From Apostichopus japonicus (Eukaryota > Echinodermata > Holothuroidea > Aspidochirotida > Stichopodidae): DNA of 64,000 bases. Position 1 is the first letter of the stretch. Every line of letters begins with the position of its first letter. The stretch lies in NCBI RefSeq assembly GCF_037975245.1, contig NC_092574.1, forward strand, positions 16,035,213 to 16,099,212, in the 5' to 3' direction. This document shows, one piece after another, positions 1 through 64,000 of the stretch. The position numbers were made by a program, and so were the translations under genes. The notes beneath the pieces were generated by a model. That model saw nothing but the letters and a program-made list of their open reading frames with translations. It made no database searches and was not told the DNA's origin.

Positions 1-147
1 GGCTTTTTCTGCCTTCTGCCTCTCTTCCTCTTCTTGGTCCAATTCTTTAATACTTTCTTCCAACACGTTTGGCCAAAAATCACCTTCGAAGTAAGGCAGT
101 TCTGCAGCACTGGTTATGTTCTCATCTAATGCTGATTTCAAGATATC
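1..147 (-). CDS. CREBBP: CBP exon 23 (partial)
   Basis: Residues 1521-1569 and onward off the window. [20 protein letters not shown] followed by an acidic stretch leads toward the autoregulatory loop. No donor is seen before the edge. Confidence 0.93.
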
Positions 148-3100
148 CTAAGCAAAAACAAAAACAAAATGAGGTAGAACCACTTGTTAGAGCAGCTGAT
201 TACATATGCAGCATTATCCCTCCAGGCCAGCCATCAACATACACTTGTCAGAAAATATCTCTAAAATAGTCTGAGGAATTTCAACAGCCAAACACCAACA
301 CTTAGTCTAGACCTACTATACATTTAAATCAGATGAACCTGAAGCCTAGCCTTCTTTGGAGTGGATGTTCATAATGAAAAGGCATTCCTGGTGCTGTCAC
401 TTGTTACATAACCATCATGATTCAAGAAGGGCAAACTTATAGCAGTGCACCCACTCCAACACTCATTTATAGATTCTGTCATCATACAAAAACATATAAG
501 GGAGGAATGGTGTTCAAAGGTTTATTGACATAAAGAGAAGTTTGAATTCATAAACTTGCCAAGAGAATGAGAAAGAGAATGAGAAGAAACTGGATCAATG
601 GTTGTACTCACCTGATAGCTGTTTATGACTCTTTCAATGACTGCTTTATCAAGCATTTTCTTGTACCATTCGCTTAACCTCTTTGGTTTAGGTATTTTCT
701 GCTCAGGCGGATGACAATGGAAAATATAGTCATCTCCTTCACTAGGTGGGCATGCCCAAATGTGGGCCCAGGTGTATCTATAGAGAAACCAACGTGGAAC
801 CATTAGCAAATATAGACCATCCCTTCTGAAGACGAGTTTCGAGGTTAACAAGTTCTAGATTCGATTGGTGCCACAATTACCATTCCACTGAGTAGAAATT
901 GCTTCAGAGTGAGTTTATTTTAGCATAGTCCCAAAATACTTTCATATAAGATGCACACAGCCTGGCCCATTTTTAATGCAAGAATCTCAGCGGAAGTGGT
1001 CACTGACATTTAACTTTTGATGCAAATTACCAATCAATTTGCTCCCTATTTGGATGCCAATAAACACATCCTGGGCATTTTCCCCCCCAGCAGTTTGCAA
1101 AACTGTTGGGCCGGAATCTGGTGGGAAGCAGAATGTGGTTATGATCCATCACCCTCTCTATTAAATATTACATATAAGTATTTAAGTGATGAAACACAAC
1201 CAACAACTTTAAGCATGACATCAGATAATATATATCATGAAATACAACCACCAACTTGAAATGTTACATTTACATTACTTTATAATGAAACACTGCCGAC
1301 CACTCAAAAATTAACAGCAGACAACCATACCAAATCTTGTTTTTCGATCTAACAATGCAGACATAGAGGATGTGACCACATTTAAAGTTAGAAGATCTTG
1401 TGCAATGCTTTGAAAGGGAGTGCCTACTACTGTCAGTTAATCGAACCAACCCCAAGGTACTCACCCTAACATTTGCATATATTCAAGATAGCCTATGAGG
1501 ATTTCATGGTAGACAGCTGTCCTGAAAGCCCTGGGCTGGAAGAAATGAACGCTGTCCAAATAGGATATGTACACCCGTCTGTTGAAAAGGAGGCAATGAG
1601 GGTGGAGGAGAGAGAGAGAGGGGGGGGGGAATTCAACATTATTTGTAACAAATGCAAAGAATATGAAAAAAACAGCAAAAGAATCTGGATAATCCAGTTT
1701 CCTTAATTCTGTGCTTTTTACAAATGTCTTGATCTGTATACACAGAAAATTACATTGTTTAATTTAATTGTTAAATTTGAATTTAAATGCTCCGATGATT
1801 ATTCATTGATAAGGTTTTGTCACTACTTGCTACAAATGACTGCTAACATTGAAAAGAATAAACTTGCAGATTTGATGTTGAAGATGAGGATCTGGAAAAC
1901 TCCTCCCTAGATCATTGTTAAGTATGAAAGAAATTTGAAGAAATAGTAAGTTCTAAATGCTTCTGATCCTTCTGGCTTGAATAAGCTAGTCTCCAGCAAT
2001 AGATAAGCAAGGAGTTTGTGAGCTGAAAGTGTGAAATTAACTCTTCTTAACTGAACTAGCAAACCTATACGACTATATGACAAGACAATAGAGAAGGACT
2101 TCACAAAGAATAAAGATCTGACATGGCTGCATCTTTTTCCCAATGAGAAATAGTTCTTGGAATTGATGAACGTACCTTTTATTTGGCATAGGACAATCGG
2201 AACCATATTCTTGCACATGCATGCCAAAGAAGCAGACTTCAACACCATTGATCTCCTCAAATGCAAAGAGAGCCTTGGCTTTATAAGGAAAACTGGAAGG
2301 AAGGTCCTCGCCGAATCTGGTGGTAAGTAAATGTTGAATTGGATTAGACGACAGCAAAAAAAGATGGGAAGAGAGCAAAATCACATCAAATCTCAAACAT
2401 TAAATAATCACCTTTCCCCCATCCCAAACATTGTTTACATACATACAAGTACCTGTATAACAAATGTTTATAAATAGCATTGAATGGACAATAGTGCACT
2501 ACAAAATGTGGGCAATTGAAGAAGAATAAAACATACAGTTAAATTCAGAGAGTGACATGGCAACAACTTATTATATGATTGAACAACTTCACTGTCAGTC
2601 AACTCTGACTGGGAGGGGGAGGGGGAGGGAGGGGGAAGGTATGCCTATTTCTCCTCTTACCTGTTTCTCATCCCTGACTTGACATCTACTATCTTGTCTG
2701 AGCTGGACATGACCCTTATATGGACATCTCCTGCCCCTGCATTCCTCTCCCTCAAGTACTTGTTCACTCTATTCTCCAGATGAGTACCTAATTTGGTTGC
2801 CTGTAATTCTGGAAAGAAAAGAAGGAAATATGTGTAAATTCTCAGAAAATGCTTGGTGGGCAGGTATGCTTAAAGGAGTGTGCGTAGACAACGGTAAAAG
2901 AGTCCTGCTCTGGAAGAGGTCACTCCTTCAAAATCAAATCTATATCAGCTTAAATTGCTTTAGAAAATGTCTTTACTTTTTGTGAAAAAACAACTATATG
3001 AAGTTTGATTCAAAACTACAAAACAAATGTAGTCAACAAAAACAACTGCAATAATTTGACCCCTCTTCCCCACATGAACCCCAGAGGACGGTCACCCATA

Positions 3101-6100
3101 GTTAATGTACCCTTAACATTTTAATGCCATTATCAAAGTGCCTCCATTATACAATATAAAGCTCTAATCTCATCGATGTTGGCTTTTTTTATTGAAAAAA
3201 CGGGAAAAAGAAGAACGGAAACTCACTTTTAGCTGTATACTTGTTTTCTCTTTTCTTTATCCCCTTTGACTTTCTACAGCCATCACATATAAATCTGAAA
3301 GTAAAGACCAAACGGAAAACCACCATTAATACAAGAATGAAAGCGATGTCAAATAATCAAAAGGTAAAACAGTCAAAGATTTCAAAATCACATCTTTCAA
3401 AAGGAAGAAAACGAAAATGAAACAGAACGGAAAAAAACTGCTGCCAAGAAAAATGAATGGGTTGCCAACATTACAGTACAAACATATCAATCTGAACAGG
3501 CAGTTCCTCTGAGGGTTTTCCAGTAGCTGACAAAGAATTAAAGTGAGTTAGTCTATGAGAACATCTTCCAGTAGTCATGTTTTGTCTTTTTCCGGGTGGC
3601 GACGACAGTAGCAGGTGACTTCGACCACATATCATAGATACTTTGTAACTTAAATCAAGTATCTAACATAGTCACAGAGAGTAGACAGTCGCTATATCTC
3701 TGTCTGTCATGGAGACTGCACTAGAAATGGTATTACGACATCCATCTACAGTTGTTTGCATTTTACAGTAATTTTGGTTAACACTGCCAACTAATTATAC
3801 AGGACTATGGAGCAGATTATGAGTTTGTAAAGTACTGCATAAAGCCTAAATCATTGTTATCCCTCCCCATTACCAGATCCAAGTGTACAATATATAAAAT
3901 AGATTGAAGAGAATTGCAGATCCCTGTAGTATTCAACCCTAAAGAATTGGGCAAAACGAGCCTTCGCTAACGATTCACTTCACTTCCTGTCATTTACGCT
4001 TAAGAAAATACAGTTAATGCCGCCGCATCTGTTAGACATTTCTGATCTTAAATGACTCACCCCTCAGGCCAGATGGTATCCAGATGTAGGACACATATTT
4101 GATGGAGCTTCCTGCCGCACTCAAGGCATTCAACAAATCTGAAGCAAAGGATAACCAAGAATGTTGTTTCAAAGCAAAGATAGTCACAGCAAGATTTCCT
4201 CATTTCATGCTAGAAGCAAGGGTTTCATCGGTTCTAACACAACTTTTCACAACTTTCTAAGATGATAGTCAACTCAAAAAATTACAGTTGAGCTACTCAA
4301 GGGAGAGAGACAGAAAGAGGTGAGGTATGGGTTTATTTTGATATTCCATTGTGAGGCACTTCACTAAGCCAACTCCTCAGGTATCCACCTCAACAAAAAA
4401 ACAAAAGAGGTGACAAATATTTATGATGCCTTCAATCAATGACTTCTTTTGATTTTATGATGCCTTCAATCAATGACTTCTTTTGATTTGAAAGTCACTA
4501 AAACAACTACACTTTGCAAACACGCTGGTCTCACTGATATCAAAGCAACCTTTTGCAAGTTTGAAAATATAAAAATATAAATATCAAAATATTCTGATCT
4601 CTACTTACTTCTCAGGTTCAAGGACATTGTTCACCATCTTTTCAAAATTGTCTTTCTTGATACTTCTAAAAAATTAAAGCAAAGATACAAGAAAAATACC
4701 AGTTATTAGTTCTGAAATAACTCACATGACAGTTTATGATTAGTATACAATATGGTGTTAAAACTTGTTCTCCTCCACATGAAAAAAAGAATTTCAATTT
4801 TGAATGTTGTTTCCATAAATATAAGTATATAAGAAGCATTCTTGGCATTAAAACCCCACTCTCATGGATTTTGCATTGTTACAATTTTAATTTGCTTTTC
4901 CTAAACTCCAAAACTTCCAGACTGTAAACATTTCAACTCTTGACACAACTGATGGAAAACATTTTCTGCGGGTTTAGCATTAAAACTCCTGCTTAGTGTA
5001 GCACAGCCACTGAATGAAACTTCAGGCTGTTGGTATGTTCAATGATGTCTATGACACAAACAACACTAACTTGTGAATCCATTTTCATAGATGCATATGA
5101 TCAATTTACCTTTGAATAAAATCAAAAAATTTCTATTCCAAATTTGGGGGGCACATTTCCCCTATAAAAATGATGGTAAATCACAGTTTTTCATTACATC
5201 CTAAGAGAGAGACACGAACGAGAACAACGACTTGATTGGAACTTACGTTGCTGGTACAGTACCATCATCAGCAAGAGAGACATATTCTCCTTGTATTTCA
5301 GCGAAACATTTTTCACAAAAATGATACCTGCGAAATTCAATAAGACAAGACAATATGGTCACTTTATTGGTCACTTTTAAGGGGTAAAACAACAAATTAT
5401 GCTGTCAGGTCAAATCATCTCTACAGCCTTTAGCTGTATCATGTTCATCAAGACTATCAACATAAAATATTTAAATATAACAATATATATATTAAATGTA
5501 ACAAGCAAGTTTCACAATGTAAAATGTGCTAAAGGTAGTGATGTGATACGAGTAAAGGCAATCAAAGGGTTAGTTTGTATGAAAGAGGAACATGACCAAG
5601 TAGAGCCATGACCATCGTTCTGTTCTAAATGAACATGCTACCATTCATTAAACTTCACTGACTTTTGGCTAATGTAGTCAGATATGTTTATGCACGGTGT
5701 CACCATCAAAGCGGTTTTTTGAACCCAAAAAGGAGATGAAACAAAAGACGAGAAAACTGGTATTTCTTACCTATTCTGGTAACTGTGATAGGTGGCATCC
5801 CTTGGAATGGTACACAGCTGCTTACCATAACAGCAAAGCACTTGTGGTTGGAATACATACTGTGAAAGTAAGAGGAATATTACATTACGGAAGACTGTCT
5901 TATTATACGATGAATACACTGATAGAACTATACGTCTGCCAACACTGACTGTGAAACCTTCAAGATTATAAAACAGACAAGTTATTAGTTACACTGTTTG
6001 TTACCCCTTAAAATCAACCTTACATGGCTTCAAATAGGAATATGGCATGCTTGGATGTTAGTATGCCATTAAAAACTCAACTACCATGCAGTAAAATTTT

Positions 6101-9100
6101 ACAAGCAATAAAAAGGGCGGGGGTGGCGGCGGAAGGGGGGCAGAGTAAAGCACCGTCATCAATTTAACTCTCTGGACACAAGGTGAGCTCCTCTAATATT
6201 GGAGTCACTACCTTAATACTCTTTGCCGTATGATTTCAGTGTGATCAGAGACATATCGACAAACTTCTGAGGGGAGCGGGAGGGAACTGCAGATGTTGTA
6301 ATAGTTTTTGCTGTGATGATTTGAAGTAGGTCTTGGGTTAATTTTTACGTACAATATGTGTGCTTCTATGGAGCCCAACAGCATGGTGGGTGGTGAAATG
6401 AGGGCACAGGTAAACTAGAAATAAGACCATGATTAATGGGACGATACTTGGGCACTGTCCCCCTCTCCATACCCTGCTTTACAGCCATTTTTCGAGTTGA
6501 AATTGATAAGTATTTAAATGCTAGTCAATAGTTAACGGATGTCTGTTTGGTTATTTGCAACTTTCTGTGAAGAAAAGTCATATGTTTAAGGGAAAAAAAT
6601 CCAACCATTAATTCAAAGAGCTGCTTTCATCGTTGTTATACTATTTCAGTGATAGGGCACAGGATACTGAAGAAGCCACTACAAACTTCCAATAATACAA
6701 GACCACTTTATCATTTTTTCAATTTTGTTGGGGCTTACCTTTCGTCCACAGCAGTAGCCAAGGTCCTGCATAATTGGATCTATTTCTTGTTCAAATACTT
6801 CTGTTAACTTTGTGCAATACTTGTAGACTCTGGAAGTTTTCCTATTGTACAGCCAAGCATTCTCAAACATCAGCCACACATCATTCACATACTGCCAAGG
6901 GTCTTGGTATTGGCCTGTGTCTAACTTGTGTTTAATGGTGGAAAGGTCCATGGGCTGCTTCACTATAGTAAAATAATCCTGTTGGCAAAAGAGAGAAGAT
7001 TGCAATATTTCGGCCACTTAAAAAACTTCCGAACTCCACTATTCCGTAGATGGTAATGAACTAGATATATCAAAGTTATGAAAATAGATCATCATCAAAT
7101 ATAGTCTCACGTTATCGTCTTGGGTGAAATGACAAAATGTAGGACAAAAAAAGGAAAAATTTGTTTCTATACATTTCTGGAAACAAGTCATGAAATGTAG
7201 CATGAAGTTATGGTAGCAGTTTCTCATGGTAGTACTTTCTCAAAGTTGATTTTGTATTACATAGCCACTGCCGTATCATCACCATCATATATTGTGACCC
7301 TTCTGTGACACTGATGTACTGAGCTCATAGTCTACGAGCAGCTGAAGATTGATGAATGACACGTTTAGGTTTGACAAGTAAATCACTGTACTCACTGGTA
7401 TCTGTAAAGCAGTTGGGTCAACAGGCTGTTGGAACGGAAGTGATTCTGGGTTTTGTCTGTACAATTTTTCTAAGGATGGCATCAAAGCTTGCAAAAGTTC
7501 TTCGGGCTTAAAAACTGTAGAGAAAAAAAGACGAATTTCGTACTCAAACAATCCTGACGAGTGCTCAAATTTACTACAGGAATTTCGAAAGCTTAATTGC
7601 CGAGAAATGATCGCCCCATGCGTACAAACGGTAAAGGTCTGTGAAATGCAGATTTTTCTCCTGAGAAACATGTTACGTTCACATCCAAGATGATCCAAAA
7701 ACTCTCACTTCTGTATAGTTAACTCCTGCATAGCAACTCTGTATTGTCCTAACATAATTGACAGTTGGTTACGTCCATTTCAATCAACCCCCTAGTAACC
7801 GGAATGGACTTAGCAAACCCATTCCAACCACTGTATCAGAAATGCTGTTCTACAACATAATAATGCTCTGTATGCTATATGCAAATTTAACCAAAAATAT
7901 ATTAAAAACAGCACAATTAATTTGTTAATAAACCCATTTATTCCTTCATACAGGTGACATTATACTAAGTCATATATATATACACTAGAAAACCATGCAC
8001 ACCAGTTAAAACCATTCACTACAATGAATTCTCCAAAATCTATAAACGTGTTTTAACAGGGGCATTATAAATATATTGTAACAAAATGAAAACTCTATTA
8101 ATTTTTTAAATGAACTCGATATATTTACCTGAAATAAAAATGGACACAAGTAACCAGCTTCAAAAATCAACTATTAATAACCCATGTACCAATATGCCAA
8201 AAAAAGACAAAATGCAGAAACAATTATCCTTTTAGTTTTGTTTATTTATTTTTTTGGAGGCAGGGGGAGGGTCTACAAAGGAGAACTATCAGGAAAGGGG
8301 CTTGTAGAATTGCATTCAGAATAAGAAAAGGGAAAATACCTTTCTTGCATCTTGGTACTTTGGCTGGTGGTGTCGCGGTGGCTGATGATGACTGGGAAGA
8401 AGAGGACTCAGACGTTGAAGAAGAGGATTCTGACTTGACCTGAGGTTCTGACCGTGGTTTGGGGGCGGGTGTCGGTTGCTTCATGACTTTCTCCCCGTTT
8501 TTCTTATCCTCCATTGGGCCCTTTCCACCACCCTTTCCACCACCTTTTCCACCCTTTTCAGGGAACAGAGACGGTTTAGTATCCACTGGGCTCTGGGGCT
8601 CTTTCTTGATGAATGGTTTGTTTTCCTCTGTTTCCATACTGGTGAGTTCCTCTTTGATTTGATTCACAGCGTCTGAGGATTTTTGATCCATGGCTGACGA
8701 GTGCCTGTCCTCACCTTTGCCCAAGGACGACTTGCCAGATGCCTGCGATACCTACCGAACAATACAACGAGAACGTTAACAAATCAAAGTTGCAGCACAA
8801 TCGTCCATATTGCACCGACTGTAGTACACCTACAATTACATTCATAACAGGATCTGACAATGTTTTTATGTATTATGAAATTTTACTAGTCTCCTAGGAC
8901 ATTCATGCAAAGTATATAACACCCAAAACAATAGCATTCTTTTACCAATTATGGGGAATCCACATGCCAAATATGAGAACGTAGAGGTTACAATATAGTG
9001 CTTATAAGCTAGGACACACACACACGCACGCCAACTTGACGGCATAGGCTGTTATTTACCTGCCTATGGCAAGTGACCAAAGACAATCCTCTTTCCCGTT

Positions 9101-12100
9101 AGTTTTCATGTTTGTTTGTTTTCTGTGTGACAGACTTAAGTCATTCATTAAATTGATAGACATTCCAGAGGCAACTCACCATTGGCTTAACATCTCCAAA
9201 ATTGAAGTCATGTTTTGAACCTTTGCCAACAGACATCTGAGTGGTGGCATTGGGTGTAGATGGTTTGGCTTCAGATTTTATATGTGCAGCAAGTTTCTGT
9301 AAAAGAAAATAAATTTTTTTGCAAAATATGATTCTAGAAAACTTTCAAAACAGACTAGGTTTTGTGACTAAACATCTGTGCATAAACCATAACCATAAAT
9401 GAACTTTCAACAACATATTTGAAATTGTAAATGATAAAATGGCAAAAGGTCTTACATCTCCAGGTTGAGGGCCTGGATCTGCAGAAGGCGGGGCTGATCC
9501 CCCTGGTTGTTTCTGCGGTGTTACAGGTTGGGAAGCATTTTGCTGTGGTGACAGTTTGCTTGCACTGGCTTGCAGGTTAGCTGCTATGGTTCCAGGGGTA
9601 GGAGGCTGCTTGGTGGGAAGTGGAGGGAAGTTGGCAAATGGATTTGGGTTGTTATTAGAGATAGAGTTGTTCCCTGCCCTTGCTGGTATCTGACTGTTGA
9701 GAAACTCTTGTGAAATGGATTGTGGGCCATCTGAGTTAAAAGAAAAATATTAGAAAATTGAGAAATCAATACTAAGATCAAGGACTCACAACATCCTTTG
9801 ATGAATGTGACAGCTGTAGTTTCATGGAAAACGGTAAAACAATGAACAATAGGAAAGAAAACACTCCTTGCTCTAAATGACAAAGAGATTACAGCTTTGC
9901 ACAATAAAACTATATAACACACCATGACAGAAAAACAATACAAATTTCAAACCTTAAACTTGGGAAGATGAAATTAAGCGTGACCAAACTTAATACCATT
10001 ATAATTGGAATTCTACATGAAAAAAAAGGGGGCTAAGCAATAACCTTCAAAGATAATGTTGGCGGGCAAACGGTGATACAAGTTTACTACTGACTAAGTT
10101 TCCTTCCTGATGAAGTTATGTCGCTAGAGAATTGGGGGGGGGGGTGTTACTTTTGTTCCTCCACTCGCATCTAGACTATCCTTTGACATTGTTACAGAGG
10201 AAGGGAGTAACACTTACTGCTTGTGAAGCCAGGTGGTGAAGTAAATGGCTGTCCCAAGGTGGTTTGCCCCAGGCCGGCATTACCTGTGATGAAGGAGGCT
10301 GCTTGGCCAACACTGCCGGGCTGAAGCTGCTGCTGCTCTTGGATCCTCTTCTGTCTCTTCTCCTCCAGTTCCTTCTGAATCTTGTAAATCTTTTCAGCAA
10401 GTAGATGATAGTACTCCTCCTAATGATTGCAACAAATTGACAATGAAATGGTATCAGTGAGGGGGGGGGGGGGGTATAGGAGCAGCTGAAAATATCACAG
10501 AAATCCTTTCCTGTAGACTTGCATGTAATTGTTTTTATTTTACGATATTGACCGAACTTGAGTCTTTCAATATTAACAGTAAATTATATTGCATTACAGG
10601 ATATTTATATATATATATATATAGATACATAAACATAGATATAGATATATATAGAGATATACATAGATATATAGAATTCAAGAAACTTACAGGCTGTATT
10701 TATCAAAGAAGCCTCACAAAACAATCACAAAGTCAAGGAAACACATGAGTTTAGCTCAATGTTCTGCTATAACAAGCAACCAGTATCCCTTTTATTAGTA
10801 TCCCAATTATTTCACATAATTTGGTAAATTCTCTTTTACTCTATATGAAACTGACCTTAGTGCTGGCTTGATCATACATGTCTTTCTCAACTTTCCGTGC
10901 ATAAGCAACAAGGTCTGTCATCCTCTTGTCCTGAAGAGCTGCTGGGTCAGGGGAAGGGAAGATTGCCTTCACACTGCAAAACAGATGAAAAATACTGCAT
11001 CTATGAATTGATACCAAATATTTTTGTGACTTAAAATATGCAAACATCATCAAACAAACAAACAAAATTATTAGAAAATTAAAAAAAATATTTTTTTTTA
11101 ATTTGCAAATGTTGCTGACACAAGAGTGTTCTTACAAATAAGAATATCACAAATAAATCAGTGAAGTTTTATGAGCAAAGAGACTGATAGGTCATTGATA
11201 ATTCATTTTATAGTCAAATGTTTGTAACAGAGTTAATGATACACATTTCTTGGCCATTTTGATTTTTCTATCTATGAAACATGCTGACCTTTAACGCGAC
11301 CCGATTCAAACCATTTAAATGTCAATAATTGTAGAAAGACGGTAGTGTGTTTGTGCTTATGAATATGGCTAAGACTCTTTGACAGTTTTAAATAACATCA
11401 GCTGAATTAGGGACAACTTGGCATGTTTGCTTTCCCAGCTGACTGTTGGTGATGGTTGTGAAGTGTGTCACAGTTCAAAATCGCAACTGCCCACCTTTAA
11501 CAAATGTAACCAGTCGCAGGCAAATCACTTTGCATGTGAACTAAAATAGTACTGTTCGTTTACACAAAAGCAGTTGTTCAGTGAGCGCTACATCAGTTGT
11601 ACCGCTGTGTGTCTTCACAACTAACGAAAAGTAGGCCACCACAGTCAATTTGCATTGCACCTTTTTCAGTGTTCTAAAGTTTACATTTCTCTTGGATCCC
11701 TATTTCAATCATTTTTACAAAATTTACAAATTGTTAAAGAAAATTGACCAAACTGCTTTGACATTATTCATTCAAATCGGACGCATCCGAGATGGAGACC
11801 ATTAATTTTGAAACTCATGGGAGCCAAAGAAAATTTCTTTTCTATCAAAATAGTTCTAGTTTTGTTTATTACTGAAATTTGTCTTCATTAATCATCGTCA
11901 ATGAAATTCCCCCACACACCCCCCCCCCCCGCCCCTACCCAAATAAAAATAAAAAAATTCATGAAAAGTGATATACAATACTTACAGCTTGTGGACTAGG
12001 TGTCTTCTAAGATCCTGAGTAACATGTTGGTGCCAAGCCTGCTGAGTGCTTGCTGTTGACACGGTTACTGTAGCCGCTGCTACACTGACTAGATCAGCAT

Positions 12101-15100
12101 TGCTAAGACCACTGGTTGTATCAATCCCAGCAACCTTCTGGCTGTCTTCAACCAAACTGGCTAACACACTATTTGGGGCACTTGATGCAATAGGTGTTTC
12201 TGGTGTCTGCACTGTTGGAATGCTATTGTTTGTTGCATTATTTGTGTTTCCTGTGAAATAAAGAGAATTGACGTTCAAGAATTAGCTACTAAGAACATAA
12301 CAATTGGTTTATAAGAATGTCTGAAGGTAACATGAATGCAAAGAATAAGAAAAAACGGACAGTATTGGAGAATATTCATGTAGTATGTTGGTATAATGGT
12401 GTAATGACATCTAAGCTAAGGACCATCTTTATACCTCAATATTACAGGAAACAATGTACCTTCCGCTATTACATATCATAATGCATGCTACACACATGCA
12501 AGATGTAGCGGATTTTGAGCACAATACTTAACTATTTTCTCTATTTCACGATAACCAAGATTCACTAACGACACAAGAAGTGTTCTGTCTACTTGCAGTA
12601 CTGGACAAGAGGGTTTCATTGCAAACCATAAAAAATGTGGATACTTTTGCACAATGAGACTGACTACTGGACAATTACTTTGAGTCACTGACAATATCCA
12701 ATTCAGACTTTATAATTATGGCATGAAAATTTGAAAACAGTTCAGAAACATTACAAATAGGATTAAATTGTCTACAGTGGTTTCCAGAAAGCAAGAATTC
12801 AATGAAAACAAAAATAGAAACGTAACTAGACATCATCATGAAAGGTACTGTAAGGGCACAGAACTAAGAGATATCATTTTGTATGAATAAACATGGACTA
12901 CATTCAGTAGTACCTCCTCCAGCTGCAGTTGCTCCTCCTCCTCCTCCACCTCCTGCTCCCGTTCCTCCTCCTTTGAACCTCTTGTCTGAAGCATTCTTCA
13001 ATGGCAAGCAAACAGGACAATCTTTACGGGTACAGTTCTTCCAGTGAGATATGATCTGCCGTGATGATGAGCAATGGGCAACTGAAGAAGGAAAAGAGCA
13101 GGAGTGAACATTTCCAAGTGAAAACCAACAGAGAAAAAACCTTCTACTCAAAGCATTCATGAAAATTAGATCTGCAGTGCTATAATGAAACGGTCTGATG
13201 TTACATGAGTAAAAACAGAGTAAAATATGGGGGGGGGGAAGGGAGAGGAATGTTTGGTCTGACCACTTTACGTTAGTATCTTGTACATTCATAACATTTG
13301 TGCTGTCACTGCACAGATGATTATCACGTTTACAGAAATGCTATCACTGTGATAAAGATATACGAACATTTAGCCTAGTCCTGAACCATCTTCAAAACTC
13401 ATCCAGCCTATAGCACACAGAGGAATTAAGAGAGTTTGTCTATAACTGACAAGGCAGATTACCAGCTAATGGCACCTTATTTCGAGAAGAAATGCTCATA
13501 TTATGCTCCTACGAAACATTGTATTATGTACTTGAGATTCTGGTGCAAAGCAGAAACACCTTTTCAGTTTATGCAAAGATCACTAACTATGAGATTCATC
13601 TTCAAAACTCATTTCAAGAGATGCAAAGTTGCTTAGCAAATGCAAACTTGTAAAGTATCCAATAAACAGTATCTCAACAACATGCATTTTCACCACCAAC
13701 ACCATCCAAAAAAAAAACACACACAAAAAAAAGGAGAGAAATGGTAAAATCAGAAAGCACAATAACAAAAAGAGAAAAAATGACAAAAATACATGTCTGA
13801 CCATGTTCCACAGGTATCACAAAGTTTGAACGAGAGAAGCAGTGAGCATGCATGCATGATCAAGTTACCTTGGCAAGACTTTCCTGCTTGGCAGTTGGTT
13901 ATATGTGTGAGCACACTTTTCATCGTCTGACAGTGTGGAAGAGAGCATGGGGTGACCTCACCGTTAGCCTGGTTTTCCCTCCTAATGCACTTGTGGGCAT
14001 GAAGGAGAAGCACCAATTGTCGCTGAATAACTTTGCGCCGATCTGATTCCTGGTTCTGCCCCGGTGGAGTTCCACCACCGCTACTGCCTGCCAACGGTTG
14101 TGCCGTCTTCTGCACTGGCTGGGGTACTTGATTGATTTGTTGCTAAAAAATCATGACAACGGAAGAAAACTTGCGTTAAGATAGAAGGATCAACTAACAT
14201 CTATACAGTATACACTTGATTTGTTTATGACAACGATACATTGTATGAATGATTGTGGTATAGAGATAAGATGAGAGGAGGATAGCAAACAGCCTTCACC
14301 GAGCAATGAATATACCAGATTGATCACACCATCTATGGAACACCCATGTTCCACTCTCTACTTGACAATTAACTACAATTGTCATGAAAATTTAGTTTTG
14401 TTTTCGTGTCTTAGTTCCTAAGAAGACTGTTAATTATTTTGGATTTGTAATCTAATGCAATTGCTACATAGTAATGAAATGTGGATTCTAATAAATATCC
14501 ATCCCAATAGCTAGTTCCTACCTCAAAGTATTGTTATCAGGGAATTCAAGAAAATTGTCAGAAAAATCCTTATTCACTTCAAGGAAAAGTAAATGGGATT
14601 CAATGGATGTTTTCATGGTTAATACTTTTGAAACATTAAAAAAGCCTTACATGTTTGATATCATCTGATTTTGAATTTGGTCAAGAAATTTGACAGATTT
14701 TGCAAATTTGCTTAACTCACAATCACCATAACCTAACATTTTTGATGAAAATGATTTCTACTGTTTCTTCCTCTCTGAATAAATGACACAAACATTATAT
14801 AGACGAAAGATCACTGACATAATAACATCAGTTCAATGTGGACAGATAGGTTTACTGTAAAGCAGACATTGTGGTTCTATGTAGCTTCAGTTATCATAGT
14901 AACAGGGAAGCCATTTTCTATATTCCATAGAAGAAAATCTCCCAAACTAAGTGAGATGACAATACAATATTTTAGTTTTTGGCTTTCAAAGGGCAAAAAT
15001 TGACTTTCCTTTTTCAACTGCCTCTCATATAAGATCTAGAAAGTGCTGTACCATAACAGATAACATTTTTGCTTTTTATTCTGGACCTCACACAACTGCA

Positions 15101-18100
15101 ACAATCTTCCATGTTTTTAGGATTTGTACATCAAACTTGGAATGCTGACAACTTTAAGAAGGAAAAAAAATGTCATCTCTGCAAAGTGATATGCTGTCAA
15201 GTTTGCTGTTTTTAACCTGTTCATGCAGGCAACATGCAACTATATAATAACCTGCCACCAGATGATCCCTTAAGAGGAATATTACCCATAACACTGAAAG
15301 GCTACAGCTACTTTGTACCAAGCAAGGTAAGCAAAGACTTCCTAACTTGCAGTTAAAAAGAACTTCAATGAATAGCTTTAGTAGTCATTTCACTTAACGT
15401 CCATAGCCAAAGATTTGCTAAAACTGCTTTCATAGCAAACGTAACTGTGTAAATGTCTGCAATGCAGTACCATAACATACACATTGCTACTGATATGTTG
15501 CAACAGTACGATCCACTGACTCAATAGTACATTGAAAAGTAGTCTCTTACCATGTTAACATTACTTTGCATGGCAAGGTTTCCAGTGGGTTGGGCTGGCA
15601 CAGACACCATATTGTTAGAAGTGTTCAGCTGTGATGGCGCTGACATACTAGCATTTGCCAATTCAGAACTTAGAGTTGCAGCCATATTCATGTTAGTGGC
15701 AGCAATGTTCCTGACAACTGCCCGATTAATCATAGCTGGGCGCTGCTGCATATTTCCCATGATATTACCAATGTTGTTCAAGGAGGGATTCATAGGCATA
15801 TTGTTCCTATGTAAATTGCTTAGTAAATTGCTAGTGACATTAGGTGCCATAGTGGTCATGCCACCCTGGATGTTGGGCATTGACATAGCCACAGTGTTCA
15901 CATTAGGGAGCTGGGTATAGGGAGCGTTCATATTCTCTATCAAGCTAGCAGAAGCGTGAGTGTTAGTGCCAGATGAAGACACAAAGGAAGTAGATAGCAT
16001 GTTGGTAGCCGGTGATGACATATTGCCCATGGAAGAGGAGTAACCCTGAAATGGACTGTTGACAGCGGGTTGACCCATGGGATGCCCACCAACCTGATGA
16101 AAGAAAATTAGAAATAATTTGAAAGCAGGAAACAAAATATGATAAGCTGTGGTTATATGAGAAAAAGTTAAAATGTTAATGCATAAATGTCAGTCACCAT
16201 TTTTTTCCCCACAGGACTAAATATACCCACAGTTAAAAGACGAAAAATATAAATATATGATTAAATGAGGACTACATTTGAAATAGAGAGTCGCTGTTTT
16301 AGGTTAACAGCTTGATTAAAAAGCATGCACTGCCTGTTAGGGTGTGCCAATATGTTGTTATGTAGTCTTTCAACCAAAGCACTACACTGAAAGAGTGTAA
16401 ATAATTCATGCACCAGCAGCACTGTCAAACCCAATGGTCCCAATTCATATGTTCACTTGCAGCTTGTTAATAAATGAAGTCAAAACTGAAGAGCTGCATC
16501 TTAAAACAGTCTGATTTTCAGAGTCTGAACCCATTCAGTATCATGTTATGAGAGAGAGCAGCTGTCCTTAATATAAAATACAACTGATGTGTATGAATTT
16601 TAGAACCAATACCTACCTATTGTAACTGAATATATATAAACCACTTTTAGTATTCCGCATTTTACTGATGATTTCATACTCATAATCACCAGAACATGAC
16701 AAACATGATCATGGATACCTTATAAATACACACTGATTTGTTCTTAATTTGGAAAAGAGAATGGCATAAAATGCAACCACTCTCCACTAATCAACACATG
16801 CATAAATTTGTGACATGAATGAAATCATCATGATGTTCCTGGTCTATCGTTGATATGCCACTGTCAAAATCCTTTTGGATCTCTCCTTTCAAACTGAAGT
16901 AAACAATGAGTTGTACTTCAGGAATAGCTACAAACCAATCGACCAATCTTATTAAATAAGGTCCTCTTGCTAAAACTGACAGGCAAAGGCAATTCAGTTA
17001 GGGACCATCGGCTCTAAAGGCTAAAACATTTAGTGTAATTCAGAATTTAAATTACGAGAATTTACAATCTAGTTATGACGAACCAACCCTTAGTATCTTC
17101 TATCCATATTCATTGTTTGGCCTACATTGCGAACATCATGGAACTTAAAGATCACCATTAGACACCCACAACCTTTTGGACTGGAAAAAGCATACATAAG
17201 AATTTGCTCACAGTCAGAGTGTAACTATTAAATTAATCTTGATAGAATAGTTCAAACAGCTGACCATCACTATGTTTAACTCTTAGCCTTACCTTTGCCA
17301 TATTCTGTTGTTGGTTGACTTGGTTAAGTGCATGAGTACTTCCAATAACATTAGACAAAGGTGAGTTCATTTGTTGACCAACCATTACATTGCCGTTGTT
17401 GGGCATTGCCATAGAATTTGGTGCTGAGCTCCTTGGCATTCCACCATTGCCAGGACCAGTCATAGGCCCATTCATCAATGAATGTCTGTTTTGTACATTT
17501 GGCATATTAACTAAGTTTGCTGTTCCCGGACCAGAAAAACTTGCACGAGACGCTATATTTATGGGGTTCAATCCTCCAGGATTGTTTTTGAAAGAAACCA
17601 CAGTATTTGGCATAGCTAAGCTTGACACAGTATTGGTTACCGTGCTCATTCCAACAGTTTGCTTAGTGGAGGTTAAACTTCCAGCTACTGCACGTTGCCT
17701 AGCTATGTGCTTACTCTGCACCACTACATTACTGAGGTGGGCATTCGAGTTCCCACTGCTCTGATGAGTAAGTTGGTTGTGCAATGGGCTGCTGGCAACT
17801 GAATTGACCGAGCTGCTTGAATTATTACCAACTCCGACTGGAGCAGAACCACCCGTTCTTGGCGGTGATGATAGCAGTTGAGTTAATTGTGTATTTTTAT
17901 GTGAGGAATCCTGCTTGTTCTCCTGGTGAACATTTCCAGTGGCAGTCGGATTTAGTAAAGTTCCATTGGCAGCATTGCTTGACGGCGTCCTTGACACAGG
18001 GATTGTGTTGTCTGTAGTCGCAGAGTTCATCAAGTTATCATGATTTCCATCTAGATGGTTTGCCATATCTGCAAAGAAACAGACCACAATTACAGTATTG

Positions 18101-20589
18101 CTCAACTGAACTACTGTATTGGAATCACATCATCCATGGTAGCAGCTCTACATAACTATTCTTGGTTTTTCTCCTTAACATTCACATTATTGTGCAATTT
18201 CTCTAATAACATACAGATCATTCTAACTTTCAAACTAGCAAACTGTATTTTTTTTGGAAAGTAAATCTACTGATACACAAAAAAATGTGGCATTCCTTGG
18301 CAGAATGGACACATTGCTACAAAAGCCTAAGAGGTTTTTTTCCATGCTTTTTTAACACAAAATCATAGAATTCCCAGTATTCTATGAGAAACAAATTTCA
18401 TAATCCTCAAACGTGATATATACACAAAATGTGAACACTAAATTATAAACAGCAGGTGCTTTAAGTGATCAGTTACTGTTGTGACAAGCATCCAATATTT
18501 TTGAAGAGTCGGTAGCCACTCTTATCTGTATATTGATTTGGATAATGTATGCCTACACAATTACTTTTCTTACTTTTTAGATAACTCAGGAAAATGAGAC
18601 ATGTCTGTTAACACAAGGAATAATCCAACTATAATGTGCCTGGCAACTTAGACACTATTGGCCACTCAGGGAATTATGTAGTGTTCACACTTTGGAACAT
18701 CATCTTTTGCTGAAAAATGTATTTGTCATAGTACAGTTAGTCCTATGTATCACCAATGTAGTAGCTTACAGTAGCTACAATCGAAAGGGCATATGTAGAG
18801 ATGGAGACAGGTAAGAAAGGATCTAAGCATCGTTACTTCCAAATCTACCAACCCTATAGCTTAGGAAGACGACAGGAAGAAAAGGAGTGACATAAATTTA
18901 GTTTCTATGATATCAGATAATTATTCGCTGATAGTACAGTATGCCAGAAAGAACAAAAACACAGCGAATGAAGGAATTATACATATGTAAAAATAAAATT
19001 TTATTTCCAATCAGTAGTAGATATATTTCATATGGTTATGCCCATTTTCAACCGATTAATGTCAGATTTAGGGCTTAAATGGATAGCAATCGGGCAAATG
19101 GAAAGAAAGTCTTTAGAAGTATATTATTGAGAACACAATTTCTGATGTCCCACAGAAACTTCTCACTGTACCTTAATATTTTCTACCATGGAGCATTAAA
19201 TTATCTGAGAAGGCATACTGTTAAAAGGTTGTAAAAGAGAAATTTTGAGTTTCTGACTACTATTACAATAAGCACTCCTTGTAAGATTCCATACCGTGGG
19301 CCTTTGTGTCTATGGTTGCTGTAATGTCTTTTACGTCATGTTACATAGTGAGCAATAACAAAAATCTGAATTAAGTAGATTTCACTATGGGATTAACAAG
19401 GGTTTACTTTCTGCCAAGTGAAGAGCATTGCTGTGAAAAAAATGAGTGCCCTAATTTTACATGATTTGTCGTCAGTGTGTATAAAGTCCAATACTGAGTA
19501 CTTAAAGTTTAGTAGTTTACGCATGTGCATGCTAAGCTAAAATCAACCCAAGCTATCACAGAAACAACAGAGATAATTCAAGTTTAACAAGCATAAAGGT
19601 GGAGTTCATAAACACTTTAATGTACTATACAGAGTGGATAAGATATTAGCCTACTGCCTAGCAATATCATAACCCCTGTTTTATGCTAGACAAAGATTTC
19701 TTGTGGAAACATGGCTAGAAAAAGGACAAAGTTTTTTTCACATATATATTGAGCTAATGTTCTCATGTTTTTACTAAGGTATCACTCGGTCCTAGTCTTC
19801 AGCCTAGCTGCATACATTTCATTTGAGACTGTGTGAAGGTACTATATTGCATGGTCACACTCACACCACTGTAAGAACATAGGCGGATTAATAAGTAAGG
19901 CTGGACGAAAAATTGGCTTGACTTTAACTGTTGCTTCTCATTCCAAGTCCTGGGGTAGGTTGGGTCAACTGTGCAGAAATGGTGGCCTCTTTGAATATCC
20001 ATGATGAAACTACTATAGGGTTATTTTATCAAAACTGCACCTTGGCTAGGCCTGTAGCCGTAACTTATTATTTCATTCCCTAGCCTAGTTATCACCAGAT
20101 ACATCAAAGCAATTTGATGCAAAGGTAATATCTCGAGAGGCAAAAGATTTATACCATACTTCTTTCTAACCCTCAAACTTAAAAGCTTAGCCTACCAAAC
20201 ATTAACTTTAGAGAACTTGCATTCATTACGATGTAAGACAAGACCGAGCTTTTCTGACTGAACGAAGCAAGATCTAACTGCAATGGTTCCTTCAACGTTG
20301 AACACCGTAGAAATTCTTAAAAGCATTTACAAAGGGTGATAGTAAAACATGGAGGATTGGAAAAATATTGTGCTTGATATATGGGTTAAATTTACATCTG
20401 GGTCAAAGCAACATAGATCATGCCAATTGCTAAGTAATACTGAGAAATTTGAATTTCAAGCTTGGGGCTGTGTCACTCACCTCCTATGGACATGCCTGCT
20501 GAAATATCATTGGTAGTCCTAGGACTTGAGGCAACGTTGAGTTTTGGCCGCTTACAAGGCGGCCCTCCATCAATCATTTGTTCTGCCAT
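1..20589 (-). CDS. CREBBP: CBP/p300 histone acetyltransferase (KAT3), 5' 23 exons, truncated by window edge
   Basis: Nuclear coactivator that acetylates histones and transcription factors using acetyl-CoA. Twenty-three coding exons join with consistent phase into 1569 codons without a stop. Order: N-terminal basic patch (KRPKL), LXXLL motif LTQLL (residues 98-102), long Asn/Met/Ser-rich linker, TAZ1 (about 508-603), KIX (about 695-775), Pro/Gln and Lys/Gly/Ser linkers, bromodomain (about 1088-1200, acetyl-lysine contacts Y1128 and N1171), discontinuous RING plus PHD (about 1206-1330), then HAT from about 1331. HAT residues matching p300 W1436 and Y1467 are W1472 and Y1503, with the same 31-residue spacing. 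The window ends in the acidic stretch just before the usual lysine-rich autoinhibitory loop, so the rest of HAT, ZZ, TAZ2 and the NCBD lie to the left. Start: ATG at 20589 in good context (AAAATGG). Invertebrates usually have one gene for CBP and p300; the symbol names the family, not strict orthology. Confidence 0.97.
612..777 (-). CDS. CREBBP: CBP exon 22, HAT catalytic residues
   Basis: Residues 1465-1520. [20 protein letters not shown] is nearly invariant in KAT3 enzymes. W1472 and Y1503 (in SEWYKKM) correspond to the p300 residues that bind lysine and act as general acid. Confidence 0.98.
1465..1578 (-). CDS. CREBBP: CBP exon 21, HAT core
   Basis: Residues 1427-1464. [12 protein letters not shown] and [15 protein letters not shown] line the acetyl-CoA pocket of p300. 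Phase 2 in and out, consensus splice sites. Confidence 0.96.
2176..2316 (-). CDS. CREBBP: CBP exon 20, HAT core
   Basis: Residues 1380-1426. [20 protein letters not shown] and the following EYGSDCP form part of the acetyl-CoA and lysine-CoA binding core. The donor GTACGT overlaps an in-frame continuation that is intronic. Confidence 0.97.
2611..2638 (+). repeat. G-quadruplex-type G-tract
   Basis: Five G-runs (3, 5, 5, 3 and 5 G) separated by single A. It lies 23 bases beyond the donor of CBP exon 19, on the template strand; the pre-mRNA therefore carries a C-rich tract. Confidence 0.8.
2661..2808 (-). CDS. CREBBP: CBP exon 19, HAT N-terminal part
   Basis: Residues 1331-1379. [15 protein letters not shown] and VRVMSS-like sequence match the first HAT strands and helices. 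A strong G-quadruplex motif lies within 50 bases of its donor. Confidence 0.96.
3227..3294 (-). CDS. CREBBP: CBP exon 18, end of PHD
   Basis: Residues 1308-1330. FICDGC closes the PHD finger, followed by a basic stretch ([10 protein letters not shown]) at the start of the HAT region. Confidence 0.92.
4061..4138 (-). CDS. CREBBP: CBP exon 17, PHD finger
   Basis: Residues 1282-1307. [16 protein letters not shown] provides the PHD zinc ligands. Phase 2 in and out. Confidence 0.96.
4421..4488 (+). repeat. Perfect 34-bp tandem duplication
   Basis: TTATGATGCCTTCAATCAAT followed by GACTTCTTTTGATT, present twice with period 34, in the CBP intron between exons 16 and 17. The perfect match suggests a recent slip. 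Confidence 0.9.
4609..4665 (-). CDS. CREBBP: CBP exon 16, RING to PHD connector
   Basis: Residues 1263-1281. A 57-base exon encoding [10 protein letters not shown] and VLEPE, equivalent to the short connector before the CBP PHD finger. Supported by phase 2 on both sides and a consensus donor GTAAGT. Confidence 0.9.
5247..5327 (-). CDS. CREBBP: CBP exon 15, RING second part
   Basis: Residues 1236-1262. [14 protein letters not shown] supplies further RING cysteines. In phase with exon 14 through a split Arg codon (AG|G). Confidence 0.95.
5771..5859 (-). CDS. CREBBP: CBP exon 14, RING first part
   Basis: Residues 1207-1235. [14 protein letters not shown] is diagnostic of the CBP/p300 RING. Flanked by TTTCACAG and GTAAGA. 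It lies inside an open frame on the opposite strand that is only its shadow. Confidence 0.95.
6739..6978 (-). CDS. CREBBP: CBP exon 13, bromodomain second part
   Basis: Residues 1127-1206. Holds the two acetyl-lysine contact residues Y1128 (DYF) and N1171 (LYNRKTS) and ends in the conserved GYCCGRK that leads into the RING. Confidence 0.98.
7396..7514 (-). CDS. CREBBP: CBP exon 12, bromodomain first part
   Basis: Residues 1087-1126. [18 protein letters not shown] forms the first bromodomain helix and the start of the ZA loop (LPFQQPVDP). Acceptor CTCTACAG, donor GTGAGT. Confidence 0.97.
8340..8751 (-). CDS. CREBBP: CBP exon 11, Lys/Gly and Ser-rich linker before bromodomain
   Basis: Residues 950-1086. 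Contains IKEE and IKKEP motifs resembling the sumoylated CRD1 repression segment upstream of the p300 bromodomain, a [10 protein letters not shown] repeat and a long Ser-rich run. Ends just before the bromodomain. Confidence 0.93.
9180..9296 (-). CDS. CREBBP: CBP exon 10, linker
   Basis: Residues 911-949 in frame 0-0. Disordered Lys/Ser/Thr sequence that includes an IKSE motif, which fits a sumoylation consensus. Acceptor TTTTACAG, donor GTGAGT. Confidence 0.85.
9456..9730 (-). CDS. CREBBP: CBP exon 9, Pro/Asn/Gln linker
   Basis: Residues 819-910, proline-, asparagine- and glutamine-rich disordered sequence. Called from matching phases (1 in, 0 out) and good splice sites (CTCAG, GTAAGA), not from domain similarity. 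Confidence 0.85.
10218..10419 (-). CDS. CREBBP: CBP exon 8, end of KIX and Gln linker
   Basis: Residues 752-818. Begins [20 protein letters not shown], the conserved C-terminal KIX helix extension, then a Gln/Gly/Thr linker. Confidence 0.96.
10600..10672 (+). repeat. AT/GATA-rich microsatellite
   Basis: (TA)n followed by degenerate GATATA units in the CBP intron between exons 7 and 8. It creates a spurious open frame of Ile/Tyr repeats. Confidence 0.85.
10856..10973 (-). CDS. CREBBP: CBP exon 7, KIX core
   Basis: Residues 712-751. Central and last KIX helices ([18 protein letters not shown]), the surface that binds phospho-KID and MLL-type activation domains in vertebrate CBP. Confidence 0.97.
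11986..12250 (-). CDS. CREBBP: CBP exon 6, linker and start of KIX
   Basis: Residues 624-711. A Thr/Ser/Ala-rich linker followed by the first KIX helix ([16 protein letters not shown]). The exon ends inside a Leu codon that is completed by exon 7. Confidence 0.95.
12914..13081 (-). CDS. CREBBP: CBP exon 5, TAZ1 second part and glycine tract
   Basis: Residues 568-623. Completes TAZ1 (VAHC, SHWKNC and CPVC zinc ligands), then runs into a Gly-rich tract encoded by GGA/GGT repeats. That tract is a likely site of length variation between alleles. Confidence 0.96.
13869..14142 (-). CDS. CREBBP: CBP exon 4, TAZ1 first part
   Basis: Residues 477-567. Starts with a Gln/Pro linker, then enters TAZ1 with zinc ligands in HAHKC and CSLPHC and the hallmark [10 protein letters not shown] helix. 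Ends in KSCQ; the donor is GTAACT. Confidence 0.96.
15551..16093 (-). CDS. CREBBP: CBP exon 3, Met/Asn-rich linker
   Basis: Residues 296-476 in frame 0-0. Low-complexity Asn/Met/Ser/Ala sequence with no folded domain. It corresponds to the disordered stretch before TAZ1. Confidence 0.9.
17293..18068 (-). CDS. CREBBP: CBP exon 2, N-terminal linker with LXXLL
   Basis: Residues 37-295, rich in Asn, Ser, Thr and Met. The LTQLL motif fits the nuclear-receptor-interacting LXXLL of CBP/p300. Acceptor TTTGCAG, donor GTAAGG, phase 1 in and phase 0 out. Confidence 0.92.
20481..20589 (-). CDS. CREBBP: CBP exon 1 (start codon)
   Basis: Encodes residues 1-36 plus one base, including the short basic patch KRPKL that aligns with the vertebrate CBP N-terminus. 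The donor is GTGAGT. It is followed by the largest intron of this gene in the window (18069-20480), in which I see no coding or structured element. Confidence 0.9.
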
Positions 20590-20948
20590 TTTAAAATTAT
20601 TTCTGTGGTGAACTCAGCGGTTAAAAGTAGTCCTCGTATAAAGTGGTGTGAAATCGGGAGACTTTAACCATACGAGTATACAACCCTAGCACGACTCGCC
20701 CAGTTCAGCTAACGTTAATTGATATACTTCGCTGCATCTTGGTATATACAAAGCGGCATCTTCGGAACCGATCCATCTTTCTAGGGTCCTTTTAAGCCAC
20801 CATCGACGGGATTTTCCTCCATATTCTGGGCTACTGTGATTGTAAATTGTATTAAGTATCCATCTTAATGCGAAAAAAACGTTCAGAGTCTATATAGAGC
20901 CAAATATTGGCGAAAAAAGTTGGTAGTTCGCACTTCCAATCGTAAACT

Positions 20949-20959
20949 AAAATGGCGGC
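20949..20959 (+). promoter_or_regulatory. YY1-like site
   Basis: AAAATGGCGGC matches the YY1 consensus AANATGGCGGC. It lies 360 bases upstream of the CBP start codon, where animal YY1 sites commonly sit at or just after the transcription start. Confidence 0.5.
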
Positions 20960-21005
20960 TGTTGTTGCTCTCCCTTGCGCTTGATCAGTTGCCGAACAAG
21001 TACTA

Positions 21006-21013
21006 TTCCGGAA
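21006..21013. promoter_or_regulatory. ETS-like palindrome
   Basis: TTCCGGAA, a palindrome with ETS core GGAA on both strands, 47 bases from the YY1-like site. Plausible core-promoter element, unproven. Confidence 0.35.
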
Positions 21014-21089
21014 AATTCCGAGTGATAAGTTATTAGTTGTCCCTGCCTATCTCATTAGCATAAAGTTATTTGGGACTTTGAAGGTTGTG

Positions 21090-21094
21090 ATTGG
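21090..21094 (-). promoter_or_regulatory. CCAAT box
   Basis: Reverse-strand CCAAT within TGATTGGTC, a good NF-Y core. It is about 140 bases upstream of the YY1-like site with respect to CBP. Confidence 0.35.
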
Positions 21095-23373
21095 TCTACT
21101 ATATAATGAATAGTCATTACATAATTTCATTGCCCGTCGGAAAGCTTCGGTGAATTTTCGGCGTTTTAGTGCTGGTCAATCTACGGAATGACGGGAAGAT
21201 TTTTAAAGAACCAGCATGCAAAGCGGCAAAGTTGAACAGCTGATCATAACATCCCCCTATGCAGCGATCGAGCTCGGCGATGTGCAATAAATTTTGCAAT
21301 CATGATCAAAGAAAAAAGTTTTTAAGAAGAAGATAAAAGAAAAGAAAAACCAGAAGAAAATGCCGAATGGAAAGCTGGCCTTTGGAGAAGAATTCCAGAA
21401 AGATAGTAACAAAAATCGTGCGCTAATTTTCTCGATATCTAAAGTGGTTTTAGATTGACTGTAAGTCAGGCCTTCTAAAAGTTTTAAGTACTGGTCCCAA
21501 CTTTCAAGAAGTAGGCCTCTGAGTAGGAAAGGTCACCCTTATTAAGCTTTGGACCCCAACAACTTTATTTCACATGTTACTTAGTCCTGTAACTTTGTAA
21601 GTTAGTGGTGAAAATGTCCAAGCTCGAAATACTCGGTGCCTTTCTGCTATTTACATCTTGGTCTAGAGGTCTAGGCCTAAAGTGATAAATGTTAGCTGGG
21701 ATAATGGCAAATTGTACTAGGCCTAGTAGTAGGTTTGAGGCTACTCTTGAGGCTTGCTATGGACCCCAGACTGAAATAGGGCCTAGCCCTCGTTAGCCTT
21801 GTTTGTCATCACAAGGTCAAGGAGACTGTTCAGAGAACATTGTGGAATTCAAAAAGTTTTTTTTTTTTTTCAACATCAGTGTTGAAAATGTAACTCTGTT
21901 TCAATGTGATAAAGGCTAGCTCCATAAATTAGCATACTTAGTTCTACCTACTCCAAAATCATGTTATTACTGCCATTTTCAAGTATGTGAACTATTAGCA
22001 TTTTAATTGTACATTAAATATTAGATAGTAAAAAATTGAATTGAAATAAAATTTTCAAAATATGCATGTTCAAAATGTTTTTTTGATTAACCCACTGCAG
22101 TGGTACCTAATTGTTTGATGAAATCAACAGATGGTGTTACTAAGTCCTGCCTCATCAGCTAACTTCAACCTACCGTCCATTTGTATTTGGAATCCTTCAC
22201 AAAATTTAGGTTATGAAATCTAACATAAATATATTAGGTCCACTGTAAATTTGTTTAGAAGTAACCATATAAATAGCAGTTCTATTAAGCCAATTGGAAG
22301 AACTTTACCTGATCCCTTGAAACTGTTGTGTCATCCCTGTCCTCAAAATATGGAAATGATTTGAAGAGTTTAAACTTCGCGGAGAGTACTTTTGAAAAAT
22401 GTTACCAGTTAATTTTCACATTGGGGCCAGGGAAGGGGGGGGGGGTTGTGGAGGGGGATGCTGTTCACCTTCAGGTCTCTTTATGTACAGGTACAGTAGG
22501 TCTTGGATACAGCCTTATACCAATTTCTATACATGTACAAAATAACATTTCTGTTAGTACTTAAAAAACAGCTGCAAGCCAATGAAATGTTATGGGTCAA
22601 ATAAGGAAGCAATGGATCAGACAAATATTGGAGAATGCATTCTGTGTCTGGACTGTAAGATCAAGGATTCTGAGTTCATTTGACTACTTAAGGGAACAAT
22701 AGGGTATAATTACCAGACTAATCCTGGTGATTAGCATCAGGCTACTGTGCTCTTGTCATTTTGATCCATATGTATAAAAATTGTACAATTGCCAAAAGTA
22801 AATATGTACACTGTCTAATTTTTTTGTCAGACATTAACAAAATTGCATTCAGCGAGTTCATCATATTAGATTACGGAAATATACTCAACAAATGTAGTGA
22901 ATTTTAGTCTGAAAAGCATTTGCCTCAATCCATATGCATTGCAACCATTTCTGTTCTTTCTATACTTAGTTTGTTGCAGGTTTATGTCAATTACTGTAAC
23001 TACTAATGCTGCTTTTAACAATGTGCATTGTGGATATCATCTTTGTTGCTCCCTCAGTTGCACCTCAAACGTTTTGGCAATAGGTAACTACCTTATGACC
23101 AATTCTGTTCCCTTAAACTTCAATAATGTCAGAAATTACAGTTTTACAAACATCTTGGCCAAGAAAATTTTGTAAGCAATTCTGTTTAGTACTTTACAGT
23201 GTTTTTTTTTATGCACACTTATATAATTTTTCATTTCTTCTTTGCAGAATCCATCAGGAGTTATGGGTAGAATTACTCGCCAAATTGGACTTTGAAAAAG
23301 TTATCTCAAGTTGGTTTCCTGAAGTGTAGTTAATTATTTGAAGACAACATAGCATACTCATATTTGGTTCAAA

Positions 23374-24118
23374 ATGTTTAGAAATGTAGTCCAAAGGACT
23401 TTTACTATTCCAACATGTCTATTTCTTTCAAAATCTGCAACAATGATCAGTCGATGCTCAGTACTAAGAAATTTTAAGTTCTGGCAGATATGTAGACATC
23501 CATTCAAGAATAGTAAAAGCAGGCTACCCTACAGTGCAGTCTTTACACCCACAATGTGTGGGGTCATTGCATATAGCAATACAAAACCTGCAATAAACAT
23601 TCAAAATCAGCAAACACAAAAGATTTCATCCCTCCAGAAAACTTTCAACGATTATCTGAGATGGTCCTTCATTTCTATTTGTAACCAAGCTTATGTGATT
23701 ATTAAGACGTTGGTCCGTGTAACACAATTGACTATCAGATGTTCATTCCTATGTGTAAGTTTTGGTCCACTGTTGATGGTCTATCCTCTTACACTTTGCT
23801 CTGACTTTTTGGGGAATATCTGGTTTAACCTCCTGCTGAAATTCATCGTATTTGCCGGTCCGACATTCATTAAGTTAGGTCAGTGGGCAAGCACAAGGAG
23901 GGATTTATTTTCTCCTACCTTCTGTGACATACTGGGATCATTGCATCACGACGCCGCCTGCCATTCATGGGAGCACACCACCCAGACGATGCAGAGAGTC
24001 TTCGGTGAGAACTGGGAGGAATGGTGTAACATAGAATCCCAAGATCCTGTGCACTCCGGCTGTATCGGTCAGGTCTATAAGGGATATGTTGAGATGGATA
24101 TGCTACAAGCTATATCAG
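23374..24118 (+). CDS. ADCK2: ADCK2 exon 1
   Basis: Residues 1-248: presequence, hydrophobic segment, KxGQ motif and SGCIGQVYKG. The exon itself probably begins at 23248 after TTTGCAG. The donor GTTCGA is weak, but it is the one that keeps phase with exon 2 (G|GT, Gly). Confidence 0.9.
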
Positions 24119-27100
24119 GTTCGATCTTCTACAGTCTTGTATTAATTGTTCGGAATGGCTCGAGTCATTATTAGCTCATTTTGTATGAAGAAATTAGTTA
24201 ATGACTGCTAATTAAATGACTGCCAAGTTTTTCACAATAAATTAATAAATCAGCTATGTAAATTTACTGATAATCATAATACATGAAAGTCATCTCCCCC
24301 CTCCCCTCCCCACTCCATCTTCCACTGACCACACTGACACCTACATAATACCCAACAGCATTCAAAGGTCACATCATCATGTGGTAGGTCAAGAGGGAGA
24401 TACAACTAAGAATCCTTCAGAGTGGGTCCTTCTGAAGACATCATCTGGGAGACAATTAAAACTATCCTAGATTCTGTGGAAAGAGGTCAAGGATCATTTT
24501 CATTCCATATATATCGATGAAAACAAGAAGAACAAGTATTTGGTTTATTGGTTCAATTAGGGCCATTTGAGGTTTTAAAGGTCAATGCACAATGAGAAGT
24601 GTTTTCCCCATGTATAACTATAATATATATATATGCATGTATCACATTGCATATGATATGCCACAATACTACAGTAACATGCCAACTGAACAAATACCAG
24701 TTTGTATCTAATTATTTAAATGTATACTCAAGTTAAAGATGTAAAAAAAACACAATTAAGGTTCCCACAAGTTTTAATAAAGTAATAAACTGTCTTATTC
24801 AAACTGTACATCTGGTTGGCTGAACAGTTAAATATATATCTCCTCGACACTTCTTCCACTTTATTTTAAGAACCCACTATTTATGTATTGGAGGAGGGAT
24901 CCCAAGAATACTGCTTTTGATCATTTTCATCAAACAAACAGTTCAGTTGAATGTTCTCTGCTTCTTTCTCTCTCCCCATTTAGGTAACTTGAGCAATTCC
25001 CAAAGTATAGATGGGAGAATAAAAGTAGCAGTCAAGGTTAGTTTTGTCAATTTCACAGTTATTAGAAAAATGTACGACCAACGTCCCCTTTCAGGCTTTC
25101 ACAGAAAATGTGTTCTTTCAGTTTGTGAAAATATATCAATCACAAGCCAATTTTTATTGTAGGAGGACTGCAAGAGTATGGGAGGGGACAAGGTAAATCA
25201 TATGGAAAAATTAAGATTCAGGATTTGTCAACTTTTCAAAACTTCTCTTAAATGTTTGAATAAATTATGAATGCTTCATATAGTAAATCTGCCTTATACT
25301 TGGATATTAGTATCGCATAGCACTAAAACGTTACCAAAAAATCGATATGAAGGTACTATCCTAAATAAACTAGCTTTGCTTTAAATATCACAAGAGCATG
25401 TTATGATTCACATCTACCTTCTTCCTAGGTTTTAAAATATCTGAATATGTGTAAATATCCCAGTCCAATCAACACCCACATCCAAGTGGTTGCTAAATTA
25501 GTGTAACCTACTGTACTGTGTGTTTCATCTCTCTGTACTGTGTCGGATGATATGAAGTACAGAACACCTAGTTCTTTATAACCAGTAATTCCTTGATCAG
25601 TTAATCTCTCTCTATTCAAACAAAATTTGTTCATTTTGTTCATACCTGACAGGTTCTTCACCCTGGCATCATGGAGTCGGTGGACCTTGACCTGACCATC
25701 ATGAAATGTGTTGCAAGATTCCTGACACTTTTCCCTGGTGTAGAATGGTTGAGCTTACCAGAAATTATTCTTGAATTTGAGCTGCTTATGAAAAAACAGG
25801 TACTGTGTACTGCCTTACATGGTTTAAACATTCTAAGTTGTAACTGTGACCCGCAAAATAGAAGGAAAAAAAGGAGTAGATTAATTCAATTCAAATAAGA
25901 TTACAAAAGTCACTCGTACATTTTCGCAGTGTTATGTTATAACGTTCGTTATAATGTTAAATTGAGAATCTGAGAGTTTCATTGGTCAAGGAAAATCAAC
26001 TCACACAACACTCTCACAGTAGCAGTAACATATATTTCAATATAAGACTTCTGTGACAGACCTTTGCGCTAGCAAGCAACAAGACCAGTTACCTTCTAAT
26101 TCAAATTTGGTTGAGCAGTAGAACATCATTTCTGTGGTGGATCAACTTGGTACAAGAAATTCGAATTTCTACCAATAATTAAGGTGGCAAGAATTTGACC
26201 GCACTTGTGGAAATTGAATGACCATGGTAAATTTAAACCTTTCAAGGAGGGCAAGATCAATGAATAATAGCTTCTATGCACAGTGACATACACCAGTGAG
26301 GGGGAAGCCGGGGTGGAGGAGGGGGATACAGTAGTTTAGTAACTTAATTATCAGGATCAGTCAAATATTTTTGCATTGATATTATCGAAAGTGATACTAT
26401 ATAGACATTTCATATTTCATCCACCATCCTTTGGTATAGTACTCAGTAGAGTAAGCATGCATGTAACATTATTCTTCAGCTCTGACAGTTTCAGTTTGAT
26501 TACCCTTGTGCCTAAATTCATTGAACAAAAACGTTGTTTCAAAACAGTTTGAGTTTGTTTAGACATATTGTGAGTTACTTTGGTTTTATTTGATCAAATG
26601 GGGAGATGCTTTAACATTTGTTGATGGTTTTGCTCTTCTAGATTGACTTGAAAATAGAAGCCTACAATCTGGATCTGTTCAATAAGCTCTTCTCCTCTGA
26701 CCCTACCATCAAGTTTCCTTCACCGATATGGCCACTGGTTCACTCAGAGGTTTTGGTGGAGACTTTTGAGGTATTTTATCCAATTTTGTTACGGTAAATT
26801 TGACGACAGTGAACATGACCCAAATTTGGAAAGTTGCTAGGTGCTGTCACAATCATGTTCACTATGTGATAGGCTATTAAAGGGATCATAGGAAAGAGAT
26901 TTAGAATGTTCCTAGTTGCTGTTACAAGGTTCACTATGTGGTAGGCTATTAAAGGTATAAGAAAGAGATTTAGAATGTTGCTAGGCACTGTCACAATATT
27001 CACTATGTGATAGGCTATTGAAGGGATCATAGGAAAGAGATTTAGAATGTTGCTAGGTGCTGTTACAATGTTCACTATGTGATAGGCTATTGAAGGGATA

Positions 27101-30100
27101 GGAAAGAGATTTAGAATGTTGCTAGGTGCTGTCACAATGTTCACTATGTGATAGGCTTTTAAATTAGGGATAGGAAAGAGATTTAGAATGTTGCTAGGTG
27201 CTGTCACAATGTTCAATATGTGATAGGCTATAAAAAGGGATAGGAAAGAGATTTAGAATGTTGCTAGGTGCTGTCACAATGTTCACTATGTGATAGGCTA
27301 TTAAAGGGATAGGAAAGTCTACAAGTTCTATCACTGAGCAAGTTCAATGAAAAACATTGGTCCACTTCTGATCTTGCTAGCTTTGTTTCATTGCTGAGAT
27401 ACTAAATATGAATGTATTCAGTTTTAGTTAGATAAGTACATTGTGCTGTAATGTGTGATTTCATATCATCAAAAAACATCTGAAACTGCCATTGTTTGTC
27501 ATCATTTTTCACTGATTTAAATGAGGACTCATACATAATTGAAATCACTATTTGATTGTGATGAAGTAACTTGATCACACATTACCAACGTAAAATAAAA
27601 TCCACACTCACACAATTTAATAATTATTTACCAATGTTATTTAGTAATTTTAACTTTTAAAGGAAATATAAGACATGGCAAAACAGATGTAGTTTTACCA
27701 CAATCACACAGCCCAACTGTCCACAATGTCCCATGTCGATCAGTACTCCCAGTCAGTACTCTGGGTCAGCAATCCCCGTCAGTACTCCCGGTGGGAACTC
27801 CCGGCAAGTACTCCTGGCCAGTGCTCCTGGTCAGTACCCCAGGTCAGTACTCGATCCGGTCAGCACTCGATCTGGTCAGCACTTGCTACGGTCAGAATTC
27901 TTGGTCAGAACTCCCAGTCAAAACTCCCAGTCAGAACTCCCAGTCAGTACCCCCGGTCAGAAGCCCGGTCAGAACTCCCGGTCAGTACTCCTGTCAAGTC
28001 ACACTCATGCAGCCTGCGTCTAGCTTAATGGTTTTGGTGAACGGTTATATTGGGACCACTACCAAATTTTTGATTCTGATCTACAGAGACTTAATATGGA
28101 AGGACAACATGGTTTGCTGGGTTGGCTATTCAAGTTTTATCTGGAGTAACTATAAACAATCCCAAATGTCTAGACTTTCCTTTAGTATGTGACCGATAGT
28201 TGACGAAAATGTAATGGCATTGAAATTGTAAGAATGAAGGAGAGTCTTCAATTTCTCAAAACTTAATCTTTATGCTGTGAAAAAAATCTAGAGTGATCTC
28301 TAACTTGGACCCATTGTAATCTGATTTGGAGCAAAATCATGAAACTTTGGACAAAATGGCAAGAAATTGGTTATTCAGTGCCACCCCCAAAAAAAGCCTG
28401 TCTACTAAATTTTGAATATGAAATTCAATTGTTATGATAAATATTCTCATTGCAGGAGGGTACTCCCATCAGTCATTTCACTCGTTGGAAAAGTTCATCC
28501 CCGAAATTATCACAATTGAAGAGACGTCTTGCAAAGCTGGGGATATCAGCTATTCTCAAAATGGTGAGTGAAATGTTTAGCTTTCACATTAATGAAAGCA
28601 GTTTGTTGAGACATTAATATGATAACTATCTTTGAGGAAAATATTATCTATACCAGAAGTGAAATTACTAAAAGGTCTATTGTTTGTAAATATATTGTCA
28701 ATTAAATAGGTGGAACTTCCACCAACTTGAGCAGGCATAGTAATTGCTGGAAAGAAGTTGTTGGAAAATACAGTATTCATAATATCAAATGATCCACTCA
28801 AGAGTGGGTCAATATTAAAATCACCCATTCTATAACCGTCTTTTTCACAGGACATTTATTTGATATAACACATACATAATCATTGAAAGAAGCTACTGAG
28901 CTATGTAGCGGTCTACGAGCAAGACCGACAAAGTAATCTTTCATAGTCAGTAGGTTCTATAAAAGTAAGGTCAATCCCCAAGTTGAAGAAGGAAATATCA
29001 CTCCTGTTCATGAAGGTATCCTTTTTGGAAATAAAAAGACAAATACTGCCCCCTTTTCTATTATCTCTATGATTCTCTACAAGTGTGTAATGCTCAAGTT
29101 CTATAATGGGGGAAATTTGGTCGCTAAACCATGTTTCGCTGAAGCTGATGATGGAGAATTCATGATTAAGGAGAGAAACAAAATCAGAAGTAGAATTAAA
29201 GTCTTTGTTCAAGCTCCGACTGTTGAAAAGAAAAAGGGAGAAGGAATTACAAACTAGGTCGTTGAATGAATTGATATCAAGATAAGTGTCAACAGACGCA
29301 ATTTGTGTTGTCTAAATGTAGGCCAATTGAATCAAAACTTTAAAGCCTTGGGCATCAAATCAAGTATTGTAACAACATGGACTACATATTAGGCAACGCC
29401 TTCTTAAAGTAACTGAAACTCCTTCCACAATAGGAGACAGACAATTTTGTCTACCAAAGAAGATACAGTTCTATAACCTACTTTTTTTTTTCCTTTCTCT
29501 TCTGTTCACCCATTTTCCCCTGACACCATTTTGGATTGCAGGTTTTCATAAACAACTTTGTACATGCTGATCTCCATCCAGGAAACATCATCGTCCAGTA
29601 CGAATCTGACCACGACAAGACGGACCCGGGAGAATCCAATTGTCTGACGGAAGAAGGTCAAGATCTGAATTTAGATCAGGTCCGGTTGGTGTTCTTAGAC
29701 GCTGGAATTATTGCATCGCTAAGTGAAAGAGATTTAGAGAATCTACAGAAAGTCTTTACGGCAATAGTGACCAACAGGGTGAGTTGTATTATTCATGTTT
29801 GCCAGACGGCATCATTTAAGTTGATGTATTTGATATTTCAAAAAAGGATAACTGTTAAGTATTCTTTATTCAATGGTATGGATACAACCTTTACACGGGT
29901 GATTTTTGGTGTATAAATTGGACACAAACCCAACCATCGTCTTTACCTTAAGCGAGCTGTTCGATTTTGTAATTCTATGATGTCATAGTGCCACCACAAT
30001 CTAAAGCCTGTTACTTTTCTGTTTGATTTTGCTTTTCATATTTTCAAATTAGAATGTTAACAGTGCTATTAAAAGCACTATGAGACAGCAAACGGTTAAA

Positions 30101-32888
30101 AAGTTTTAAAAAATTGCAGGGATATGCTTTATATGGTAAAGTTTCAACATGGGTGCAGATATTTACTTAAGCCTAACCTAATTTTCATATTAAAAGAATG
30201 GTCCAGATATTTTTCATTTTATAGATAGATAACCGAAAGAAATACAAAAGAACACTTCACCAAAGGATATATACATATCTGATTTACAGCTTGAGAGCAA
30301 ATCACATTTGAAACTTACCTCAATTCCCCCCAAAAATATAAACAGTACAAACATTGTCGTAACGTCACATGTTGTGTAGAATTGTCTACTTTTCAACTTT
30401 ATGACATTTCGAAAGGTTATTTAGTCATGTTGTGAACGCTCAAGTAAAATTACACATACTGTATTTATCAGTTTTGTGTGACAATGTCATTTTCTTTACA
30501 TAAAGGAAATATTACAAACACATTATCTGATGCACAACGTTTTCCACTTCTGCAGGGTGATATTGTAGGGGAATTATTCCTGGACCACGCAACAGCTAAT
30601 AAGTGCAAAGAACCAGAAGAATTCAAGAAAGCCATGGCAACCCTGGTTGATAATGTTCACAAACTGACTCTGCATCTGGGCAAGGTAAAATTATATGGGA
30701 AATGAAGTCAAATAATTCCCTCAAACCCTTTATCCACATACCCCAACCAATCCTCTCCTATCAAATTGTTGTCAGTGAGTTCTATGATCAGTCATATACT
30801 TGATGATTTCTCAGTGGTGAGATGAGAATTGCAGTAACTATGTGAAAACAGGCTTAAAACCTATCCCATCACTTTCATTAGTAAATAAAGCTAAAAGTCA
30901 TGCATGCCATGTGATGACAGGAAACTATAATATAAACAGTTTGCAAAGTACCACAGGAGTATTCAATGAAGCAATGTGAATGAATACAGGACATTTATAG
31001 TCATGCGTAACTTCCTGCATGGACACTTTTGTGAATTCTAAAATATATATTGAGACGCTCCTTAAAAGTGGCATTTTTGTATTGTATTTTGGGTATGTAT
31101 TGTGAGCTACTCACATGATGCAAAATTTAGTAATTGACTTCCTCAAAGTGTTTATGAAGGAAGGTAGGAAAAATGGAAAATTTCCTTGATTTCAAGTGGG
31201 TGTCATCATAATGATAAAACAGTGTCCCAGTAACAACATGTAGGTTAATCTATGAAAACACTTTTTATGATGTTACGATGTGACTAATAATTGCCCAAAA
31301 GTTGTGTACTTACATTTGCTTTAGATGGAAGATCACTTGCCGTACATTGTCCAAAGTGTCTTTCAATAGCTCACACAGTGCAGAGTTTTCAAACATGACT
31401 TTCCCTCAAAGCCTGTGAATCTTGAGCTTTCTTTGTTTCCACTGGGTATTGAACACAACCATAGGAAGACAAAATGCCATCAAAATTCTTATAACCATGC
31501 TGCAGCTTAACAGTTACTCTCACTGTTTCACTTTAAGATCCAAATAGGTTGAAACCGATTGCATGATATGGAGTTGATTTGTAGGCTCCCTTTAGTGCAA
31601 GGGGTGCGCTACTTAATTAAAGTGACCATCGTAACCTTTGTGATAAATGTCTGTGTATTTCTTAAAAGTAAATATGACATTTTGATATTGCCTTGGTTGT
31701 TTTTTTTTATAGGTGCAGGTTTCTGGGCTAATTGGTGATCTATTCAATATGCTAATGAAGCATAAGGTGAGTTAAAGATGATGGTCCTTTGAATAAGAAT
31801 TTGTTAATTTTTATAGAGACAGTGAGGGCAAAAGCTTATTCTTAAAGTAACATGTTGCCTTTCAATCAGGGGTGGACTGATCATCATGCAATCAGACAAC
31901 TCCAATTAAAGTCAGACGTGGGCTAAATATCAAAACTTTGTCTGAGGGAGTTTCTGCTGTTTTCTTTCTGGAATGGAGATGGGGTTTGCAAATGCTGAAT
32001 CTAAAATATTGAAGCATTTTATGTGGCATATAACAGCATTGGTTTCACTGTCAAGTTAACACTGTTGATGCTCTGCCTTGAAATTGTGAACCAAACCAAA
32101 GAAAAAGTTGAAGCTGCCAGATCCTAGCAGCTCTGTGACATCGCAGATTTACAAAATGACAGATCCCAGATACAAATTTAAACCAGGATATCTTCCAAAC
32201 GGAGCAAGGTCTTTATAGCTGCTTGCGGGAGTCGTTCATCGTAAAGAACTCTATCGTATAAGTTAAAACATGATGGTTAGGTTTGTGTCACTTTTAAATT
32301 CCATGCATCCTAACACTTAGCAACTGTGCAAAATATTTCCGATAACTGTAATAATACTGCAGGCTGTCTTGATATATCAAAGATCTCAAATTACTTTAGT
32401 TTTAAGAAACAGTACAGAATTCTCCTGAAATAACAAAAGTATTACAACTGTATTTGCTTTATGTTAGCTAACTAGCCAGAGATCCATATCAATTATCTAC
32501 AGTCCATTTTTATTCACAATAGCATTAGGCGGTTTGATGCCAAGTAGCCCTTTTTGCATTTAATGTTAGTAGGGGATTGTTCAAAACAGCCACCAGTCAA
32601 TACTACTCAGGTAAACTGGTGGGTGAGGGTTACATATACTATAATATTACCAGTTTATAGTCCAATACTCTGTTGATATTTAGGAATTCATTTTTTCTCC
32701 CTTTCTTGTAGGTGAAGTTGGAGAGTAACTTCTCTAGTGTCTTTCTTGCCATCATGATCTTGGAAGGCCTTGGTCGATCACTCGATCCCCAATTGGACAT
32801 CATCAAAGAAGCAAGACCTATCCTCCTCAGTGGTGTTTATAACAGAAGTAGAAGCCAGCCACACAGGCAGACTAATCAATCACATTAA
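23374..32888 (+). CDS. ADCK2: ADCK2, mitochondrial UbiB/ABC1-family atypical kinase
   Basis: Nine exons give 592 aa, close to human ADCK2 (626). The family acts at the mitochondrial inner membrane, with roles in coenzyme Q and lipid metabolism; the substrate is unknown. The N-terminus is Arg/Lys/Ser-rich without acidic residues, as in a mitochondrial presequence, and a hydrophobic stretch near residues 125-145 may span a membrane. UbiB hallmarks: KxGQ motif at K167-Q170 (FIKLGQWASTRRDLF), SGCIGQVYKG in place of the Gly-rich loop, VAVK lysine at 266, IEAYN (E321), catalytic HADLHPGN (D404, N409) and metal-binding DAG (D447). The C-terminal LEGLGRSLDP is typical of ADCK2. Start: ATG at 23374, the first in frame of the exon, with A at -3. 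A 10-codon upstream ORF (23263-23295) lies in the probable 5' UTR. Introns 4 and 5 carry minisatellites and a retrotransposon remnant. Confidence 0.96.
24984..25036 (+). CDS. ADCK2: ADCK2 exon 2
   Basis: Residues 249-266, ending in KVAVK with the nucleotide-binding lysine. Acceptor CCATTTAG, donor GTTAGT. Confidence 0.92.
25653..25799 (+). CDS. ADCK2: ADCK2 exon 3
   Basis: Residues 267-315. VLHPG continues from VAVK; WLSLPEIILEFELLMKKQ is the conserved helix before the UbiB ExD region. Confidence 0.95.
26642..26770 (+). CDS. ADCK2: ADCK2 exon 4
   Basis: Residues 316-358. IDLKIEAYNL carries the conserved glutamate and asparagine, followed by KFPSPIWPLVHSEVLVETFE. Followed by the repeat-rich intron 4. 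Confidence 0.95.
26810..27317 (+). repeat. 66-72 bp minisatellite, about 7 copies, ADCK2 intron 4
   Basis: Tandem units containing GATTTAGAATGTTGCTAGG and TTCACTATGTGATAGGC. Most units are close to 69 bases, a multiple of three, so the reverse strand stays open for 146 codons as a repeated NIVTAPSNILNLFPIPS-like peptide. Nothing supports translation. Confidence 0.9.
27735..28010 (+). repeat. 15-bp minisatellite, ADCK2 intron 4
   Basis: Degenerate tandem units around GGTCAGTACTCCC with variants GTCAGAACTCC and GTCAGCACTCG. The period is a multiple of three, so all three forward frames are open across it. Much more GC-rich than its surroundings. Confidence 0.88.
28456..28563 (+). CDS. ADCK2: ADCK2 exon 5
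   Basis: Residues 359-394. EGTPISHF, then a basic helix and KLGISAILKM, equivalent to the segment before the catalytic loop. Confidence 0.93.
28600..29330 (-). mobile_element. Non-LTR retrotransposon remnant (endonuclease domain), ADCK2 intron 5
   Basis: Antisense to ADCK2. Conceptual reading frames, interrupted by frameshifts and stops, contain in order LFNSRSLNKDF, SLLNHEF, SFSETWF, GGSICLFI, MGDFNID and TYLIDNIFTN. These are landmarks of the APE-type endonuclease of CR1/L2-like elements (SETW, GDFNIDLL and SATLIDNIFTN in intact copies). No reverse transcriptase is present, so it is a dead, truncated copy. The family is not resolved beyond CR1/L2-like. Confidence 0.82.
29542..29778 (+). 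CDS. ADCK2: ADCK2 exon 6, catalytic loop
   Basis: Residues 395-473. Catalytic loop NNFVHADLHPGNIIVQ (D404, N409), an acidic insert typical of ADCK2, then FLDAGI (D447). Confidence 0.97.
30556..30684 (+). CDS. ADCK2: ADCK2 exon 7
   Basis: Residues 474-516. GELFLDHATANKCKEPEEF aligns with the C-terminal lobe of ADCK2. Acceptor CTTCTGCAG, donor GTAAAA. Confidence 0.93.
31713..31766 (+). CDS. ADCK2: ADCK2 exon 8
   Basis: Residues 517-534. A 54-base exon encoding SGLIGDLFNMLMKHK. Phase 0 on both sides, donor GTGAGT. Confidence 0.92.
32712..32888 (+). CDS. ADCK2: ADCK2 exon 9 and stop
   Basis: Residues 535-592, then TAA. VKLESNFSSVFLAIMILEGL is the family's C-terminal signature; the last 20 or so residues are polar and not conserved. 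Confidence 0.94.
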   Translation: MKLESNFSSVFLAIMILEGLGRSLDPQLDIIKEARPILLSGVYNRSRSQPHRQTNQSH

Positions 32889-33054
32889 ATGGGGAATGCC
32901 AATTCTTTCCACCAGCTCCACCACAACCCCCCCCCTGTCCCACCCTCCATAACCCATTTTAAAACTTTATACATGAGGGAATGTTGGTAAATACATTCAT
33001 GCTTTCATATTGCTCTGCAATTGCGTAAGTTGCTTTCATAAAAGAAGGACCAAT

Positions 33055-33060
33055 AATAAA
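33055..33060 (+). terminator. Candidate ADCK2 polyadenylation signal
   Basis: AATAAA 167 bases past the ADCK2 stop codon, the first canonical hexamer downstream. Confidence 0.5.
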
Positions 33061-35954
33061 GCTTTCCAGTCACAAAACTTAACCATGTTTGTCATTTTCT
33101 AAGCAGTTGATTGTGTTTCTTAAGTTAATATTCAGTTTTTACATAGACCAGTTTTTTTGCAAGTGTGTAAGTTTTGGTATACTGTACCACTAACACATAG
33201 CAGAGGAACCTACAACACAAAAATGCATATAAAGCCAATTAAACCTAATTTGATGAACTTTTTTCTTTATTCAAAACCACATTATCAAATTAACTTGATT
33301 GAGAATTTGTACAAGCTTCTTATTTATAACAAATTAAATTTACAATGGAAAAAAAAAATCATCATTCAAGTTGTCAATACCATCATTACAATATAATAAT
33401 GTTGTTGAATGCAATAACCACATCATAATTTAATAATGTTTGGTATGGCATTATTGGAAGCATAGGTCAAAAATTATAAAAATGTTTGAAAAGATTTACA
33501 TTTTTATCTGATGAGTGTGAAGTAACTTTAAACATTATTAATGGAAACATTCACAACATTTAAGCATATATATTTGATGAACCAATCTTCCAATGCAAAA
33601 ATGCAAAGCAGAAACTCTTCTTTTTTCTTTTCTTTTTTTTCAAACATCAATCAATGGTTTTCAAGTCAAGAAATGAAGTTACAAATATTACCACCAAATT
33701 CAGCATTATTCCTTTCAGTTTAAGAAAAGACAAGCATCGTTACCTCCAGTTTCTTTTCAAAGAAAATTAAGATATCCAGATTAACATATATATTGGTATT
33801 TTTGTACATTGACCTGAAATAGGTGTAGTTCTATGAGAAACTAAAGAAACACAACACTATAAACTCCACATTCTATCTTAGAATATTGTCTAAATGCATC
33901 AGTAATTACATGGTGTTTATCTTTACCTAACAGACTTTTACATAAATCTTGTCTGGATTGCTGAAAAAAAGGGTCAGGAGTACCAATTTTGTGAATTGTA
34001 CAGATGGATCTTAAGGTGTTTCCAGAGAATTTTGTTCATGCATATATCAGCTTCCATTAAGAGTTCTACCTGGTTAGCACTCATTTGGTTCAAACCCAGA
34101 AAAAACGGTGATTTCCGGGTATCTCATGATCTATGAAGTAACCAAAAGCTGTCTTCCTTATCTTACTCCTCAAGCTCTTTTGTGAAAGTTTATATCCTGC
34201 TGCAGCTACTTCATGAGCTAAGATAAGTAAGATAGCTTTGGTTAGTTGGTAGATCACATGAAGTGACGTGATACCTGAAAAAAAGCGAGTGCCAACAAGT
34301 TTGAATTCATAATGTCATTGACAACCAATTGGAGGTATCCTTAACTGTGAGTTATACCAAAATCTGATATCGTCTTATTTTGATTAAAGCGTTCAAATCA
34401 TACGAGATGCATAATGATATGACAGGTTTGTGTGAACTCATTTACAGTCCATACTGCATGCCCGTTTACTTTGTTCAGATTAGCTTTAAATATCTGATGT
34501 TCTTTGTCATAGATATTCTAGCAAAATCATTCAATTTAATGATGCAATAAATATTCCATTTGGGATGGAGGACGTCTCCTTATCAGCCAGAGGTGTGATC
34601 AAAATACATCAAAATACACCAGTTTTGAAGCATTGTCATGAACAAGAAAACTAAGTTAATAAATTTTTAAATGGTGGTACAACATGACACAAAATTGGAG
34701 GGGAAAAAAGAAACAGGACCTTATATAGTCCAACACAGACCCTGGAAAAAAGATTAGTGGAAACTTTTCAAACAAAAAGAGTAACATTCTGGAGAGGGTT
34801 TGGTTAAAAGTGTTTCAAGTTTCTTCCATAGCTTAACAGGGTAAGAACAAAAGGGTAATACCCTCAAGTTTGTTTCAAGTAAATGGGATACGAATTCGGG
34901 TACAATTGGATATAGCTGGTACTATGCTATTTGATAGACCACGGTGTGTTAATTTAGAAATTACATCCATTCACTGAAACTGAGTTACAATACCTCATTC
35001 GAGTAAACAGGAAATAACGAGTGCTATATACTGTATGACAGACCATGAACTTGTGTACTTTCACTGCTGCCAATGTGTAACACCTTAGGGTCCTTACTAT
35101 TGCAATGATAATGGTGCTGACAGTACTGCTTGGATATAAACAGTAGTACTTAAAATAGATATAGGATGGTGAATGATTTGTATTAAAGCTATAATCTTGT
35201 AAAAGAATTTGTTGGAAATAAGAGATTACTTCAGGCAATATCCTGACTGAATGTCAGAAAACTTTGACAAAGTTACTTCACTTAAAATTGTAAAGAAACA
35301 CAAATCCCATGAACATTTCCAGAGAAGAATATTTGTAAAATTGAAAAGATCTGTTGATAAGACAGATTGGATTTTATTGACAAGTTTCTGAATGTAAAAT
35401 CTGATTTGAGAAAAAATGTATGTCATACGGGGTGAAAAGAGTTTCATAGGCCACATTGGAAAGGGAAAGATGGCAAAACTTCAGACACTGCATATTTTTA
35501 TTTAGTCTTAAGACCCTGGTATAAAACTACTTAGTTATGCCATTTGAATATTCCTTCTTCCTTGCCACTAGTGTTCACCCGCCATGGAAAAATCGCCACA
35601 AATAATTTAAGAGAAGGGATGATTACAAATGTGGAACAAATTTTACAAACCTCTTGACCAAGACTAATCTTCACTGAGCTTATAATTATAAGCATGAGTC
35701 AGCGAATCAAATATTAACAAACAAAGACGACAATGGATAATTAGGTTAAAGACACTTGGATATATACATTCAGTATTAATAAGCATTTCATTAATTAGGG
35801 CATTTTGTACATGCAATTTCTCTGTACTTATTTTTAGCTGCACTATAATAAATCTTTACAACACGATACCAGATTTGTATAACATACAATTCGATTTTTT
35901 TTTCAATCATTCTGTAACTAATCAGTGATTAGTCAGCTTAAATTGCTTCTAGGT

Positions 35955-36590
35955 CAAGGGCGGCCAAGCACTTTTAATCTGGGGGGGGGGCACCGACATC
36001 AAAGGGCACTTTGCAGAAATTCGATTAGACTGATGCAGCCTTATATTTAGTACCCTTTATAACTCTTATTGTATTATCTTATTTGCGTATACACCTCACT
36101 CCATCAACGCCCCCCCCCCCAAAGGAAAATATGCAAACTAGCACTGCAATATCCAATGCGCAAATTGGGAAACAAGGAACAAGTTTTCTTTTGAGACAAA
36201 ATGAGGTGAAATCATGCTAGTTGCTAATGTAGGAATCTTCCGTATTAGAGTTTTTTTTCTTGTTAATATCTTAACAAATTTTTCCATTCGAAATAGCTTT
36301 GAGTTTGACCCACAGGGATTCATTAAAAGTCAGGGGCGTAGCCAAGATTTGCAAAGTTGTATGCACGACTATCTGAGCGGAGCGCCACCATCGGTTGGCG
36401 TGGAGCGTACAAGAAAATTTTTGGTTTTACAAACCCCTCAGATGGCCGGAAACGGCCCTTCCCGAGTATTCATTCTGGTTCCCTGGCCTCTTGCTAACTT
36501 GAGACACCTCAATTTGTAGGTAGAAAAAGGGCACATTTTTAACCTGAGGAAAAGTGGGGGGGCATGTGCCCCCCGGTTCCGCCGCCCTTG
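35955..36590. mobile_element. hAT-like non-autonomous element with 8-bp TSD
   Basis: Bounded by perfect 8-bp direct repeats TTCTAGGT at 35947-35954 and 36591-36598. Terminal inverted repeats begin CAAGGGCGGC at both ends, followed by G/C-runs. 8-bp duplications and CA(G/A)GGGCG-type ends are hAT-superfamily features. At 636 bp with no transposase it is a MITE-like copy. A second hAT-like end, CAGGGGCGTAGCC, sits inside at 36331, so the copy may be chimeric or nested. Confidence 0.8.
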
Positions 36591-38315
36591 TTCTAGGTCA
36601 AATGCCAAATATAGGTGCCTTGCCTTATAAATATATGAATCCAAGTGATCAAATGAAGACACATTCTTAGATCATTTTCACCAAATGAGATCTAATAAGC
36701 TGAACAATATATATTCTCTTTTATACGAGACATGGAAGCTTTTATCACTTGACAGTTTGGTGGTTTGAAAGGACCTAGACTCTAAGACTTACTAAGCAAC
36801 GTAGCACAACAATCTCAAATTTTTGTCAGGTTTTCATTTTTCATAACTTGGCAACTCCACACATTTCATAGATTATTACATCACCTTGACGACAGTTTTA
36901 CAAGTTTTGTCTCTACGATAAATGACAAGAGGTTGAGTTGCAGTTCTTTTATGGTGGAAGGGGGGTAATGCAGTAACTCCACAATTCACCCTTTTTGTTG
37001 ACATAACTACAGTAGACTACTTAACAACTTATGTTTTTTATTTTGCTTTTTGTCAAGATAAGAGTAAAAACAGCAAGGTTGACAAAAGGACTGTTGTCGA
37101 GATGAACAAGTTACTGAAGTCTGCAACTGTACAAAACATATATGTGAACTTGTTGTGATGTTGTGTTAGTTTAATATAATAATTATATAGTATATCACAT
37201 TTCCACCAGGACTGCCTTTATCCTACAAATACTTATTTCACATTTGTATCAATCACAGGCATTAACCAATTCTGTCCCTCCAAAAATTTCTTTCACCATA
37301 ATCGTAACCACCCTGTCCAATGAGGATCGATTCGTTAGTGGTGAGATATTTGCATGACAGTAAATATGGCTAAAGATATTGTCAAACTGTATGTACTGTA
37401 CTTTCAAACTTTGAAACTTACCGTACTTTAAAAAACATGAAAATATGGTGTACCGTTCATGTATTAATGACTGTACTAAGAAAGGAGCCTTTGTCCTTAT
37501 CATCTTATTTTTTATTTGTAGTCTGCTTGGTTTGCTCACACTTACATCCATGGGACCAACAGATACAAGGGCAATGTAGGTCATTGCTCATTGTTGGCTT
37601 AATAACCGTTGTCGCACAAAAACTTCCTACAATGAAATTTTGGGCAGATGAGTGTTAATCACAACCTCAGCATTGCGCAGTTCCTTTAATAAAATGAAAG
37701 TTGGTTGGTAAAGCTAATGAACCACATTTGATAAGAAAATTAGAAATTGGCAATTAATCAAACTCTCACCTAAATGATATAAATCCATGTACACAGTATC
37801 CTCCACATCTGAAAATTCATTGGAGTGGGAGTTTAGACATTCACACACACAGTTGGCTTTACAGAACAATATTCGCTATAAATGTTAGTTTTGTTCGCTT
37901 TCACCGACAAAAAAGATTTATCATTTTAAGGTCCAAAAGACATTACTTTATGATACTTTTGGTATACATGTGGATCATTTTAACCAATCAACTGGTGAAT
38001 TGCAAGATGTTTGGGGAAATACATAGTAATTTCTGCCAAAAAAATGCACATGGAAATTGAGCAAAATCAAGTGTTACTTAGACCAATGCTGCTGATTGTT
38101 TTCAATTACATTCATTGAGACAGGAGTCAAACACAGTACTTTATAAAACGATATCCACAAATGTTTCCACACATTTTTTACTTGGATTGGGGGGGTTTTC
38201 TGTGCACTGAAGATACAATTTGTGCACATTTGCATATTCAAGGCCTCATAATTTTCAAGACCCATCATAACCAGTAACTTGAAATGGAAGAATGAAGTAC
38301 TGTGGATTATATTCC

Positions 38316-38963
38316 TCAAGAACAGCAAGACTGTGTTGAGCTAGCAGGTTTATTGCTCGGTTTGTTGTTTAGGTTAATAGCACCGACTTGTTTCTGTGCA
38401 CCTTTGTCGTCATGGCTACTGTGAAACCTAATAATTCTCTCTGTCGCTGCTGAGAAAGCCGTGGACACGTTCACCGCTGTTTTGGCGCTGGTCTCAAAGT
38501 ACGGTACTTTGCCGTTATCCTGGCACCACTGATTGGCTTCCTCTTCCGTCACCGCTCTCTCTTCTGCTGAAATGTCCGATTTATTTCCCAGCAAGATGAA
38601 AGGAAAATGCTCCCACGACTGTTCGGGTATATCGGCATAGTAAAAAAATTCTTTCCTCCACATGGACAAGTTAATGAAGCTTTGCTTATCGTCCAAACAG
38701 AAAGTCAGTATACAGCAGTCTGATCCTCGATAAAATGGAGTTCGAAGGCTCTTGAACCTCTCCTGTCCTGCGGTATCCCAGATCTGTATCGTGTGTTTCT
38801 CGTCATTGATGGTGACATCTTTGTTCAGGAACTCTACTCCAATCGTATGGAAGGACTGGCTATCAAATTTGTCGCTCACATAACGGTTCATTAAGGAACT
38901 CTTCCCTACACCCCCATCTCCGAGGATAATCACTTTAAAAATTTCACTCTTACTGACAGCCAT
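38316..38963 (-). CDS. RAB9: RAB9 small GTPase
   Basis: 215-aa Rab GTPase. RAB9 acts on late endosomes and in retrograde transport to the trans-Golgi network. All GTPase motifs are intact: P-loop GDGGVGKS (15-22), switch I T40 in FHTIGVEF, switch II WDTAGQE (62-68), NKSD (127-130) and ETSAK (157-161). The RAB9-type segment LRTPFYRGSDCCILTF is present. The C-terminus is SCCS, an XCCX geranylgeranylation motif instead of the usual CC. The coding sequence is one exon, as in vertebrate RAB9A. I chose the Met at 38963 (MAVSKSEIF), which aligns with the family N-terminus; in-frame upstream starts (e.g. 38972) would add residues absent from relatives. 5' UTR exons are not identifiable. Confidence 0.96.
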   Translation of the reverse strand: MAVSKSEIFKVIILGDGGVGKSSLMNRYVSDKFDSQSFHTIGVEFLNKDVTINDEKHTIQIWDTAGQERFKSLRTPFYRGSDCCILTFCLDDKQSFINLSMWRKEFFYYADIPEQSWEHFPFILLGNKSDISAEERAVTEEEANQWCQDNGKVPYFETSAKTAVNVSTAFSAATERIIRFHSSHDDKGAQKQVGAINLNNKPSNKPASSTQSCCS

Positions 38964-41900
38964 GTTGAACATTAATGGCAAAGCAGTAGCTAGCACCAGT
39001 ATATTTATCACTTCTGCATAAGAATCACAAGTTGGACAGAACTATTGATGGGGGAGAAACGAAAGCTTGGGGGACCAAACCGAAGCCATCTGTAGAGAAT
39101 GGAAAGGGAAGTAATATTACTAATTTTTGTACAGAAGAACACTTAAAATTAAGCTAACATCCCATTAACAAATTCCACACCACTATCACTGAAATAAGTA
39201 AATGAATGAAAGCGACTTCAAAAGGAATTTACTAAATCCTTCTTTGTGCCAGCAGTAGTTTGTGCTACAGTGAAATACACAATTAAAGAGAAGCCTAGAA
39301 TTCTTAAGACATACAGGACATGCAGGACTGTCAGTAGATACTACACTTCAAACCAGCAAACACACACAAGATGGCTATACAAGCTGCATCTTGTTAACTA
39401 TGTACAATATAAAGTCAATAATTTACTCCTGCAGGCAGTTACTTTATGATGCCAAGCAACTACTGTACATACTCATGCAGGGTAGGCCATATGGCTTGTG
39501 AGTAATGTCACTTCATGTCGCTGAGAGGTCAGGCAGCTGCTATCTAGTATCTAGATACATTTAACAAGTAAAGTTTATTTTGGAATTAAGAGAACTTTGT
39601 CATTAATTACTTTTATCAACACACTGGTGTTTAATTGAAAAAATCTTGTCTATTGAACAATTAACTTAAAACATTGTTACCAATACATGAAAGCATTTTT
39701 AAACCAATGTAATTACACTATCGCCTTCCTGCCTTTACTATATATACTATAAGGAAATAAAAATAGATTAATAGAAGCAAACAACTTCACCACATCACTA
39801 AAAAAATAGGTTGTTCTGTTTGGTAAATATCACATTTAACAATTCTTCATGCGCAAGAAGTCTCAATATTTTTTTGTTACAATGTTTATGTTTCCGTAAG
39901 AGTGAGGGGAACTGAAAATGCAAAATTGCAAGGTTGCTTAAAACATGACCTAATGCTGGCACTGTTTTCAATGTCAACATTTTCAACGTTCATCTTGAAA
40001 AGTAAGACAAAGGGAAAGAAAACACTCTTCAACTGCTAGTGGCACTATGACATCACAGACTGACAAAATTGTAATCCCCTGAAGCCATGATCTGACTTTT
40101 GAAACAGGACTTCTTCCAGATGGAGGAAGAATTTCTTTAGACAATTTGTGAGCAATTGATCATCTCACATATCACTACCATATAAGCTCAAGAAAATAGG
40201 AGGGAATTTATTTCTTCTTTAAATCTGTCTGTACCTGAATTTAGGGCTCATGTGAGGGTAGTCGTCAAGGCAATATTTGACACAAAGTACCACCTCATCA
40301 GTGCATGCCTTTAATCAACTGAGGTGTTAAATCCAACAGACCAGCACATTTAAGAGCCTGTGTTCCCATTTTTCTGTTGCCGACTGCCATGTACATTGGA
40401 TATCTATTCAATATATTCACCAAGATTTCCTACATTCCTATTCAATATACATGTACAATTGCAAACTTCTCATCAGAGTATTCTAGTGTCATATACAATA
40501 CTGTAATCACTGAAACCAGTTTCAACACTAGCTGGATAGTTCAAAGTGAGTTTATGGCTGGAGTGACCATCACTCACTGGATCTAGAGAGAAGAGGTTAA
40601 AATTAACTTCCCCACATTTCACATTGAATAATTTTAATTTGCTAAATATGAGGTGGACGCGCGGAAGCTAGGATGCGAAGTGGGAGGAGTTGACAGATGC
40701 TAAGATACATCTCTGCACTATATATTAGTTGTAACTAAGTTGTAGCCTAGCCAAGTTGTAGTGTTTCAGTTTCATTTAGGTGAAGTAGGCCTTGTCCTAG
40801 CTAGGCCTGGATGGTCTTAACAAAACTGTATTTATAACTTACTAAGGCTACTGTAACTTTAGGCTTTCCACTTCATACGGCACGATTTTGAAGTCAGGAC
40901 TCAAATATCACCAGAATTCTAGGAAAGTGGTATTCTCAAAAGTATGTTGCGACAGGCAAAGAACAACTGGAAACTGGGTGAATGATGAATCTGATTCAGA
41001 GGTCTCCTGCAACTACACTACTACTTTGCTCCATAATACTCCCACAACAGAACTTGACTCTAACAGTGCAGTCGAAGCAACAGTATGACATCAAGGATGT
41101 TCACGATATACACTGACAAACGTCATTGAACGCAACAGTCCACTAGTCGAATCATAAAAATAACTCAGAGACATGAACGGAAAGATGGGAAAGGTAGATC
41201 AATTGTGTCCTCTCCCCTTTGCAGGAATACTCAACAGACATGCCATTCCGTTCGGTCGGCATACTCATTTTTTTTATCTTCTTCAATAATTAACCACCAT
41301 TATACAGGATGATAAACAATTCTTTCCCATATTTCTCTTATTTATTGAAATTTTACAAAAGGATTATCAGGTTGAAATATTCTCTCCTGGATATTTTATT
41401 CGGGGCTTTTTTTATACGAGTGTTTTAAGAAAGCTCAGGCAAAGGGTGGGGGGGGGCGTGGTCCAGGGGATACGTACGTAGTAAACACTATATCACATTT
41501 GAAGCAGAGATCATTTTACGGTATACACTATGAGTCTATGACTGACTGCCAAACTGTATTGCATTTCTATTTGTTGTAATACAAAGAAAAATTTACAAGG
41601 CTCTATAATTTTTTGTCATAACCTGGCTACTGCTATAAAGGGACAATTGGAACACAGTGACACACTCCCTCGTTTACTTATCTTCATTGTACTTATCTTT
41701 GATACAATGTTGCACGTGATGTGAGTCATTCGTCAACACAGAAATTTGTTTCTGTGAACCTTAAAATGGAATTTATTTTCTTGTAACGTTTTGCTATTTG
41801 ATCTATATTGGTACTTCCTCATTTTCATGGCAACTATCCAGTTCAGACGGAGAAGAAGGAAAACTATAACTAGACATGTACACATATTTAAATTCAATAT

Positions 41901-44900
41901 TTAAAAATAGAATCATTACATATAAGCGCGATGACATATAAAAGGAAGAAATTTAGAATAAAATATGGAAGTAACTTTACATAGTGATCAAGGCATGCAT
42001 GGGTACCATATGTTGAGATGTTTCGATCAGGTGACATGATTTTTTCAAATATAGTAAAGAAATTCCACAAAGCCGCCATATCGTTGTGCTCAAATAGCTT
42101 TGTTAACACAACTGACTTAGGAATAATAAATAGACCTAGCCAATTTTACATATTTCGCGCCCCCGCCGGCCGGGTCCGCTAATTATTAACTTCAATAATG
42201 CTTTTGAACAATTTCCAGCTACACATGCAAAACGGTAATTGGCTGGGTTTTCATTATGTGCAGTTTAAAGCAGCATTCTGTAGTTTTCGATGCTACTCGA
42301 TCTGAACTATTGTAATTCATTACCCCGATTTAACTTTTGCATACAAGTGTCCAATATGTGCACTGAGGGATGAGGGGATATCAGTAGAATCCAGTTCGAG
42401 CTATAAACGTCGAGAATGCAGCTACTTCAGGATGGGAAGAAATTAAACAAGAAATCCCGATAAAAGTACGAAATAACCGCAGAGCACTTACACCAAAAGC
42501 GATGGCAAAATTGGCAGAATCTTTCAACAGATGGAAGCAGTAATGCCAAACGACATCAAGAGACGGTAGAAGAAATCTTGACTTCAGCCAGGGGGCTGCC
42601 CCAGACCTATTGGCCTGCATGGCAAAACCCTCCCCTGGGTAACCCTTCTAAATTCAGCCCACCCCGGCCTTGTGGTCGTTCTGTCCGAAACTCGGACAGG
42701 TTTAAGTTAATGTTCATATAAATACTATATATACCTGACCTTTCATAAAATAGTCCGGACGACGAAATTTTCAGAACCGAATATTGCTCAGTATAATGAC
42801 TTGCTAATTAAGATTCATTTTAAGATAGAATCTAATGTGGGAATTCTTACTTTGAATATAAGCCTATACTTGGCAAGTTTTAAAAAAGAATTGACAAAGG
42901 TGTTTGCAAATTATATATAACACTGCAAGACCAGTGAAAACGTACCCTTGTAAAGTATTTCGGTAAAGTTGTCTTAAAGATCGGGTTTTGCCTGCATGGA
43001 TGGAGCACGATTTTATATCTGTACGTGTTATGCAGCACCATTTCCAATAGTTGTAAACCCTGTAAGACAGCAACTGCCTCAAGGTTACTTGAATGTCTCC
43101 CTCGATATTTGCAAATCGTCGCTCGGAGTGTCCCAAACAAATTTAATTCGCATGGGCCACTTCAGGTCAGTGGACGACGGTTTAATATTGAGAATTATCT
43201 GAACATTTCGAATATTTTATCTCAAAGTTTACTCTGCATTCTCAAAGTTACGACGTTTTATGTAGAAATGTCGATTTTTTTTTTGGTATCCAAATGTTGA
43301 GTTCCTACCTCCAAATTTCGACTATATAGTGTATCTCAAAATGTCAACCCTCAAGTTTCCACATGTTCTCATCTTTTTCTCAAACCGTTTATGTTGAAAT
43401 TTGTATGATGTTCTACTTGGAGATGTTCTAATCTCAAACAATGTTCATATTAACAGACATGGGCGTCAGCAGGTTTCAGAAAGTGAGGGGGACACTATAC
43501 TATCTAAGCGGAGCGCCACCATTGGTTGGCGCGTAGCGTACCAGAAAATTTTGGGTACATAAGACCCCCTAGATCGCAGGAGATGGCCTTCCTGAGTCGT
43601 TTTTAGTTACATCAGAACCAGATCTGTGAGGAGAAATTTTGTCTCACAAAACTAAATTCCGACAGAAAGTACTGGTAGAAAGATGCCGCTCTGACACCAA
43701 GGGAGACGAATTACACAGCGTCCATCTCAAACGAAATATTGAAAAAGTGGCGCCGTCACCTCCGGGATGAGTGCAGTGGTATATATAATAAATGCATGTA
43801 GGTGCGAGACGTCAGTTGTTATGTGCCCAGGTACTTTAATAATAATAATCAGAAAAAGGCACCGCGCGCAGAGCGTGTGTAGCGCCTAGCCGGCACTCAA
43901 CAATAAAGATCTACCATATCCGGCGAATACATGTAGCCTTAATTACTTAACCCCTACACCCCTATTCGTCCGTCCAGTCCAAGGGACTGGAGGTAGTGAT
44001 ATGAACATAGTAACTCATCACCATCTACCTATATGGCTTACCTAATCCCTTGGAACCCATACAAACAACATGTGTGCAAGATTCAATACACTTTCGAATG
44101 GTCTCCCCCCCCCCCCCGAACGAATTAAATGGGCAGATTTAGGATATTGGGAGAATGGGAGATAAATGACGGTGCAAGTGATAGATAGCAGGGGCCCAGG
44201 GAGTCCAGATTTCTTGACCTTAAATAGAAAATCGCGCATATGCATGTGATTTTTTTTAATAACTACTCTGAAAAGCCTTGGGTGGGACAAATGATATGAT
44301 ATCCCCTCCACTTTTGAAAGTGGGGGGGGGGGGACATGTCCCCCCGTCCCCCACCTGTTGACGCCCATGTTAACAGATTATATTTCAACATATTTAATTG
44401 TTTCAACGAACTATGACATTTTACGTCAAAATGACGACTCTTTCTTCCAAATTTTGAGCAGAAACAAAATTCTGAGGGATTAAGAAGGATATACAATTGA
44501 ACATATGAAAGCCTGGCATCTTTGTGATTATTTTAAGGATCCTTGACTATAGATGCATGGCTAAACATTGCAATAGTGTGCATCGTTAGTTGGCAGAGTG
44601 AGGGGTTAGAAAATACTCCTGTCTGGAGTAACTTTTCAAGGAACTCTATTGCTGCCCCCACCACCTTTTTATCAATCATGGAAATTGTTGACTTTCACGA
44701 CAAACGGTACCAGTTCTACTTCTGACTTTATGCTGATGTACAAGGTAATGGAGTAAGTGAATAGGTAACCACTCTTAGAAAGATACTAAGTACAAAACAA
44801 TCCCACCAGTACCCCACGCCCTCCCCTCACCCCTCCAAAAAAGAAGATGAAAGAAGCGAAACAGAGAGTGTAATCATCATGGAGAAGAACAGCACTTTAT

Positions 44901-46769
44901 ATACACGTAAAATTGTCGCTAAAGTTCTACAGTTCACAATTGAGAACATATCGAAGATTGACATGTTTTTGTAAAGACAGTATTTAACAAAGCTTCAACA
45001 AAGCTCCACACACACAACGGAGGAAACCGTTGAATCCAGTTTACACATAAAACGAACATATCCTACTTGTCTCTCAATTAGGGCTCCAAACAGAAACGTT
45101 TGAAATCTTTGTCGGCCTCTGAATTTCTGTTGCGCATAACTGTTTAACTGATTATGGTACATAGCTCTTGGGAAACTTTACTCTTTATATAGCTATAATA
45201 TACAAATTTACGGTTTTCTACCAAATCCAATGGAGAACTGCCACTGGTCAAGTGAAGTTAGGATCGGGTTACGCATTTTTGAAACAAATATATGCGGACC
45301 ATTAATTTTTTCGCCAATTTCCTCTGCGTGTTAATCCGTAAAACCATGTTTCCTTGCGGCCAGTAATACAATTTTGTTGACACCGTAGATTCAAGCTATA
45401 CAATGACGACAAGTACTCTGTTCCAGAATTTCTAAATTGTTTACTGATAAAGTATGTAAGGGGTTAGGCAAGATATGAACCTTATGAAAATATTTAAACT
45501 GCATGCGTGCCATCAGGGGGCACTTTTGGGACCAATTTCCACCTCACAATTAACTTCCCGCTCCATATCCCAATCCCATGCGCTAGTTATTCCATTGCCT
45601 TTTTAAAGCATAACTAGCCTGTAAAATGGAACTTTTTTGATCTCAATTAACATGCCTATCATGGTTGTTCGAAACCCTGTTTGTGAATATCCATGATGGA
45701 TTTGTTGATTGCCGGTTTTCATTAATCGACTAACTTTAAATAATCTCTCGAAAAGTATATATACCCGGGAGTATGTTCCCCTTACTCGTGACACTGGATT
45801 CTTCTCAGACAAATTCACTGGAAATTTACTATCACCGAACTATATCAAGACAATCTTCCCTGGTATCCTTTCCCACTTTTTATTCGTGTTTTATCATTTT
45901 CAAGGCAAGCAATTCGTGAAATCTGTTTTACGGTTTGGCCACAATGTCACCTACACACCGAGTGAGGGCTCACTTCCCCATGGATCAATAATGTAATTTT
46001 TCCTGTACAAACCAGAGCGAGTGTCATTTCTTTCTCTTGACTATGAATCTTTGGTGCTTTGGTGATTGCAATAATCTAGTTCCCACCGTACCGTACCTCG
46101 GGCCTATCTGGTACCTGGGATTCAAAACATCGGCTACGCTGGGCCAGCATCAGGAGGTGCCTTCAGAGGAAGGAAGAAAGCATCAAATCACATAGAAGTA
46201 GGCTAACCGATGGATCGTGGATGGAGTAATATTTGCATCAAAATCAGCACAGCCGGTCTTGGGTTACGAATTGCTCGCCACATCATTTGAGTTTAGAACT
46301 GTAGCTTGTAACATAGGGCTTTGTACTTTGTAGTTGTGAACGTTCTAGGAGTAGGATGTAACCAATATTAGCCTACAGTAGCCTACTGTTCGTTATTGGC
46401 CTACGTACACTTCCTCAAACCTTTGCAAAATAAGACTTATTACAGGCCATTCTTAGGTGTCAGAAAATAAAGTTTGAGTTGACATTCTTAAAGGAATGAC
46501 TATTTGATCCGTCACCAACTTTCACATTTTGTTCAAGTCTCATTGACAAGAACTTTGTAATATCAAATTAAAAGTAGCCTTAGCATAGGCCTTTGTCCTG
46601 GCATTAGCTTCATGGGCTTAAAATGATAAATCTATGCAAAAACTTGCTTGCCACATTGGAATCCCTGGACCATTAGGGCTATGTGGTAACCTGACAAAAG
46701 TAGACAAACATATCATTGTCCAGTTTCCGTTGTTGCTGGAAGATTTACGAACAGTAAGAATCCAACAAA
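38964..46769. other. Intergenic region between divergent RAB9 and LRR gene
   Basis: 7.8 kb without recognisable exons. Holds TAGGCCT motif clusters (about 40784-40806 and 46390-46590), a GC-rich patch at 42150-42180, a hAT-like element (43458-44369), and presumably both promoters and any RAB9 5' UTR exons. Confidence 0.6.
43458..44369. mobile_element. hAT-like non-autonomous element with 8-bp TSD and TIRs
   Basis: Flanked by identical 8-bp duplications TTAACAGA (43450-43457 and 44370-44377). Terminal inverted repeats match at 16 of 17 positions: CATGGGCGTCAGCAGGT on the left, and CATGGGCGTCAACAGGT as the reverse complement of the right end. 912 bp, no transposase reading frame. Sub-terminal sequence shares a 60-base core with the element at 35955-36590. 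The clean duplication suggests a fairly recent insertion. Confidence 0.85.
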
Positions 46770-46897
46770 ATGGCAGATAAAACTGAGGGAACACGGATCA
46801 GCCTTGCATTTTTGGAGCTGACAGAATTTCCTACAAATATTGGACAAAAGCAGCTGGATGATGTTGGAGTACTGGATGTTAGCAACAACAGGATCTC
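46770..46897 (+). CDS. LRR protein exon 1
   Basis: Residues 1-42 plus two bases. Ends in the first LRR (LDVSNNRIS). The donor is GTATCC, moderately weak. Confidence 0.82.
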
Positions 46898-49518
46898 GTA
46901 TCCTTACTGAATTTGTTTTGATATAATTTCTTGTACATATAAAATGAGATTAATTATCATTGAATTTACAGGTAATGAGCTGTTATTTTTTATCCATAGA
47001 TTTCCTACATGGAAATTTGTACCTGAAAGCTAGAGATCAAAGTGTGTACTTCCATGCGAGAATGTGGAATTTTGCCTTATGTCAGGAAATTAAGTATTAT
47101 GCTCTTGCTTTCTTAATCAACAGTAAATAGCTTCCACAAAGAAAGAAAGAAAGAAAGAAAAGATTAATAGATAAAACGGGATTAACATACTATAGTAAAG
47201 TAAGTTTCAAACATTAGTTTAATTCGGAGATAATAACTAACATATTTGCAATTTTGGTTAAGCCAGGAATTACGGTGTGAGAGAGGAGAAGAAGAAGAAA
47301 ATGTCCATCTTCCTTCGGCTTTCTTTCTAAATCACTCAACTTTATAATACATGGTTGGTATTAAATCCATATATTTACTGCAATGAATTGCTTTATTTTC
47401 TAAGCTTCCACTCTGATAGATTGCATTACAGAATAATTTAAAGTATTGTACTATGGTGTCTCCCATGATTTATAATCCTTAATTATCCAATATCAGTGAC
47501 TTCAGGTTCCTGGAACGACTACCTTGCCTTCATACTCTTATTCTTGATTGCAATCATGTGCAATCCCACACCAAGTTTTATCCAGCTCCAACTCTTCATA
47601 CCTTGTGGCTGAACAAGAATAATGTGACCAACCTAACAGTCTTCATTGAGACTCTAGTCAAGAATTTTCCAAAGCTTCAATTCTTGAGTATGATGAATAA
47701 CCCAGCTGCTCCGAGTTATTTCAACGGAGGAACATTCGAACAATTTCAAGATTATCGGTAAGCTTCTAGGTAACAACAGTTTCTTTGGTGTGGTGCAGTT
47801 TCAACTTTCAAAAGGTTCACTATGTGGTCATTCCTGTGAAATGTATGTATGTATGTATTTGTATGTATTTTAGATCCTCCTGCAAGCAGGAACTCGCAAA
47901 GAGACCATCATTGGCTTATCAAAGCCGCAAGCTGACTGAAGTCAGTCTCTTACATTCATATTTAACGTCCATGATTATGAATTGTCAATTGTCAACAACT
48001 CTGTAACTGGACGAAAACATTAATCTTGGAGTGACTCGGACCGGGGACCTTATGATTGGAAGGCGCTGGTGTAACCACTGAGCTAACACTCCACATCACT
48101 AACACTAACACTGAAATGCTCAGTTGTATAAAGTAGTAGGCCTACTAAGCAAAGTTACATTGGAAAATACAGTGTCCCCCCCCCCCCCCCGACCATGATC
48201 CTCAAGTACTGTATGTCCAGTTTCAATATGAGCAAAAGTTTTAACAATTAAAATTCTTTCCTACCTAGGATATAGTGTAGCGTATATTATGTCAGCCCCT
48301 AGTAAGCAATGTAAAATCAAAAGTGAGAGAGGCTTTAATGGCCTCTGAAATTTATATATTACAAATTTCTCTGGTATAATGTAGGGAATCTTCCTTGCAC
48401 CTGTTGTGTATGTAAAGTGAGGAGAATATGGTTTTAGTGCATTATTATAACTGAAATAAAAATGAAAAAAAAATGAAAAAAAAAATCAATTAAACAGCAG
48501 TGAGGCCTGGACTAATTAGCCATATTCATCATTAATTTAGCCTTGAAGAAGCAAATGCTCCAAACTGTAAAATAATTATTGAGATTAATTAAAAGATGAT
48601 TATCTTGAAAATGGTGATAAGTATAGATAAAATACCTTCTTAATAAGCATCCTTGGAAGGGTGCTGTCATGAAATGCCACAGGTCTCATTTTGAGATATC
48701 ATCATCTCATTTTGAGATATCATATCAGCCATTAAATAAAAAAAAGTTAAATCATCATCAATCTTTCATTAACATGTTAATGTTCTTTGATCTTATTTTG
48801 ATTAAAAAAGTGTTTTTTCCCCTTCTTACTCCCAAGGCAATATGTTATAAGTCAAATTCCTCTCCTTGAAATGCTGGATGACAAGAAGATTACACCGGAG
48901 GAAAGGTATGAAGCTGAGAGGGTTTATCAGCATAAGCTACGCACCTCCGTCAGTAAGGTGAGAAACTTTCAGATATCTACATCTTAACCTCCCATTATTG
49001 ATGCAATATGGCACATATAATGGCACATTTATCTTGAACGTTGCATCTCACCAGCACACTTTGGATCTACGATGTGCTCATAAATTTGTCTCTTTCTTGG
49101 CTGTAGGTGGCATAACCTGGAATTTTATTGAAGGGAGGGGGGGGGTGGGGGGAGGGAACAGAGATTGAAAAGGGGCGGGGAATGCTTCAACAGCAACAAT
49201 GTAAGTTGCTGATTTGGACTGGAGATCTATGGAATAAGTGAACTGCTACAATTTATGCTTTTTGACCTGCAGGATAAAATGTTTAGTATTTTATATTCTT
49301 GAAACCAGTCGATATAAGAATTTGATTGAAGATTTCGTACATGTTTCTGTAACCTCTCTATTTAGATATGCTTTTAATCTTACAGTAGTTGATCACATTC
49401 TCCAGCTTTCTCAATTAAAGTTGCAATTTTCTTTCGACAGAAGAAGAGGAAGTCTAAATCTCGAAAGGAAATTAAAGTTCCAATGAGACTCAGTGACTCG
49501 GGAGACACATCAAGCTAA
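46770..49518 (+). CDS. Small leucine-rich-repeat protein, LRMDA (C10orf11)-like
   Basis: Four exons encode about 195 aa, near the length of vertebrate LRMDA. LRR units: VGVLDVSNNRIS, FLERLPCLHTLILDCN, PTLHTLWLNKNNVTNL and FPKLQFLSMMNNP, followed by an LRR-cap-like segment (FQDYRQYVISQIPLLEMLDD, then KKITPEERYEAE). A Lys/Arg-rich tail follows (KKRKSKSRKE), a possible nuclear localisation signal. The start ATG at 46770 has context ACAAAATGG. Vertebrate LRMDA is linked to melanocyte differentiation; the role here is unknown. It could instead be another small LRR family such as a U2A'/ANP32-like protein, but the exon layout and cap sequence favour LRMDA. Intron 2 contains a tRNA-like SINE. A forward AATAAA at 50732 is a possible but distant polyA signal. 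Confidence 0.85.
47137..47161 (+). repeat. (GAAA)n microsatellite
   Basis: Six tandem GAAA units in intron 1 of the LRR gene. Confidence 0.9.
47497..47757 (+). CDS. LRR protein exon 2
   Basis: Central LRRs. The acceptor after ATATCAG (47496) gives RISDFRFLERLP, a better LRR than the alternative acceptor nine bases downstream (47505), which omits three residues. Donor GTAAGC. Confidence 0.85.
47960..48092 (-). repeat. tRNA-derived SINE fragment
   Basis: On the minus strand the head (48092 to 48028) has an A box TAGCTCAGTGG (48085-48075), a B-box-like GGTCCGAGTC (48042-48033) about 33 bases later, and a 6-bp acceptor-like pairing GGAGTG/CACTCC. The D and T arms do not fold properly, so it is not a functional tRNA. 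The tail includes GGACGTTAAAT. The 3' boundary is approximate. Confidence 0.5.
48837..48957 (+). CDS. LRR protein exon 3
   Basis: RQYVISQIPLLEMLDDKKIT and the following EERYEAE helix form the C-terminal LRR cap. Phase 2 in, 0 out; acceptor CTCCCAAG. Confidence 0.88.
49441..49518 (+). CDS. LRR protein exon 4 and stop
   Basis: Basic tail KKRKSKSRKEIK, then TAA. Acceptor TTTCGACAG follows a pyrimidine-rich tract. Confidence 0.85.
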   Translation, partial: KKRKSKSRKEIKVPMRLSDSGDTSS

Positions 49519-52500
49519 CACTGTATGACAGTGTAGTGTAGCCAACTACATATATTGTTGTTACCAAGGTTACAGTGGGCTCTTAAAAGCTTGAAAAGGC
49601 CTCAACTACTATGGCCTCGAAGAACTTTAGCAAAAACTCTCTGTCAATACATGGCAACATTTTGTGAGATGCTGACAAGTTTGGTTTACCCTAAAACATT
49701 GACTTGAACTTGGTTGGCAATTGAAGTGTTTGGCAATAGGCTTCAGGTAAGATAGATGTGGCAGAAATGCCAAACTGATGGCAAGGTTGATGAGCCCAAA
49801 AATCCATCTTTCATGGTGCTCTTGCTTGATCTCAAGCTTGAAAATGTTAATGGAATGTTTTTGTATTATTTGAATACAACAGTAACAGAAGGGATCGGGG
49901 AAGCTTAGGTGTGAAAGACAATAGAGAAGCTCCTTCTGTGAAATTATGAATTTCTTCCAGTCAGTAACTTCTAAATGGTTAGAGTCATGACTCCATGAGA
50001 ACACATATTGTAAACTACAAAGTAAATTTTCTATTGTCATTTCTGCCACATTCATGACTTCTTATGTCGAGGAGTGCTCAGTATTACCAGTGGCGTGCAC
50101 AAAGGGCGTGTAGGGGGGAGGTTTCAGGTTTCTCCAACTCCTATCGTCAGTGGGGGAAATTACTGCAGTGGGGGAGAAATGGTTCAGTAAGGGCGATTAT
50201 GGTTACTGTTTATGAAATCCTATTCACACCATTGAACATTAATGAAGTCTGTGTATTTGCGACCATTTTCTCTAACCATTCTAGATTTAAGAAAAAGCTT
50301 GTATGGCGAATAAGTTAAAAAATTAGTTATATATTGACTTCAAGTGTGCCATAATTAATCACTATATGTGTATTATATTATAAAAATTCATATATATTTT
50401 TGTAACTCTGCTGGTTTGCTGTTCAGGCAAAACATAGTTGGAATATCAGGGAATGTGTGGCTGTACATAGTTTAAGTCTACAATGTTACATTATCAGTTG
50501 AAGGTAGTGTATCTTTTAAAGCCTCCAATTCACAAACAGGGTTTAATAGTTAATTATAATCTAGATGATAACAAATCAGGAATCTTCCAACAGTTTGGGT
50601 TGTGAGCAACAGATAATTTCACCATTTTAAGTTCATAAGAGAAGATCTTTCTTAATATGGTGTCTGAAAACCAACATTTTATTTATTAGCAATATATTTC
50701 TGTGATTTCAAATTTCAGTTCATGTCATGGCAATAAAAGTGTCACAAAAAGTTGTAAGACCAAAATGGCAGGTCTGTTATGCATTGTTCTCCAGGGAAAT
50801 TTGGTCATCCGGTTGTCTGAGACAACCAGATTTCTGTTGGGACAATTAGAATTAGCTTTGGACATTGTCCGACACATCAATTATTGCTTACATCAAATTC
50901 AGCTTGCGTAACTAAATACCTCAACATAGATAACTTATAAATTGGTATCATTCCCAAAGCTGGTGTTCTATACACCAAACCTACACATCTCTCCTACAGT
51001 GTACCCATTGGTCATTGTTATTTTGCTAAAAAAAATCGGCAGACCCATATTTGCTGTTTCGAATACCAAAACATAAAGGCCTGGTTGTCTGAGAGACGAC
51101 CAGTATAAGTCCTTAAAAATTGGTAGTTTGCTGTAAGAAACAGATTTATCAAGAAATGTGGTTGTCTGAAGTCCCTTTCTAGAACAATCAGTTCTATATT
51201 TATTACCTCAAGCAACTAACAACTATTAAAGTTAAAATAAAATAAAACTGTCAGCAAACTGCTTATTCAATAGAGAGCCTGTGTAAAAGAATGTGTAAAA
51301 GTGAGTTGGCCTGACGTTTCAATCCTAGCAGGATATTCTTCAGAGGCTAACTGAAGGCTTTGATAACTATTAAAGTTATCAAATTTTGGGAAGCAATGTA
51401 ATTGTGATGTGATTTTAGTTTACCTAGGTTATCAGCACTAAAGAAAACAGATATGACTTAGGTTGATGGGATGGAAATTGGTGAAATGTATAATATCTTT
51501 TGTTTCAATTTAATGTATTTTTATATCGTAATCAAAATAATCTGAAATATTCAAAATTTGTAATTTGAAAGAAAAAGAAAAGAAAATCGATTGTAATAAA
51601 CAGATTATATCTTACCTTTCATTTTTTTTAAATATCTGTTTAGAAACTCAGTATTTTGATTGTTTGGATGGTGCTTGTTACTTCTCAGGTTACCTAATGA
51701 TTAACAAAAGTTGTACTCATTTAATCCTGATGCTGTAAGCTCATCATAATTGCAGGAAGAATGTAACTTACTTGAGATAGAATGTGTATGGATAGAGGGG
51801 ATAGAATGTGTGTGGGGATAGAGGGGTTAGAATGTGTGGGTGGATAAAATGTGCTAACACCTTGTCTAGGGTTGGACAGTTTATTGAACAGAATTAATAT
51901 TTAAGAAAAGAAAAAGAATTTGAATAAGTAGACCGATGGAAGCTCGTGACAAGAACTTGCCAGTTGAAAGTATTTGTAACAGACAACAGATGAAAAAGAA
52001 AAAACACACACAATTTTTGTTTTTATTTTTGTCTTTTTTATTTTCCTTTTACAAAATACATTTACAAGACCATTTTTGAAGTTTGGCCCATTTGCACTGA
52101 AATGGAAAATTATGCAGACTAGCATTATGAAATTAACAGAAAGGTTATGCCAAGTTTGAAGTATAATGAATGACATAATGGGATTGGAAAATTCCATCAA
52201 CTGATCCTTACATGCTCCTAGGTAGTACACAATCATGGCCCTTTCCTCTTATATGCTTTTTCCAAAGTTTTTCAACATGGTAATCTGAACATGGAAAGCC
52301 CAACGGATGTGCTCCGTACTCAGATCATGTGTCCAGGACACCTTGCACATCAGGAAGGAGTCAAAACTTCCAAGTATAAATTTCCTAATGTGGTACTTGT
52401 CAAGACTATTTGATACCTATGGAGCATTCTTTATCTATCTTCATTGGCGATTGTTGAATGTATCTTATCTTTTAATCACAAAAGACATGATACATATCAG

Positions 52501-53847
52501 TATTTAGCTAAGGCACTGACCTTACATTAAAGAGATATAATAATGAAACCAAATATCCTCAAAAACACCTTCAATATCCTTCAGGGTAGAACTAATATTT
52601 AAAAAATAACGATGTAAGGGCAGCAAACTTTGTGTGCTAGGCACCTCAAACTTCAACAATACATATATTCAACCTACATCTCTAGTCTTCAAGGTCTCCA
52701 GTCAAGTCATGGCATGACGACTAATGTGATCTAGTTGTATAAAAGCTAATGAAAACCTGTTACAGAAATTGAAGACAATTACCCTGCCCAGGCTCTCACA
52801 TACCTACAGACATTTCTCCCTGTCAGTATTAATCGCATACATCAAACTAAATAGGCCTTTTTTAAAACTTCCATTATTTCCATAATATTTGTCCAGCCAA
52901 GCTGATGAAATACATTAGGATTTCATTTCTGAAAATTCCCCCACACACAACCCCCCCCTCCACCCAAAAGAAGAAAAAACTTGAGTCCTGGATTGATTTT
53001 CACATTGTTTTGCTCCATTTAGGCTGGAGTCCCACATTGTGCTGTGATGGAGTCTCCTGTCCTGTAGTGTGACATCTCCGACAATACAAACACTACCTAA
53101 TATGTCGACTTGGCATTTACAATGAGATCCTCACAATAATCGAGTCCAGTGTTTTCTTTTTGCCTGAATTCCAACAAAATATTGGAAGAGCTTTCCCTCC
53201 AATGCAAACAGTCTCACTATTTGAGGCTTTCCCTTTTTGAAGTATATTTCAACTGAAAACTTTACATGTCATGTTTGACGGTCCAAATTAAATGGCCTCA
53301 TTACTGTAACAGTTTATAACAGCAATATTACTCTTCAAAATGTCCTGAAAATCAAAGAGGTTGAGGTGTAACTATAATTCATATAGAGTATGGAGTTTCT
53401 TTACGGTAACTGAGAATTCTCTCCAAACACTTTGAAGCTCAAATTCACCCTAAACGGCCACGAAACCAGACTGCTCTACTGCAAGCCATACTTGGTTTTG
53501 GAAGTTTAAAACTTGACTATTGAGAATAAAAGGGTTCTCCTTATCATAAGAGCAACATTTCAAGTTGAAACTAGTCATGAGAACCTTGCATGTTGTTTTC
53601 ACTGCAATATATATACTTTCTACAGTCATAAAGGAAAACGAAAACTGGAAGTGTAAACCTTTACGTGGAGAATGATATTATTTTTTTGTAATTACTGAAA
53701 GTTCACTCTAAAATGCTCTGAAGTTTCAAGTTTACATTTACAGAACTACCAAGCAGGCTGCTGTACAGAAATTTTTCTCAGCAAATGTCTGGAAGCTGTT
53801 ACGTTCTCCTGCCACTAGGGGGGGCCCGGGCCAGTCATATTTCTGGC
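49519..53847. other. Intergenic region between converging LRR gene and SKI8
   Basis: 4.3 kb with both 3' ends. Reverse-strand AATAAA at 52022-52027 and 52038-52043 may end SKI8. Holds a hammerhead-like motif (51305-51351), a 17-bp palindrome (50811-50827), an imperfect 27-bp tandem repeat (about 51777-51850) and a possible hAT-like end CAGTGGCGTGCACA at 50091. No exons recognised. Confidence 0.55.
51305..51351 (-). ncRNA. Hammerhead-ribozyme-like motif (type I layout, very short stem III)
   Basis: Minus strand reads helix I strand GTTAGCCT, core CTGAAGA, hairpin ATCCT-GCT-AGGAT, core GAAAC, GTC, then helix I strand AGGCCAAC. The two helix I strands pair at 7 of 8 positions. CTGANGA, GAAA and a GTC cleavage triplet are the hammerhead core. 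Deviations: two bases (A, then T facing T) separate the core from stem II, and stem III is only A-C/G-T with no loop, which would need a dimer. Hammerheads of this kind occur in the terminal repeats of Penelope-like retroelements. No such element is visible around it, so this is probably a fragment. Confidence 0.5.
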
Positions 53848-53937
53848 TCAAATTGGGCAATCGTAGATATGTATGGCCTTGTCGTCCGAAACTGAAACAA
53901 TCTTTGATCCGTTTGCGTTGTATTTTGCCTGCCATAC
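53848..53937 (-). CDS. SKIC8: SKI8 last exon and stop
   Basis: Encodes [20 protein letters not shown] then AIHIYDCPI and TGA. The C-terminal strand closes the propeller. Confidence 0.96.
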
Positions 53938-56900
53938 CTTGGGTACAAATCAGAACATAGTAACAAGATTAGACAGGAAGTTTCAAACAAAAGTGAGGAG
54001 TCATGGGAAGGAGTGGGATTGTTTGCCCAGTTATTGAGTTCCAAATATTTGGAGAATGCTTAATCTTTGTCAACACTTACATTTTGAAACATTTCTTATC
54101 TTAGAATCTATTGACAAAGTTTGAGCAGGTACCATTGAACGTGTCAAAGGTAAAAAAAATTCCTATGGAACAAATTTTCCATACAAGGCTCCTGGTGACA
54201 CATTTGAATTCTAATATAATAAAGTTCTTATAGTATGAGTACAACAGCCTGAGCAACAGTACAATATCTCTTGGTATGAGTACAAGGCTCTAAGCTTGAG
54301 TATGTAACTGTGTACCTTTCTTTACTAGATTACCAATATGTTGAGTGTATGAGTACAAACCCACTAGGATGAGTACAAGTTCTGGTAACTATGACTGAGA
54401 TTACCAGAAAGAGTACAAACTCACTGCAACTCTTGATAGATGTGACAGAGAAAATATCCACCAGACTTTGATGAAAGTTAATAAATCATCTCAGTGGACA
54501 GTTAAACTATTTTTGAGGGATTTCCTCATAATCACATTTAAAATGGCGATAGGGGTGGCATGCCTTTGCACAGTCAGTGAACATATGCCACCATTTACAT
54601 TGGGTTGCTTCATATAATACTCTTAGGCCTTCCCTAACCGAGCATCTCACAAATGGTACATGAAATCTGTTTGAAATTTCATCTTAGCTGACTAAACGAT
54701 AGTTTTCATAACTCAATGTGAGACTGTTTTTGCATCTTTTTGTGTAATCTTTTAAGAAAATGAAAGAAAAAAACTTCACCTGCTCTAAATGATCATAGAA
54801 TGTTGCTACACACTGTCTTGTGCCAGCATTCCATACTTTGACCGTTTTATCAGCCGAACTGGAAGAAATGAAAAGTAATGAAACAATAAACAAAAAAGAG
54901 AAAAAAAAAAAGAGAAACTAGGAAATTAAAGAGACACAGACATATCACAAAAGAAGAAACATTTAGTTACAGATAGGTTATTTATGTTTTTAACATACGA
55001 CTGTACTTGCAAAGAGAGGCATAAAAAATTGTAGCTTTGGAAACAAGTGGCCATGTACATTGAGGTGGAAGCAGAGAGAGTTGGGCTCAGGGCTCAAATT
55101 TTCACCACTTCTCACAGGAAAAAGGGTAAATCCCATTTCCATTCATTCCCAAGTGAAAATATTACCAGACTCTAAACTATTTTTATGAAAAGACATTGAT
55201 ATTTTTAAGAAAATACTGACCTTGAAACAAAATGTGTGTTGTCCGGACAGAAATGGACGCTATGCACCCAAGATCCGTGACCTGATAATGTTCCAGCCAG
55301 ATTTGCATGTTGTCTTAATAAAATAAAAATAAAATAAGAATAATTAAAAAAAAACATGTTTGTTACTACATCCTTCAATAGTAGCCATAAATGTGTGCAC
55401 AATAATACATAACTTCCCCAGTTGTAGGTCAAAGTAGATTCCTTCAATCCTGTCTTTCAGTCTTACAGAACCAAACTGAGAATCTGGCGACCAAGAGACT
55501 CCTTCCGTCTTAATCGACAATTGTTTCCACAGATTTATCATTTGAAATAAAAGTTTACCTTGTGCATTTATAATTTGACCAGAGATGCAAACTGAAGTGA
55601 ATTTCTATGTACAAAGTCAAAAAGAGTAAAAACTGAATAGGTTGCAGACGGACAAAAAACCAATCAGATATTGTCAGCAGAAATGTATACACTTTGTACA
55701 TCTATACATTACTCGATTGTCTCCTTCCCAACATACACCAAGAATATACAAAACTGACTTCAATGTAGACAGCCTTTTCCATTTAAACTTAAGTAAAGTG
55801 ACCATCACTTCTTGTTTGAAAAATTTAACTGTCTCTAAGAAAATAATATCGCACATGATGCATGAAACCTTGCAATTTTTTTTACTATTTATGGAACCCT
55901 AAAAGTATTTGCCATAAGAATATGAAATTGTGCATTTCCCACATTATGCAATATTCATCAATGGTCAAGCAACTTTATCAAAAGTAACCCTTGATTTGAA
56001 ATCACTGTTGTATTCAATCGTTCAAGTTTTTAAGCAGCATAGGTATATTTAAAGCAAAAATTTTAAAGACTTACACATCATACACTTTAATGTGTCCATC
56101 ATCTGAGGCTGTAGCCAGAAGTTGAGAGTCAGGAGAAAAGCAGAGGGACCTGATTGGCATAGCGTGACCTAGAGAGAGAAGATGCCATTTAGGTTATTAC
56201 TATCATCTACACACTAAGGGACCTGATTGGCATAGCATGACCTAGAGAGAGAAGATGCCATTCAGGTTAATACTATTATCTACACACTAAGGGACCTGAT
56301 TGGCATAGTGTGACCTAGAGAGAGAATATGCCATTCAGGTTATTACTATTATCTACACACTGAGGGACCTGATTGGCATAGCATGACCTAGAGAGAGAAG
56401 ATGCCATTCAGGTCATTACTATCATATACATACTGAGGGACCTGATTGGCATAGCGTGACCTAGAGAGAGAAGATGCCATTCAGGTCATTACTATCATCT
56501 ACACACTGAGGGACCTGATTGGCATAGCGTGACCTAGAGAGAGAAGATGCCATTCAGGTTATTACTATTATCTACACACTAAGGGACCTGATTGGCATAG
56601 TGTAACCTAGAGAGAGAAGATGCCATTCAGGTTATTACTATTATCTACACACTAAGGGACCTGATTGGCATAGTGTAACCTAGACAGAAGATGCCATTCA
56701 GGTCATTACTATCATATACATACTGAGGGACCTGATTGGCATAGCGTGACCTAGAGAGAGAAGATGCCATTCAGGTCATTACTATCATCTACACACTGAG
56801 GGACCTGATTGGCATAGCATGACCTAGAGAGAGAAGATGCCATTCAGGTCATTACTATCATATACATACTGAGGGACCTGATTGGCATAGCGTGACCTAG

Positions 56901-59900
56901 AGAGAGAAGATGCCATTCAGGTCATTACTATCATCTACACACTGAGGGACCTGATTGGCATAGCATGACCTAGAGAGAGAAGATGCCATTCAGGTTATTA
57001 CTATTATCTACACACTAAGGGACCTGATTGGCATAGTGTAACCTAGAGAGAGAAGATGCCATTCAGGTCATTACTATCATATACATACTGAGGGACCTGA
57101 TTGGCATAGCGTGACCTAGAGAGAGAAGATGCCATTCAGGTCATTACTATCATCTACACACTGAGGGACCCGATTGGCATAGCATGACCTAGAGAGAGAA
57201 GATGCCATTCAGGTTATTACTATTATCTACACACTAAGGGACCTGATTGGCATAGTGTAACCTAGACAGAAGATGCCATTCAGGTCATTACTATCATCTA
57301 CATACTGAGGGACCTGATTGGCATAGCGTGACCTAGAGAGAGAAGATGCCATTCAGGTCATTACTATCATCTACACACTGAGGGACCTGATTGGCATAGT
57401 GTAACCTAGAGAGAGAAGATGCCATTCAGGTCATTACTATCATCTACACACTGAGGGACCTGATTGGCATAGCATGACCTAGAGAGAGAAGATGCCATTC
57501 AGGTTATTACTATTATCTACACACTAAGGGACCTGATTGGCATAGTGTAACCTAGAGAGAGAAGATGCCATTCAGGTCATTACTATCATATACATACTGA
57601 GGGACCTGATTGGCATAGCGTGACCTAGAGAGAGAAGATGCCATTCAGGTCATTACTATCATCTACACACTGAGGGACCTGATTGGCATAGCGTGACCTA
57701 GAGAGAAGATGCCATTCAGGTCATTGCTATCATATACACAATAATACTTTTTGCAACTTGATGTTTCTGGTCATTTCATAACTTTCTGGAGTTTAATTTG
57801 CAACCACTTTGTGTCCCTGTTAAACGTGCTCACACTACCCCAACTGAAGGCGACGTGACTCAACTTGACTTTTGTGACATAGCTTTCAATAGTCATGAGA
57901 AGCCAGGGTCTTATAATTGACTGACTGATGAGTGAATACATGGACCGTTTTCTGTCAACAACCATTGCTTGGTTAGGTCACATACAAACTTTCCTTTCTT
58001 AGAAGAATCGACTTTTGTGACCTAGTTTTCAATAGTCCTGAACAGCCAGAGTCTTACAAATGACCTCCTCACACTGAACAGATGACTAGCCAATACGAGG
58101 ACCATTTGCTGTCAATAACCATTGCTCTTCTATGTCACATACAAAATATACTTTCATCTGATTGGCTACATATGTTAAAGCTTGGCGGTTTTCGCCGTGG
58201 ACCACCGCACACCGCCAACTGCAAAATGGGAGAAATGTTGAACTTCCCTTACTGACACTGATGCGACTAAACACTGCTAAATTCTTGATCAGTCATAGTC
58301 TTAAGCATGCAAATTCCAGTGGGCAGTGCACTCTGTGCACATTCAGTTTTACACTGTGGATCAGTTGAACATTGTCCAAAATACAGTGAATTGCCATTTA
58401 ATGACAAAAATAACAAGGCAAGGCTAAAATTTGTATAACGTAAAGGATACAGTTCATTACAGAGTGTTTAAAACTTTACCATACATATTTAAAATTCAAC
58501 ATGTTTTACCTTCCAAAGTGTGAAGGAGCTTTCCAGTCTGTAGATCAAAAATATTCACAATTCCATCAATGGCTCCGCTCGCTATGAACTTTGTATCTGG
58601 GCTCTGTGGGGTTAACGAAAGACAAGATCTCAATATTCTCTAAAGATATATATGTTTCTTTCTTTCTTTTTGTTAAACCTACCCGGTCATTAAAGCTGTA
58701 CAGTATGTCTTTTTCTATCCACAACAAAATGCACACATGACTACCCATAAAATGATGTAATACTTGATATCAAAGTAGACGTGGACATACAGATGTAGAA
58801 AAACCACTAGTATACAAGGAAACACATACAAGTAATGGAAAAGAACAATGAAAAGTAACAGTAACTACACCCTCTAAGTTCTAAGTAGTTTCGATATTAA
58901 TGGACTATTTATTAGAATGAACTTACATATGCTATACTAAGAGTGAACTTTCCCCTGGTATCCATAGATGACTCCTTCTTGCCATCATCCACCTTAAAGA
59001 GATTGATTTTACCACTATGACTGCCAGACGCCAGAAACTTCCCATCAGGAGAAAAGGTCAACGTCCAAGCATCAACTGCAAATAAAAAAACATAGAAGCT
59101 GTGACAAATCAATTCAGATTATGCTACAACAGCTGGGTTATCAATCGCAGTAACTGCATAGATATTTGAATTTGAACACGACAACATACATTAAAGGGGA
59201 AAAAAGGTGGGGGGGGGGTGGAGGAGGAGAAAGGTAACAAAAGGAATGGAAATCATAAAAAAATACAGGATTGCTACCTACAAATTATTCATTACATTAT
59301 TTATCACATTTGTGACTCTAAGATATATAGAACAAGGAATAACACAACCCTGTCAATTTTCATAGAAGTTAATAGCTAAATCCTGCCTAAATATTAAATA
59401 AAGCAGCGATGATATGATGCGAGCTGAAATGGTAATATTGAAAGTCTTTGTACATTTCTATGGATGGATCATTTTTCTATATGGAAGAACTATTGAGATT
59501 TAGACATTATCTTTGATATTTTCATTTTTCAACTCAAAACAAGGAAATTGAAAGCAATTTTCACGATCCACTGCAAACTTTATTCAACAAGGAAACAAAC
59601 AAACAACTAGCATATTATATCTACATAGACTACATGCAATGACTACAATGCTGGATCCAATTTGTAAATGCAACTGAAATTCCCCTTGAACTAGACACTG
59701 GCCACGTATGAGAAACTGAAAGCATGTACATTAGTACTTTGTAGTCTCTAACGAGACTCAAATTTCCATTTGAACAAACAAGTAACATAAAGCCTTCGTA
59801 GAGGTCCATTGAAACCAAGGATAAAATATGGAATAAGTTTGGCCTCCAAGTCCAATACTACAAAACCATACCTGAAGACAAATACCTGTCATTCAGCTTT

Positions 59901-62900
59901 GTCTTGTGTCAAGCAATTTGTAATAGGAGCAAGTTTGCAAGGAAATTACCTCAAATGAATGCTATCAAACTTTGATTTTCATTACTGCTTTTGCCTGCCT
60001 TTGATGTATTAATTAGGGTGTTGGAAAAGTGAGGATCTTTCCAAACGATACTAGTGAAGCTTGACATTAAACCAATTCCCTTAATGAAAGTTCAATAAAG
60101 ACCACTCATCATGCTAGCATCAACTGCTGACCTTTTCTCCTAAAGAAGACAGGATTAGCCCTGATAGGGCAAGGTTTGCCACCTCCTTCTGTAGCATCTA
60201 TCCCTGCCATTGCAAAGGTCCATATTACAGTACAAATCAGGGGTTTTCTTTTAGCAAAAATTCTTTCATTTTCTTACAAATAGTAACACAGATGTGATAA
60301 TGTTCTTCTGTATGTTAGAGATACCACAACACTACCGAACAAAAAGTTCAAGCTTCCAACAAAAATTCATGAATAAATAGCACTTTTCTGCACTTATTCT
60401 ACCCCTTCTGAAATTTTGTTTTTTCATGCTTATATGAGATATCTAGCCTATTGACCAGTGAGTGAATGGTACAGACCGTACAGTATGTTGTCCTACTTTT
60501 TGTTTGCAAGGCAGAACTATATTAAGGTGGTATGAATCCAAACCAAGCATTTAAAAATCCTCCATACTCAGGGGCTTCAAAACCCAGATAGGGCTGCAAG
60601 GGAAAATAATATCACCCTTTTGAAGGCTTCAATTCTCCCTACGTATATTATGAAAATGAAAATACATTATTCTTTTCCCTATATCCCCAGGACTTGAACT
60701 GGCATATTGCTGCAGGGTTGTAGCTACTCCCACCCAAATCTTATCAGATCTGCTCATACTTAGTTCTCAGGCAACCAAAATTATTTTTCTCCCCACATTA
60801 TTGGCTTCGGTCAGCTTGCGAGTCTACAAGCCTCCATGGCTTCTTTCGCGAGTTCCTGCTTGCGGGAAGATCACATATACATACATACATACATACATAC
60901 ATACATACATACATACATACATACATCAGTCATAATATCAAGTAGCACACTGTCACAATGGTACATATATACATTCATCGTATGTTGTTTGTAAGCAAAG
61001 TCTGTTTAAAACATTGATTTCGATGAAACTTGCTCCCTCAATGAGATTGAATCCAGAGTCTGACTTTGATACTGGGTTGACATTAAAAAGAAAAAACTCA
61101 GCCTACTCAGGTCAAATCATGTGACATGAAATCTAGAGTGTGTAGATATCTTCGTAGACATTCAAATGTATATATAAATTACCTGGTCCAGCATCGATGG
61201 ATCTCATTTGCTGCCCAACTTCCAGATCCCACAGCCTTATGTGACTGTCTAAAGAGCTTGATGCAGCCACTAGCAAAGACAAGAGACAATCAAATAATTG
61301 TAAAGTTTGATCAATGTCACCTGAGTATGGCATCAATAGGCAATGTACAATAAGAACATACAGTGTAGTTTAAAACAGCTCCTTGTGTTTGCAATGTCAT
61401 GTCTCTCACTGTGTGAACATGTCAGGACAAACACTGCTCATACTTTCCTTTTACTATATTTAAAACTGTACAAAATTAAAGAAGATGTCATTTCCAGCTC
61501 ACCTGTGCCTGTTGGATTGATGTCCACTGAGATAACACCAAGCTGATGACCTTCTAAAGTCCATCTCAATTTCAGCTCATCATTTTCCCTAATGTAAAAT
61601 ATGAAGAATATAGAAACATGTACACAAGCAACAATTTGATTGGTCAACTCCATCTTAGAGCATCAATGTCCCTAACTAATGCACACACCTTTTTTTTTTT
61701 ACAATTGACATCTAACTTGTTCTTAAAACTTCATTGCTGCTGGCTATCTCTTTAAAGAAGATCCAAACCAAACTATTGACTATTTAAAAAATGGTACAAC
61801 TGAATGTAGATATATTCTGAATACTTTATAAATTTTTACTATTGATGAACTAAACTGTGTCCTCACAACTATTGTCACCAAGCATCACAGTTACGCAGAG
61901 TACATCACACTCATTTTAGATACTTGACACTGTATGCAAACAATTTATTTTTTGGAGTCTATGAGAAAAACTGTACAATTTGCATAAGCTGTTTTCTTCA
62001 GGATATCCATCAAATCTGTTCCTATAAAGAACATTTGTTTGTGTATGGAGGTGGAATTTGTATGCAATTCCTACCTATCATTTTTGAGATAACATCAATT
62101 GAGGTCATTATGTTTTGTACCCAAAGTGAACTGGAGGCAGGCATGGTGATTTCATAGAAGCACAATGACAAGTTTTCCTATAAAATTTACGAAGAGTTCC
62201 CTAAGTACTTCAAAATTCTCAAAATAAACCAATAGTCATACTGTATATTGAGAAAGTGCTAACTTAACATCCCCTTTAGGCAAAGTTGTTATCCAATTCA
62301 TTTCAATTCATTCATTCATTCCATTTCATTTCAATTCATTTCATTTCATTTCAATTCATTTCAATGTCAAAAAATAAGTGAAACATAAAGAAAACAAACA
62401 TTTTGCTGCCAGTGTAAAACTTTGACATCACAACTGTTTTCTTCAATTTAATCTGAAATGGTACAATTTGTGACAATTCCATTTTCAATATATCGATAAT
62501 GCTATGTAGAAATTGAATGTAAATCTCACCAAGATGCTTAGAAAGTTCCTCTTTCCTTAGTCAGAAATATATTTTCCGGTAGACTATCCTTTAAATGTCC
62601 AATATCAACAAGCTTTAGCTATGGAGAAATTATTGACTGTTCAGTTTCCCAATCATGCTAACATTGTTTGATTGCAATGACATAACTTAAATGTTCACCA
62701 GTTACCAGCAATATTTCATATGTGAGTAACAAGTTAATTTACATTTCTGTAATCATCTATGAACCATGAGACTGGAGTGTGTTTGTGCACAAATGCACTT
62801 TTTAGCATTATGTATGAAGTAACTCACCAATGCCAGCACTTGACCATGTCATCTAAAGATCCAGTCACAATATTCTCCATCCCATCTTTATCACTCTTGG

Positions 62901-62961
62901 CCCAAGCAACAGTCCAAATACCATCTTCGTGGGCCTCTTCTTGCTTGAACACTACACTATA
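53848..62961 (-). CDS. SKIC8: SKI8 / WDR61, WD40 subunit of SKI and PAF1 complexes
   Basis: Nine phase-consistent exons encode 301 aa of a WD40 propeller; human WDR61 has 305, so only a few N-terminal residues are missing. The protein is a scaffold in the SKI complex (cytoplasmic 3'-5' mRNA decay with the exosome) and in PAF1C (transcription elongation, H3 modification). Seven WD repeats are visible, with landmarks [63 protein letters not shown] and [18 protein letters not shown] and GHAMPIRSL supply the repeat-start GH pairs, and the C-terminus IYDCPI is identical to relatives. The initiator is not securely placed: the next exon upstream may be 63106-63186 or lie beyond 64000. The intron before exon 6 contains 21 tandem copies of that exon's 3' splice site. 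Confidence 0.95.
54780..54858 (-). CDS. SKIC8: SKI8 exon, WD repeat 6 end and repeat 7 start
   Basis: Encodes [20 protein letters not shown] and YDHLEQ. Acceptor CTTCCAG, donor GTGAAG. Confidence 0.95.
55221..55313 (-). CDS. SKIC8: SKI8 exon, WD repeat 6
   Basis: Encodes [20 protein letters not shown] and CPDNTHFVS. Phase 2 in and out; acceptor TTATTAAG is short of pyrimidines. Confidence 0.95.
56075..56168 (-). CDS. SKIC8: SKI8 exon, WD repeat 5 (source of the tandem array)
   Basis: Encodes [20 protein letters not shown] and [10 protein letters not shown]. Its first 26 bases (56168-56143) and the CTCTCTAG acceptor are the segment repeated 21 further times upstream in the intron. Donor GTAAGT. 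Confidence 0.95.
56169..57741 (-). repeat. 73-bp tandem array of the SKI8 exon 3' splice site
   Basis: Counting the exonic copy there are 22 units, starting at 56145 and ending near 57741. Spacing is 73 bases, except two 71-base steps into the units at 56727 and 57309. Each unit on the minus strand reads pyrimidine tract CTTCTCTCTCTAG, then GTCACGCTATGCCAATCAGG and TCCCTC (the exon start), then AGTGTGTAGATGATAG and a linker. Three main variants (GCGTGACC, GCATGACC and GTGTAACC on the plus strand) occur in repeating order. Confidence 0.97.
57868..58154. repeat. Diverged direct duplication, about 140 bp x 2
   Basis: 57868-57997 and 58011-58154 share ACTTTTGTGAC, TTTCAATAGTC, AGTCTTA, TGTCAA(C/T)AACCATTGCT and TCACATACAAA in the same order. 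They lie next to the 73-bp array in the same intron but are unrelated to it in sequence. Confidence 0.75.
58510..58603 (-). CDS. SKIC8: SKI8 exon, WD repeat 4
   Basis: Encodes [20 protein letters not shown] and HTLEG. Donor GTAAAA leads into the intron with the 73-bp array. Confidence 0.95.
58927..59075 (-). CDS. SKIC8: SKI8 exon, WD repeat 3
   Basis: Encodes [20 protein letters not shown] and continues to [12 protein letters not shown]. Donor GTAAGT, phase 0 out. Confidence 0.96.
60873..60927 (+). repeat. (ATAC)n microsatellite
   Basis: About 13 near-perfect ATAC units in a SKI8 intron. Confidence 0.95.
61183..61269 (-). CDS. SKIC8: SKI8 exon, WD repeat 2 end
   Basis: Encodes [18 protein letters not shown], ending SIDAGP. 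Phase 1 in and out; donor GTAATT. Confidence 0.95.
61503..61588 (-). CDS. SKIC8: SKI8 exon, WD repeat 2 start
   Basis: Encodes [20 protein letters not shown]. Acceptor ACATTAG, donor GTGAGC. Confidence 0.94.
62294..62366 (+). repeat. TTCATTTCAA-type pentanucleotide repeat
   Basis: Mixed 5- and 10-base units of CATTT/CAATT across about 70 bases in the first SKI8 intron. Confidence 0.85.
62828..62961 (-). CDS. SKIC8: SKI8 first certain coding exon
   Basis: Begins [20 protein letters not shown] and ends in the first WD repeat ([11 protein letters not shown]). Acceptor ATGTAG, donor GTGAGT, phase 0 in and 2 out. Confidence 0.92.
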
Positions 62962-64000
62962 CTACATAGCAAAATTAAATTTTAAACCATATTGTATTAA
63001 ATAAACCAAATTTACACCATATTACATAGCATATGTCTGTGATCGAAATCAAAACATTTCTGTTCAATTGAAGCCAATGCAAGGAAGATAGTCTTAACCA
63101 TTTACCTGAAGCAATTTTGTATTGTAAAGGTGCAGTTTGGTGGCAAAGATTGGAAGAATATAAGAGTATGCATTTGAAATCTCCATCACTTGTAATGTAG
63201 TTTCAACTAATCTAACATGAATTTTAAAGGTCTTCTAAAGTAGTCTCAAAAATGTACTGGAAAAATTGTGGCATAATACTGACTTCTTTAATACCTGACT
63301 AGATATCTTAAATGCAGAACTAAGATTAGCAAACTAGAGATTACTCATAATATGTAAAACAGCAAATGATGATATCTATTATTTCATAATACTTAGGCTA
63401 GTAGTAGCATGGTGGGCTCATAATTGATGCACTTAAGGATTAGATCAACAATGTCTATCAAGGAAAAAATCCAAATCACTCAACTGTATGTGTTTTTCAG
63501 ATGTGTAATTCCTCAGAAATGTTATGATCTCAAAATATTTAAGGTTCTGTGCTTATGCACAGTACAATTGAGCAGAATTTGACCACAAAATGTCTGCCGT
63601 GTCAAGTTCTTTCATACCCCTAAATTGACACATTCGTCGATAAGCTAACTGTAGTGTAGGCCTTAGTATACATCCATTGACTTTAGATGCTGTTTGCTAT
63701 GCTCTGAGCCTCTAAGCTCAGACAGGTCAGGTCCCAGATAGTAATGTTATCATATTGAGGTAATGTTGGTTATTTGTAGGGTGTAGGATTTCCAAATGCC
63801 CAAAAAATGTGCAAAACTTGGGGGAGGGTGTTAAACGCTTAAAAATTACCACAATCTGGTCAGCAAATAGCTGAAATGGATTCAAACTCATGAAATATGT
63901 AATTCTGCTTGACTGCAAAAAGTTTAGGTGGCCTGCTGTTTCGTTGCTAGTAATAATTGAAGGTGCATCAATTACGGGGGTGCGTTAATTATGAAGCCTT
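62962..64000. other. SKI8 upstream or first-intron region
   Basis: Contains the low-confidence first exon and a TAGGCCT motif at about 63657. No other recognisable element. The SKI8 promoter may be here or beyond the edge. Confidence 0.4.
63106..63186 (-). CDS. Candidate SKI8 first exon (low confidence)
   Basis: ATG at 63186, 27 open codons ending CTTCAG at a GTAAAT donor, in phase 0 with the next exon. It would add 27 residues (MEISNAYSYIL...), whereas relatives have about four. Either a lineage-specific N-terminus or chance. Confidence 0.25.

Follow-up and report, generated by a model that had tools for sequence, protein, structure and literature searches.

Minisatellites that span an intron-exon boundary, termed mirages, have been described in amphioxus. 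In the globin gene BflGb6 of this cephalochordate, the 3′ end of an intron together with the beginning of the exon after it is present in tandem copies, as units of 150-160 bp of which two haplotypes have 6 and 3; many of the units carry AG/GT, the ends of the array lie outside homogenisation, and RT-PCR suggests that splicing is regular (PMC3087553). The amphioxus Adh3 mirages, also minisatellites across the boundary, have units of 10-72 bp and show length and somatic instability (via PMC3087553), and in lancelet PGBD5, repeats of 60 and 108 bp lie across splice sites (PMC3902484). Published mirages are said to leave regular splicing undisturbed (PMC3087553, PMC3902484). In human UBC, tandem AG|GT sites recur at a spacing of one unit; they lie in coding units and are used, and 792 human introns are embedded in tandem repeats (PMC10809524). 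Human internal tandem repeats at the exon-intron boundary within genes occur in recent paralogs and are reported to create novel introns (PMC2812944), and intron gain in potato RdRp involves a tandem duplication within the gene that is discussed in connection with AGGT (PMC4974935).

An array of 22 units in an intron of the SKI8 gene of Apostichopus japonicus, within a 64,000-nucleotide stretch of DNA (the window), belongs to this described class. Like the BflGb6 mirage it consists of tandem copies of the end of an intron and the start of the following exon, with AG/GT in its units and ends that escape homogenisation, but its unit is 73 bp and its host an echinoderm. It is known from DNA sequence alone and from one haplotype, in contrast to the RT-PCR of BflGb6 and the instability seen with Adh3. 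The PGBD5 repeats differ from it in being imperfect, the 108-bp one being a triplication; unlike the UBC units, the SKI8 decoys are intronic, have a length (73 nt) that is not a multiple of 3 and carry putative sites; and, compared with potato RdRp, the array enlarges an existing intron, a new one not being shown.

No report of a mirage in an echinoderm was found in the open-access literature, and the SKI8 array would widen the range of mirages from lancelets to echinoderms. It also amounts to a natural experiment on acceptor competition, one gene holding 22 near-identical sites. The mirage is probably a tolerated minisatellite, with the last copy chosen mainly via exon definition. A preliminary description had offered a tolerated accident, a length-dependent regulator of SKI8 level and a test of how the spliceosome picks among identical sites, and the first of the three is the best supported. 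The mirage class, the possible regeneration of weak donors at AG|GT, the in-frame 27-nt segments followed by GT and the potential branch-region pairing, more stable in decoys than in the true copy, were missing from that description. New here is an inverted repeat that can pair the branch region with the first exon bases.

Host gene and anatomy of the array

SKI8 (WDR61) is a member of the SKI and PAF1 complexes. The concatenated translations of nine exons align with human SKI8 chain 6gmh_W along 296 of 296 query residues (E = 5.9e-152); these nine exons make up the gene model, the first coding exon and the donor of exon B not being located. The features of gene and array given here are on the minus strand. 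The exon upstream of the array (58510-58603) ends ...HTLEG with the donor GGAAG|GTAAAA, whose first intron base is 58509. The next intron (56169-58509) has the array in its 3′ part and is followed by a 94-nt exon (56075-56168) that ends IKVYDV; its donor is GATGT|GTAAGT, and the intron behind it starts at 56074. The introns flanking this 94-nt exon are 2341 and 761 nt long. That the exon is part of SKI8, as had been proposed, is confirmed by the match to the human chain; the donor previously put at 58510 is in the right place except for the exact base, 58510 being the last base of the exon. A genome search, in which no spliced SKI8 retrocopy was seen, gave 8 matches at E <= 1e-10, of which 7 are exons of SKI8 itself and the eighth, on C20, is a WD-repeat match with 35% identity.

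Tandem Repeats Finder (TRF) delimits the array at 56143-57740, with a period of 73, 22.0 copies, 92% matches and a score of 2734. In-register alignment gives 22 acceptors of the form TAG|GTYAY from 57697 down to 56168, spaced 73 nt apart in 19 of 21 cases and 71 nt in the other 2. A unit comprises 47 intron nucleotides, or 45 in three copies, and the first 26 nucleotides of the SKI8 exon, and so all 22 copies have the intron-exon boundary within the repeat unit. The polypyrimidine tract and TAG|GT are present in every one of the 22, with AG|GT, the dual-specific arrangement, among them without exception. TRF, register and translations together define 21 decoy units of 71 or 73 nt (56216-57742), whose first exon-like bases are at 57697, 57624, 57551, 57478, 57405, 57332, 57261, 57188, 57115, 57042, 56969, 56896, 56823, 56750, 56679, 56606, 56533, 56460, 56387, 56314 and 56241. 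The 22nd unit (56143-56215), with its 47 intron nucleotides and the first 26 of the real exon, contains the presumed true acceptor. Base 27 after the acceptor is A in 21/21 decoys versus T in the real exon. The earlier account of the anatomy stands: the 22 near-copies of a 3′ splice site, the content of the unit, the stops behind the decoys and the opening of the last copy alone into a full exon. When the 671.58-Mb genome was searched at the DNA level with a 218-base array query, 10 matches were returned, all within the array; the single locus favors the mirage reading, though the search scores best candidates only and further weak copies elsewhere are possible.

Unit variation and turnover

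The 22 copies fall into 14 distinct unit types, arranged as a mosaic in which some blocks recur (BCD twice, BH twice), and 10 of the 22 units have a unique sequence; such variants would help RNA reads to identify the copies that were used and those that were read through. The mosaic also bears on whether the array is an artefact of assembly, which we regard as extremely improbable. Tandem arrays are prone to mis-sizing, but if the assembly is that of PMC10344927, its HiFi reads (mean 14.7 kb, ~64x) are far longer than the 1.6-kb array, and an artefact is unlikely for that reason as well.

Private single-base variants number 6 in ~1600 bases, and 5 of these sit in copies 1, 20, 21 and 22. With the ends predefined as copies 1, 2, 21 and 22, they contain 4 of the 6 (binomial P 0.012). 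By this placement the array has the homogenised interior and more divergent ends of a mirage, resembling the end-exclusion described for the amphioxus globin mirage (PMC3087553). Mean identity does not single out the ends as lowest throughout, being 0.900, 0.894, 0.903 and 0.939 for copies 7, 15, 1 and 22, respectively.

Retention of the acceptor in 21/21 decoys was considered as a sign of selection and rejected, since with just 6 private variants in ~1600 bases loss of an AG is hardly to be expected. Minisatellites are common here, with 5 arrays (period >= 30, >= 4 copies) in 18 ten-kb pieces at round coordinates. A second array in the window, at 26824-27317, was rejected as another mirage; judged by eye, its unit does not include the nearby exon bases and it begins ~50 bp past the apparent end of the exon.

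Probable choice of the last copy and predicted fate of decoys

On the tolerated-mirage reading, the array would have begun with the tandem duplication of a small segment across the 3′ splice junction of the SKI8 intron. Multiplication and homogenisation would have followed as in minisatellites generally, each time on the intron side of the real exon, with the result that the coding sequence stayed whole. We infer that the upstream exon is normally joined to the last copy, as only there is a GTAAGT donor found 94 nt downstream with unbroken coding sequence in between. Long flanking introns are the regime where pairing across the exon matters (PMC9225289). In long-intron genes with competing acceptors the upstream preference is reduced and there is no clear downstream preference (PMC9225289), so that exon definition by itself may be insufficient to keep 21 upstream copies silent. 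Two further observations run against the preferred reading. The nearest decoys, when joined to the same donor, give exons of 167, 240 and 313 nt, which are ordinary lengths, and the donor of the true exon is the weakest of 7 SKI8 donors scored with an approximate donor matrix (1.59 against 3.17-4.79). In favor of the reading, the best GT within the array scores -1.34 with that matrix, well short of the 1.59 of the true exon's donor.

Stray use of a decoy would meet poor donors and stops, and its products would probably be NMD substrates. An in-frame stop lies behind all 21 decoys after 11 to 17 residues of translation. The preliminary description gave its context as AGT GTG TAG; the stop itself is general, but counts from the printed decoy translations limit that wording to 15/21, with AGT ATG TAG in 1/21 and TGA six codons further on in 5/21. 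Three later exon junctions (F-G, G-H and H-I) lie downstream of these stops, which, together with the variation in length expected of a minisatellite, speaks for a regulator through which the length of the array would determine how large a fraction of SKI8 transcripts is removed by NMD. Such regulation is nevertheless very unlikely in our estimation, as intact decoy sites are also to be expected of a young homogenised array with 6 private variants in ~1600 bases.

Some stray products might be corrected. As AG|GT is present in 22/22 units, an acceptor used in error would regenerate AAG|GTCACG or similar, and resplicing to a later copy could yield normal mRNA; human UBC does use AG|GT dual-specific sites arranged in tandem (PMC10809524). 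That decoy errors are generally self-correcting in this way is quite unlikely, as the regenerated donors score just -0.5 to -0.9 (same matrix), with positions +3 and +5 unfavorable.

The decoys could also be thought of as optional microexons of 27 nt ending A|GTRTGT, each adding 9 residues (SHAMPIRSL-like) in the WD-repeat region of SKI8, and in 21/21 decoys the 27-nt segment is indeed open in frame and followed by GT. The donors concerned score -1.3 to -2.1, lower than any of the 7 SKI8 donors to which the same matrix was applied (1.6 to 4.8), and 18 to 25% of the 3844 same-strand GTs in the window do no worse. Moreover, the introns between neighboring units would be just 46 nt, and an insertion in a WD blade of a beta-propeller is likely to damage folding. 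We consider this possibility highly improbable.

Possible pairing between branch region and exon

A second and weaker suggestion within the preferred reading is that pairing of the decoy branch region with exon bases lowers decoy use. In the true copy, the inverted repeat has as its intron arm (56182-56195) AACCTAAATGGCAT, with a private G-to-A change at 56190 (position -22); in decoys this arm reads GACCTGAATGGCAT in 14/21 and AACCTGAATGGCAT in 7/21. The exon arm (56147-56160), which is coding, is ATGCCAATCAGGTC. In 14/21 decoys the arms match at 13/14 positions and could pair the branch region with the first exon bases. Branch regions of decoys might then be hidden by pairing with exon bases of their own or a neighboring copy, and the G to A at 56190 would expose the true copy; that such masking operates is, in our judgment, rather unlikely. 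The fuller version, a mirage that polices its own splicing with 21 decoys closed by pairing and the true acceptor opened by a single G-to-A, so that RNA structure would direct the spliceosome to one of 22 near-identical acceptors, is unlikely. Masking of decoys stays speculation because folding of the recent transcript shows no difference.

As isolated 61-nt hairpins, the 21 decoys have energies of -14.9 to -19.1 kcal/mol, the true copy -9.6, its stability being reduced by the one G-to-A change, and the 7 further SKI8 acceptors that were folded -1.8 to -11.4, all weaker than the decoys. The 13/14 inverted repeat of decoy 2 was equalled in 1/1000 dinucleotide shuffles. Against this, the 11/14 repeat of the true copy was reached by 31/1000 shuffles, another SKI8 acceptor has a 12/14 inverted repeat, 85/1000 YAG sites drawn at random from the window equal or exceed the weakest decoy in folding strength, and whole-unit fold energies depart modestly from shuffles (z -1.1 to -2.2 for three decoys, -0.2 for the true copy). 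The distinction also hangs on one base, end copies gather private changes anyway, and equal weakening of the hairpin results from 9 of 99 intronic substitutions scored, or 9/135 if those outside the segment, which were left unscored, are taken to have no such effect.

Folding over the intron points toward masking. With the putative branch region taken as the position average from -31 to -20, the true copy has a more open one than any of the 21 decoys in 5/5 regimes (0.60-0.80; decoy maximum 0.48), the decoy base placed there in silico closes it from 0.60 to 0.36, and the reverse change opens decoy 11 from 0.37 to 0.51. Openness of the polypyrimidine tract gives the true copy no such lead, its rank being 19-20 of 22 in the four local regimes. 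When the last 150 nt transcribed are folded (position average -31 to -22), the true copy, at 0.35, is inside the decoy range of 0.22-0.45. In that folding the mean pair probability of a copy's own stem is <= 0.02 in 20/22 copies, the other values being 0.34 in copy 1 and 0.82 in copy 2, and the arms would therefore mostly pair elsewhere.

SKI8 and the array within its intron

The SKI8 (WDR61) gene runs on the minus strand from ~62.96 kb to 53.85 kb of the window, and its identity, as given in the preliminary description, is borne out by nine exons whose joined translations align with human SKI8 chains along 296 of 296 query residues (E = 5.9e-152); its first coding exon was not found. Between the SKI8 exons at 58603-58510 and 56168-56075 (both minus) lies an intron of 2341 nt, and the 3′ part of this intron holds a tandem array at 56143-57740 (minus; period 73, 22.0 copies, 92% matches). 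The repeated acceptor unit first described upstream of the 56168-56075 exon, here the true exon, is upheld, with 22 units once the acceptors set the register. Each unit has 47 (or 45) intron nucleotides, ending with a pyrimidine tract and TAG, and then 26 nt from the exon's 5′ end. Acceptor spacing is 73 nt in 19 of 21 cases and 71 nt in the other two, where two pyrimidine-tract bases are absent. As had been noted, only the last copy, the true copy, runs on into a full exon. Each of the 21 preceding decoys leads to a stop, as had been proposed, with 11 to 17 residues before it, but the proposed AGT GTG TAG is read in just 15 of them. Upstream of the array, at 57900-58160 (minus), are two stretches similar by eye, each with GTATGTGAC..., AGCAATGGTT and TTGACAG, that are perhaps an older duplication within the intron.

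Mirages and array evolution

In PMC3087553, minisatellites across intron-exon boundaries in amphioxus are named ‘mirages’, those of Adh3, of 10-72 bp, are cited, and regular splicing is seemingly undisturbed by them; PGBD5 and troponin C are further cases in PMC3902484. The SKI8 array shares with these a minisatellite unit spanning the intron-exon boundary, and every testable mirage feature is found in it. Broader relatives are known in human: tandem repeats at exon-intron boundaries, which reportedly give rise to introns (PMC2812944), and 792 introns that lie within tandem repeats (PMC10809524). Searches of a set of open-access papers, with echinoderms included, yielded no mirage outside lancelets, and since they covered open-access papers only, calling this the first echinoderm mirage is a weak claim. 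The array is real and striking but has precedents: it is a long mirage minisatellite, and one that is probably tolerated.

The 22 units are of fourteen distinct types and, followed along the gene, read ABCDEBFGBCDBHBIJKBHLMN, with blocks BCD and BH both recurring. Five of the six single-base variants private to one copy fall in copies 1, 20, 21 and 22, and the symmetric ends (copies 1, 2, 21 and 22) hold four of the six (binomial P 0.012). The ends are not all lowest in mean identity to other copies; copies 7 and 15, which have a deletion in common, are as low as copy 1. The pattern of units is in keeping with duplication in blocks and homogenisation of the interior, as is usual for minisatellites. 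Minisatellites as such are common here, as TRF gave five arrays of period at least 30 with at least four copies in 18 ten-kb pieces at round coordinates (180 kb); a DNA search of the genome, which scored its best candidates, gave no second locus with this unit.

Choice among near-identical acceptors

Exon definition could single out the true exon, whose GTAAGT is 94 nt downstream of its acceptor. With a donor matrix, no array-internal GT scores above -1.34, and the upstream donor alone reaches at least 2 among the 196 GTs from there to near the true exon's end; the true exon's own donor, preceded by T and so weak, scores 1.59, lowest of the seven SKI8 donors scored. Where introns are long, PMC9225289 finds an advantage for the sites that are nearest across the exon; for acceptors it shows upstream preference reduced rather than clearly replaced by a downstream one, which argues that exon definition is not the full explanation. 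Recursion could also operate, a decoy joined to the upstream exon regenerating a donor for onward splicing: AG|GT (bar, splice junction) is present in every unit, so that such joining yields AAG|GTCACG or similar, but by the same matrix these donors are weak (-0.5 to -0.9). Decoy segments could instead serve as 27-nt microexons, being in frame with GT behind in all 21 decoys, though these donors score -1.3 to -2.1 versus 1.6 to 4.8 for the seven SKI8 donors.

Another possible means of choice is masking of decoys by an inverted repeat. In each decoy RACCTGAATGGCAT precedes the pyrimidine tract and ATGCCAATCAGGTC lies in the exon part, with one base altered in copy 8; in the 14 of 21 decoys with R = G the two are complementary at 13 of 14 positions, a level that 1 in 1000 dinucleotide shuffles of 100 nt at decoy 2 attains. 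The tract and AG sit between the arms, and by eye the first arm probably holds the branch region. Isolated 61-nt segments fold at -14.9 to -19.1 kcal/mol in all 21 decoys, against -9.6 in the true copy (arms 56182-56195 and 56147-56160) and -1.8 to -11.4 at the seven other SKI8 acceptors examined; however, the weakest decoy is at least equalled in fold strength by 85 of 1000 random YAG sites, another SKI8 acceptor has a 12/14 inverted repeat, the true copy's own 11/14 is equalled by 31 of 1000 shuffles, and whole units do not stand out from shuffles in energy (z of -1.1 to -2.2 in three decoys and of -0.2 in the true copy). A private G-to-A change at 56190 sets the true copy apart; since the 21 other copies, the far end copy included, have G, it probably came once the array had already formed. 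Nine of the 99 intronic substitutions that were scored would weaken the hairpin to the same extent. In all five regimes of local and global folding of the whole intron the true copy has the most open branch region of the 22 (0.60-0.80 against a decoy maximum of 0.48), and in silico swapping of base 56190 shifts the effect in both directions. Yet when only the last 150 nt transcribed are folded there is no difference (0.35 versus 0.22-0.45 in decoys), and there the stem within a single copy forms with a mean pair probability of at most 0.02 in 20 of 22 copies, so that most pairing of the arms is with other partners, presumably neighbouring copies. The true copy's pyrimidine tract shows no such openness, ranking 19-20 of 22 in the four local regimes. 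On balance the inverted repeat is improbable as a real contributor to acceptor choice.

Other repeats and COX1

A second minisatellite (window 26824-27317; seven copies of a ~70 bp unit) begins ~50 bp past an apparent exon end near 26770; by eye, its unit lacks the exon bases there. A degenerate 13-bp tandem repeat, TCAGTACTCCCGG, occupies 27740-27991 of the window in 18.8 copies. In the mitochondrial contig of the same genome, COX1 reads AAA at positions of conserved asparagine and ATA at positions of conserved isoleucine, the assignments of the echinoderm mitochondrial code. On a small contig (G000:C29, 14745-31219) are COX1 pieces, one part matched twice, which could represent a concatemer of mitochondrial DNA or a copy in the nucleus.
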